A DNA stretch of 37,159 nucleotides from an uncultured bacterium (GTDB lineage Bacteria > Cyanobacteriota > Vampirovibrionia > Gastranaerophilales > Gastranaerophilaceae), in NCBI GenBank assembly GCA_902798645.1, contig CADBXV010000008.1, positions 1 to 37,159 of the forward strand, written 5' to 3'. The notes below the pieces were generated by a model. That model did not search any database, was not told where the DNA came from, and was given only the letters and a program-made list of their open reading frames with translations. Each line of letters starts with the position of its first letter. Positions within the stretch are counted from its first letter, which is position 1. This document shows positions 1 through 37,159 of the stretch, in pieces. The position numbers were made by a program, and so were the translations under genes.

Positions 1-1258
1 TATTTCCGTTTTTATCTTTTCTTATTTCTTGTTTTCTGTCATAACTGTTTGGTTTGAATAATGTTGTATCTGTTGAACCATTGTGCCAATGGAAAATATG
101 TTTTGTCGGATATCCGTTTTTATAGTATTCTTCTTGTTGTATTTTTCCGTTTGCATCTTTGCTGATGCTTTCCGTTTCTTGACCTTCAGAGTTATATTTA
201 TGTGATATTGTGCCTGTTACATTTCCTTTACCGTCCTTATGCGTTTCCAGTATAGGTCTTCCTTCTTTGTTATTTTTAAATTCAATAGAAGAAATAACAT
301 TTCCTTCTTTATCTTTTTTTACTTGCTTTGTAATAGAGCCATTGTTCCAATAAGTTATATCTGATGTTCCGTCCTTATATTGATGAACAATTCTGTTTCC
401 ATAGTCTGTTACAGTCATTCCGTCTGAATTTTTTACTACGGATTTTGTTTGATGTCCGTCTTTATCAAAGAAATAATTTGTTACTGACCAATATCCGCCT
501 TTTCCGTCTGTTCTTGATTTAATAGTTCTTCCGTTTTCTATTGTATCAGTGTGAGTATAACCGTCATTTCTTTTGTATATTTTCCCGACCAATTTTCCAT
601 CTTTATATAAATCAGCCTTCATTTCTTTATCTTCAGTGTAGTATTCAATTTTTGTGACTTTACCGTTTTTGTCTTTAGTTGTACGACGTTCTGTTATTTT
701 AGAGCCTTCGTGTTCCATATCAACTTTTTCTCTGAATGTTGAATTGCCTTCTTTATCAACGGTAGTATTATCAGCAATTTCTTTTGCTTTATCTTCTTGT
801 GCAAGTTTAGCTTTATTTGTGTCAAACAGAGCTTTGATAAATTGTGATGGGGCTTCGGCAGTTGTAGAATCGTAAACCTCAATAAAACCCAAATACCAAT
901 CTGAGGCATCAGCATCTCCTCTTGATTTTGCAAATCTATATGCTTCTCCGGTTGATAACATATCATCATCACCGGCTTTTTTATCGAGTTTTTCAAAAAA
1001 GCTTTTTAGTTCTTTCGCATCAATAGTGCCATCTTCCCCTGCTATGTGATTGAACATTTTTACGTAAATTTCTTGAAGTTTCGCAGGAACTTTGTCTTTT
1101 CCTCCTAATGCATTCCAAATATCATTCATTTTTATTTGGTTAGCAAATCTTGTATGCTCTTGTTTCGGAAAACCGTCTGCAATTTTTTTCGGTTTATAGC
1201 CTGTATGCTTTCTGTAAACATCGTTTAATCCGAATTTAATTGGTTTGTTTCCTGCCAT
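1..1258 (-). CDS. Long repetitive protein, 5' part only (runs off left edge)
   Basis: Reading the minus strand from an ATG at 1258 gives an uninterrupted frame of 419 codons to the window edge, so the C-terminus is missing. The start has a good Shine-Dalgarno AAGGAG about 5 nt upstream. The first ~90 residues (MAGNKPIKFGLNDVYRKH...) are a globular lead-in. They are followed by a partly EF-hand-like stretch (EDGTIDAKEL, about residue 80), where the G, I and E positions fit but the first ligand is not Asp. From about residue 190 the protein is a run of irregular 20-25 residue units centred on [DN]G turns (KDGK, NDGY, KDGH, SDGM, KDGT, NNGS, NNKEG, KDGKGN, ANGK, KNGY, HNGS). This recalls MORN/YwqK-type or RHS-like beta-hairpin repeats. 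No signal peptide is seen. Function unknown; a surface or effector-like protein is possible. Confidence 0.8.
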   Translation of the reverse strand, partial: MAGNKPIKFGLNDVYRKHTGYKPKKIADGFPKQEHTRFANQIKMNDIWNALGGKDKVPAKLQEIYVKMFNHIAGEDGTIDAKELKSFFEKLDKKAGDDDMLSTGEAYRFAKSRGDADASDWYLGFIEVYDSTTAEAPSQFIKALFDTNKAKLAQEDKAKEIADNTTVDKEGNSTFREKVDMEHEGSKITERRTTKDKNGKVTKIEYYTEDKEMKADLYKDGKLVGKIYKRNDGYTHTDTIENGRTIKSRTDGKGGYWSVTNYFFDKDGHQTKSVVKNSDGMTVTDYGNRIVHQYKDGTSDITYWNNGSITKQVKKDKEGNVISSIEFKNNKEGRPILETHKDGKGNVTGTISHKYNSEGQETESISKDANGKIQQEEYYKNGYPTKHIFHWHNGSTDTTLFKPNSYDRKQEIRKDKNGN

Positions 1259-1347
1259 AACTTACTCCTTATTTTTAATCTTACTTTTTTGTAATCGACA
1301 AAAATTTTAAAAACTTTAGTAAAACACAAAGTTTGTGGCAGAAAGTC

Positions 1348-1383
1348 TACTACTACTAATAATAATACTAATACTACTACTAC
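1348..1383. repeat. Trinucleotide tract (TAC)3(TAA)3 TAC TAA (TAC)4
   Basis: Twelve consecutive triplets, each TAC or TAA, form an imperfect microsatellite. It lies between the divergent starts at 1258 (minus) and 1479/1482 (plus). Because it is upstream of both genes, length changes would alter promoter spacing rather than reading frame. Confidence 0.85.
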
Positions 1384-1465
1384 GTTTGCGCCGATTGTAA
1401 CAATTTTTTAGAATTGTTTTACAATTATTCATATTTCTTAACAAAAGATGCCTGCAGCAAATATG

Positions 1466-1474
1466 TGTTAAAAT
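1466..1474 (+). promoter_or_regulatory. Extended -10 (TGT-TAAAAT), probably leaderless
   Basis: TGT followed by TAAAAT lies immediately upstream of the tandem ATG codons at 1479 and 1482. There is no Shine-Dalgarno sequence. The expected start of transcription, about 7 nt after the box, falls at 1481-1482, on the second ATG. No convincing -35 was found at 16-18 nt. Confidence 0.5.
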
Positions 1475-1478
1475 TATA

Positions 1479-2831
1479 ATGATGAAAGTTTGTTTTATTC
1501 CTATAGATAATCGTCCGGTTTGTTATACTTTACCAAAAAATATCTGTGCGATTGATGAAGATATAGAATTATTTATTCCGCCAAGAGAGTATTTAGGAGG
1601 ACTTATTAAGTCTGCAAATGTTGATGTAATATTTGACTGGCTTAATCATTTACCGCATATTGATGTATTTATCCTATCTCTCGATACGCTTGCTTATGGC
1701 GGTTTAATTCCTTCAAGAAGAATAACTGACAGCTTTGAAGAAATAAAAACAAGAATAGAAAGATTAAAGCCTCTTATTGAAGGAAAAAAGGTTTATGCAT
1801 TTTCAAGTATAATGAGGATTTCTAATAATAATTATAATGAAGAAGAAAAAGAGTATTGGAATAAGTGGGGTAAAAAAATATTTGAATATTCATATAATTC
1901 TTCAAAATATTGGCATATACCAAAGACAGATATTCCGAAAGAAATTTTGGAAGATTATATGAAAACAAGAAAAAGAAACTTTGAAATTAATAAGATGTAC
2001 ATTGATTGGCAAAAAGAGGGCTTATTTGATACTTTAATATTTTCTAAAGATGATTGTGCAGAGTTTGGGTTTAATGTTGAAGAAGCAAAAGAGCTGGAAA
2101 ATTTGGGCGGAAAAACAAAAACCGGTGCAGATGAGATTCCTTTAACTCTTTTGGCAAGAGCAGTAAATAAAGATATTAAAGTTTGTCCTATATATACAGA
2201 GCCGGAATACAAAGGCTGTATATCAAATTATGAAGATGTATCAATTGAAAAATCCGTTCTAGGGCAGCTTGAACTTGGCGGATTTAGAGTAGTGAATACA
2301 GAAAAAGATGCCGATATAGTTCTTGTGGTTAATAATTTTGTTGAAAAGCAAGGAGAGCTTGTTATGGGTTGGGATACTCAGCCTTATAATAAAACATTTA
2401 TTCCTCCTGCTAAACCTTATGCAATAGCGGATGTTAGATATGCAAACGGTGCAGACAACGGTTTTGTGAACCAAATTTTTAGTTCTGATATTCCCCTGCC
2501 TATGTATGGTTATGCAGGCTGGAATACAAGTGCAAATACCTTAGGTAGTTTGTTGGCATGCGTAAAAGTAAAATTTAACGCTAAAAAATACAACGATGAA
2601 GCATATAAAAAACTTCAAGCTATTCGTTATCTTGATGACTGGGGGTATCAGGCAAATATAAGAGAACAGATTAAAGAACCTTGTGATATAAAAGAGTTAA
2701 TGAAGCCGTTTGAAGAAAAAATATTTAAAAAAGTCGGATTGATAAATCCGACCTTGAATGTTAATTACGTTTACCCCCATTATATTTACCCCTGGAATAG
2801 AAAATTTGAAGTTGAAGTTATGATTGATTAA
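1479..2831 (+). CDS. DUF4127 family protein
   Basis: A 450-residue protein opening with MKVCFIPIDNRPVCYTLP, the characteristic start of DUF4127 proteins (the IPxDxRPV motif). An early IPSRR motif (about residues 86-90) and a long Asp/Asn-rich central part also fit. No signal peptide or membrane segment is visible. The biochemical role of the family is not established; links to glycan or nucleotide-sugar metabolism have been suggested only by context. The two tandem ATGs (1479, 1482) lack a ribosome site and follow an extended -10 directly, so 1482 may be the true start on a leaderless message. The 3' end overlaps the convergent oxidoreductase gene by 14 nt. Confidence 0.8.
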   Translation: MMKVCFIPIDNRPVCYTLPKNICAIDEDIELFIPPREYLGGLIKSANVDVIFDWLNHLPHIDVFILSLDTLAYGGLIPSRRITDSFEEIKTRIERLKPLIEGKKVYAFSSIMRISNNNYNEEEKEYWNKWGKKIFEYSYNSSKYWHIPKTDIPKEILEDYMKTRKRNFEINKMYIDWQKEGLFDTLIFSKDDCAEFGFNVEEAKELENLGGKTKTGADEIPLTLLARAVNKDIKVCPIYTEPEYKGCISNYEDVSIEKSVLGQLELGGFRVVNTEKDADIVLVVNNFVEKQGELVMGWDTQPYNKTFIPPAKPYAIADVRYANGADNGFVNQIFSSDIPLPMYGYAGWNTSANTLGSLLACVKVKFNAKKYNDEAYKKLQAIRYLDDWGYQANIREQIKEPCDIKELMKPFEEKIFKKVGLINPTLNVNYVYPHYIYPWNRKFEVEVMID

Positions 2832-3399
2832 TATTACTTAAGATTTTATCAATTTTCTTTTCTGCTTTTTCTAATATTTCTTCTACTTTAGCGCCTTCAA
2901 TATCAAGTTCTTCCGCTTTTATGTATTCAATATCTTCTATTCCGTGAAATTCTTTAGCAAGAGTTTTTACGTATCCGAAACCAAATTCATCTGATACAAT
3001 CTTTCCGCCCGAAGTTGTTACATAAATTAGTTTTTTAGCTTTGCAAAGTCCCTCAACATCTCCTTGGTCCGTATAACGAAATACAATTCCGTTCACATTT
3101 ATTGCTTCTATGTAGTTTTTTAGTATAGCAGGGAAGGATAAATCCCAATAGGGCGCAACAATAATAATCATGTCAGCATCAGCATAATCCTTTGCATAGT
3201 GAAAAATAGCATTATCAAACTCTTCTTCTGCTGTTAGCCTTGTTCTGAGTTCTAATAGTTCATTATTCAAAGGTCTGATGTCTTCTTCTCCAAGATTAAC
3301 AATTTTCTTTTCAGCAGGAATTCTGTCCAATAAATATCTTGCAATCCTTTTTGTTCTTGAATCAGGTCTGACTGTAGCGTTAACATATAAAATTTTCAT
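2818..3399 (-). CDS. Flavodoxin-fold NAD(P)H oxidoreductase (azoreductase/quinone reductase type)
   Basis: A 193-residue protein with the flavodoxin-like fold of FMN-dependent NADH:quinone/azo reductases. The first strand MKILYVNATVRPDSRTKRIA ends in the phosphate-binding loop. DMIIIVAPYWDLSFPAILKNYI (about residues 76-97) is the P-x-W/Y-x-x-S-x-P-A-x-L-K signature shared by AcpD and MdaB proteins. KKLIYVTTSGG (about 121-131) is the third flavin loop. It is cytoplasmic. The start is supported by AAGGAG about 7 nt upstream. The likely reaction is two-electron reduction of quinones or azo compounds with NAD(P)H; the actual substrate cannot be read from sequence. Confidence 0.82.
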   Translation of the reverse strand: MKILYVNATVRPDSRTKRIARYLLDRIPAEKKIVNLGEEDIRPLNNELLELRTRLTAEEEFDNAIFHYAKDYADADMIIIVAPYWDLSFPAILKNYIEAINVNGIVFRYTDQGDVEGLCKAKKLIYVTTSGGKIVSDEFGFGYVKTLAKEFHGIEDIEYIKAEELDIEGAKVEEILEKAEKKIDKILSNINQS

Positions 3400-3502
3400 G
3401 ATATTCTCCTTTTAAGTTGTTGCCATATCATATATTAAAACTATTATAACTTAATTCCCCAAAATGCTAAATTTACATAATAATATAAAAAAATATTTAC
3501 CC

Positions 3503-3631
3503 CTAAAAATACTTTTCTACGGCAAATTTGAACTGTTCAATGAAAATTTGCTTGAAATAATCTAAGCTGTTATTTTCGTAAAAAACAATGACCGCTTTTT
3601 TATATTCTGTTTCTTTTACACTTCTATATTA
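3503..3631 (-). pseudogene. Orphan C-terminal gene remnant (possibly Fic-like)
   Basis: On the minus strand about 42 codons read openly from just after an in-frame TAA to a TAG at 3503-3505. They encode a protein-like tail containing EYKKAVIVFYENNSLDYFKQ and IFIEQFKFAVEKYF. There is no ATG, GTG or ribosome site, so this looks like the 3' end of a lost gene. The tail resembles the C-terminus of some Fic/DOC-family proteins, but that is from memory and weak. Confidence 0.4.
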
Positions 3632-3661
3632 AAGCGGACAATAATTGTAAGAAAAAAGTAT

Positions 3662-3694
3662 TGTAGGGTGGGCAAAGCGAATGCGTGCCCACCA
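3662..3694. repeat. TGTAGGGTGGG-type palindromic repeat
   Basis: An element with stem GGTGGGCA (3667-3674) and TGCCCACC (3686-3693), an 11-nt loop and a TGTAG flank. Related copies lie at 22565-22597 and, inside serB, at 24422-24453. The flank and loop (AAAGCG..GCG) are conserved as well as the stem, so this is a repeat family and not chance hairpins. Confidence 0.85.
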
Positions 3695-3703
3695 ATTAAT
3701 ATA

Positions 3704-3811
3704 TTACTCAAAATCCAATTCTATTATTTTATTCTTGTCATCAAAATTACACCAATCATATTCATAAAAACCAAGCAGGTAGGTTGGGTGTAACCCAACA
3801 AAATACAATAA
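3704..3811 (-). pseudogene. Short C-terminal coding remnant
   Basis: The minus strand reads openly for about 35 codons to a TAA at 3704-3706 and encodes LLGFYEYDWCNFDDKNKIIE plus a few residues. The composition looks protein-like. The upstream part of this frame runs through the 3783-3799 palindrome and then a stop, with no start codon. It may be the tail of a gene cut off by repeat insertion; it may or may not belong with the 3503-3631 remnant. Identity unknown. Confidence 0.3.
3783..3799. repeat. GTTGGGT palindrome
   Basis: GTTGGGT at 3783-3789 pairs with ACCCAAC at 3793-3799, preceded by GGTAG. It is related in layout to 22515-22540 and seems to be a second subtype of the short palindromic repeats in this window. 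Confidence 0.7.
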
Positions 3812-3813
3812 TC

Positions 3814-3850
3814 AAAAAAGCGGTTTCGCAAATTGTGAAACCGCTTTTTT
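3814..3850 (-). terminator. Strong intrinsic terminator of pckA
   Basis: A perfect 14-bp stem (AAAAAAGCGGTTTC, 3814-3827, with its complement at 3837-3850) and a 9-nt loop start 15 nt past the pckA stop. Runs of A and T on both sides make it potentially bidirectional. Confidence 0.93.
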
Positions 3851-3865
3851 GATTTATATTTACCC

Positions 3866-5464
3866 CTATACCAAGCTCATTGGTTTAGGACCTGCGTTTA
3901 CGATTTCTGAAGGCATGTTCGGATACTTCTTAGCGAAGTTATCGTTGAACATTGTAGCTAACTTGTTAGCTGCTTCATCGTAAGCTGCTTTATCAGCCCA
4001 CATTCCTCTTGCATCTAACATTTCGTCAGGAACGTTAGGACAAGATGTAGGATAATCTACGTTGAATACATCGTGGTGTTTGAATTCGATATTATCAAAT
4101 GAGCCGTTAAGAGCTGCTGTAACCATTGCACGAGTGTAAGAAAGTTTCATTCTCTTAGCACCTGATGAAGCAGAACCGCCTGCCCAACCTGTGTTAACTA
4201 AGTAAACCTTAGTACCGTATTGGTCTAATTTATCGCCTAACATTTTAGCGTAAACAGATGCATCCATTGGCATGAATGGTTCACCGAATAATGTTGAGAA
4301 TGTAGGAACTGGTTCTGTAATACCTCTTTCAGTACCGGCTAATTTAGAAGTGAAACCTGTTACAAAGTGGTACATAGCAGCGTTCTTGTCTAATCTTGAG
4401 ATTGGAGGAAGAACACCAAATGCGTCAGCTGTTAAGAATACAACAACTTTTGGTATTCCGCCTTTAGAAGGAATTGCAGCGTTGTTGATGTAGTTAACTG
4501 GGTAACCTACACGAGTGTTTTCAGTTAATGAACCATCAGCAAAATCTAATTCTCTTGTTTCATCGTTCATAATTACGTTTTCAACAAGTGAGCCAAATTT
4601 GATTGCGTGGTATATATCAGGTTCATTTTCTTCAGTTAAGTTAATACATTTTGCGTAGCATCCGCCTTCAAAGTTGAATACGCCATCTGGTGACCAGCCG
4701 TGTTCGTCATCACCGATTAACTTACGAGCAGGGTCAGCTGAAAGAGTTGTTTTACCTGTTCCTGACAGACCGAAGAAAACAGCTGTTTCGTGAGTTTCAG
4801 GATCCATGTTTGCTGAACAGTGCATAGGAAGTACGTTCTTCTTAGTCATAACGTAGTTCATAGTAGCGAAAACTGATTTTTTGATTTCGCCTGAGTATTG
4901 TGAACCGGCGATAATAATAGTGTGAGCTTCGTAGTCAATAGCGATGCAAGCTTCAGAATTTGTTCCGTCAATTGCAGGATCGCATTTAAAGCCCGGAGCG
5001 CAAAGAATTGTATAATCAGCTTCACCGTAGCTTGCTAATTCTTCAGCAGTAGGTCTGATTAATAATTGGTGAATAAACATGTTTTGAGATGCTAATTCAT
5101 TAATTACTCTGAATTTTTGAGTATATTTTTTGTCTGCACCTGCAAAACCGTCAAAAATAAATACTTCTTTGCCGTTTAGGTAGTTAGCTATTTTATCTCT
5201 GATTGAGTTAAAAGCTTCTCTTGAAATAGGTCTGTTAACATTACCCCAAGCGATATCATTATGGATAGATTCTGTATCAACAATGAATTTATCCTTAGGT
5301 GAACGACCAGTATATTTACCTGTAGTAACAACTAAAGCACCTGTTTCAGAAAGTTTACCTTCGCCTCTTAGTAAAGCTGCTTCAGTTAATTGAGCCGGTG
5401 TCCAGTTTCTGTGAACTGCTTTTGGAGAAGTAATTCCCCATTTTTCAATACCATAAGTTTCCAT
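3866..5464 (-). CDS. pckA: Phosphoenolpyruvate carboxykinase (ATP)
   Basis: A 532-residue protein of the usual length for the ATP-dependent PEPCK family. It interconverts oxaloacetate + ATP with PEP + CO2 + ADP in the cytoplasm; in fermenting gut bacteria it often runs toward oxaloacetate. Visible motifs are the substrate-binding TGKYTGRSPKDKF (about residues 48-60), the P-loop GLSGTGKTT (about 232-240), the metal site LIGDDEHGWS (about 249-258) and the family stretch IIIAGSQYSGEIKKSVF (about 183-199). Nothing essential appears missing. The ATG has AAGGAGG upstream. Codon use (many CCA, GCT, AAC) looks that of a highly expressed gene. It is monocistronic, with a promoter at 5510-5537 and a terminator at 3814-3850. 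Confidence 0.97.
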   Translation of the reverse strand: METYGIEKWGITSPKAVHRNWTPAQLTEAALLRGEGKLSETGALVVTTGKYTGRSPKDKFIVDTESIHNDIAWGNVNRPISREAFNSIRDKIANYLNGKEVFIFDGFAGADKKYTQKFRVINELASQNMFIHQLLIRPTAEELASYGEADYTILCAPGFKCDPAIDGTNSEACIAIDYEAHTIIIAGSQYSGEIKKSVFATMNYVMTKKNVLPMHCSANMDPETHETAVFFGLSGTGKTTLSADPARKLIGDDEHGWSPDGVFNFEGGCYAKCINLTEENEPDIYHAIKFGSLVENVIMNDETRELDFADGSLTENTRVGYPVNYINNAAIPSKGGIPKVVVFLTADAFGVLPPISRLDKNAAMYHFVTGFTSKLAGTERGITEPVPTFSTLFGEPFMPMDASVYAKMLGDKLDQYGTKVYLVNTGWAGGSASSGAKRMKLSYTRAMVTAALNGSFDNIEFKHHDVFNVDYPTSCPNVPDEMLDARGMWADKAAYDEAANKLATMFNDNFAKKYPNMPSEIVNAGPKPMSLV

Positions 5465-5509
5465 TTATATTTCCCTCCTTTAAGGTTAAACGGTTCTCGT
5501 ACATGCTTA

Positions 5510-5537
5510 ATTTTACTACATCAAAGGGTAAAATCAA
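5510..5537 (-). promoter_or_regulatory. Promoter of pckA
   Basis: On the minus strand TTGATT (5532-5537), a 16-nt spacer and TAAAAT (5510-5515) form a near-consensus promoter. The expected start near 5503 gives a leader of about 40 nt that includes the ribosome site. Confidence 0.65.
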
Positions 5538-5604
5538 TAGTTTGATTGTAGGAGGTACACTTTTTTAAGCAAATATATATTTAGCTTAAATTTTCAGTTC
5601 TCGA

Positions 5605-7458
5605 TTAACTCTTTTGACCTTTCAATTTACCAAACTCATTGACTTTTGATTGGAAAACATCATCATATAGTACTCTTGCTTGAGCCGGTTTTAGTTTTTC
5701 TAGAATTATACGCTTATGCACCTTTCCCAGTTCTTCTATAATATCAATTACATTATACATTCTTCTTCCGTCGGTATTACGTTTTTTAAGCATGTAGTTT
5801 ACAAGTTTCTTATTATTGCCATTAATTCTTGTATACAAATCAACAGCATCAAAGTTAGATATTTTTGGACGTTTAATTCCGTTCTTTCTTAAATCTGCTC
5901 TTGTTTCTTTAATTGAAGCAAGTATTTCCGGCATCATTTTTAAACGCATCTTGGTTGCTTTGCTAACATAAACTCGCTCTTGTTCATTTACAACACTTGG
6001 ATGTAAATTTTTACGAATAAATTGACGTACACCTTCTTGTGCTTCAATTTTTTGTTTTTGTATTTTTGTAAAATCTATAAAAGATGTTGCATTTATGTTT
6101 TTTGTTACAATTTGATTAGAAATAGGCTTGTGAATAGACTTCTGCGCCGTATTTTTTATCTCTGTCGTGCCTGTTGGTACTGCTTCTGATTTTATTATTT
6201 GTTTTGAAGCATTATCTTTAAATTTTTGTATAAAATAATATCTAAGTTTATTGAACTCATTTTTCAAGAAGTCTATCCTTTTTGAAAATTTACTTTGAGT
6301 TTTGCCGAAACCATATTTTGTAGCATATTTTTTATATTTATAATAATTTTCAGAAGATTCATTCTTAAACCTAAAATTTGTTAATTCATTTTTAAGTGCA
6401 TTTATTCTTTCTTCTCCCGGTTTTGTAAATTGTAAAATTTTAGATAAATTATTATAAAAGACATAAGCTTTATCAGCAGGAACGGCACCTAAAATTTCGT
6501 TTAAAGTATGAATAGCTTCAGAATTTTCGGAATCCCATAAAAATTTATCTATAAATTTTGTCGTGTACTTATCACCATTATCGATTTTTTTAAATAGTTC
6601 AAGCATCTCTGCTATTTCTTGTCCAAAATTACCCGATTCATGTACCGGCATATGATGACTTCGTATTATCAGGTCTCTTAAATAAATATTATCGGGATTA
6701 CAAGTTTTATATATTTCTATTAAATTAGATTTATCTGCGTTTGAACATTTATCAGGTATATCATAGAACTTTGCAAACTTGTTCATAAAATCGATACCTA
6801 ATTTAGAATAATGCTTTTCAAGTGCATCATTTATTTTTAACTTCTGTATAGAGTTATTTCGAAATACATGATTTAAGTTTCTTTGTTTATCATAAATTTC
6901 ACTATCATAATTATTTTCAGCTATTTTTTTATCTAAAATTTTAATAGCGTCTTTATTTTTTGCATTTAAAATTAAATATGATTTATATTTATCAATATTA
7001 TTTATATATTCTTTTTTATTTGGAGATTGCAAAATATCAGTTAGAATGTTTTCTGAATAAGGCTTATTTTTTAATACTCTCTTATTAAATTTTTCAGCAA
7101 ATACCGCCTCTTTTTTATTAGAAATAGAACTTAAAACATTTGAAAGGTTTTCAAATGTCCCGGAAACATAACTTACTATATTATAGTGAAATGACTTTGG
7201 ATTTTCTATCATTTGTGCTATTTTAAATACATTCTGAGGATTTTCTTTATTTTTTGAGTAATAATACATGCAATTATACCTTTCAACAAGTTTTGCCAAA
7301 AAATTCTGCTGCTTTACATTTAAAGTATTTGTATGTTGAAATATATCTTCTACTTTTAAATTCAACTTATCTGCTATTAAGTACATAGCTTCATCGTTCA
7401 ATTTGTGATATTTACTATTGAATGTAGGATTTATATAATTATTGGTTTGGACTTTCAT
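5605..7458 (-). CDS. Large unknown protein with NN-INP N-terminus
   Basis: I do not recognise this 617-residue protein. The chosen ATG at 7458 has GGAGG 10 nt upstream; an ATG ten codons earlier has no ribosome site. It is Lys/Asn-rich, predicted mostly helical, with no signal peptide or membrane segment. The start MKVQTNNYINPTFNSKYH resembles that of the gene at 32170 (MRISSVNNFEINPSMKAG). The C-terminal part (about residues 480-617) is strongly basic and may be a separate domain. A Ser/Thr/Pro-rich linker lies around residues 430-475, which suggests at least two domains. A secreted or effector-like role is conceivable but unproven. It is flanked by pckA and, across an AT-rich gap, the divergent YtxH gene. 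Confidence 0.8.
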   Translation of the reverse strand: MKVQTNNYINPTFNSKYHKLNDEAMYLIADKLNLKVEDIFQHTNTLNVKQQNFLAKLVERYNCMYYYSKNKENPQNVFKIAQMIENPKSFHYNIVSYVSGTFENLSNVLSSISNKKEAVFAEKFNKRVLKNKPYSENILTDILQSPNKKEYINNIDKYKSYLILNAKNKDAIKILDKKIAENNYDSEIYDKQRNLNHVFRNNSIQKLKINDALEKHYSKLGIDFMNKFAKFYDIPDKCSNADKSNLIEIYKTCNPDNIYLRDLIIRSHHMPVHESGNFGQEIAEMLELFKKIDNGDKYTTKFIDKFLWDSENSEAIHTLNEILGAVPADKAYVFYNNLSKILQFTKPGEERINALKNELTNFRFKNESSENYYKYKKYATKYGFGKTQSKFSKRIDFLKNEFNKLRYYFIQKFKDNASKQIIKSEAVPTGTTEIKNTAQKSIHKPISNQIVTKNINATSFIDFTKIQKQKIEAQEGVRQFIRKNLHPSVVNEQERVYVSKATKMRLKMMPEILASIKETRADLRKNGIKRPKISNFDAVDLYTRINGNNKKLVNYMLKKRNTDGRRMYNVIDIIEELGKVHKRIILEKLKPAQARVLYDDVFQSKVNEFGKLKGQKS

Positions 7459-7635
7459 GTTTAAATTACCTCCATTATTTAATGACATATATAATTACAT
7501 GTGTTTTAAAACTTAAAAAAAATTTTTTTGCTAGTTTTATACATTATGACAAACAATTTAAAAAAATTAATTATTGCCCATTTAGCTTAATTTTATTATA
7601 TTATCAAATACCCACTTTAATTTAATAAAATAATA

Positions 7636-7644
7636 TGGTACAAT
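7636..7644 (+). promoter_or_regulatory. Extended -10 upstream of the first YtxH gene
   Basis: TGG-TACAAT forms an extended -10 about 35 nt before the coding start at 7685. The -35 region (TTTAAT at 7616-7621) is weak. Confidence 0.5.
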
Positions 7645-7684
7645 GCATCATATATAAATATTAATAAACAAAGTGAGGTATATT

Positions 7685-8008
7685 ATGTGCGACAGAGATA
7701 AATCATCAATAGGTTTCGGTGTTGGACTGCTTTTTGGTGTTATAGGCGGTATTGTTGCAGGTGTACTTTTTGCTCCTAAATCAGGTGAAGAAATGAGAGA
7801 AAAGGTAAAAGATACCGTATGTGATTTAGCTGAAAAATATTCACCTGAAGTCAAGGAGGCTAAAAAGCAAGCATTAGAATCAATTGATTTATTGCGTTAT
7901 AAACTAGAAAAGCAATATAAAAAATTCGGTAATATGCTTAAATCAAAAAAAATGAGAAAAGCAAAAGAACTTGAAAGTGAATCAAATTTTAACTTTGATC
8001 GTGATTAA
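7685..8008 (+). CDS. YtxH-domain general stress-type protein
   Basis: A 107-residue protein with a glycine-rich transmembrane segment GFGVGLLFGVIGGIVAGVLF (about residues 10-29), followed by the YtxH signature APKSGEEMREKVKD. The rest is a charged coiled-coil-like helix ending in a basic tail. It is expected to be a small inner-membrane protein with a cytoplasmic helix. YtxH proteins are linked to general stress in Bacillus, but their molecular role is unclear. The ATG at 7685 (AAGTGAGG 6 nt upstream) is preferred over GTG at 7673. It begins a three-gene group with 8093 and 8564. Confidence 0.85.
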   Translation: MCDRDKSSIGFGVGLLFGVIGGIVAGVLFAPKSGEEMREKVKDTVCDLAEKYSPEVKEAKKQALESIDLLRYKLEKQYKKFGNMLKSKKMRKAKELESESNFNFDRD

Positions 8009-8049
8009 CAAAAACAGATTCCCTTGCACCTCAATAGGGGGTATAGGTG

Positions 8050-8072
8050 AGAGGGTTGTAGAATTTCCCTCT
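8050..8072. repeat. Small hairpin between the YtxH and DUF948-like genes
   Basis: AGAGGG (8050-8055) pairs with CCCTCT (8067-8072) across an 11-nt loop in the 84-nt gap. There is no T-tract, so it looks like an mRNA processing or stability hairpin, or one more short palindrome, not a terminator. Confidence 0.4.
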
Positions 8073-8092
8073 GTAAAATAAAAGGAAAATAA

Positions 8093-8461
8093 ATGGAAAT
8101 TGGACAATTATATCAAGGCTTAACATTTTTGGCTTATGCGACAGGAATAATAGTTATTTTAGTTGGTGTAATGCTTGTAAAAGTGTTATTTGATTTATCA
8201 AAATTGACGAGTAATATAAATGAAACAACAAATATTGTAAAAGAAGAACTTGTTCCTACACTGAAAAATGTTAATAAATCAGTAGAGATAGTAAGCGGAA
8301 TAATTATAAAAGCAGATGCCGGTGTAAATAGAGTAAAAGTATTTATTGCAAATTCACCGCTAAGAATATTATCAAAATTATCAACAGTCGGCGGAACGAT
8401 AGCCAAAGGATTTTTCGGCGGGCTTTGTGCAGGGTTTAAAACTTTTGGTAAAAAGAAGTAG
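8093..8461 (+). CDS. DUF948-like membrane protein
   Basis: A 122-residue protein with one N-terminal membrane helix (AYATGIIVILVGVMLVKVLF, about residues 15-34). A helical segment with regular hydrophobic spacing follows (LTSNINETTNIVKEELVPTL...), as in DUF948 proteins of Firmicutes and cyanobacteria. The C-terminus is Gly/Lys-rich. The ribosome site AAAGGA sits just before the ATG. Its place between two YtxH genes matches a common pairing of YtxH with DUF948 proteins. Molecular function unknown. Confidence 0.7.
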   Translation: MEIGQLYQGLTFLAYATGIIVILVGVMLVKVLFDLSKLTSNINETTNIVKEELVPTLKNVNKSVEIVSGIIIKADAGVNRVKVFIANSPLRILSKLSTVGGTIAKGFFGGLCAGFKTFGKKK

Positions 8462-8563
8462 GTAGGTAAGATAATTAAAAAAAATAAAACACAGGTTACA
8501 CTATGTAAAGAATATAAATAGGTATAAATTTATGTGTAATCAAAAATAATAAGGAGAAATATT

Positions 8564-8830
8564 ATGTCAGTAACAAGATTTTTAGCAGGATTTGCTATAG
8601 GTGCAGTAATAGGTGCAGTTGCAGGTGTTCTTTTGGCGCCTCAATCAGGTGAAGAAACAAGAGAAAAATTAGGACAAATGGCATCTGATTTAGCTGAAAA
8701 AACCGATGAAACCGTACAAGATATTAAAAGAAAAGCAGATACATTAATTTCTGATGCGCAAGAAAAAAGCGAAGAAATCATGGGTAAGCTTCAAGATATG
8801 CTAAACAAGGATAAAACAGAAGAAGCATAA
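8564..8830 (+). CDS. Second YtxH-domain protein
   Basis: An 88-residue protein with a Gly/Ala-rich membrane helix (about residues 5-25) directly followed by LAPQSGEETREKLGQMASDL, the YtxH signature. An acidic coiled-coil helix runs to the end. It is clearly paralogous to the protein at 7685 (AGVLLAPQSGEETREKL against AGVLFAPKSGEEMREKV) but shorter and acidic. AAGGAG lies 7 nt before the ATG. It is followed by a terminator at 8859-8890 that closes the group. Confidence 0.88.
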   Translation: MSVTRFLAGFAIGAVIGAVAGVLLAPQSGEETREKLGQMASDLAEKTDETVQDIKRKADTLISDAQEKSEEIMGKLQDMLNKDKTEEA

Positions 8831-8858
8831 GTTTTAAAATTAAATGTAAAGAGAAAAG

Positions 8859-8890
8859 AGGGCAGAATATTTTTATTTTCTGTCCTTTTT
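8859..8890 (+). terminator. Intrinsic terminator after the YtxH group
   Basis: AGGGCAGAA (8859-8867) pairs with TTCTGTCCT (8878-8886, one G-U pair) and is followed by a T run. Confidence 0.8.
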
Positions 8891-8950
8891 AAGTTTGTAA
8901 TAATTAAAAAGTCAAATAATAAGAAAGACAGAATAATTATAAAAACCTGT

Positions 8951-8979
8951 TTGACTTATAAATAATTTTATATTAGTAT
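8951..8979 (+). promoter_or_regulatory. Promoter of the tRNA-Leu transcript
   Basis: TTGACT (8951-8956), a 17-nt spacer and TAGTAT (8974-8979) make a plausible promoter. Transcription would start near 8986, more than 120 nt before the tRNA, so the GC-rich segment at 9001-9095 would be part of the precursor. Confidence 0.5.
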
Positions 8980-9001
8980 TAGATAGTTAAGTGATTAACA
9001 C

Positions 9002-9090
9002 GTTCCAGTGGCACTCTGCCGACGAGGAGGTGACTAAACGTCACGTTCGAGGAGAGGTGAGGTAGACCAGTCTACCGATTCCGCTGAAGC
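9002..9090 (-). other. tRNA-Leu-like inverted sequence in the tRNA-Leu leader
   Basis: This 89-nt GC-rich block stands out from its AT-rich surroundings. Read on the minus strand it begins GCTTCAG then CGGAATCGGTAGAC, like the 5' part of the tRNA-Leu that starts 21 nt to the right, and ends ACTGGAAC, which pairs with GCTTCAG apart from one C-A mismatch. Its length is nearly that of the tRNA. The T-arm is not recognisable, so it is probably not a functional tRNA. On the plus strand it contains the hairpins GGCA/TGCC (9010-9020), GTGAC/GTCAC (9030-9044) and GGTAGAC/GTCTACC (9061-9076). It may be a decayed tRNA copy or a structured leader. Confidence 0.45.
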
Positions 9091-9110
9091 ATGAAAACTG
9101 AATAATATTC

Positions 9111-9197
9111 GCTCCAGTGGCGGAATCGGTAGACGCGTTGGACTTAAAATCCAATCGGGGTTCACCCTCGGTGCCAGTTCAAGTCTGGCCTGGAGCA
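9111..9197 (+). tRNA. tRNA-Leu(UAA)
   Basis: An 87-nt class II tRNA. The acceptor stem GCTCCAG/CTGGAGC is perfect, with discriminator A at 9197. The D-loop carries GGTAGA. The anticodon stem TTGGA/TCCAA encloses loop CTTAAAA, giving anticodon TAA. A long variable arm (CGGGGTTCACCCTCG) and a T-arm with GTTCAAG follow. CCA is not encoded. Confidence 0.97.
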
Positions 9198-9204
9198 ATT
9201 AAAA

Positions 9205-9234
9205 AAGACTTGCCAATCGGTAAGTCTTTTTTTT
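9205..9234 (+). terminator. Terminator after tRNA-Leu
   Basis: AAGACTTGCC (9205-9214) pairs with GGTAAGTCTT (9219-9228, one G-U pair) around an AATC loop. An eight-T tract begins with the last stem bases. It also lies just past the stop of the minus-strand PAP2 gene and may serve both. Confidence 0.9.
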
Positions 9235-9235
9235 A

Positions 9236-10216
9236 TTATTTTAATTTTACAAACTTAGAAAAAATTAACGGGTATATACCGGTTACAAAAAATCCGATGA
9301 TGAATGCCAGAATAAATACTATTTTAAAATCACAAGCTTGGCAGAACAGATTTTTTGTTATAGTCGGAAATGTTGATAATATGCATAATGTTCCTATAAA
9401 ACTTATTGCCAATTTTGATTTAAGGCTAAATTCTTTTGGATTAAACGGGAAAAATCTTCTGCATAAAAATACACCGTTTAAGATACCTGCTATAAATGAA
9501 TAACAGAAGACGGAGGCTTGTATGGAGCGAAGAGGATTAACCAGCAGTTCTCCGTTTACATAATCTAAGGGATATGAGTTAAAATAACAAATGTATATCA
9601 GTATAGCTGCTATAGCAAAGTCGGTTATTCCAAGCAAATATAAGTATATGTTAGTATCTTTTTCAGCTTTATTAATAACAGAATTTAGAACAAATACTAA
9701 AGAAAAACCTATAAACAGCCCGACAATAACGTCTTGTGGGGTATGAACACCAAGCCACATTCTTGAAAATCCAACCAGAAGCGCAAAAAGAACGAGTAAA
9801 ATCGGTATGATAAATTTCTTTTTATATATCATAGCCAGTCCGCCTAATAAAGCGGATGCTTGTGCTTAATGTCCGCTTGGGAAAGAATAACCTGCTGCAA
9901 GTGCAATAGCCTTTTCGACAGGGTGAATTTTATCTGACAATACCCAGGGTCTATAAACGCATGCCATCATTTTAAAAAGTTGTGCAAAGAACATATTAAA
10001 AGATGAAAGTGCAAATAAATACATTCCTGATTTAAAATCTATGCACCAGTAAACTATTGAGCAAATCAGTACAGGAAGCCAGAATTCTCCTACTATTGTT
10101 ACAGACAAGAATAAATTGTCAAACATACTAAAGTGACTAATTCTTAAATTTTGTAGAAATAATAAAAAATCAATTTGTGGTCTTAACCAGCTCTCGTTAG
10201 ATAAAAGTTCAATCAT
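9236..10216 (-). pseudogene. PAP2-family phosphatase interrupted by an in-frame TAA
   Basis: From ATG 10216 the frame reads 116 residues to a TAA at 9866-9868, then continues in the same frame to 9236. The two halves together are one membrane PAP2 phosphatase (lipid phosphate or undecaprenyl-PP phosphatase type), about 326 residues. All three catalytic motifs are present: motif 1 around YRPWVL, motif 2 SFPSGH, and motif 3 SRMWLGVHTPQD in the second half. At least six hydrophobic helices are visible. The stop falls right after PSGH and replaces a single codon before AQASALLGG, so the first product would lack motif 3. A second ATG at 9832 could start the rest but would lack motif 2. The simplest view is a recent nonsense mutation or a base-call error. 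Confidence 0.85.
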
Positions 10217-10257
10217 AATAAAACAATTATATTATAAAAACTTAATATTTGAAAATA

Positions 10258-10797
10258 TCAGAATAAAGCTTTGACGGCTAAAAAAATTAGTAAAAGTCCT
10301 GAAAAAATCTCTAAATATTTTGATGGCAAGAGTTTAAGTTTTCCGCCTGTATAAAATCCTATATTAGAATTTATAAACGTAATAAGAGCAATAAGCATAG
10401 CTGGTTTTATAATTCGATTCCCGTATAAAGAAAGTGTAATTCCGGAGGAAAACGCATCTATAGAAGTTGCGATCCCGATTAGAAACAAGCATTTTAGACT
10501 AATGCATAAATCTTTCTTTTCAATTGGTTTGAAAGCCTCAATTACAAATTTAAAACCGAGATATGAGAATATTAAAAAAACAATAAGTCCGGCATATGGT
10601 TGAATATAAATTTTTACGGTATTAGTCAGCAAATATCCGACAACAGGCATGATTCCCTGAAAAAAGCCTGTAAAAACAGACAATAAAAGAGAATTTTTAA
10701 TACGTTCTTTTTCATATTTAAGTCCGTACGAGAATGATACAACACAAGCATCAATAGAAAGAGCTAATGCAAGAATAAATATTGAAAAATATGACAT
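10258..10797 (-). CDS. MntP/YtaF-family membrane exporter
   Basis: A 179-residue protein with six predicted membrane helices and the duplicated family motif: ALALSIDACVVSFSYGL in helix 1 and IGIATSIDAFSSGITLSL in the second half. The paired SIDA aspartates are the metal-site residues of the MntP manganese efflux family. The related sporulation protein YtaF has the same architecture, and the cytoplasmic loop here (YEKERIKNS) is YtaF-like, so Mn2+ export is likely but not certain. No yybP-ykoY type leader was recognised upstream. The start has AAAAGG 8 nt upstream and lies 22 nt past the dnaB stop, so it may be co-transcribed with dnaB. Confidence 0.8.
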   Translation of the reverse strand: MSYFSIFILALALSIDACVVSFSYGLKYEKERIKNSLLLSVFTGFFQGIMPVVGYLLTNTVKIYIQPYAGLIVFLIFSYLGFKFVIEAFKPIEKKDLCISLKCLFLIGIATSIDAFSSGITLSLYGNRIIKPAMLIALITFINSNIGFYTGGKLKLLPSKYLEIFSGLLLIFLAVKALF

Positions 10798-10819
10798 GAT
10801 TCAGTGCCTTTTCTACAGG

Positions 10820-12214
10820 TTAAAACGTATCTGTTTTAACAGGGTTTTTAAATTTGGTAATAGATCCTTGGAAGAGAAGTTTAACCGTACCAACAGGACC
10901 ATTTCTGTGTTTTGCAATAATAATTTCCGCTTCGCCTTTGTTTGCGGCTTTTTCGGCAACATCTTCGTCTTCGTTAGCATTTTTGTAATATTCATCACGA
11001 TAAATAAACATTACAATATCAGCATCTTGTTCAATAGAACCTGATTCACGAAGATCTGACAGCATAGGACGTTTATCTGTTCTTCCTTCAACTGCACGTG
11101 ATAACTGAGAAAGGGCAACAATCGGGACATTAAGGTCTTTCGCAAGAATTTTGAGTCCTCTTGAGATTGTAGAAATTGCTTGCATTCTATCTTCTCTGCC
11201 TGTGCCTTCTATTAATTGCAAGTAGTCAATTACGATTAATCCGAGATCTTTTTCAGCCATTGCTAATCGACGGCACTTAGCTCTTAAATCGGTAATTGTA
11301 CAACCGGCAGTATCATCAATATATATCTTGCTTTCAGATAGTTTAGACATAGAATTTGCCAGTTTATCCCAGTCTTTAGATTGGATATTACCTGTTTTAA
11401 GTCTTTGTGTATCGACTTCGGCTTCGGCGCACATAAGACGTTGTACAAGCTGATCTTTAGACATTTCTAAAGAAAATATTGCAACCGGAACCTTTGCATT
11501 AAGAGCTACGTTTGATGCAATATTCAGTGCAAAAGCAGTTTTTCCCATAGCAGGACGTGCTGCAATAATAATAAGGTCAGATTTTTGAAATCCGTTTGTA
11601 AAGGTGTTAAGTTCATAAAATCCTGTATCAACACCTGTTAACTGATCTTTATTATTGGCTCTTTCTTCCATTTTTTCATAGACATTATAAACAATATCTT
11701 TGATAGAAGTTAAAGACTTTGATGCTTTTTGAGATGCAATATCAAAAATAAGTTCTTGTGCTTGTTCAAGAGATTCTTCTATAGGGTTTACGTCGTATCC
11801 GGAAGCAACAATTTCCGAGCCGGCATTGATTAGAGAACGCTTGATAGCCTTCTCTTGTACGATTTTTGCATAGTATTCCACATTTGCCGTAGTAATTGTG
11901 TTATAGCTTAAATCATTTATAAAAGCACGACCGCCGACAAGTTCAAGTTTTTGATTAATATTTAGTGTATCGGACACAGAAACTATATCAATTTTATCTT
12001 CTCCGTTATATAACTGGAGCATAGCTTCAAATATATACCTGTGAGCCGGTTTATAGAAAGATTCAGGACGAATATGTTCAACAATTTTATTCATACATGA
12101 CGGATTAACTAAAATTGCGCCTAAAATTGCTTCTTCGGCTTCAATATTTTGAGGCATAAGTTGTGATAATTCGTCATTTGATTGTTTCTTTTTATTTGCA
12201 AATGATGTTGACAT
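10820..12214 (-). CDS. dnaB: Replicative DNA helicase DnaB
   Basis: A 464-residue hexameric replicative helicase that unwinds DNA at the fork. The N-terminal domain (PQNIEAEEAILGAILVNP, about residues 21-38) is followed by a linker and the RecA-like ATPase domain. The Walker A motif is ARPAMGKTA (about 219-227), Walker B is LIVIDYLQLI, and LSQLSRAVEGRTDKRPMLSD carries the DNA-binding and sensor motifs, followed by LRESGSIEQDADIVMFIYRD with the arginine finger region. The length is normal and the conserved blocks are uninterrupted, so there is no intein. The N-terminal Ser/Lys-rich extension is slightly long. A GAGGAG site precedes the ATG. Confidence 0.98.
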   Translation of the reverse strand: MSTSFANKKKQSNDELSQLMPQNIEAEEAILGAILVNPSCMNKIVEHIRPESFYKPAHRYIFEAMLQLYNGEDKIDIVSVSDTLNINQKLELVGGRAFINDLSYNTITTANVEYYAKIVQEKAIKRSLINAGSEIVASGYDVNPIEESLEQAQELIFDIASQKASKSLTSIKDIVYNVYEKMEERANNKDQLTGVDTGFYELNTFTNGFQKSDLIIIAARPAMGKTAFALNIASNVALNAKVPVAIFSLEMSKDQLVQRLMCAEAEVDTQRLKTGNIQSKDWDKLANSMSKLSESKIYIDDTAGCTITDLRAKCRRLAMAEKDLGLIVIDYLQLIEGTGREDRMQAISTISRGLKILAKDLNVPIVALSQLSRAVEGRTDKRPMLSDLRESGSIEQDADIVMFIYRDEYYKNANEDEDVAEKAANKGEAEIIIAKHRNGPVGTVKLLFQGSITKFKNPVKTDTF

Positions 12215-12316
12215 GCTTTTAAACTTTCTCCTCTATTAAGATAACAATAATAAACTGTTTAATCAATTATATGTTACGAGGTGTAAATGTAATTTTGATA
12301 AAATAAAAGTGATTTC

Positions 12317-12345
12317 TTGTTATAGCTAATGTTTTATTATAGAAT
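12317..12345 (+). promoter_or_regulatory. Promoter of rfbFGH
   Basis: TTGTTA (12317-12322), a 17-nt spacer and TAGAAT (12340-12345). Transcription would start near 12352, giving a short leader of about 27 nt with the ribosome site AGGAG. Confidence 0.6.
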
Positions 12346-12378
12346 TGTTGTAGGATATTTAGTATTAGGAGTTCTTTT

Positions 12379-13158
12379 ATGAAGGTAGTTATTTTAGCCG
12401 GCGGACTTGGTACACGTTTGTCAGAGGAAACAAGATTGCTTCCGAAACCAATGGTAGAAATAGGCGGAAAACCAATTCTGTGGCATATTATGAAAATATA
12501 CTCATATTATGGATTTAATGATTTTATAATACTTACAGGATATAAGTCGCATGTAATTAAGGATTATTTTGTACATTATTATCAGCAGTATTCTGATATA
12601 ACAGTGGATATGGTTACAAATTCAGTAGAGATACACAGAATGCAAACTGAGCCTTGGAAAGTTACAATGTTGTATACAGGTCAGGATACAATGACCGGCG
12701 GACGTATAAAAAAAGCACAGGACTATATAGGCAATGAACCGTTTCTAATGACATACGGCGATGGTGTAGCAGATGTTAATATAAATGATTTAATACAAAA
12801 TCATAAAGAATCAGGAAAACTTTGTACAATGACTGCCGTTCAATTGCAAGGAAGATTTGGTGCTCTTGTGATAAAAGAAGACAATATGATAACCACATTT
12901 ATGGAAAAACCAAAAGGTGAAGAATCATGGATAAATGGGGGATTTTTTGTTTGCGAACCTCAGGTTTTTGATTATATAAAAGGCGGTGATTCAACAATTT
13001 TTGAAAAAGAACCTTTGGAAAATCTCGCAAAAGATAAACAATTGAATGCTTATAAGCATAACGGTTTTTGGCGTCCGATGGATACTTTAAAGGATAAAAA
13101 TGACCTGACATATCTTTGGCAGCACGATCAAGCTCCTTGGGCAGTTTGGTTAAAATAA
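12379..13158 (+). CDS. rfbF: Glucose-1-phosphate cytidylyltransferase
   Basis: A 259-residue nucleotidyltransferase that makes CDP-glucose from glucose-1-phosphate and CTP, the first step to CDP-3,6-dideoxyhexoses. The N-terminal signature MKVVILAGGLGTRLSEETRL is followed by PKPMVEIGGKPILWHIMKIY, typical of RfbF/DdhA. MTYGDGVADVN (about residues 124-134) is the metal-binding region, and NGGFFVCEPQVFDYI and FWRPMDTLKDKN are also family-specific. AGGAG precedes the ATG. It is the first gene of the rfbFGH operon, 20 nt before rfbG. Confidence 0.96.
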   Translation: MKVVILAGGLGTRLSEETRLLPKPMVEIGGKPILWHIMKIYSYYGFNDFIILTGYKSHVIKDYFVHYYQQYSDITVDMVTNSVEIHRMQTEPWKVTMLYTGQDTMTGGRIKKAQDYIGNEPFLMTYGDGVADVNINDLIQNHKESGKLCTMTAVQLQGRFGALVIKEDNMITTFMEKPKGEESWINGGFFVCEPQVFDYIKGGDSTIFEKEPLENLAKDKQLNAYKHNGFWRPMDTLKDKNDLTYLWQHDQAPWAVWLK

Positions 13159-13178
13159 ATATTACGGAAAGAGATAAA

Positions 13179-14276
13179 ATGTTCAATAACATTTACAAAA
13201 ATAAAAAAGTATTTTTAACAGGTCATACCGGATTTAAAGGAAGCTGGCTTGCTTTATGGCTTGCAAAGCTTGGAGCGGAAGTTTGCGGATATTCACTTAA
13301 TCCAAATACAGAACCGTCAATGTTTAAAGAATTGGAAATCGACAAAAAGATTACCAAATCGATAATCGGAGATATTCTTGAATACGAAAACTTAGCTCAA
13401 AATATAAAAGAGTTTATGCCGGATGTAGTTTTTCATCTAGCTGCACAGCCGATAGTCAGATTATCATATGCGGAACCGATTTTAACCTACAAAACAAATG
13501 TGATAGGCTCGCTTAATGTATTGGAAGCTTCAAGGAATTGTACATCTGTAAAAGCATTTATAAATGTAACTACGGATAAATGCTATGAAAACAAAGAGAT
13601 TAATCGAGGATATAAAGAAGATGAACCAATGGGCGGATATGATATGTATTCGTCATCAAAAGGATGCGTAGAGATTATGTCATCGTCGTTCAGACGTTCA
13701 TTTTTGCAGAAAGAAAATTCGATGGCAATGGCAACAGCGAGAGCCGGTAATGTAATCGGAGGCGGTGATTGGGCGCAAGACAGGCTAATCCCTGATTGTA
13801 TTCGAGGAATAAATGAAGGTAAAGATATTGAAATAAGAAATCCAATAGCCGTAAGACCGTGGCAGCATGTTTTGGAACCGTTATCAGGTTATCTTCTTTT
13901 GGGACAAAAGTTGTTAGAGTGTTATTCTGCGCAAGATGAATTACGCAAAAAGTTTTGCCAAGGTTTTAATTTCGGACCTAAAGAAGATAGCGTTTTGACC
14001 GTTGCGGAAGTGTCAGATATGGTTTGTGATTTTTACGGAAAGGGTAAAGTTGTAGTTGGTCAAAAATCTTCTCTGCATGAAGCAGGGCTATTAATGTTAA
14101 ATATCGAAAAGGCAAAGGAAGTTTTGGGCTGGACACCAACTTTAAAAGCAAAAGAAGCAATACTAAATACGGTAAATTGGTACAAGCATTTTTATAATAA
14201 AGATGCAGATATGAACGATTATACAATTAGGCAAATAACTGAGTACGAGGAAAAAATAGGGTGGAACAAGAATTAA
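13179..14276 (+). CDS. rfbG: CDP-glucose 4,6-dehydratase
   Basis: A 365-residue extended SDR enzyme converting CDP-glucose to CDP-4-keto-6-deoxyglucose. The Rossmann motif is TGHTGFKGSWLALWL (about residues 14-28). VFHLAAQPIVRLSY (about 80-93) is typical of the family. Catalytic TTDKCYENK and the YxxxK motif YSSSKG are present, and ARAGNVIGGGDWAQDRLIPD is diagnostic of RfbG. The ATG at 13179, with GGAAAGAG upstream, is preferred over an in-frame start at 13116, which would lie inside rfbF. The stop overlaps the rfbH start by 16 nt, indicating translational coupling. Confidence 0.96.
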   Translation: MFNNIYKNKKVFLTGHTGFKGSWLALWLAKLGAEVCGYSLNPNTEPSMFKELEIDKKITKSIIGDILEYENLAQNIKEFMPDVVFHLAAQPIVRLSYAEPILTYKTNVIGSLNVLEASRNCTSVKAFINVTTDKCYENKEINRGYKEDEPMGGYDMYSSSKGCVEIMSSSFRRSFLQKENSMAMATARAGNVIGGGDWAQDRLIPDCIRGINEGKDIEIRNPIAVRPWQHVLEPLSGYLLLGQKLLECYSAQDELRKKFCQGFNFGPKEDSVLTVAEVSDMVCDFYGKGKVVVGQKSSLHEAGLLMLNIEKAKEVLGWTPTLKAKEAILNTVNWYKHFYNKDADMNDYTIRQITEYEEKIGWNKN

Positions 14277-15619
14277 GAGAAAAAGTAAGAGAAGCTGTTA
14301 AGGAATATTATAGAGGAATATATGGTAAAAAGCGAGTATTTGATTATATTCCACCCAGCGGAAAACTTTTAGGTGAAGAAGAACTTATAAATATGGTAGA
14401 TGCCTCTTTAGATATGTGGCTTACGTCCGGCAGATTTAATCAGGAATTTGAAAAAAAATTTGCTAAGTATTTAGGTGTTAAATATGCTCTTACAACAAAT
14501 TCCGGTTCAAGCGCCAATCTTCTTGCTCTGTCAGCCTTAACATCTCCAAAGCTTAGAGATAGGCGCATAAAAAAAGGAGATGAAGTTATATCTGTTGCAT
14601 CAGGATTTCCTACTACAATTAATCCAATATTGCAGAACGGATTAATTCCTGTTTTTGTTGATTGCGAAATAGGTACTTATAATATTGATGCAAGTAAAAT
14701 AGAGGAGGCTATAAGTCCAAAAACAAAAGCAATTTTTTTGGCGCATACTTTAGGTAACAGTTATGATTTGGATAAAATAACACAACTTGCAGAAAAATAT
14801 AATCTATGGATAATAGAAGATTCTTGTGATGCTCTTGGAGGAGAATATAAAGGAAAGAAGCTTGGTACAATAGGGCATATAGGAACATTTAGTTTTTACC
14901 CTGCACATCATTTGACAATGGGAGAGGGCGGCGCTGTTGTAACGAATGATTCTGAATTGTATAAAATCATAATGTCTTTTCGAGATTGGGGAAGGGATTG
15001 CTGTTGTCCTCCCGGCAGAGATGGTGTGTGCGGAAAGAGATTTTCGCAGCAGCTGGGTAAATTACCTTATGGATATGACCATAAATACACATATTCGCAT
15101 ATAGGATATAATCTCAAAATAACCGATTGGCAGGCATCTTTAGGTTGCTCTCAAATAGACAAATTAAACGGTTTCTTAAAAATAAGACACCATAATGCAG
15201 AACTTTTAACTGAAAAGTTGAAAAATTATCAGGACAGTTTGATTTTACCCGTTGTAAAAGACGGTGTTAATCCTTCTTGGTTTGGATATTTGATATCAGT
15301 AAAAGAAGGAGCAAATTTTACAAAGCAGGAATTGGTAGAGTATCTTGAAAAACATAAGATAGGAACTCGGCAGTTATTTGCCGGTAATATTTTAAGACAA
15401 CCGATGTTTACCGAAGATGATCAAATTAACTTTAGAATAGGTAATTCTGAATTATTAAATTCTAAAGATTTGAATGAAGACACGTATAAAAAACTTCCGA
15501 ATACAGAATTTATAATGAACAATACTTTCTGGGTAGGAACATTCCCTGCTTTAGGTGATGAAGAAATGACAAGAATTGCTCGAACAATAATTGATTTTAT
15601 TGATGAACACCGGTCTTAA
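14261..15619 (+). CDS. rfbH: CDP-4-keto-6-deoxyglucose 3-dehydratase, [2Fe-2S] PMP enzyme
   Basis: A 452-residue PMP-dependent dehydratase (E1 type) that removes the C3 hydroxyl during 3,6-dideoxyhexose synthesis. It has a GTG start with GAGG 10 nt upstream. The usual PLP lysine is replaced by histidine in FYPAHHLTMGEGG (about residues 212-224), the hallmark of E1. The iron-sulfur ligands fit the family spacing exactly: C189-x57-C247-x-C249-x7-C257. The enzyme needs a reductase partner (E3/AscD type), which is not in this operon. The 3' end overlaps the convergent gene at 15597 by 23 nt. No abequose, paratose, tyvelose or ascarylose synthase follows. Confidence 0.97.
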   Translation: MEQELREKVREAVKEYYRGIYGKKRVFDYIPPSGKLLGEEELINMVDASLDMWLTSGRFNQEFEKKFAKYLGVKYALTTNSGSSANLLALSALTSPKLRDRRIKKGDEVISVASGFPTTINPILQNGLIPVFVDCEIGTYNIDASKIEEAISPKTKAIFLAHTLGNSYDLDKITQLAEKYNLWIIEDSCDALGGEYKGKKLGTIGHIGTFSFYPAHHLTMGEGGAVVTNDSELYKIIMSFRDWGRDCCCPPGRDGVCGKRFSQQLGKLPYGYDHKYTYSHIGYNLKITDWQASLGCSQIDKLNGFLKIRHHNAELLTEKLKNYQDSLILPVVKDGVNPSWFGYLISVKEGANFTKQELVEYLEKHKIGTRQLFAGNILRQPMFTEDDQINFRIGNSELLNSKDLNEDTYKKLPNTEFIMNNTFWVGTFPALGDEEMTRIARTIIDFIDEHRS

Positions 15620-16061
15620 CTTCTTTTAAGTATTCTTCAAAGATTTCAACAGAATCTCCAACCAGTTCTATGCAAGGACGTTTTTTGTAGTACTGTTCCG
15701 TTCTTTCGCTAGGATTTGGTGAGGTGGAATTTTCAATTCCCAGCAGTAGTTCTCTGCAAATAATGCTTCCGTTTTTTTCTTTAAATCTATTTGCAAGTTC
15801 TTGCACAATTTTGTATTGATTAGCTTTATTTTTTCCGGAACTTTCCGAATCAGAAAAAGCAAGTCCTGAAGCCATAAACATTCCGCTTACCGTTCCGCAT
15901 ACTTCTCTCATTCTGCCCATTCCACCTCCGAACGGACAAGCTATTTTCATAGCAGTATCAAAATCTAAACCTAATTCTTCACAGAAAACACCAAGAACCG
16001 ATTGTGAACAATTATATCCGGCTTTGAATAATTCTTTTGCTTTTTCAGATTTTTCGCTCAT
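15597..16061 (-). CDS. C_GCAxxG_C_C family redox protein
   Basis: A 154-residue cytoplasmic protein of the putative redox-active C_GCAxxG_C_C family. GYNCSQSVLGVFCEELG (about residues 14-30), ACPFGGGMGRMREVCGTVSG (about 45-64) and two late cysteines (IICREL and RPCIELV) give the family cysteine pattern. The usual CGA is CGT here. These proteins are often found with metal or sulfur redox genes; the substrate is unknown. The ATG at 16061 has GGAGG 8 nt upstream and is preferred over GTG 16070. It is convergent with rfbH and shows no functional tie to it. Confidence 0.85.
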   Translation of the reverse strand: MSEKSEKAKELFKAGYNCSQSVLGVFCEELGLDFDTAMKIACPFGGGMGRMREVCGTVSGMFMASGLAFSDSESSGKNKANQYKIVQELANRFKEKNGSIICRELLLGIENSTSPNPSERTEQYYKKRPCIELVGDSVEIFEEYLKEVKTGVHQ

Positions 16062-16107
16062 AAAAAACACCTCCGCTATTTAGTAAATTATACCAAACAA
16101 ACTTTAT

Positions 16108-16135
16108 TTTACCAATAATTCGTTTGTGGTAAAAT
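16108..16135 (+). promoter_or_regulatory. Promoter of proS
   Basis: TTTACC (16108-16113), a 16-nt spacer ending in TGG, and TAAAAT (16130-16135), i.e. an extended -10. The leader would be about 38 nt. Confidence 0.6.
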
Positions 16136-16179
16136 AACTTTGTACTGTCATAAATGGAAATTTAGAGGGAATTTATATT

Positions 16180-17922
16180 ATGAAAATGTCAAAAATGTTT
16201 GTACAAACGTTAAGAGAGTTTCCGTCAGATGCGGAAGTAATATCTCATAAACTTCTTGTAAGAGCAGGATACATAAGAAAGTTATCAATGGGTATTTATA
16301 ATTACTTACCGTTAATGTGGAGAGTTATAAAAAAAGTAGAAAATATTATTCGTGAAGAAATGGATAAAGCCGGCGCTCAAGAACTTCTTATGCCGTTTGT
16401 TCAACCAAAAGAACTTTGGGAAGAGTCAGGACGATGGGGAGCATACGGCGGAGAACTTATGAGATTAAAAGATCGTCATGGCAGAGAAATGTGTCTTGGA
16501 CCGACGCACGAAGAAATAATTACTGCTATTGCTCGTGACGGACTAAAATCATACAAACAACTTCCTGTGAATTTATATCAAATTCAATCTAAATTTCGAG
16601 ATGAAAGACGCCCTCGTTTTGGTTTGTTGAGGGGCAGAGAATTTATTATGAAAGATGCTTATTCATTTGATATAAACCAAGAAGGATTAGAAAAAGAATA
16701 CAAAAATATGTGGGAAGCTTATACCAGAATCTTCAAAAGATGCGGATTGGAAACAAAGGCAGTTCAATCTGATTCAGGAGCGATAGGCGGAAGTGTAAGC
16801 CATGAGTTTATGGTAATTACAGATCAGGATTCAGGCGAAAATGATGTATTTTATTGTGATTGCGATTATGCAGCAAATTCTAATCACGCTGTATCAAAAC
16901 TTCCTGAAGCAAAGATTGTTGGAGAATGGAAGGAAGCTCAAATTATTGATACACCTAATACTCATTCGATAGAAGAACTTACGAAATTCTTGCATATTCC
17001 TGCAACATTAATTGTTAAATGCCTTGTTTATATAGTTGATAAAGCTCCTGTATTGGCTTTGATAAGGGCAGACCGAACTGTTGAAGAAACTAAACTTATG
17101 AACGCTGTCGGCGGAACAGATATTCGTATAGCGACAGCCGGTGAAATAGAAGAAATTATGAAGGTAAACGGGTTTGACGGAGAGAAAGGTTTCATTGGTC
17201 CTAACGGAATAAAAGAGTATAACGGATATAAAGTTCAGATTGTTGCTGATGAAACAGTTAAAGATATGAAAAATTTTGTTATAGGTATTAACAAAAAAGA
17301 TGTTCATGGTATCGGCTATAATTGGGGTAAGGAAGTAGAGTTGCCATCTGTTGTTACGGATATTCGTCTTGCGGAAGCAGGTGATATATGTCCTGTTTGC
17401 GGAAAACCTTTAAAAGTAACAAGAGGTATAGAAGTTGGTAATATTTTCCAACTGGGAACAAAATATTCAAAGCCGATGAACGCAGTATTTTTGGATCAAA
17501 ACGGAAAATCACAACCCTATGTAATGGGATGCTATGGTATAGGTGTTACAAGAACCGCCGCTGCTGCCGTTGAAGCACACCATGACGAACACGGTATAAT
17601 TTGGCCTCTTTCAATAGCTCCGTATCATGCTGTTGTAATTCCGGTAAGTACAAAAGATGAATTGCAAATGAAGGTTGCAAATGATATATATCAAACATTA
17701 TTGAAACATGGTGTTGAGGCAGTTCTTGATGACAGAGATGAAAGAGCAGGTGTGAAATTCAAAGATGCTGACTTAATCGGATTCCCTTACAGAATAACTG
17801 TAGGAAAAACCATTACGGACGGACTGGTGGAATTCAAATCAAGACAAAGTGAAGAATTATCAAATATAAAGCCTGAAGAAGCTGCTGAGATAGTTATTAC
17901 AGCAGTGCATCAAGAAAAATAA
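16180..17922 (+). CDS. proS: Prolyl-tRNA synthetase (bacterial type)
   Basis: A 580-residue class II aminoacyl-tRNA synthetase charging tRNA-Pro. The N-terminus FVQTLREFPSDAEVISHKLL is standard. Motif 2 lies around CLGPTHEEIITAIARDGLKS and FRDERRPRFGLLRGREFIMKDA (about residues 107-165), and motif 3 near MGCYGIGVTRTAAAAVEAHHDE. The central insertion (about 220-400), which carries the Ala-tRNA-Pro editing (YbaK-like) domain, is present. The C-terminal anticodon-binding domain runs from about 470. It ends 3 nt from the convergent gene at 17926. Confidence 0.98.
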   Translation: MKMSKMFVQTLREFPSDAEVISHKLLVRAGYIRKLSMGIYNYLPLMWRVIKKVENIIREEMDKAGAQELLMPFVQPKELWEESGRWGAYGGELMRLKDRHGREMCLGPTHEEIITAIARDGLKSYKQLPVNLYQIQSKFRDERRPRFGLLRGREFIMKDAYSFDINQEGLEKEYKNMWEAYTRIFKRCGLETKAVQSDSGAIGGSVSHEFMVITDQDSGENDVFYCDCDYAANSNHAVSKLPEAKIVGEWKEAQIIDTPNTHSIEELTKFLHIPATLIVKCLVYIVDKAPVLALIRADRTVEETKLMNAVGGTDIRIATAGEIEEIMKVNGFDGEKGFIGPNGIKEYNGYKVQIVADETVKDMKNFVIGINKKDVHGIGYNWGKEVELPSVVTDIRLAEAGDICPVCGKPLKVTRGIEVGNIFQLGTKYSKPMNAVFLDQNGKSQPYVMGCYGIGVTRTAAAAVEAHHDEHGIIWPLSIAPYHAVVIPVSTKDELQMKVANDIYQTLLKHGVEAVLDDRDERAGVKFKDADLIGFPYRITVGKTITDGLVEFKSRQSEELSNIKPEEAAEIVITAVHQEK

Positions 17923-17925
17923 TTC

Positions 17926-18294
17926 TTATTTTACTTCATCTTCGATTGATAGTCTGACAACACCGGCTTCCGGATTGAGTGCTTCTATGACGATTTTGTT
18001 AATACCGTCAATAACACTTTGTTCTCCTGTCATGACAAGAGTTCCTACTTGACCTAACCTAAACGCAACCGGATTTTCTTCTGAAACTTCCGTACCAAGA
18101 TATTCCTGACCGTTCATAATGAATTTAACATCTTTTGCTTCATAGGTGGTGTTGTTGATTTTAACATAATTAAAACCGCTTATAAAACCGGGGCCGAGTA
18201 CATTTTTTAAATTTACACTTGCTCCGTTTTCAAGCTTTTTTAATGAGCCTTTTTGATAAATTCTCTTAATCAAAAATTCGGGGACTACGACCAT
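17926..18294 (-). CDS. Unknown small protein downstream of the GH35 gene
   Basis: I do not recognise this 122-residue protein. It has no signal peptide or membrane segment and looks beta-rich: alternating hydrophobics, Gly-rich turns such as LGPGFISGFNYVKINNTTYE, and two short similar halves. The start (AGAGGT about 9 nt upstream) is 15 nt downstream of the GH35 stop on the same strand, so the two are probably one operon. It could be a small accessory or carbohydrate-linked domain, but nothing in the sequence proves this. Confidence 0.7.
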   Translation of the reverse strand: MVVVPEFLIKRIYQKGSLKKLENGASVNLKNVLGPGFISGFNYVKINNTTYEAKDVKFIMNGQEYLGTEVSEENPVAFRLGQVGTLVMTGEQSVIDGINKIVIEALNPEAGVVRLSIEDEVK

Positions 18295-18309
18295 ATTGGA
18301 TACCTCTTA

Positions 18310-20754
18310 TTATTTAAACAGCTGATAAATCTTAAACGTTCCTAATAATATTTTAACATTTTTTAAGTCCGATTTAAAGCCCCACGCAGATTTTACGTTT
18401 CTGTCTTTTTCCCATACCACGATGTCCAGTGTATTATGTGGTTTTAAAAACTCATTTATAAGATAGAATTTATCTTGAACGTGTCTTCGTTTAATATATC
18501 GTCCTATTTTTATACCATTTAAAAATATTGTTGCTCTGCGACATCTAAAATCTTCAAAAGAGATATATTTTGCGAAGAACACATTATCTTTTATATCTAT
18601 GTCAAAATTAACTGTTATTTTTGAAAGATAAGGATTGTCGCTTTCATATTTTTCTGTTCTTTCCGGAGATAGTTTTTCACAAACATAAAATTCTATAGGA
18701 ACTTTAGGTGTTGTTTCAAATAACACAAGGCCTCTGGGGTTATTTGTATCTCCGGAAAAACCTTTATCAAAACCCAGATTTTGGACAAGAATCGTAAGTT
18801 CATTAATATCTTTATTCAGAATGATTTTGTTAAGAGGTACCGATATTGTTTCGGGAACTTCCTGTAATTTTTCTAATTTATAACTATTTCTGTTTATAAT
18901 TTCTTTTCCGTTTATATATACCGCAAAAAGATGTCTTGCACTAAGCGTAATTTCTGTAAGGTTATAAGGTATTTTTGCTTTGTACCATACAAATTCATTG
19001 TACATATTGCAAGAAAAAGCGTCCGTTTTACCGTTGACTTGAATTTTTTGCCAATTTGAATAATCAAAATCATTGTCAATTTCAGGAGAACAAAATTGTA
19101 CATCAGAAATTTCTAAAGCTTCCAAACTGCTTGCTCTATTATTGAATTCATTAACTATACAGTTTTTCTTAGCGAATCCGTATTGCAAATCAAAATATGC
19201 TATTTCGGTATTTCTATCAACGGCAACAGCTCCGTTTGGTAAAACATATTCTGCATTGAATATCATTCTGTCACCTAAAAACCAACTTTTGTCAGAAAGG
19301 TGTTTTGTTATAAAAATTATATTTGTTGTTTTTCCGTCTTTTTCAAACGTAAAGTTTGTGTAATCCTGTTGATCTCCTGATATTACGGTACCATCGTTCA
19401 AGTATATATTTGCATCTTTATCTGATATAAAGAAAACAGCCTCTTTGTATTCGTTTTCAAGCTTTGCGAAAATCTCCGCATCTGAGAACTCTATTTCACA
19501 TGCTTTGAGTTTTAAATTGATTGGGCAAATTTTCATATCGCATGATTTTAATTTTATTGTTTTTCCGTTTGGCAGAAAAATTCCGTTTTCAGCTTCATTT
19601 GTTTTTTGGGGAATCCCCATATTTCTTATGAATAACCAATCGCAATTGTTAGTATTATCATGGCGCATTTTTGCATAAATATTTTCTTGATAAAAATCAA
19701 AATCTATAGGATCTGTACAAGTTAAATCAAAAGATTCAAGAAAATAATTAATCTCTTTTGCTTTATGGAAATTACTTTGAGGAACACCGAATTCGTCAAT
19801 AGGTGCCGTAAATTCGTAGCTTGTATAAACTTCATCACAGGCTAAATCGCCCCAGTTTGTTCCGCCTACGGTCAGAAAATGGTTAAATAAAGTTACACCT
19901 TGAGAAAGTGCGGTTTTTGTCATTATGTTTATGTGTTCATCACCTAAAGCTTCTCGAATGTGTTTATATCCCATTCCGTCCCATTTATCGAACCAGCCTG
20001 ATTGCATTTCAGCTATAAAAGGCGGAGAATCGCATTTCGCACACCTGAAAATATCTTCGACATTATCTAAAGTGTCAAAGCAAAAACTGTCATGCTTCCA
20101 GTTTTGATTAGGATTTATATATGGATATAAATCCAGCGCATATATATCAACACAATCTGCCCATAATCCTGCAAAATATGCATCATTATGGAATATAGGA
20201 CAGGTTATTCCTCTCTCTCGAGCCATTTTGTATAGCTCGCGTATATAATCTTCTTCCATAGAGTCAGTAGCGTATTCATTTTCTATTTGGAAAAGTATTA
20301 CATTATCAAAATCTTTTATTATCGGAATGATTTGATCGTACCACTCGGCAACATATTCCATATATTTAGCGGAATATTTATATTCCGTTCCGACTCTATT
20401 TCTCGGAATGACATCTTCCATCTTTAGAAGCCAAAAAGGAAGCCCTCCTGCGTTAACTTCTGCATTAATAAAAGGCCCTGGTCTGGCAATTACATATAAA
20501 CCGGCTTTTTTAGCTTCTTCAAGAACTTTTCTGACATCTTTAATTCCGGTAAAATCATATATTCCTTGACTCGGACTGTGATAATTCCAGTTGAAATACA
20601 AATCAACAGTATTATACCCTCCGGCTTTCATTTTTAAAAAACGGTCACGTGTCATTTCTATCCCAGGGGTACGAAAATAATGAAAAGCTCCGCTTTTTAT
20701 AAACACACGCTTTCCGTTTATCATTAGGGAATATTTATCAAAAGTTATTTCCAT
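18310..20754 (-). CDS. GH35 family beta-galactosidase
   Basis: An 814-residue glycoside hydrolase family 35 enzyme that hydrolyses terminal beta-galactosides. The N-terminal TIM barrel shows the family blocks NTVDLYFNWNYHSPSQGIYD (about residues 48-67) and RPGPFINAEVNAGGLPFWLL (about 91-110). The predicted acid/base is Glu160 in QIENEYA and the nucleophile is Glu249 in IAEMQSGWFD. The C-terminal half carries beta-sandwich domains, including a jelly roll near FVWYKAKIPYNLTEITLSARHLFAVYINGK. There is no signal peptide, so it is probably cytoplasmic and acts on imported oligosaccharides. No ribosome site is seen; a promoter at 20762-20789 places the transcript start at the ATG itself. Confidence 0.94.
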   Translation of the reverse strand: MEITFDKYSLMINGKRVFIKSGAFHYFRTPGIEMTRDRFLKMKAGGYNTVDLYFNWNYHSPSQGIYDFTGIKDVRKVLEEAKKAGLYVIARPGPFINAEVNAGGLPFWLLKMEDVIPRNRVGTEYKYSAKYMEYVAEWYDQIIPIIKDFDNVILFQIENEYATDSMEEDYIRELYKMARERGITCPIFHNDAYFAGLWADCVDIYALDLYPYINPNQNWKHDSFCFDTLDNVEDIFRCAKCDSPPFIAEMQSGWFDKWDGMGYKHIREALGDEHINIMTKTALSQGVTLFNHFLTVGGTNWGDLACDEVYTSYEFTAPIDEFGVPQSNFHKAKEINYFLESFDLTCTDPIDFDFYQENIYAKMRHDNTNNCDWLFIRNMGIPQKTNEAENGIFLPNGKTIKLKSCDMKICPINLKLKACEIEFSDAEIFAKLENEYKEAVFFISDKDANIYLNDGTVISGDQQDYTNFTFEKDGKTTNIIFITKHLSDKSWFLGDRMIFNAEYVLPNGAVAVDRNTEIAYFDLQYGFAKKNCIVNEFNNRASSLEALEISDVQFCSPEIDNDFDYSNWQKIQVNGKTDAFSCNMYNEFVWYKAKIPYNLTEITLSARHLFAVYINGKEIINRNSYKLEKLQEVPETISVPLNKIILNKDINELTILVQNLGFDKGFSGDTNNPRGLVLFETTPKVPIEFYVCEKLSPERTEKYESDNPYLSKITVNFDIDIKDNVFFAKYISFEDFRCRRATIFLNGIKIGRYIKRRHVQDKFYLINEFLKPHNTLDIVVWEKDRNVKSAWGFKSDLKNVKILLGTFKIYQLFK

Positions 20755-20761
20755 ATATTCT

Positions 20762-20789
20762 ATTTTACATTTTTTTTACAATCGGTCAA
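20762..20789 (-). promoter_or_regulatory. Leaderless promoter of the GH35 gene
   Basis: On the minus strand TTGACC (20784-20789), a 16-nt spacer and TAAAAT (20762-20767), then exactly 7 nt to the ATG at 20754. No Shine-Dalgarno fits. Confidence 0.65.
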
Positions 20790-20824
20790 AGGGGTAAAGG
20801 GGGAAATATACAGCAATAAGTATA

Positions 20825-20842
20825 AAAGCGTGCAGACGCTTT
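20825..20842. promoter_or_regulatory. Inverted repeat in divergent promoter region (possible operator)
   Basis: AAAGCGT (20825-20831) and ACGCTTT (20836-20842) form a perfect 7-bp inverted repeat between the divergent GH35 and aminotransferase promoters. It has no downstream T run, so an operator is likelier than a terminator. Confidence 0.4.
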
Positions 20843-20862
20843 GCAAATCTTTACAAATGTCC

Positions 20863-20892
20863 TTTACCGAGCAATCTTATGTGTGTTAGAAT
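20863..20892 (+). promoter_or_regulatory. Promoter of the class V aminotransferase gene
   Basis: TTTACC (20863-20868), an 18-nt spacer, and TGT-TAGAAT (20884-20892) as an extended -10. The start would be near 20899, with the ribosome site GGGAGGAG inside a short leader. Confidence 0.6.
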
Positions 20893-20920
20893 AGACATAT
20901 AAGATTAGGGAGGAGATTAT

Positions 20921-22072
20921 ATGAAGGATAAAACTTTTTTGATGATTCCTGGACCAACACCGGTGCCGGAGAGTGTAATGTTAGAGATTGCAAAACATCC
21001 GATTGGACATAGAAGCGGTGAGTTTTCAAAGATATTGCATAATGTTTATGAAAACTTGAAGTATGTTTTTAGAACAAAAAATGATGTTTTTGTTTATACT
21101 TCATCAGGAACAGGCGCAATGTGTGCAGCATTAGAAAACCTTGTTAACGAAGGTGACCATGTTTTATCGCTCGTTTTAGGTAACTTTGGTAACAGATGGG
21201 CAAAAATTGCCGAATCACGTGGTGCAATAGTTGATAAAATCGAAGTTCAAACCGGTGAAGTTATTGATCCTGACATATTGAAAGCAAAATTAGCGGAAGA
21301 TACAGAGAAAAAGATTAAGATTGTTACTCTAACTCACTCTGAAACTTCAACCGGCGCAGCAAATGATGTTAAAACGCTTTGTTCAATTATCAGAGAACAC
21401 GGAGCTTTGTCTGTTGTAGACGGTGTAACTTCGGTTTGTGCAATGGAATGTAATCCGGACGAATGGGGAATTGATGTTCTTGTTTCAGGCTCTCAAAAAG
21501 GGTTTATGATTCCTCCGGGATTGGCATTTTTAGTAGCTAACGAACGGGCATGGAAAGTTTATGAAGAATGTAAACATCCTTCATTCTATTGGGATTGGGG
21601 TGCATACAGAAAATCTGTTCAAGCTGATTCTACACCGTTTACTCCAGCAGTCAATTTGTTTGCAGGTTTGGATAAGGCTTTAGAGATGATAAAAGCTGAC
21701 GGAATAGAAAATATGAATGCTCGCCACAAACGTCATGCTATGGCTTTAAGGTCTGCAATCAGAGCAATCGGATTGGAACTTGTTGTAAAAGAGGATAAAA
21801 ATGCAAGCCATTCTATTACTTCTATTTACCCCCCGGAAGGAATTTCTGTTCCAGATATCAGAAAAGTTATCAAGGAAGATTTTGATGTACTTGTTGCAAA
21901 CGGTCAAAATGCTCTAAAGGACAAAATTTTCAGAATGGGAACATTAGGATTTGTTTGTGACAGAGATGTTATCTCAGCAGTCGGAGCGTTAGAGGCTACA
22001 CTTTACAAACTGGGTTATAAATTTGAACTTGGTAGAGGTGTTGCAACAGTAATAAAAGAATTAGCAGTATAA
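20921..22072 (+). CDS. Class V aminotransferase (serine/alanine-glyoxylate type)
   Basis: A 383-residue PLP enzyme of the alanine-/serine-glyoxylate aminotransferase group. The start MKDKTFLMIPGPTPVPESVM is the family signature. The PLP loop is near YTSSGTGAMCAALENLV, SVVDGVTSVCAMECNPDEWG carries the ring-stacking and Asp residues, and SGSQKGFMIPPGLAFL (about residues 187-202) contains the Schiff-base lysine. It sits upstream of serA and serB and no serC is in the window. It may therefore supply the phosphohydroxypyruvate transamination of serine synthesis, as reported for some class V enzymes; glyoxylate transamination is the alternative. A strong ribosome site (GGGAGGAG) precedes the ATG. 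Confidence 0.92.
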   Translation: MKDKTFLMIPGPTPVPESVMLEIAKHPIGHRSGEFSKILHNVYENLKYVFRTKNDVFVYTSSGTGAMCAALENLVNEGDHVLSLVLGNFGNRWAKIAESRGAIVDKIEVQTGEVIDPDILKAKLAEDTEKKIKIVTLTHSETSTGAANDVKTLCSIIREHGALSVVDGVTSVCAMECNPDEWGIDVLVSGSQKGFMIPPGLAFLVANERAWKVYEECKHPSFYWDWGAYRKSVQADSTPFTPAVNLFAGLDKALEMIKADGIENMNARHKRHAMALRSAIRAIGLELVVKEDKNASHSITSIYPPEGISVPDIRKVIKEDFDVLVANGQNALKDKIFRMGTLGFVCDRDVISAVGALEATLYKLGYKFELGRGVATVIKELAV

Positions 22073-22148
22073 ATTCAGGCGGGTATGTTTTACCGGCTTG
22101 AAAAGCTGACCTACTTGTGTATTTCGATTATATGAAATGGAGATTTTA

Positions 22149-22427
22149 ATGAAAGTAAAAGCATTATATTTAAATACTGCTTTAGTTGGAACAGCATTGG
22201 TATCAGGAATATTATTCTCGCATAATAATACTACAAAAATAAACCATTCAACAAGACTTCAAAATATGGATTATGTTAAGCAAAATAACAAAAATAAGTA
22301 TATTGAAACGCTTGAAATCGTAAATAAATCACAAGCTCCGAGGATAAGCCCTGAATATATCGATAATATATGGAAGACCAAAGCAAAAGAAGTAAAAGAT
22401 TCAATAGAATTAACAATGAAAAAGTAG
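22149..22427 (+). CDS. Small single-pass membrane protein, unknown
   Basis: I do not recognise this 92-residue protein. It starts at ATG 22149 with GGAG 6 nt upstream; the earlier in-frame ATG at 22137 has no site. One N-terminal hydrophobic segment (ALYLNTALVGTALVSGILF) is followed by a hydrophilic Asn/Lys-rich tail of about 65 residues. It could be an uncleaved signal-anchor protein. It lies between the aminotransferase and serA, with a repeat-rich gap downstream. Confidence 0.6.
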   Translation: MKVKALYLNTALVGTALVSGILFSHNNTTKINHSTRLQNMDYVKQNNKNKYIETLEIVNKSQAPRISPEYIDNIWKTKAKEVKDSIELTMKK

Positions 22428-22481
22428 CTTGTGACATGTAGTTCGGCATTACCATGTTGACAGTTTGAGGGTGATTAAATA

Positions 22482-22503
22482 TGTCGGCTTTACCAAACCG
22501 ACA
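22482..22503. repeat. TGTCGG palindrome
   Basis: TGTCGG (22482-22487) and CCGACA (22498-22503) flank CTTTACCAAA. It is one of three different short palindromes in the 189-nt gap upstream of serA, which otherwise holds nothing recognisable. Confidence 0.7.
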
Positions 22504-22514
22504 ATATATAGAAA

Positions 22515-22540
22515 GTAGGTTGGACATACTTGCCCAACAA
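22515..22540. repeat. GTAGGTTGG palindrome
   Basis: GTTGGACA (22519-22526) and TGCCCAAC (22531-22538) pair with one mismatch and are preceded by GTAG, like the element at 3783-3799. Confidence 0.65.
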
Positions 22541-22564
22541 TAAAAGAAGAAATAAATGAAAGCT

Positions 22565-22597
22565 TGTAGGGTGGGTAAAGCGTAAGCGTACCCACAG
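22565..22597. repeat. TGTAGGGTGGG-type palindromic repeat
   Basis: GTGGGTA (22571-22577) and TACCCAC (22589-22595) are separated by an 11-nt loop AAGCGTAAGCG. The same family as 3662-3694 and 24422-24453. It ends about 10 nt before the serA ribosome site. Confidence 0.85.
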
Positions 22598-22616
22598 TAA
22601 CAAACAAGGAGGATAA

Positions 22617-24206
22617 ATGAAAGTTTTAGTAACGGATAAAATAAACGAATCAGCAGGAAAAATAATTGAAGCAGTAGCAGAAGTTGATTTTTTGCCTACA
22701 ATGAGCGAAGAAGAATTAATAAAAGTTATACCAAATTACGATGCTTTGATGGTAAGAAGCCAAACTAAAGTTACTCCAAAAATTATAGAAGCAGGAACAA
22801 ATCTAAAGATTATAGGCAGAGCAGGTGTTGGTGTTGATAACATTGATTTAAATGCAGCTACTCAAAAGGGTATTATTGTTGTTAATTCTCCTGACGGTAA
22901 CACAATGGCTGCGGCTGAACACACTTTGGCTTTAATGCTTGCTATGGCAAGAAATATTGCACCTGCTGCAACATCAACCAAAGAAGGCAAATGGGATAGA
23001 AGTAAGTTTACAGGTTGTGAACTCTATAAAAAGACTCTTGGGATTATAGGCTTTGGTAAAATTGGCTCTCACGTCGGAGAAGTTGCTTTAGCTATGGGTA
23101 TGAAAGTTATAGTTTATGATCCATTCAGCTCTAAAGAAGTTGTTGAGAAAAAAGGTGCAGAATACATAGAAAATTTGGATAATTTCTGGGGCAGACCGGA
23201 TTTTATAACAGTTCATGTTCCTAAGAATAAAGACACCTTAAATATGATTAATAAAGACACAATAGCAAAGATGAAACAAGGTGTACGACTCGTTAACTGC
23301 GCTCGTGGCGGTATTATAAATGAAGCTGATTTAAAAGATGCTATTAACAGCGGTTATGTAGCAGGTGCTGCAATTGATGTTTACGAAAATGAGCCAAACA
23401 TTCAAGAGTGTCCGTTGATTCAATGTGAAAAGAATATTGTGCTTACCCCTCACCTCGGAGCTAGCACTCAAGAAGCTCAAATGAATGTTGCAATTGATGT
23501 TGCCGAACAAATAAAAGAAGTTTTATCGGGAGGATCCGCATCATCAGCTGTTAATATTCCGTCACTAAGACCGGATAGATTAGAGCCTGTTAAAGACTAT
23601 ATGACAATTGCTGAAAATACAGGTGAACTTGCTGTTCAACTTTCATCAGGCGCAATTAAATCAATTGAGATAGTTGCTGATGGTGATTTAGCTGATAAAG
23701 ATATTCAACCGCTTGAAGTTGCAGTTCTAAAAGGTGCTTTATCTTCAAGATTAGAAGGTGTAAATTATGTAAATGCTCCTGTAATTGCTAAAAATAGAGG
23801 AATTGATATTGTTTCATCTAAGTCAAAAGCAAAAACAACTTTTGCAGGAAGAATAACCGTTAAATTAATAACAGATAAAGAAACTACCGTTGTTGCAGGT
23901 GCGCTTGTAACAAAAGAAATTCCAAGAATTGTTAAGATTAACGAATATGAAACAAGTATAAGACCAGAGCATCACGTTCTAATTGTACCTCATACCAATA
24001 AACCTTCTATGATTGCTCAAGTTGCTCGTGTTATTGGCGAAAAAGGTATTAATATCGGTTCAATGAACGTAGTTCAAAAGAACGATAAACACGAAGAATC
24101 TATAATGGTAATTAATATCGATACAATAGTTGATGATGAAACATTGAAATTAATTGAAAAAATCGACGGTGTTCATAATCCTAAGTATGTAAAATTAACT
24201 GTGTAA
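22617..24206 (+). CDS. serA: D-3-phosphoglycerate dehydrogenase (long form)
   Basis: A 529-residue enzyme oxidising 3-phosphoglycerate to phosphohydroxypyruvate, the first step of serine synthesis. The substrate domain (MVRSQTKVTPKII) is followed by GRAGVGVDNIDLNAATQKGI, the nucleotide-binding GIIGFGKIGSHV (about residues 142-153), NCARGGIINEADL with the catalytic Arg, and PHLGASTQEAQ with the catalytic His. An ASB domain (about 315-450) and a C-terminal ACT domain (VLIVPHTNKPSMIAQVARVI, about 452-471, onward) make it the long form, consistent with allosteric control by serine. AAGGAGG precedes the ATG. Confidence 0.97.
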   Translation: MKVLVTDKINESAGKIIEAVAEVDFLPTMSEEELIKVIPNYDALMVRSQTKVTPKIIEAGTNLKIIGRAGVGVDNIDLNAATQKGIIVVNSPDGNTMAAAEHTLALMLAMARNIAPAATSTKEGKWDRSKFTGCELYKKTLGIIGFGKIGSHVGEVALAMGMKVIVYDPFSSKEVVEKKGAEYIENLDNFWGRPDFITVHVPKNKDTLNMINKDTIAKMKQGVRLVNCARGGIINEADLKDAINSGYVAGAAIDVYENEPNIQECPLIQCEKNIVLTPHLGASTQEAQMNVAIDVAEQIKEVLSGGSASSAVNIPSLRPDRLEPVKDYMTIAENTGELAVQLSSGAIKSIEIVADGDLADKDIQPLEVAVLKGALSSRLEGVNYVNAPVIAKNRGIDIVSSKSKAKTTFAGRITVKLITDKETTVVAGALVTKEIPRIVKINEYETSIRPEHHVLIVPHTNKPSMIAQVARVIGEKGINIGSMNVVQKNDKHEESIMVINIDTIVDDETLKLIEKIDGVHNPKYVKLTV

Positions 24207-24212
24207 TGTAAT

Positions 24213-24235
24213 GATGCAAATAATTGCACCCTACA
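24213..24235 (-). repeat. Inverted TGTAGGGTGC-type repeat
   Basis: On the minus strand this reads TGTAGGGTGCAATTATTTGC and a few more bases, with TGCAA/TTGCA arms. It shares the TGTAGGGTG head with the other repeats but has a different stem. It directly follows the serA stop. Confidence 0.65.
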
Positions 24236-24253
24236 AACTTGCTGTTTTATTTT

Positions 24254-24271
24254 GTCGGGTTAAAACCCGAC
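24254..24271. repeat. GTCGGGTT perfect palindrome
   Basis: GTCGGGTT (24254-24261), AA, AACCCGAC (24264-24271): an 8-bp perfect stem with a 2-nt loop in the serA-serB gap. Confidence 0.75.
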
Positions 24272-24302
24272 CTATATTTTTACGCTTATAAAGAAATTCT
24301 AT

Positions 24303-24320
24303 CCTCTCCCATTGGAGAGG
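24303..24320. repeat. CCTCTCC/GGAGAGG hairpin overlapping the serB ribosome site
   Basis: CCTCTCC (24303-24309) and GGAGAGG (24314-24320) form a perfect 7-bp hairpin. Its 3' arm is part of the purine run that ends AAAGG 7 nt before the serB ATG, so folding could partly mask or present the ribosome site. Confidence 0.6.
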
Positions 24321-24334
24321 GGAAAGGAAAATTA

Positions 24335-25006
24335 ATGACAAACAAACTTGCAGTATTTGATTTTGATTCAACATTAATGGATGGAGAAACTTTAGAGATT
24401 ATAGTTCGAGAGTTAGATTCCTGTAGGGTGGGTAAATCAGTAGCGTACCCACCACAAGGACTTGCAGAAAAAGTAAGAGCGATAACAGATAGAGCTATGC
24501 GTGGTGAGTTAGATTTTTTTGAGAGTCTGACAGAACGTGTATCTTATCTTAAAGGTTTACCTATATCAAAGGTTGACGAAATATGTCATAATTTACCGCT
24601 TATGAACGGTGCTGAAACCGTTGTTAAAGGTTTGCAGGAAAAAGGGTATAAAGTTGTGTGTTTTTCAGGAGGCTTTCGTAATGCAACAATATATTTCTCC
24701 AAAAAACTTGGCTTAGACGGAGAGTTTGCAAATATTCTTCACGTTAAAGACGGACTTTTAACAGGTCAAGTTGGTGGTGAGATGATGTTTAATATCAGTA
24801 AAGGAGAAATGTTAAAAAGACTTCAAAAACTTCTTGATGTAGAAGAAGAAAATACTCTTGCAGTAGGTGACGGTGCAAATGATTTGAGTATGTTTAAATA
24901 CGCTTCAAAAACAGTTGCTTTTTGTGCTAAACCGATAGTTAAAGAAAATGCAAGTATTATAATAGAAGAAAAGGATTTGTGTAAAATTCTAAACTATATA
25001 AATTAA
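24335..25006 (+). CDS. serB: Phosphoserine phosphatase with in-frame repeat insertion
   Basis: A 223-residue HAD phosphatase that releases serine from phosphoserine. Motif I is DFDSTLMDGET (residues 9-19), with ITDRAMRGELDFFESLTERV (cap) after it, motif II VVCFSGGFRNAT, a motif III lysine in SKGEMLKRL, and motif IV AVGDGANDLSMF. The ATG at 24335 is chosen for its AAAGG site; an in-frame ATG at 24224 would encode the intergenic repeats. Residues about 28-41 (DSCRVGKSVAYPPQ) are encoded by a palindromic repeat of the TGTAGGGTGGG family inserted in frame between the conserved GETLEIIVREL and GLAEKVRAIT. The rest of the protein looks intact, so it is probably still active. The 3' end overlaps the convergent radical SAM gene by 4 nt. 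Confidence 0.93.
   Translation: MTNKLAVFDFDSTLMDGETLEIIVRELDSCRVGKSVAYPPQGLAEKVRAITDRAMRGELDFFESLTERVSYLKGLPISKVDEICHNLPLMNGAETVVKGLQEKGYKVVCFSGGFRNATIYFSKKLGLDGEFANILHVKDGLLTGQVGGEMMFNISKGEMLKRLQKLLDVEEENTLAVGDGANDLSMFKYASKTVAFCAKPIVKENASIIIEEKDLCKILNYIN
24422..24453. repeat. Palindromic repeat inside serB
   Basis: GGTGGGTA (24427-24434) and TACCCACC (24446-24453) with loop AATCAGTAGCG and the head TGTAG. It matches the intergenic copies at 3662 and 22565 in head, stem and loop end, but lies within an open serB frame. Confidence 0.9.
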
Positions 25007-25992
25007 AAACACCCATCAAGTTTTGTTTTGCAAAATTTGCACGCATCTTTTTCCAAGTTATTTTCAATTATATTGTATCCGTCACGTTTAATCAGTGGTT
25101 TACCGCAGTTTTTGCAATATGTTGTTGAAGTATCTATATTTGCGAGGTTACCTGTGTATACGTATTTGAGGCCTATATTTTTTGCTGTTTTATAAGCTTT
25201 TTCTAATGTTTCAAATTTTGTAGCTTCTCTGTTTTGGAATTTATATTTTGGTGAAAATGCGCTAAAATGGAGCGGTATATTATCTCCGAGATTTTCTGAT
25301 ATCCATTTACATTCTTGTTCAACGTATTGATCATTTTCACCTTCAATAAGCATTGTTGTAAGTTCAACAGAGCATTTTGTTTTTGTTACTGCATGTTTTA
25401 TTGTATCAAGTACAGGCTGAAGATGAGCAAGACAGTTTTTTCTGTAGAAATCTTCACTAAAGCCTTTTAGATCAATGTTAGCACCGTCCATTAGACTGAA
25501 AAATTCTTTTGAGGGTTCAGGATTAATGTATCCGGAAGTTACTGCAATAGTTTTTATACCTTCTTGTCTGCACAATTTAGCTGTTTCTATAGCGTATTCA
25601 AAAAATATAATCGGGTCATTATATGTAAAAGCAATGCATTTACAGCCATACGCTTTTGCGGTCTTTACAATTTGTTCAGGTGCGGCAGGCTGACATTGTT
25701 CAATCGGGTATTTAACTTTGGTTGTTTGCCAATTTTGGCAGAATTGGCACCCCATATTGCAGCCTAAAGTTCCGAATGATAACACTTTTGAGCCGGGATA
25801 AAAATGATACAGAGGCTTCTTTTCTACCGGATCAATTGCAAGTCCTGTGTTATATCCGTACGTTTGTAGATGAATTTGTCCTCCTGAATTATTTCTTACA
25901 TAGCAGAAACCGCTTTGGTTTGGGGCTAAAATACATTCTCTGGGACAAATTTTACACTGTACCTTATTATATAAAATCTTTTGATATTTCAT
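25003..25992 (-). CDS. AmmeMemoRadiSam system radical SAM enzyme
   Basis: A 329-residue radical SAM protein. The cluster motif is C78-x3-C82-x2-C85 in LGCNMGCQFCQNWQ. N-terminal cysteines (C13, C16, C20, C30: CKICPRECILAPNQSGFC) and a C-terminal zinc-ribbon-like tail (YCKNCG ... CKFC) complete the usual layout of the AmmeMemoRadiSam radical SAM family, which resembles pyruvate-formate-lyase activases. IDLKGFSEDFYRKNC and HFSAFSPKYKF are typical. The reaction is unknown. Its known partners, Memo and AMMECR1, are encoded next door as one fused protein. There is no ribosome site; a TATAAT ends 7 nt before the ATG. Confidence 0.95.
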   Translation of the reverse strand: MKYQKILYNKVQCKICPRECILAPNQSGFCYVRNNSGGQIHLQTYGYNTGLAIDPVEKKPLYHFYPGSKVLSFGTLGCNMGCQFCQNWQTTKVKYPIEQCQPAAPEQIVKTAKAYGCKCIAFTYNDPIIFFEYAIETAKLCRQEGIKTIAVTSGYINPEPSKEFFSLMDGANIDLKGFSEDFYRKNCLAHLQPVLDTIKHAVTKTKCSVELTTMLIEGENDQYVEQECKWISENLGDNIPLHFSAFSPKYKFQNREATKFETLEKAYKTAKNIGLKYVYTGNLANIDTSTTYCKNCGKPLIKRDGYNIIENNLEKDACKFCKTKLDGCF

Positions 25993-25999
25993 ATTCTAT

Positions 26000-26007
26000 A
26001 TTATAAT
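26000..26007. promoter_or_regulatory. Overlapping divergent -10 boxes of the AmmeMemoRadiSam genes
   Basis: The 8-nt palindrome ATTATAAT contains TATAAT on the plus strand (26002-26007, 6 nt before ATG 26014) and TATAAT on the minus strand (26000-26005, 7 nt before ATG 25992). Both transcripts would be leaderless. A possible plus-strand -35 is TTGATA at 25981-25986 (15-nt spacer); the minus-strand -35 is weak. Confidence 0.6.
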
Positions 26008-26013
26008 ATCTTT

Positions 26014-27360
26014 ATGGCAAAAATTAAAGCACCTGCAGTTGCAAATACTTTTTATTCAGGAAATGTTGATGAGCTAAATGCTCAATTATGCAGTTTTGCT
26101 AAAAATTCCGGAAATTCTTATGAATACAAAACAAGAGCTGTAATTGTTCCTCATGCCGGACTTGTATACTCGGGACAACTTGCTTATGAGGGAATAAATC
26201 AATTAGATAAATGCGTTAAGAGTATATTTATTATCGCACCTGCGCACAGAGTTGCGTTTGAAGGAATCGCTCTTTCTTCATTTGATGAGTGGAAAACCCC
26301 GATGGGAACTATAGGAGTAAATCAGGCAATATGTAAAGAGTTGGAACAAAAATTTAATGCAAAAATCTTTGATGAAGGTCACAGGGAAGAACATTCAATA
26401 GAGATACAACTTCCTATTATTCAAACTGTTTTTGAGAATGTTAATATAATTCCTGTTTTGGTTGGCAGAGAAAACCCTGAAACAGTAAAAAAAATAATTA
26501 ATGAATATTATTCGAATAAAGATTTCGGATTTATTATATCATCGGATTTAAGTCATTTTTTGAATGATGAAAATGCAAAAAAAATAGATGACGAAACAGC
26601 TACAATGATAGAAACAGGTGATATTAAAAATTTGCGTTATGAACAAGCTTGCGGAGCTGTCGGGATATTTGGTTTAGTAGAGTTTGCAAATGACAATAAT
26701 TATTCCCTTATCAGGATAAATATGATGAATTCGTCTGTTTCATCAGGCGACAAATCAAAAGTTGTCGGATACGGTGCTTGGTTTTTATACGAAGGAACAA
26801 AAAATAAATTTTTAAAAGAATATTATTCTGATTACATGCTTAATTTGTGCAAAAATGTTATATCTTCGCATTTTACCGGAGAAAAAGTTTATACTGCTCA
26901 CGCTCCTGTGTTTAATGAATTAGGAGCTTGTTTTGTAACATTAAAAAAGCAAAATATGCTAAGGGGGTGTATAGGTTCTATTATTGCTCACCAACCTTTA
27001 ATATATGATTTGGTGCAACATGCAAAAGATGCAGCGTTCAGAGATCCTCGTTTTAATCCTGTTGACGAATTTGAAGTTAAAGATTTAACAGTAGATATCT
27101 CAATATTAAGTCAACCTGTTAAAATATTATTTAATGATGAAGCGGATTTACTGGATAAAATAGTTCCTTATAAAGACGGCATAATTATAAAAGACGGTGG
27201 ATTTCAGGCAGTATATTTACCTTCTGTTTGGGAAGAAATTCCTGATAAAGAGATGTTTTTAAAATCTCTAAAAATAAAAGCAGGAATGCTTCCTGAGCAT
27301 TTTTCAAAAACCTTTGAAGCTTATAGATTTGAAACGGAATACATAGTGCAGAGTGTTTAA
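26014..27360 (+). CDS. Memo-AMMECR1 fusion (AmmeMemoRadiSam proteins B and A)
   Basis: A 448-residue two-domain protein. Residues ~1-265 are a Memo-like domain (VPHAGLVYSGQLAYEGI, IIAPAHRVAFEGIALSSFDEW, HREEHSIEIQLPIIQ, ISSDLSHFLNDE), with the His-rich metal-site positions seen in Memo and extradiol-dioxygenase-like proteins. Residues ~275-448 are an AMMECR1 domain with the diagnostic LRGCIGSIIAHQPL and DAAFRDPRFNPVDEFE. These are normally separate genes beside the radical SAM partner; here they are fused. ATG 26014 is preferred over the in-frame ATG 25981, which lies inside the divergent gene. Function of the set is not known; a modification reaction is presumed. Confidence 0.94.
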   Translation: MAKIKAPAVANTFYSGNVDELNAQLCSFAKNSGNSYEYKTRAVIVPHAGLVYSGQLAYEGINQLDKCVKSIFIIAPAHRVAFEGIALSSFDEWKTPMGTIGVNQAICKELEQKFNAKIFDEGHREEHSIEIQLPIIQTVFENVNIIPVLVGRENPETVKKIINEYYSNKDFGFIISSDLSHFLNDENAKKIDDETATMIETGDIKNLRYEQACGAVGIFGLVEFANDNNYSLIRINMMNSSVSSGDKSKVVGYGAWFLYEGTKNKFLKEYYSDYMLNLCKNVISSHFTGEKVYTAHAPVFNELGACFVTLKKQNMLRGCIGSIIAHQPLIYDLVQHAKDAAFRDPRFNPVDEFEVKDLTVDISILSQPVKILFNDEADLLDKIVPYKDGIIIKDGGFQAVYLPSVWEEIPDKEMFLKSLKIKAGMLPEHFSKTFEAYRFETEYIVQSV

Positions 27361-27401
27361 ATTTGTGATAGTATAATCATGCGGAAGCTAAGGAGGTAGA
27401 A

Positions 27402-27662
27402 ATGAGTGTATTTGAAGCCGGTATGATGATATGTTTCGGTGTAAGCTGGCCTATTGCGGCATATAAAACGTACAGAGCAAAATGTGTTCAGGGCAAAAGT
27501 TTTACGTTTTCCTGTTTAATACTGACAGGGTATATTTGCGGTATTATACACAAATTGTTTTTTTATTATGATTGGGTAATATGGCTTTATATGTTAAATA
27601 TGTTATTTTTATTAACAGATATGTCTTTATATTTAAGGTATAAAAATAACAAAGCTGTATAG
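27402..27662 (+). CDS. SemiSWEET-like PQ-loop membrane protein
   Basis: An 86-residue protein with three predicted membrane helices and a loop GVSWPIAAYKTYRAKCVQGKSF (residues 13-34, split here only for reading) that follows the PQ-loop pattern of SemiSWEETs, with PI in place of PQ. SemiSWEETs are dimeric sugar transporters of this size. The substrate is unknown. A very good ribosome site AAGGAGG lies just before the ATG and TATAAT is at 27372-27377. It may run together with the gene at 27710. Confidence 0.7.
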   Translation: MSVFEAGMMICFGVSWPIAAYKTYRAKCVQGKSFTFSCLILTGYICGIIHKLFFYYDWVIWLYMLNMLFLLTDMSLYLRYKNNKAV

Positions 27663-27709
27663 TAAGATTTTGTGATTATATGAAAAGTAATATGAAAAAG
27701 GTAATTAAT

Positions 27710-28441
27710 ATGAAAAAGATACTATTTTTAATGTTAGTTTTGTTTCTGTCGGTATTTACCGCAATAAATCTATATGCAATGCCGAATCCTTGGTCAGACT
27801 GCGGAGATGATATGTATTGCGGTGCAAAAAAAGCAGGTTTTAATATGCCTTTAAGAGTTAATGATTATAATGTTAGGGCTATGGAGGGTTTGTTAGAGAT
27901 AACATTTCCAATAGATAAAAAAAGAAATGTAACAGTAAGAAAAACTGTAACATATAATCTTGGAGATATTAGTGGTGTTTATGAAAGTTATCCTATAAAT
28001 AAAACAATAACACTAAAAAATGGTATAATTTTTAATGTAAGAGGTGATAAAAAACGATATTATGTAGCTAATTTTGCAGCAGAAAATGCATATTATAGTA
28101 TATATTGTAAAGAGGGCCTGAAATTAAATGATATTAATAATCTGTATGCAATTATAGCGGAAGCGGAAGCTCCAATATACAGCGAAAAATCATCAGAATC
28201 AATAGAAACTTTGCAAAATAAAAGAACATTCGATGGAATAGTAGAGCCTGTTTATACGCAAGATTGTTTTCCTAAAACATTGCAAAAAAAGGGTGTAACT
28301 AAAGAATGCTTTGAAAGAGCAAACTTGGGTGACGCAAGCTATTGTTCATCTTCTCAAATAATAATGATAAAACAATACTATAGAAAAGGATATAAATGTG
28401 ATCCTCTAAATGACGGTAACGGTAATTATTGCGCAGAATAA
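27710..28441 (+). CDS. Secreted cysteine-containing protein, unknown
   Basis: A 243-residue protein starting at the ATG with AAAGG 8 nt upstream; two earlier in-frame ATGs (27680, 27692) lack good sites. The first ~24 residues are a signal peptide (MKKILFLMLVLFLSVFTAIN, then LYA as a likely cleavage site). The mature part has paired cysteines near both ends (SDCGDDMYCG; QDCFPK, KECFER, SYCSSS, YKCDPL, NYCAE), which suggests disulfides outside the cytoplasm. No known domain was recognised. Confidence 0.75.
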   Translation: MKKILFLMLVLFLSVFTAINLYAMPNPWSDCGDDMYCGAKKAGFNMPLRVNDYNVRAMEGLLEITFPIDKKRNVTVRKTVTYNLGDISGVYESYPINKTITLKNGIIFNVRGDKKRYYVANFAAENAYYSIYCKEGLKLNDINNLYAIIAEAEAPIYSEKSSESIETLQNKRTFDGIVEPVYTQDCFPKTLQKKGVTKECFERANLGDASYCSSSQIIMIKQYYRKGYKCDPLNDGNGNYCAE

Positions 28442-28446
28442 AAAGA

Positions 28447-29214
28447 CTATTTTTTAACTATTTTAGAACAGAATCGCTTATTTTTGTATGTATCAAAAAA
28501 ATCTTCGATTAGTCCGTAGTATTCGGCTTTTAGTTCAAGGTCTTTATTTAAGTTTTGTTGAATCTTATATTCTTCTTCGCCTTGGTTTATAATCAGCAGT
28601 TCTCCGCCATTATTGAGTAAATTGTATGCGTGTTTCAGCATTTCTTTCGGCTTAAAATATTTAAGCGGAAGCCCCCATTTTATAAGAGGGTATTTTGTAA
28701 TAAAAGGTAAAATCCATATTATGTAATCATATTTTTTGTTGTGATTTAAGAAATCTCCTGCGATATAATTTGTGTTTGGCAAATCTTTAGAATGGAATTT
28801 TGCGATTTCATAACGGTTGTATAAGTTTGTGCATAATCTGTATGCATCAAGCTCAATGCCGGTAAGATATGTTTGCTTGGAAAACGAATTAAAAAATAAA
28901 TATTCACTTTTGACGTATTCCCAATTTTTAGAACCTATGTCGAGAATAGAAATATTGTCGGAAGAGTTTTTAGACAAATATTTATCAAAAAGAATTATGT
29001 AGTATAAATTCATCAAAAAATTAAAATTAGTACTATTTTGTATTAATCTGAGATCATAAATTTCATTAATTCTATTTAAAATCTCCTTCTGCTTATCTGA
29101 AAACGAAGTTTTATTTATACTTTCAGCTTTTTCAGAATAGTTTTTGCGTGAAAGAGTTATATTATTCCGCAGAAAAAAATCAATGCTATTCCTAATGTTA
29201 TCAATAAAATCCAT
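28447..29214 (-). CDS. Class I SAM-dependent methyltransferase-like protein
   Basis: A 255-residue protein with a Rossmann methyltransferase core after a helical N-terminal region. ISILDIGSKNWEYV (about residues 88-101) is the SAM-binding motif I, GIELDAYR (about 118-125) the acidic motif II, NYIAGDFLNHNKKYDYIIWILPF (about 147-169) the motif III-IV region, and LLNNGGELLIINQGEEE motif V-VI. The substrate is not evident. It starts about 36 nt past the tRNA-Gln gene on the same strand, which raises the possibility of read-through from that tRNA. Confidence 0.78.
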   Translation of the reverse strand: MDFIDNIRNSIDFFLRNNITLSRKNYSEKAESINKTSFSDKQKEILNRINEIYDLRLIQNSTNFNFLMNLYYIILFDKYLSKNSSDNISILDIGSKNWEYVKSEYLFFNSFSKQTYLTGIELDAYRLCTNLYNRYEIAKFHSKDLPNTNYIAGDFLNHNKKYDYIIWILPFITKYPLIKWGLPLKYFKPKEMLKHAYNLLNNGGELLIINQGEEEYKIQQNLNKDLELKAEYYGLIEDFFDTYKNKRFCSKIVKK

Positions 29215-29249
29215 AATTTAATAAGAGGTTGATTTTTTATTTATAAAAC

Positions 29250-29320
29250 CTCCCGGAGATGGATTCGAACCACCGTTGGAAGAGCCAGAATCTTCAGTCC
29301 TGCCGCTAGACGATCCGGGA
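29250..29320 (-). tRNA. tRNA-Gln(CUG)
   Basis: On the minus strand: acceptor TCCCGGA/TCCGGGA, D-arm with AGCGGCA, anticodon stem GAAGA/TCTTC with loop TTCTGGC giving anticodon CTG, and T-arm GGTGG-TTCGAAT-CCATC. The discriminator is G, as expected for glutamine. No CCA is encoded. Confidence 0.93.
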
Positions 29321-29348
29321 ATACTAAAATATAATAATCCAAACAATA

Positions 29349-29380
29349 AAATAGCGCAAGATTATTGCCTTGCGCTATTT
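29349..29380 (-). terminator. Terminator between the 29396 gene and tRNA-Gln
   Basis: AAATAGCGCAAG (29349-29360) and CTTGCGCTATTT (29369-29380) form a perfect 12-bp stem with A/T on both sides. It probably ends the minus-strand gene at 29396. Confidence 0.85.
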
Positions 29381-29395
29381 TATGTTTATAGTATT

Positions 29396-29908
29396 TTATT
29401 TATTTTTTTTACTTTTTTTATTCCACCAATGTTTTTTTGCGGTTGTTTTAACAACATTTTTTTCAGATGGGTTGTCCAAAATTGTAGAACCGTATGCGTA
29501 TTGTCCTGAATAATCAGTTGCACCTTTTGTTGCAGTTACAGTTGTTTTCTTTGCTTTTTCTGCATTTTCAGCATAGTCTTCTTCTGTTCTATTTGCAGAT
29601 CTGTTTTTCCAATAATTTGAGTCAAATCTTGAATCAGGGAATGTGTTTTCATAATTCTTTAGAGGGTGTTGTGAATAAGTAGAATCATTTACCACTTCAC
29701 CAGAAGTTTTTTCATATAATCTTCTTGTTAAATCTTGTTCTGCAGAATTTGTATAATTATAATTTCCGGCTTTATTGTTTGCCGCATCACGGCCAAGAAA
29801 ATGAATTCTGCCAATTCCGTCAGTGTAAATTGTTGAATCTGCATAAGCTGCGATTGTTGTTGAGATTATAGCAGCCAAACCTAAAGAAATAATAAATTTT
29901 TTATTCAT
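29396..29908 (-). CDS. Secreted protein with basic C-terminal tail, unknown
   Basis: A 170-residue protein with a clear signal peptide (KKFIISLGLAAIISTTIAAYA, cleavage likely after AYA). The mature part is Asn/Tyr/Lys-rich and looks poorly ordered (YTDGIGRIHFLGRDAANNKA, NYNYTNSAEQDL). The last ~15 residues are strongly basic and Trp-containing (KKHWWNKKSKKNK), which suggests binding to a membrane, LPS or nucleic acid. No homology recognised. AAGGAG precedes the ATG. Confidence 0.75.
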   Translation of the reverse strand: MNKKFIISLGLAAIISTTIAAYADSTIYTDGIGRIHFLGRDAANNKAGNYNYTNSAEQDLTRRLYEKTSGEVVNDSTYSQHPLKNYENTFPDSRFDSNYWKNRSANRTEEDYAENAEKAKKTTVTATKGATDYSGQYAYGSTILDNPSEKNVVKTTAKKHWWNKKSKKNK

Positions 29909-30035
29909 AGTGTATCGCTCCTTGTTTTTAGTTTATACCGCCATTATAGCACAAGGTAATATAAAATAGTATATCACTTTAAAAAATCTTTATTTTTTCT
30001 TTATTACAGATTGTTATAAAATAACATACTCATAT

Positions 30036-30467
30036 TTATTTAACATTGATTTCTGATGTTATGTCTTTTCCGCCATACAAAAGAACACTTTTTGCAAAAA
30101 CATAGTCGTAGTTTTCTTTTTGAGCTTTTTTAGTTATTTCGTCTTTGATATTTTTTTCTATTGCAGATAATCGATTGTTATAGTCTTTTTCTAATAAAGA
30201 TTTTTTAGTATTAAATTCATTTGTGTATTTTTCTTCTATTTTAATAATTTTATTTTCGTCAGTTTCATTAGCAATTTCTCCTCTTGCATTGACGATAATC
30301 TTGTTAAGCTCCTCCATTTTCTTTGCGTGTTCCTGATTAAGCTGTTTGACCTGAGATGAGTTGCTGACGACTTTCTGTAAATCAACAACAGCAACCGAAT
30401 TTTCTGCATAAGAACAGCAATTTGTAAGAAAAAACCCTAATGCTACAATAAATAAACTTTTTTTCAT
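30036..30467 (-). CDS. OmpH/Skp family periplasmic chaperone
   Basis: A 143-residue protein with a signal peptide (KKSLFIVALGFFLTNCCSYA) followed by SVAVVDLQKVVSNSSQVKQL, the conserved first strand of OmpH/Skp. A long charged coiled coil (about residues 40-110) then returns to a short strand YDYVFAKSVLLYGGKDIT at the end, exactly the Skp topology. It holds outer-membrane proteins unfolded in the periplasm, so it implies a diderm cell. AGAGGAG precedes the ATG. Confidence 0.9.
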   Translation of the reverse strand: MKKSLFIVALGFFLTNCCSYAENSVAVVDLQKVVSNSSQVKQLNQEHAKKMEELNKIIVNARGEIANETDENKIIKIEEKYTNEFNTKKSLLEKDYNNRLSAIEKNIKDEITKKAQKENYDYVFAKSVLLYGGKDITSEINVK

Positions 30468-30582
30468 ATATAATCTCCTCTTGATAAGATAGTTATAAAC
30501 TAAATGTTAACTTTTTAAATTCCCTAAAAGGAAATATAAAAGCATAATAAAAAAAATAATAAAATTAATAAAACTTCATGAT

Positions 30583-30611
30583 TTGAAATTCCTTTTTTTT
30601 TAGACTAATAT
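30583..30611 (+). promoter_or_regulatory. Leaderless promoter of the 30618 gene
   Basis: TTGAAA (30583-30588), a 17-nt spacer and TAATAT (30606-30611), then 6 nt to the ATG at 30618. There is no ribosome site between. Confidence 0.65.
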
Positions 30612-30617
30612 AAAAGT

Positions 30618-31334
30618 ATGTTCAAAAAAATATTATATATAGCACTTATATTAACGCTTATCCAGCTTCCGACCCCGGCTCAGGAACTGGTTAAAGAAAA
30701 GTATAGGATTAACGGACAGGTCGAATATGATGACAATCTCATCGAAACCATTTATTTGGATGCGGATGTAGAGAAGCCGGAGGTGAACGTCCCCCAGCTG
30801 AAGTTGACCCTGCCGGCGGGGGTCTTGAATATAACATCAAATACGAACACTTCGAGAAGCGCGTTAGCCCGATCAATGGTCAATCGATCTACCCTTGGTG
30901 ACATCATTCCTTTAAGAGCAAGTGTTGTGGCCAATGCAGGAGGTATAAGCTACGGAACAAGATTTGCAGAAGAACTGTCGTATGCTCAGCCAGAATCAAC
31001 TGCAACTTTTTTTTTGAGGTATGACAGTCCAAAGTACTTTTCTTTTGAAACAGCTTTAAAGCAGTCTGCAAATAGGGAATTAGAAAATAGTCAGTGGAGT
31101 TCTATCAGGTTAACGCCGGAATGGCATTTGTCTGATAGGCTGACGATTAAGAATTCATTTTCCAATTACGTGCAATCGCAAAAGAATAAAAATGAAATTA
31201 CAATAGTTTATACACCTGCTCTAAAGAAGTATGCTGATACTCTAAAATTTGAGTTAGGTGTTGCGCAATCATACTATGCAAACGGAAATAGATCAGAAGC
31301 AGTAAGTTTTTCAACAGGTTTAAAGTTAAAATAA
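30618..31334 (+). CDS. Beta-strand-rich secreted protein, probably outer membrane
   Basis: A 238-residue protein with a signal peptide (MFKKILYIALILTLIQLPTP, cleavage near AQE). From about residue 100 it shows alternating-residue strands (ATFFLRYDSPKYFSFETALK, RLTPEWHLSDRLTIKNSFSN, TLKFELGVAQSYYANGNRSE) and ends in a hydrophobic/basic strand, as in small outer-membrane barrels. No family recognised. The 30774-30826 stretch is unusually GC-rich. It is followed after 3 nt by the septum-initiator gene. There is no ribosome site; the promoter at 30583-30611 predicts a leaderless message. Confidence 0.75.
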   Translation: MFKKILYIALILTLIQLPTPAQELVKEKYRINGQVEYDDNLIETIYLDADVEKPEVNVPQLKLTLPAGVLNITSNTNTSRSALARSMVNRSTLGDIIPLRASVVANAGGISYGTRFAEELSYAQPESTATFFLRYDSPKYFSFETALKQSANRELENSQWSSIRLTPEWHLSDRLTIKNSFSNYVQSQKNKNEITIVYTPALKKYADTLKFELGVAQSYYANGNRSEAVSFSTGLKLK

Positions 31335-31337
31335 ATA

Positions 31338-31757
31338 ATGTTTAAAAAGTCAAAGCAAAAACGAGTAATACAGCAAGAAAAGAGAAGCGGCGAGTTCAAA
31401 TCGAGCAAACCAAATTCTGTAGGGAATGGATTTTATTATTCTTTTTTGACGATGATTTTATTATTATGCCTAATTCAAATAACAATAAGTGCAGTTTTGA
31501 ATATATCAAAGATAGTTTCTTACAAAGCAAAAATAATACAAATTACAAAAACCAGAGATGCTGCATTAGCATTAAATGACCAGTTGAATGATAATATAAA
31601 AAATTTTTCGAATGTAACCGGTTTGGAGGCGATAGCAAGGAATAATCTTAAAATGTCCGGTGAGGATGAAGTTCTTGTAATTATAAATGCACCAAAAGAG
31701 GAAAATATAGAAAAACCAAAAAAGTTTGATTTTTTCGGATTGATAAAGCATAATTAA
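31338..31757 (+). CDS. Septum formation initiator (DivIC/FtsB-like)
   Basis: A 139-residue bitopic protein. A basic cytoplasmic tail (about residues 1-30) leads to one membrane helix (YYSFLTMILLLCLIQITISA), then an extracytoplasmic coiled coil, then FSNVTGLEAIARNNLKMSGE, which matches the C-terminal block of FtsB/DivIC (E-x-x-AR-x-x-L-x-M-x-x-x-GE). Such proteins join FtsL and FtsQ in the division complex. It lies 3 nt after the barrel-like gene and has no clear ribosome site, so translation is probably coupled. Confidence 0.82.
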   Translation: MFKKSKQKRVIQQEKRSGEFKSSKPNSVGNGFYYSFLTMILLLCLIQITISAVLNISKIVSYKAKIIQITKTRDAALALNDQLNDNIKNFSNVTGLEAIARNNLKMSGEDEVLVIINAPKEENIEKPKKFDFFGLIKHN

Positions 31758-32123
31758 TTAAATAAAAGAATCCAGATTTTTGAATATATCCCAAAAATAT
31801 TGTAATCTTTCTTTGTTATATAGATACCAGTATCCAATAAGGACTTCAAAAGCGGTAGCTAAGCGGTAGTCATGCTGAATTGATTTTCTGCCGATTGGAA
31901 TTGGCAGATTTCGACCTCTGCGTGCAAGCTCTTGTTCATCTTCAGTTAAACTATCCGATATGAATTCCAGCATATCTTTTTGAAAGGTTGCATTGACTCT
32001 ATCTGTTGTCATTTTATGAAGCTGTTTGGAATTGGAGGTTTTTTGTATTACATAATCACGCACAAAAACTTCCCAAACGGCATCTCCTATGTGAGCATAA
32101 TTTTTTAAAGGTAATTTTTCCAT
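31758..32123 (-). CDS. mrnC: Mini-ribonuclease III
   Basis: A 121-residue RNase III-like catalytic domain without a dsRNA-binding domain, the hallmark of Mini-III, which matures 23S rRNA ends. YAHIGDAVWEVFVRDYVI (about residues 9-26) carries the acidic active-site segment, and DYRLATAFEVLIGYWYL (about 85-101) the second acidic signature. It starts 0 nt after the stop of the convergent gene. It has an extended -10 6 nt before the ATG and no ribosome site. Confidence 0.94.
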   Translation of the reverse strand: MEKLPLKNYAHIGDAVWEVFVRDYVIQKTSNSKQLHKMTTDRVNATFQKDMLEFISDSLTEDEQELARRGRNLPIPIGRKSIQHDYRLATAFEVLIGYWYLYNKERLQYFWDIFKNLDSFI

Positions 32124-32129
32124 GATATA

Positions 32130-32138
32130 ATTTTAACA
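32130..32138 (-). promoter_or_regulatory. Extended -10 of mrnC, probably leaderless
   Basis: On the minus strand TGT (32136-32138) then TAAAAT (32130-32135), 6 nt before the ATG at 32123. No Shine-Dalgarno fits. Confidence 0.5.
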
Positions 32139-32169
32139 TAAGAAAAAGATCTATTTTAAGGAGTTAAAT

Positions 32170-32607
32170 ATGCGTATCTCGTCAGTAAACAATTTTGAAA
32201 TAAATCCTTCCATGAAAGCAGGGTTATATTTTACTAAAACTTCAAATGTATTGTTTAATAAAGATAAAAATGTAAAGTACATAACAGGTGAAACAGTAAA
32301 GCTTTCAAAAGAAGGTAGCAGGTATATAGAGGATGGTAATATTTTACCAGAGATAAAAGAGAGATTTGCTAAAATCTCATTTATACGTGATTTAGCAGAA
32401 AAGTTTGATACGTTTGTGCATTTTCATGAAACCCCAAAGAGTGAAAGAACAAACCAATTTGAGCATGTTGCGTATGCAAAAGTAAGTTGGGCAGATTATT
32501 CAAAGGAATCTGCAGAAAAGAGAGAATTTCTAGGAAGAAGTCCAATTTCTCAAGAATTGGCAACCGATAAAATGTTCAAAAATATAGAAGATAGAAGTTT
32601 TGTATAA
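32170..32607 (+). CDS. Unknown protein with VNN-INP N-terminus
   Basis: A 145-residue cytoplasmic-looking protein with no recognised family. The start MRISSVNNFEINPSMKAGLY resembles MKVQTNNYINPTFNSKYH of the unrelated large protein at 5605-7458. The middle (IKERFAKISFIRDLAEKFDT) is helical and FVHFHETPKSER is striking. A clear AAGGAG precedes the ATG. Confidence 0.75.
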   Translation: MRISSVNNFEINPSMKAGLYFTKTSNVLFNKDKNVKYITGETVKLSKEGSRYIEDGNILPEIKERFAKISFIRDLAEKFDTFVHFHETPKSERTNQFEHVAYAKVSWADYSKESAEKREFLGRSPISQELATDKMFKNIEDRSFV

Positions 32608-32647
32608 ATAAAAAACAAAAAAGAAAATATAATATTATAAAAAACTC

Positions 32648-32675
32648 TTTACAAAAAAAAATTATTTGGTATTAT
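32648..32675 (+). promoter_or_regulatory. Promoter of tRNA-Asn
   Basis: TTTACA (32648-32653), a 16-nt spacer and TATTAT (32670-32675). The predicted start near 32683 gives a precursor leader of about 25 nt with GC-rich GAGGGC..GCTCTC. Confidence 0.55.
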
Positions 32676-32708
32676 AGGAATTGTGAGGGCGATGCGCTCT
32701 CGGTATAA

Positions 32709-32780
32709 TCCTCAGTAGCTCAATGGCGGAGCAACCGGCTGTTAACCGGTAGGCTGTTGGTTCGAGTCCAACCTGGGGAG
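32709..32780 (+). tRNA. tRNA-Asn(GUU)
   Basis: 72 nt: acceptor TCCTCAG/CTGGGGA (one T-G pair), D-stem GCTC/GAGC, anticodon stem ACCGG/CCGGT with loop CTGTTAA giving anticodon GTT, T-arm GTTGG-TTCGAGT-CCAAC. The discriminator is G and CCA is not encoded. Confidence 0.96.
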
Positions 32781-32793
32781 TTTTTAATATTTA

Positions 32794-32816
32794 AGAGGGT
32801 TTCAGCCCTCTTTTTT
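32794..32816 (+). terminator. Terminator after tRNA-Asn
   Basis: AGAGGG (32794-32799) and CCCTCT (32806-32811) with loop TTTCAG, followed by a T run. Confidence 0.85.
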
Positions 32817-32975
32817 AATGCGAATTTTTGGTGTAGATTATTTATAAATAGACAGATAAAATTAATGTAGTTTGACGAGTAGTACGGTTTTATAAGTTTG
32901 ACTATTTTGTTTTCTGAAAGTCGCTCGTTATAGGGGTTTTGCTGGTCGGAAGTGCAACTTTACCAAAAAAACCGA

Positions 32976-33004
32976 TTTACTCATATTTACTCATTATTTA
33001 CTCA
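32976..33004. repeat. Three TTTACTCA direct repeats
   Basis: TTTACTCA at 32976-32983, 32986-32993 and 32997-33004. Spacing is 10 and 11 nt, one helical turn, as expected for cooperative protein binding on one face of the DNA. Confidence 0.85.
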
Positions 33005-33051
33005 CACCGGTCGGCTACTTTCCAATAATAGCAAGAAATTTTTTAAAGCGG

Positions 33052-33103
33052 TTTTTTGGGTATAGAACGCTTTTTTTGGTATAGTATGGTTTTTTTGGTA
33101 AAG
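33052..33103. repeat. Three T-tract/GGTATAG direct repeats, 19-nt period
   Basis: TTTTTTGGGTATAG (33052-33065), TTTTTTTGGTATAG (33071-33084) and TTTTTTTGGTAAAG (33090-33103), each 19 nt from the next. The third overlaps the right arm of the 18-nt inverted repeat. Confidence 0.8.
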
Positions 33104-33110
33104 TTAAAAT

Positions 33111-33323
33111 TTATTGTTTTTCGTTATCAATAAAAAACGCATTTAATAAATCTGCGTTATCTCTTAAATTTTTAATTACAGGTGCGAGGTTATAACATTC
33201 CTCTATTTCAGGCTGATTGATAACAAAATAATCAACTATAACGGCTATATTATAAATATTCTCTGCCCATTTGCTAATCTGTTTAAATTCTTTATTTGTA
33301 ATATTGTATCCTGCTTCTTCCAT
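33111..33323 (-). CDS. Small acidic helical protein, unknown
   Basis: A 70-residue protein starting MEEAGYNITNKEFKQISKWA and ending FFIDNEKQ. It is acidic, mostly helical, and has no membrane segment. The ATG at 33323 has GGAGG 5 nt upstream; an earlier ATG at 33335 overlaps that site. It is transcribed toward the repeat cluster and divergently from TcmP. An accessory or regulatory role in the neighbouring cassette is possible but unsupported. Confidence 0.65.
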   Translation of the reverse strand: MEEAGYNITNKEFKQISKWAENIYNIAVIVDYFVINQPEIEECYNLAPVIKNLRDNADLLNAFFIDNEKQ

Positions 33324-33418
33324 AAACCCCTCCATCTATCACGAAACACAATACATGAAAGAAGTTAAAAAAGCGAAAAAGCAGAAAAGATTTTACAAAA
33401 GAACACACTTTATATTTA

Positions 33419-33427
33419 TGCTATAAT
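33419..33427 (+). promoter_or_regulatory. Extended -10 upstream of the TcmP gene
   Basis: TGC-TATAAT, a strong extended -10, lies 60 nt before the coding start. A -35 at the usual distance is not evident. Confidence 0.5.
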
Positions 33428-33486
33428 CAGCACATAGTAATAGGTGTTGTCGATAATCTTATAAGAATTATGCGTAATACCGATAT

Positions 33487-34623
33487 ATGGGGAATTTATT
33501 AGTGAGTACAAGTAAAAAAATCATTGATCATGCAAATCCACATACAGTAAAGAAATTTGAATTAATCGAAAAATACGTTAGGACTTGGGCACAGAAATTA
33601 CTACAAAACCAATATTGCGATGGAATAGTTTTTATTGATTGTATGTCAAATAGCGGTGAATATATAGATGATGATGGCAAACAAATATTTGGAACTCCAG
33701 TACGTGTTGCTAAATATTTACGTGAAGCAGCCGGTCAATATTATGGAAAGCAAATTGATCTATATTTTAATGATTTAGCAAAAGAAAAAACAGAACATCT
33801 TGCAAGTTTAATGCCAAAAGAAAGTGGCAATTTTCACTGCCATATTTCAACAGGAGATGGTAATGAGTTAGCAAAGAAACTGGGACACTCAATAGATGCT
33901 AATAAACATAAACATTACTTATTAATCTATGACCCTTACCAAGCAACTATCGACTGGAATTCAATTTTGCCATATTTAAATAATTGGTGTGAAATAATTA
34001 TTAATCATATGGTGTCAGACTCAATGCGAGCCGTCAAAATGGTTAAAAAAGATGAGGCACGCAGCAAATATGAGCAAACTTATTTAACAGAACTAGAAAA
34101 TCTTATACCTTATGGTAGTAACAAAACTGCTTATGAAAATCGTATAAAAGATATCATAAAAGCACTTAGAAAAAATAACTCTCGTAAATATTATATTGCT
34201 GCTTTTCCGTTTTTTAATGAAAAGAATGCAATTGTGTATAATCTGATTCATTGTACAAGCAACCTTAAAGGTTTCCAGTTATACAAGAAAAGTGCTTGGC
34301 AAACTTTTGGAGGAAAATCATCTACGAAAAATACACATGGAAAAGAACATCAAATTATGCTTGACTTTGACGGAAAAGGATTTTTTACGACGGCAACAGA
34401 TGAATTTTGCTACTACATAAAAGATATAGCAGAATACCTTCAGGATGTATTTGATGGACAATCTAATGTTCCCTTTAACAAATTATGGGAAGTGTTAGAT
34501 GAACATCCAATATTCCCATCAGATGGCTATAGAAATGATATAAAAAACGAACTGAAGAATAATTTTAATGCTATATTTACTCGTAGCAATGTTAGTTTTG
34601 TTCATAGAGGTGTTGCTAAATGA
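33487..34623 (+). CDS. tcmP: Three-Cys-motif partner protein TcmP
   Basis: A 378-residue protein matching the TcmP family: N-terminal HANPHTVKKFELIEKYVRTW, then IVFIDCMSNSGEYIDDDGKQ (about residues 47-66), the counterpart of the usual FIDgFaGpGxY motif, and GTPVRVAKYL. DLYFNDLAKEK and HYLLIYDPYQATIDW (about 139-153) fit a Rossmann, methyltransferase-like core. TcmP is named for regular pairing with a three-Cys-motif protein, and that partner overlaps its stop by 4 nt (ATGA). Its biochemical activity is not established. The start could also be GTG 33502 (GGGGAA upstream); the ATG has no site. Confidence 0.85.
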   Translation: MGNLLVSTSKKIIDHANPHTVKKFELIEKYVRTWAQKLLQNQYCDGIVFIDCMSNSGEYIDDDGKQIFGTPVRVAKYLREAAGQYYGKQIDLYFNDLAKEKTEHLASLMPKESGNFHCHISTGDGNELAKKLGHSIDANKHKHYLLIYDPYQATIDWNSILPYLNNWCEIIINHMVSDSMRAVKMVKKDEARSKYEQTYLTELENLIPYGSNKTAYENRIKDIIKALRKNNSRKYYIAAFPFFNEKNAIVYNLIHCTSNLKGFQLYKKSAWQTFGGKSSTKNTHGKEHQIMLDFDGKGFFTTATDEFCYYIKDIAEYLQDVFDGQSNVPFNKLWEVLDEHPIFPSDGYRNDIKNELKNNFNAIFTRSNVSFVHRGVAK

Positions 34624-35396
34624 AAAAAGTTAAAGGATATATTAAAAGAAAAACTTTACTCTATAAAACTGGTGTAGAGTACGGTGATTATACTATAAAT
34701 CATATTCAAGGCTGTACTCACGGTTGCAAATACCCATGTTATGCATTTATGATGAAAAAACGATTTGGTCAAGTAAAGACATATAACGATTGGCTTGAAC
34801 CGTATTTAGTTTCTAACACAATAGAATTATTAGACAAAGAAATACCAAAATTAAAGAATAAAATTCAAGCAGTTCAATTGTGCTTTTCATCAGACCCATT
34901 TATGTATGAATATCCAGAAATTGAACAAATGAGTATAGAAGTGATTAAGAAATTAAATAATGCAGGCATCAAGTGTTCAATTCTTACAAAAGGTGTTTTA
35001 CCGATAGAACTATCTAATTTATCAAAAGATAATGAATATGGTATCACACTAGTGTCACTTGATGAGGACTTTCGAGAAAAGATTGAACCGGGAGCTGCAC
35101 CAATAAAGAAACGGTTAAATGCTCTTAAAGCTTTACATGATGCCGGTTGTAAAACTTGGGTAAGTATTGAGCCGTATCCAACTCCAAATATCTATAATCA
35201 AGATTTAAATAAAATTCTATGTGCAATTAAATTCGCTGATAAAATTATTTTCGGGAGAATGAATTATAACAAAGAAGTAACTGCATATAAAACACACAAG
35301 GATTTTTTTAATAGCTGTGCAACTAAAACTATAAAATTTTGTAATAAATACGGCATTACTTATCACATTAAAAAAGGAACAATAATAGAAAAATAA
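34620..35396 (+). CDS. Three-Cys-motif radical-SAM-like protein
   Basis: A 258-residue protein with GCTHGCKYPCYAF, i.e. C32-x3-C36-x3-C40 followed by Tyr-Ala, as in the Gp37/Gp68 (DUF5131) and spore-photoproduct-lyase-like groups rather than the classic CxxxCxxC. Later segments fit a radical SAM partial barrel: VQLCFSSDPFMYEYPE (about residues 83-98), IKCSILTKGVLP, YGITLVSLDEDF, KTWVSIEPYPTPN and KIIFGRMNY. The ATG overlaps the tcmP stop by 4 nt. It is expected to bind a [4Fe-4S] cluster. Substrate unknown; nucleic acid is plausible from the family context. A terminator follows. Confidence 0.85.
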   Translation: MKKVKGYIKRKTLLYKTGVEYGDYTINHIQGCTHGCKYPCYAFMMKKRFGQVKTYNDWLEPYLVSNTIELLDKEIPKLKNKIQAVQLCFSSDPFMYEYPEIEQMSIEVIKKLNNAGIKCSILTKGVLPIELSNLSKDNEYGITLVSLDEDFREKIEPGAAPIKKRLNALKALHDAGCKTWVSIEPYPTPNIYNQDLNKILCAIKFADKIIFGRMNYNKEVTAYKTHKDFFNSCATKTIKFCNKYGITYHIKKGTIIEK

Positions 35397-35455
35397 TATT
35401 AAAAATGCATGTATTCTTATAACTTAAGCAAAGAAGAAGTAATAAAAAAGGTAAC

Positions 35456-35507
35456 CAAGATATATATCTAAATTCAGGATATGTATCTTGATTTATTATA
35501 TTTTTTA
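35456..35507 (+). terminator. Terminator after the three-Cys gene
   Basis: CAAGATATATATC (35456-35468) pairs with GATATGTATCTTG (35478-35490, one wobble pair), followed by a T-rich run to 35507. It overlaps the -35 of the next promoter. Confidence 0.7.
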
Positions 35508-35516
35508 AGCTATACT
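35488..35516 (+). promoter_or_regulatory. Promoter of the DNA methylase gene
   Basis: TTGATT (35488-35493), a 17-nt spacer and TATACT (35511-35516). The start near 35523 gives a 20-nt leader with the ribosome site TGGAGG. The methylase can therefore be expressed separately from tcmP. Confidence 0.65.
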
Positions 35517-35542
35517 TTTATCATCGAATTTGGAGGTTATAT

Positions 35543-37159
35543 ATGAATGAAGGCGTAAGTTATTCTTTATTTTATGATATATTATTAAATCTGCGAGAAT
35601 ATTATTATTCCTATGGAAGAATAGATGATTCAAATGCAAAATTAGATGAAATAATTAAATTGATAGCAATAAGCTATTCATTAGCAAAGAAAAATATTAA
35701 GTTTAATTTAAAATATGTCAGAAAAATTGCTCAAGAAACCGTCGGGGATAGTAATGCTATCGCTTCGGGGATAATTAATTTATTTAACATAGAATCACAA
35801 AACGAAATATTTTTTAATGATGATTCTACAAATATTTTTGGTTCAACTCCTTCATTAAATTTGCAAGCTTCTGATAATAAGTTGGCAGAAAAATTAGTTA
35901 GTGAAATTGAAAAAATTGATTTTTTATATTTATTAAAAAATAGACAATATACAAATTTTGATATTATAAATGAATGTTTTGGGCATTTTGTTAGAGAAAA
36001 TTTTAGAAATAACAAGGAAGATGCTCAATATATGACCCCGTTTGAAATATCTGAACCTATGTTAGATATAATATTTGAATATATAAAAAAAGATAAATAT
36101 ATCAATAATCAAATAGCAGAAAACTTTACTATAATGGATCCTACTTGTGGTGTTGGAACTTTGCTCATTGAAGCTTCAAATAGGTACATTAAATATATAC
36201 AAGATTCAAAATTAAAAAATAAAGCAGAGCTTATTGAAAAATTTATTAATAATGGAATGTTTGGTCAAGATAAAGTTGAAAGAATGGTAAGGCTTTCAAA
36301 AATTAATACATTATTACTTGGTTGTAATATATCTAATATAAAAATTGGTAACAGTATCTCTGGAGAAAGTTATATTGATAAATATTATAATAAAGTAGAT
36401 TTGATATTTACAAATCCACCATTTGGAGCTGAATATTTAATAAAAGATTTGGATTTAAAAAACTATCCTATACTTGATAAAATAAACAATTTATATACTT
36501 CCGTTCCTTCAGAGCTATTAATGTTAGATAAATGTATTAAATTGCTCAAAAGAGGTGGATATTTGGCGATAGTTTTACCGGATTCAGTGTTTTCAGCAAA
36601 AGGTTTTAATGAATTATATAGAGAAGAATTACTTAAAAATTATTCAATTAAGACAATTATAGAATTACCTGCCGTAACATTTGCGCAAGCTGGAACTCGA
36701 ACCAAAACTTGTCTAATGCTACTAAAAAAAGAAAATATTTCAAATTATATATATATGTGTAATTGCAAAGATATAGGTTTTATAGTTAAAGAAAAATTAG
36801 GAGTCCCTGTAAAAATTGCTACTAAAACAAATGATATGTACGCAATTGCAAATGTAATTAAAAATTGTAGTAAAACAGAGAATTATATATTATCAGAAAA
36901 CCCTTCCGTTACAAAGGTAAATTATAATGAATTGTTGGATAATGTATTGAATCCTAATTTCTATGATGCTAAGCGTTACAAAGTAATTGAAGATTTAAAA
37001 AATATGAACCAAGACTACACAATAAAAAAACTTTCTGAAATTGTAAATTTTGATACGACAAATAGAAAAAGCTATATGGTATCAGAAAATGTAAAACACA
37101 TAAGTGTTTTGCATATAAATCCAAATTGCACAATAAATTTTAATGAAGTATACAATTTT
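35543..37159 (+). CDS. N6-adenine DNA methylase, HsdM-like (3' end missing)
   Basis: From ATG 35543 (GGAGG 6 nt upstream) the frame is open for 539 codons to the window edge. After a ~155-residue helical N-terminal domain come QYMTPFEI (162-169, the FYTP-like motif X), DPTCGVGTLLIEAS (199-212, motif I) and NPPFG (291-295, the NPPF/Y catalytic motif IV of adenine-N6 methylases). GGYLAIVLPDSVFSAKGFNE follows, typical of HsdM-type subunits. The last part (LSEIVNFDTTNRKSYMVSEN) resembles the start of an S-type specificity domain, so this may be a Type I HsdM or a Type IIG-like fusion. No stop is reached in the window. Confidence 0.9.
   Translation, partial: MNEGVSYSLFYDILLNLREYYYSYGRIDDSNAKLDEIIKLIAISYSLAKKNIKFNLKYVRKIAQETVGDSNAIASGIINLFNIESQNEIFFNDDSTNIFGSTPSLNLQASDNKLAEKLVSEIEKIDFLYLLKNRQYTNFDIINECFGHFVRENFRNNKEDAQYMTPFEISEPMLDIIFEYIKKDKYINNQIAENFTIMDPTCGVGTLLIEASNRYIKYIQDSKLKNKAELIEKFINNGMFGQDKVERMVRLSKINTLLLGCNISNIKIGNSISGESYIDKYYNKVDLIFTNPPFGAEYLIKDLDLKNYPILDKINNLYTSVPSELLMLDKCIKLLKRGGYLAIVLPDSVFSAKGFNELYREELLKNYSIKTIIELPAVTFAQAGTRTKTCLMLLKKENISNYIYMCNCKDIGFIVKEKLGVPVKIATKTNDMYAIANVIKNCSKTENYILSENPSVTKVNYNELLDNVLNPNFYDAKRYKVIEDLKNMNQDYTIKKLSEIVNFDTTNRKSYMVSENVKHISVLHINPNCTINFNEVYNF

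Follow-up and report, generated by a model that had tools for sequence, protein, structure and literature searches.

How can a repeat that normally lies between genes become part of the reading frame of a metabolic enzyme, and what happens to the enzyme afterwards? The question is raised by serB in the window, by which we mean the whole stretch of 37,159 nucleotides analyzed here, where a palindrome also found in intergenic positions lies inside an open frame. The first-pass annotation had located it between genes at 3662 and 22565 and again within serB; its 11-mer, TGTAGGGTGGG, matches exactly at positions 3662, 22565, and 24422, the last one within the serB frame. The relevant features are as follows.

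3663..3693 (+): intergenic REP belonging to the family of the serB REP
22566..22596 (+): second intergenic member of this family, with a mismatch at its last base; lies upstream of serA
22617..24206 (+): serA, encoding phosphoglycerate dehydrogenase and lying immediately 5' of serB (TIGR01327, 620 bits)
24335..25006 (+): serB, phosphoserine phosphatase, 223 amino acids including the insert, start ATG at 24335 (open reading frame; TIGR00338 equivalog, 226 bits; matches to PDB 3m1y and 1f5s by sequence and fold)
24416..24457 (+): in-frame 42-nt insert encoding DSCRVGKSVAYPPQ, missing from 17 relatives and about 80 named SerB genes
24423..24453 (+): GTAG-type REP in serB, GTAGGGTGGGTAAATCAGTAGCGTACCCACC, with family copies in the same genome and in the genus
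24423..24426 (+): GTAG head of the serB REP, recognized by sequence; the head is conserved in the REP class
24427..24434 (+): left arm, GGTGGGTA
24435..24445 (+): loop, 11 nt, AATCAGTAGCG, seen once among 101 copies
24446..24453 (+): right arm, TACCCACC

An in-frame GTAG-type REP in serB

The element in serB spans 31 nt and is a palindrome headed by GTAG, with a perfect 8-bp stem and an 11-nt loop; GTAG-type REPs carry GTAG at one end of a palindrome of 20 to 40 nt, and positions 24423 to 24453 have this form. Together with about 11 further nucleotides it makes up the 42-nt insert, which is exactly in frame and free of stops. The block had at first been placed at 24413 to 24457. An in-frame block within serB does lie there, but codon alignment makes it one codon narrower, 24416 to 24457, and the roughly 14 extra residues that had been expected are exactly 14 when SerB is compared with every homologue checked. 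The window as a whole holds five GTAG-headed hairpins, versus 0 to 1 in shuffled sequence.

The site is empty in relatives

Of 36 relatives, 17 have a SerB, and every one of these is without the 14 residues and has its flanks joined, as the first-pass annotation had anticipated. A scan of named genomes gave 80 SerB loci, those of rumen Gastranaerophilales being nearest, followed by Campylobacterota; the spacing from motif I to FFESL is short in 77 of them, and the other 3, which do not have the exact FFESL motif, are likewise short when read. Among all SerB compared, the insert is found in one genome alone. In the nearest relative (G008, locus L005/L064, isolate RUG12035), serA and serB stand in the same order and the site is empty. 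Because the insert is missing in all relatives with a SerB and the site is empty in the nearest one, the block represents a lineage-specific gain. The alignment with the nearest empty site shows no evident target-site duplication; that site is about 14% diverged and does not fix the exact insertion junctions.

The evidence for an occupied serB comes from one metagenome-assembled genome, which consists of 125 contigs, and the repeat is multicopy, so an assembly or binning artefact has to be considered. We regard this as hardly credible, because six diverged copies of a 31-nt repeat would probably not misguide assembly, both flanks continue serB in a gene order shared with relatives, and the insert keeps the frame exactly and brings in no stop.

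A separate observation concerns positions 24218 to 24345, comprising the spacer from serA to serB plus the opening bases of serB, which differ from L064 by about 1%, while the adjoining genes differ by about 14% (p ~5e-8). This suggests a short, recent recombination tract, directly upstream of the REP insertion.

A dispersed family that is almost always outside genes

The 11-mer has six exact copies genome-wide, and its reversed control has 0; the 31-nt palindrome, with up to 3 mismatches, also has six copies in the genome. The reversed pattern gave 0 matches across 65 genus genomes, which excludes chance as the source of the palindrome copies. The family is present in 13 of these 65 genomes, with 49 copies in the sister species G077 and 25 in G019, and, at two mismatches, in 11 of 292 sampled genomes of the phylum, all from the taxonomic family of the window. 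Copies were counted by patterns with up to 3 to 4 mismatches, which miss more diverged ones. The further copies that the first-pass annotation had proposed to look for therefore exist both in the same genome and in the genus, and the repeat is dispersed, multicopy, and mainly intergenic, although the six copies of its own genome stay below the usual REP abundance (>100).

When open frames were read around 101 copies in 13 genus genomes, 100 copies proved to lie outside real genes and the serB copy was the only one inside. Around 12 further REP copies, the best of the remaining open frames were read as well and were judged to be short chance frames in spacers. A bacterial genome is mostly coding, and copies placed at random would fall mainly in genes; since nearly all copies nevertheless lie outside them, it seems that REP insertions into genes are nearly always lost.

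The serB copy itself stands apart, differing by at least 5 substitutions from every other copy, none of which stands out as its source. As RNA, the hairpin of the 42-nt insert is weaker than that of related 31-nt copies (z of -1.75 versus -4 to -5), because an inner two-base-pair stem has been lost. In addition, the family includes a TAA-bearing loop variant, AAAGCGTAAGCG, which would give an in-frame stop at the serB position, and the serB loop is without that TAA. We asked whether the serB copy had undergone a special stop-removing change; the case is weak, as 64 of the remaining 100 copies are likewise open in the frame of the insert and no special change was required.

Two further observations concern REPs elsewhere. 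In the spacer at 22067 to 22616, upstream of serA, the genome carries GTAGGGTGGG... and L064 carries GTAGGGTGCAATTATTTGCACC, different GTAG-REP families near the same place, pointing to probable REP turnover within a single spacer. A relative from the same taxonomic family, G211, has about 16 copies of the serB type of REP, and those listed are headed by ATAG and not GTAG.

SerB with the insert remains under purifying selection

As the first-pass annotation had stated, the HAD motifs are intact: SerB scores 226 bits against the TIGR00338 cutoff of 144, and all invariant motif residues are retained. The dN/dS against the closest relative is about 0.09, a pairwise value at a synonymous distance of about 0.76, and the changes on the own lineage comprise 25 synonymous and 11 nonsynonymous codons. 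By these comparisons, SerB remains under purifying selection. Seven of the 11 nonsynonymous codons lie within 8 codons of the insert, on both sides (hypergeometric p ~1e-6, post hoc), and one of the changes next to the insert is A to V where 77 of 77 other SerB have A.

The altered conserved residues beside the insert could also be read as the start of decay, with the enzyme inactivated by the insert and the frame open merely because the event is recent. SerB is found in only 17 of the 36 relatives and so appears losable; its absence from about half of them leaves room for weaker constraint. We consider decay quite unlikely, since synonymous changes predominate and most nonsynonymous ones flank the insert, the overall dN/dS is low, the motif residues have all been retained, no stop has appeared, and the score is well over the cutoff.

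The AlphaFold2 model (49 sequences, mean pLDDT of 87) places the insert between the helices of residues 19 to 30 and 43 to 55, with insert residues 32 to 40 below a pLDDT of 50 and most of the remaining protein high; the closest solved folds are 3m1y and 1f5s, the phosphoserine phosphatases of H. pylori and M. jannaschii. The model thus predicts that the insert forms a disordered loop linking two helices, which, together with the purifying selection, fits a tolerated loop.

Selection on the protein might instead have retained the REP-encoded peptide because it was taken into use. The serB loop, free of the in-frame TAA and unique among the 101 copies, and the flanking helix that changed alongside would agree with this, but the same frame is open in most other copies, the insert is predicted to be disordered, and it occurs in one genome only, which makes such recruitment very improbable. 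A related proposal, likewise improbable, is that the flanking helices adapted to the peptide through compensatory evolution and that the peptide now persists under maintenance as a functional loop specific to the lineage; if so, a REP would have been the donor of new protein sequence to a core metabolic enzyme.

RAYT transposases and the origin of the insert

REPs are thought to be non-autonomous elements that HUH tyrosine transposases (RAYT, or TnpA_REP) mobilize in the form of single-stranded hairpins; these enzymes recognize the GTAG head and the hairpin and cut at CT or CA dinucleotides nearby. The association of REPs with RAYTs has been published (Nunvar et al. 2010, PMC2817692), as has the cutting of DNA by TnpA_REP at CT or CA close to the hairpin (Corneloup et al. 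2021, PMC8266576). In serB, the dinucleotide CT stands immediately 5' of GTAG; being a published TnpA_REP cleavage dinucleotide (PMC8266576), it counts in favor of insertion by a RAYT.

The first-pass annotation had also suggested looking for a REP-associated transposase elsewhere in the genome. RAYTs are present, as eight matches to PF01797 (Y1_Tnp, RAYT-type), each close to a GTAG-REP of one family or another and often with the GTAG-REPs inverted around the gene; in the assembly, which is 94% complete, none stands beside the serB REP subfamily, and the eight matches accompany other REP families. In the relative G019, three REPs of the AAAAGCGTCAGCG subfamily, the sister subfamily of the serB REP, lie no more than about 310 bp upstream of the start of a RAYT (NF047646 REP_Tyr_transpos, 140 bits against a cutoff of 80); the three occur in both orientations on the 5' side of the gene, and none was seen on its 3' side.

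Our favored reading, to which we assign a probability of roughly 85%, is that a GTAG-type REP was inserted into serB by a RAYT, acting in trans or in the past, and was kept because it was in frame and in a tolerant loop. The REP would have entered serB in the lineage of a rumen Gastranaerophilales species, adding 42 nt, in frame and stop-free, where the chain turns from the first helix after SerB motif I into the second. SerB would then have tolerated the insert as a loop while adjacent residues changed, possibly in compensation, and the gene stayed under purifying selection. All three checks proposed at the outset, on relatives, further copies, and transposases, favored the original interpretation, which is supported overall.

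Entry without a RAYT, for example by template switching or by gene conversion from another REP copy during repair, is unlikely in our view. The missing cognate RAYT for the serB REP subfamily in the assembly speaks for it, and an error-prone repair tract might leave substitutions clustered to either side of it, as seen here (7 of 11); but accommodation of the insert explains that cluster too, the REP families of these genomes accompany RAYT genes, and TnpA_REP acts on GTAG hairpins in vitro (PMC8266576).

The RAYT genes show features of their own. The eight genes or fragments of the genome (G000, loci L024 to L031), one with internal stops, lie alongside at least five further GTAG-REP families. 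A RAYT clade, comprising L266 to L281 (16 genus RAYT genes, including L275/L030 of the same genome) together with L144 and L156, has a REP hairpin within the transposase reading frame itself, just 5' of the FQRR[FY] motif and encoding VGQVCPT or VGVETPT. The stem varies by subclade and is still palindromic (GTTGGGCARGTATGCCCAAC versus GTTGGGGTAGAAACCCCAAC), and the GTTGGGCARGTATGCCCAAC stem is the complement of a REP family with 33 copies in the genome. Such an in-frame hairpin was not found in the RAYTs of the other clades examined.

Relation to known palindromic elements

GTAG REPs lying wholly within open frames and encoding extra residues in enzymes were reported from several bacteria by Di Nocera et al. 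in 2013, who argued that insertions into flexible linkers or loops may be neutral (PMC3733652). The serB REP is alike in being a GTAG palindrome entirely within an open frame that adds residues to an enzyme. However, the earlier cases come from other species, many are in DNA replication or repair genes, and over half are dimers or groups (PMC3733652), whereas the REP in serB of this Gastranaerophilales genome stands singly and has an empty site in close relatives. What is new here is the host lineage and the pair of occupied and empty sites, as intragenic GTAG REPs have been known since 2013 (PMC3733652). With REP/RAYT (REPtron) systems (PMC2817692, PMC8266576) the case shares the GTAG head and hairpin, several REP families per genome, and REPs beside RAYT genes; it differs in its few copies in the own genome, the long 11-nt loop, and an assembly without a matching RAYT.

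The parallel with Rickettsia palindromic elements (RPE), drawn in the first-pass annotation with the reservation that family and lineage differ, holds as an analogy, for both are short palindromes in frame within protein genes and translated. RPE-4 and RPE-6 of R. conorii are CGTC-headed repeats (PMC3733652). Membership in the RPE was rejected because the serB REP is headed by GTAG rather than CGTC and just 1 of 101 copies of its family is in a gene, whereas RPE families recur in protein genes; its host, moreover, is not an alphaproteobacterium. With this occupancy, the serB REP is a rare tolerated event and not a repeat that recurrently enters proteins as RPE does.

Significance

In the literature searched, we found no mention of REPs for this host-associated lineage. 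The serB locus offers a clean, polarized case of a REP that has become protein sequence, with occupied and empty sites in close relatives, and it gives a rate of one tolerated gene insertion per 100 copies outside genes. In this rumen bacterium, a REP hairpin is read as 14 amino acids in an apparently working serine-synthesis gene.

What the first reader, a model, noticed from the sequence alone, without database searches (positions are those of the whole stretch)
32709..37159. TcmP / three-Cys protein / DNA methylase cassette beside tRNA-Asn
After tRNA-Asn and a repeat cluster the gene content changes from housekeeping to accessory. The cassette has a small acidic protein, TcmP, the C-x3-C-x3-C radical-SAM-like protein (ATGA overlap) and an HsdM-like adenine methylase with its own promoter. 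TcmP and its partner are widespread but without established activity. A cluster-bearing enzyme, a methyltransferase-like partner and a DNA methylase together suggest a nucleic-acid modification or anti-phage system, or cargo of an integrated element.
Basis: partly seen in the sequence, partly recalled or inferred. Interest (0 to 1): 0.7.

Follow-up and report, generated by a model that had tools for sequence, protein, structure and literature searches.

The report
Radical-SAM/TcmP cassette on tRNA-side mobile island
Next to an asparagine tRNA gene, this bacterium carries the end of a mobile DNA island holding a two-gene enzyme pair (a repair-enzyme-like radical enzyme plus a methyltransferase-like partner) whose close relatives sit among virus-defence genes in many bacteria; what the pair does is still unknown, but it can now be tested.

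Summary
The genes are real. The window is a whole contig, so the DNA methylase gene is cut off and nothing to its right can be read. The pair is TcmP plus a radical-SAM protein with Cx3Cx3C instead of Cx3Cx2C, a motif conserved in 91 of 91 loci. TcmP lies within two genes upstream in 88 of 91. In 34 of 34 fetched phylum loci, TcmP lies directly beside a three-Cys protein. AlphaFold models match spore photoproduct lyase (Z 19.2) and the rRNA adenine methyltransferase RlmJ (Z 15.5). The gene after the pair is a type III DNA methyltransferase in 34 of 73 relatives, with GmrSD, HNH and restriction enzymes in others. One rSAM family has repeatedly changed between very different TcmP types. The acidic gene and the repeats are not part of the pair: they belong to a conserved element end (from base 32866) found 48-121 bp downstream of many different tRNA genes, usually beside restriction-modification genes. 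Best reading: a mobile, defence-associated nucleic-acid-modifying pair on a tRNA-flank island, with the HsdM-like methylase as separate cargo. Against generality, pairs elsewhere in the phylum are not defence-enriched. Defence activity is inferred, not shown.

The parts
32709..32780 (+). tRNA-Asn(GTT), upstream neighbour of the island
   Evidence: ARAGORN; tRNA-Asn conserved in 8 of the 14 loci scanned (own locus included); variable DNA behind it in 6 congeners
32793..32812 (+). terminator-like hairpin behind the tRNA
32866..33415 (.). conserved left-end module of the mobile island, beginning TGTAGTTTGACGAG; holds the repeat cluster and the acidic gene
   Evidence: recurs in other genomes with unrelated left flanks; homology stops near 33415 where cargo differs
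33111..33335 (-). small acidic protein (74 aa; likely start at the second ATG, 33323, 70 aa, pI 4.3); belongs to the element end, not to the pair
   Evidence: (58 of 144 related genomes; 8 matching places in own genome)
33487..34623 (+). TcmP (378 aa), RlmJ-like methyltransferase fold, type A; start may be GTG 33502
   Evidence: invariant D51, G57, D149, P150
34620..35396 (+). radical-SAM protein (258 aa), spore-photoproduct-lyase-like fold
34713..34739 (+). Cx3Cx3C cluster motif (C32, C36, C40)
   Evidence: 91 of 91 loci
35456..35490 (+). terminator-like hairpin between pair and methylase
35543..37159 (+). HsdM-like N6-adenine DNA methylase, cut off by the contig end; separate cargo

Best explanation
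The window holds the left end of a mobile island inserted just downstream of tRNA-Asn. Its first cargo is a self-contained two-gene cassette, TcmP plus a spore-photoproduct-lyase-like radical-SAM protein; the next cargo is an HsdM-like DNA methylase. Shown: the pairing, the folds (by prediction), the element boundary, partner exchange, and the association of the pair's clade with R-M and other defence genes and with viral contigs. Inferred mechanism: TcmP, a methyltransferase-fold protein, recognises and positions a DNA or RNA target; the radical-SAM protein, whose sequence stays similar while TcmP changes, supplies constant 5'-deoxyadenosyl-radical chemistry on a base of that target. This marks self nucleic acid or damages invading nucleic acid, so the pair acts as an accessory or stand-alone anti-phage module. 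I give about 0.75 to 'mobile, defence-associated pair' and about 0.35 to the full mechanism.
For: TcmP within two genes upstream of rSAM in 88 of 91 loci; three-Cys neighbour in 34 of 34 phylum TcmP loci; SPL fold Z 19.2 and RlmJ fold Z 15.5; type III methyltransferase as next gene in 34 of 73 against no family over 2 of 71 in distant control genes; XRE-Mod-Res operon with and without the cassette; rSAM identity 0.69 across TcmP types that share 0.17 and at least 8 type changes on the rSAM tree; element end behind many tRNA genes.
Against: No activity has been measured. In the wider phylum TcmP pairs are not enriched beside PADLOC families (no family over 2 of 67), so a role outside defence is possible. 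The cluster motif is not the canonical Cx3Cx2C, so radical-SAM activity is unproven. Some close relatives sit beside non-defence genes (3 response regulators of 73). Loci share ancestry (55 clusters at 90% identity).
Confidence: 0.5

Rival explanations
1. A nucleic-acid repair or anti-restriction pair that serves phages and other mobile elements: it alters or repairs the element's own DNA, and sits next to host defence genes only because both travel as cargo.
For: SPL itself is a DNA-lesion repair enzyme (recalled) and is the closest fold; 9 rSAM and 6 TcmP loci came from viral contigs; rSAM proteins of this broad kind occur in annotated Bacteroides and Parabacteroides phages.
Against: Repeated insertion inside XRE-Mod-Res operons looks like defence cargo; the pair also stands alone in chromosomes of the phylum.
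Confidence: 0.2
2. An RNA-modification pair (rRNA or tRNA), like RlmJ in target, without a defence role or protecting the translation machinery from toxins.
For: TcmP fold closest to RlmJ, then to other RNA methyltransferases such as Trm1 and Trm5; stand-alone pairs without PADLOC-rich surroundings in the phylum.
Against: Patchy distribution (57 of 386 phylum genomes; no other genome of the genus matched) and enrichment beside R-M genes in the window's clade.
Confidence: 0.15
3. A toxin-antitoxin-like or abortive-infection pair: one protein harms the cell, the other holds it in check.
For: Tight pairing, ATGA overlap, mobility and patchy distribution.
Against: Both proteins look like enzymes; convergent and divergent gene orders in 18 of 34 phylum loci are unusual for such pairs (general knowledge).
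Confidence: 0.08
4. A three-gene system: the pair and the HsdM-like methylase work together as one modification or restriction system.
For: Adjacent, same strand, 146 bp apart. Among first downstream genes of relatives Pfam finds N6_Mtase in 2 and Eco57I in 2 of 73, PADLOC mad2 in 4 of 73.
Against: Terminator-like hairpin between them, G+C shift, only 3 weak relatives of this methylase in the other neighbourhoods; the downstream gene differs from locus to locus.
Confidence: 0.05

Closest known systems
PADLOC candidate systems PDC-M30 / PDC-M41 (TcmP + DUF5131)
   Same: TcmP component matches M30A at 1.6e-16 and M41A at 5.2e-11; two-gene arrangement. PDC-M30 is described as a guilt-by-embedding candidate (PMC10855318, passages)
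   Different: The second protein matches M30B/M41B only over about 110 N-terminal residues (23-25 bits) and has Cx3Cx3C, not Cx6Cx2C; it falls below the DUF5131 cut-off (25.6 against 28.9)
Spore photoproduct lyase (SplB) and the PA0069 / Rv2578c / mobile-pair-B radical-SAM proteins
   Same: Closest solved fold; weak profile matches to PA0069, Rv2578c and mob_pairB models
   Different: Far below all those cut-offs (56-61 against 360-430 bits); Cx3Cx3C motif; no sequence-level hit to solved SPL
RlmJ, 23S rRNA A2030 N6-methyltransferase
   Same: Closest solved fold of TcmP
   Different: 14% identity; TcmP has DP[YF] where RlmJ has DPPY (recalled); extra C-terminal region
Type III restriction-modification operons with embedded cargo
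   Same: XRE - [TcmP - rSAM] - Mod - Res order in relatives
   Different: In the window no Mod/Res follows; an HsdM-like gene does
Tni/Tn7-like transposons targeting tRNA flanks
   Same: End beginning TGT, fixed short distance behind tRNA genes; a congener's tRNA-Asn island has Mu-transpos_C and TniB genes
   Different: No transposase, second end or target-site duplication seen for this element

Membership tests
TcmP (TIGR04474) | Score above the curated cut-off | tested here: met
   108 bits against 53
TcmP (TIGR04474) | Encoded beside a three-Cys-motif protein | tested here: met
   window rSAM; 88 of 91 and 34 of 34 loci
Radical SAM superfamily | Profile PF04055 above cut-off and partial TIM-barrel fold | tested here: met
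   53.8 against 29.5 bits; fold matches
Radical SAM superfamily | Canonical Cx3Cx2C cluster motif | tested here: not met
   Cx3Cx3C in 91 of 91; canonical spacing is general knowledge
Spore photoproduct lyase | SPL fold | tested here: met
   Z 19.2, rmsd 3.0, 236 aligned
Spore photoproduct lyase | Catalytic Cys and Tyr residues; repair of the thymine dimer | not testable with these tools
   no residue-level structural alignment available; no sequence hit
PDC-M30 / PDC-M41 | Both components matched | tested here: inconclusive
   A component yes; B component weak and partial; system thresholds not given by the tool
Type I restriction-modification | HsdM | tested here: met
   N6_Mtase 104 bits, PADLOC MTase_I 105.6 bits
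Type I restriction-modification | HsdS and HsdR | not testable with these tools
   contig ends inside the methylase
MADS (mad2) | Curated cut-off of the MAD2 model | tested here: not met
   90 against 720 bits, on a truncated ORF
Viperin | Viperin-like fold and nucleotide triphosphate site | tested here: inconclusive
   viperins at Z 14.6 and below, under SPL at 19.2
Tni/Tn7-like transposon (for the island) | Ends beginning TGT near a fixed target | tested here: met
   left end only
Tni/Tn7-like transposon (for the island) | Transposase genes, second end and target-site duplication | tested here: inconclusive
   Mu-transpos_C and TniB genes occur in the tRNA-Asn island of congener G009, but no matching terminus was found there and no second end was settled

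The most novel reading that the evidence does not exclude
A new kind of modular nucleic-acid modification defence: one constant spore-photoproduct-lyase-like radical-SAM enzyme with an unusual Cx3Cx3C cluster motif is combined with interchangeable RlmJ-like TcmP subunits that choose the target, a radical-chemistry counterpart of an R-M specificity subunit, often embedded inside type III R-M operons.
Probability: 0.3. Interest if true: 0.88.

Novelty: new variant of a known kind. Interest (0 to 1): 0.62.

Why it matters
If the reading holds, radical-SAM chemistry on nucleic acids would join the known defence chemistries, and a widespread orphan pair known only as a bioinformatic candidate would get a concrete hypothesis: an SPL-like catalyst with a swappable RlmJ-like target subunit. 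The three cysteine-motif classes found beside one partner family (Cx6Cx2C, Cx3Cx2C, Cx3Cx3C) suggest one biological role filled by related enzymes. The tRNA-flank element end gives a handle for finding defence islands in this lineage.

Tried and rejected
Looking right of the methylase: impossible, the window is the whole contig, and 36000-37159 matched only itself in the genome. A second tRNA-Asn 3' end as attR in the own genome: only itself and one 3-mismatch site in contig C100. The methylase as part of a conserved unit: no confirmed relative in viral contigs, 3 weak ones among the neighbourhoods. MADS: rejected on the curated cut-off. Viperin-like reading: SPL ranks clearly higher, viperin not excluded. 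Solved relatives by sequence: none for rSAM, two weak hits of no apparent meaning for TcmP. Distant rSAM matches (24-34% identity) in 17 of 193 related genomes were fetched in part (8 of 17) but their neighbourhoods were not analysed.

The right end of the island and a target-site duplication were sought in congener copies and not settled; a stretch that looks by eye like a tRNA or tmRNA 3' end lies near the far side of two copies. The pattern search with up to 3 mismatches is not above its own control (22 hits against 43 control hits, my addition of the control columns over 191 genomes), so the tRNA count rests on the 14 hits with at most one mismatch. Of the 8 dropped hits with 3 mismatches, 2 (L317, L318) also lie 49-77 bp behind a tRNA-Ala.

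Shared ancestry inflates counts: the 91 loci fall into 55 clusters at 90% rSAM identity, and viral and genome loci overlap in part. Papers: PMC12445080, PMC12429752, PMC10855318, PMC10853773 and PMC12988326 were seen as passages only, all others as search listings.
Full report
What is there. The window is contig C8 of a 125-contig assembly of 2.07 Mb, complete from end to end. After tRNA-Asn (32709-32780) come a terminator-like hairpin (32793-32812), a repeat-rich non-coding stretch, a small acidic ORF on the minus strand, then TcmP, the three-Cys protein and an N6-adenine methylase ORF that runs off the contig. TcmP passes the curated TIGR04474 cut-off (108 against 53 bits). The three-Cys protein passes Radical_SAM (53.8 against 29.5) and only weakly touches DUF5131 (25.6 against 28.9). 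PADLOC models PDC-M30A and M41A match TcmP; M30B and M41B match the three-Cys protein weakly.

The pair is new to the genus. Among 193 related genomes, 18 had a match to the rSAM protein; apart from the window's own genome these were 24-34% identical and none came from the same genus. TIGR04474 was found in 57 of 386 phylum genomes, of this genus only in the window's own. Close relatives (65-77% identity) came from 9 viral contigs and two unannotated phage records. Of 311 relatives in named genomes the best 80 were kept; they are mainly Bacillota, with Synergistota, Pseudomonadota, Verrucomicrobiota, Spirochaetota, Actinomycetota and Elusimicrobiota.

The pair is a pair. Of 91 loci (window, L021, 9 viral, 80 genome loci), 88 have a TcmP-type protein within two genes upstream of the rSAM gene. 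The other 3 are L027 (rSAM begins at base 1 of the locus), L122 (it begins near the start of the locus, no ORF listed upstream) and L146 (only a 100-aa ORF on the minus strand upstream). The Cx3Cx3C motif is present in 91 of 91. Of 57 phylum genomes with a match, 34 TcmP loci were fetched; all 34 have a three-Cys protein as immediate neighbour, with gaps of -44 to 177 bp: 25 with Cx6Cx2C and 9 with Cx3Cx2C; 14 convergent, 4 divergent, 16 on one strand. A first pattern had recognised only 22 of the 34; in the other 12 the partner was visible by eye and the pattern was widened. By Pfam 26 of 34 partners match DUF5131 and 8 match Radical_SAM. TcmP is thus paired with three cysteine-motif classes of the same broad kind of protein, in several gene orders.

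Folds. AlphaFold2 models are confident (pLDDT 90.6 and 91.8). The rSAM protein is closest to spore photoproduct lyase: six entries at Z 18.9-19.2, rmsd 3.0, up to 236 of 258 residues aligned, the next family at 15.6. TcmP is closest to RlmJ: Z 15.5, rmsd 3.7, 214 residues, Foldseek E 4.4e-6, with invariant D51, G57, D149 and P150. That RlmJ has DPPY where TcmP has DP[YF] is recalled, not from a call. Neither has a usable sequence-level match among solved structures.

Partner exchange. The TcmP proteins fall into type A (DPYxA, the window's type), type B (DPYG) and a second short TcmP found in tandem with type A in 15 loci (labels set by motif). All 9 TcmP proteins checked, of the three kinds, pass TIGR04474. 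Across 49 loci present in both non-redundant alignments, mean rSAM identity is 0.71 (A-A), 0.70 (B-B) and 0.69 (A-B), whereas TcmP identity is 0.52, 0.43 and 0.17. On an 88-row rSAM tree (quick method) the A/B label needs at least 8 changes, and starred branches alone force at least 5 for type B. Loci were selected by rSAM similarity, which compresses rSAM differences but does not by itself mix the TcmP types on the tree. I read this as a constant catalyst with an exchangeable target subunit; that is inference.

Defence association in the window's clade. Of 90 loci other than the window, 84 have a downstream gene of 100 aa or more, and in 73 it is on the same strand within 400 bp. All 73 were scanned: 34 match type III methyltransferase models and 34 match N6_N4_Mtase. 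Others include mad2 (4), HNH (3), N6_Mtase (2), GmrSD (2), Eco57I (2), BrxA (1), HindIII (1) and MvaI/BcnI (1); against this, 3 are response regulators. Counted per rSAM cluster at 90% identity, the Mod gene occurs in 16 clusters, of 52 that have a downstream gene. For 71 control genes, one per locus and at least 6 kb from the rSAM gene, no PADLOC family matched more than 2. In the reverse direction, of 18 viral loci of the Mod family, 6 have the rSAM or the whole pair directly upstream, and in L205 an XRE gene abuts Mod without any cassette. So the pair is an optional insertion in XRE-Mod-Res operons. In the wider phylum no PADLOC family matched more than 2 of 67 flanking genes, so defence association is not a general property of TcmP pairs.

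The island. Two kinds of match to 32781-33110 meet at 32865/32866. To the right, an end module beginning TGTAGTTTGACGAG recurs in other genomes with unrelated left flanks. In the loci read closely the tRNA gene upstream is Arg (G013, 54 bp), His (G036, 79 bp), Ala (G057, about 121 bp) and Ala (G128, 48 bp). Divergent ends in G056 and in own contig C25 lie farther from tRNA genes (about 440 and 220 bp). In a pattern search of 191 family genomes, 14 of 22 hits have at most one mismatch; 8 of these 14 start 49-106 bp after a same-orientation tRNA gene (Asn, Gly, Ser, His, Ser, His, Ser, His), one at 570 bp, two at about 1.4 kb, and three have none in the 3-kb locus. The module contains the acidic gene, which has relatives in 58 of 144 related genomes and 8 matching places in this one. 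In other copies it is followed at a sharp edge by type III Res and Mod (G013), N6_Mtase plus Methylase_S (G128), an HsdS-like gene (by eye) plus N6_Mtase (G056) or N6_Mtase/Eco57I (own contig C25), and in one (G009 C13) by genes that are not obviously R-M. In 6 congeners the tRNA-Asn gene is followed by differing accessory DNA, with recombinase- or integrase-like genes next to it in three (named by eye), and with a Mu-transpos_C transposase, TniB and a phage-type integrase in G009's island. The window is therefore most likely the left end of an element that targets tRNA flanks and often carries R-M genes; its machinery and right end are not seen.

The methylase. It is HsdM-like, lower in G+C, separated by a hairpin and without close relatives in the related neighbourhoods. 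I treat it as separate cargo.

Literature. 'Three-Cys-motif partner' or TcmP in this sense appeared among the listed papers only in two, as table entries (passages); one lists a TcmP gene (SMa2243) together with the phage-defence gene hna (SMa2245) in a table of regulated genes (PMC12445080). PDC-M30 is named in a guilt-by-embedding set and was predicted in 32 of 100 P. aeruginosa strains, 68.8% of them resistant (PMC10855318, passages). Searches for DUF5131, for 'Gp68 family protein', and for radical SAM with anti-phage and three-Cys gave no paper. That I found no published activity is a statement about these searches only; preprints are not held.

Noticed in passing
window 33111-33335 (-): Multicopy small acidic protein family: relatives in 58 of 144 related genomes and up to 8 places per genome, often within a few kb of DNA methylase or R-M genes. 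Function unknown.
   Followed up: partly
window 32866 and loci L285, L286, L287, L291, L310, L312, L314, L320-L323: A TGTAG-ended element end sits at 48-121 bp downstream of many different tRNA genes in this family of bacteria.
   Followed up: partly
L077 (G009 C19) and L078 (G020 C1): Defence islands behind tRNA-Asn in congeners: in L077 a Mu-transpos_C transposase, TniB and a phage-type integrase with, by eye, a C5 methylase and a Vsr-like gene; in L078 closely similar genes by eye and an N6_Mtase plus Methylase_S protein.
   Followed up: partly
L205, L210-L212, L218: XRE-Mod-Res operons in viral contigs carry other inserts at the place of the TcmP pair (about 412 + 83 + 557 aa genes), or none: an apparent cargo slot inside type III R-M operons.
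   Followed up: no
window 32170-32607 (+): A 145-aa protein upstream of tRNA-Asn has relatives in 14 of 63 genus genomes (own included), with two or three copies in some, and no family hit above a curated cut-off.
   Followed up: no
L289 / L303 (G000 contig C25): Two element ends in the same orientation about 5.3 kb apart, the second directly behind a stretch that looks by eye like a tRNA or tmRNA 3' end.
   Followed up: partly
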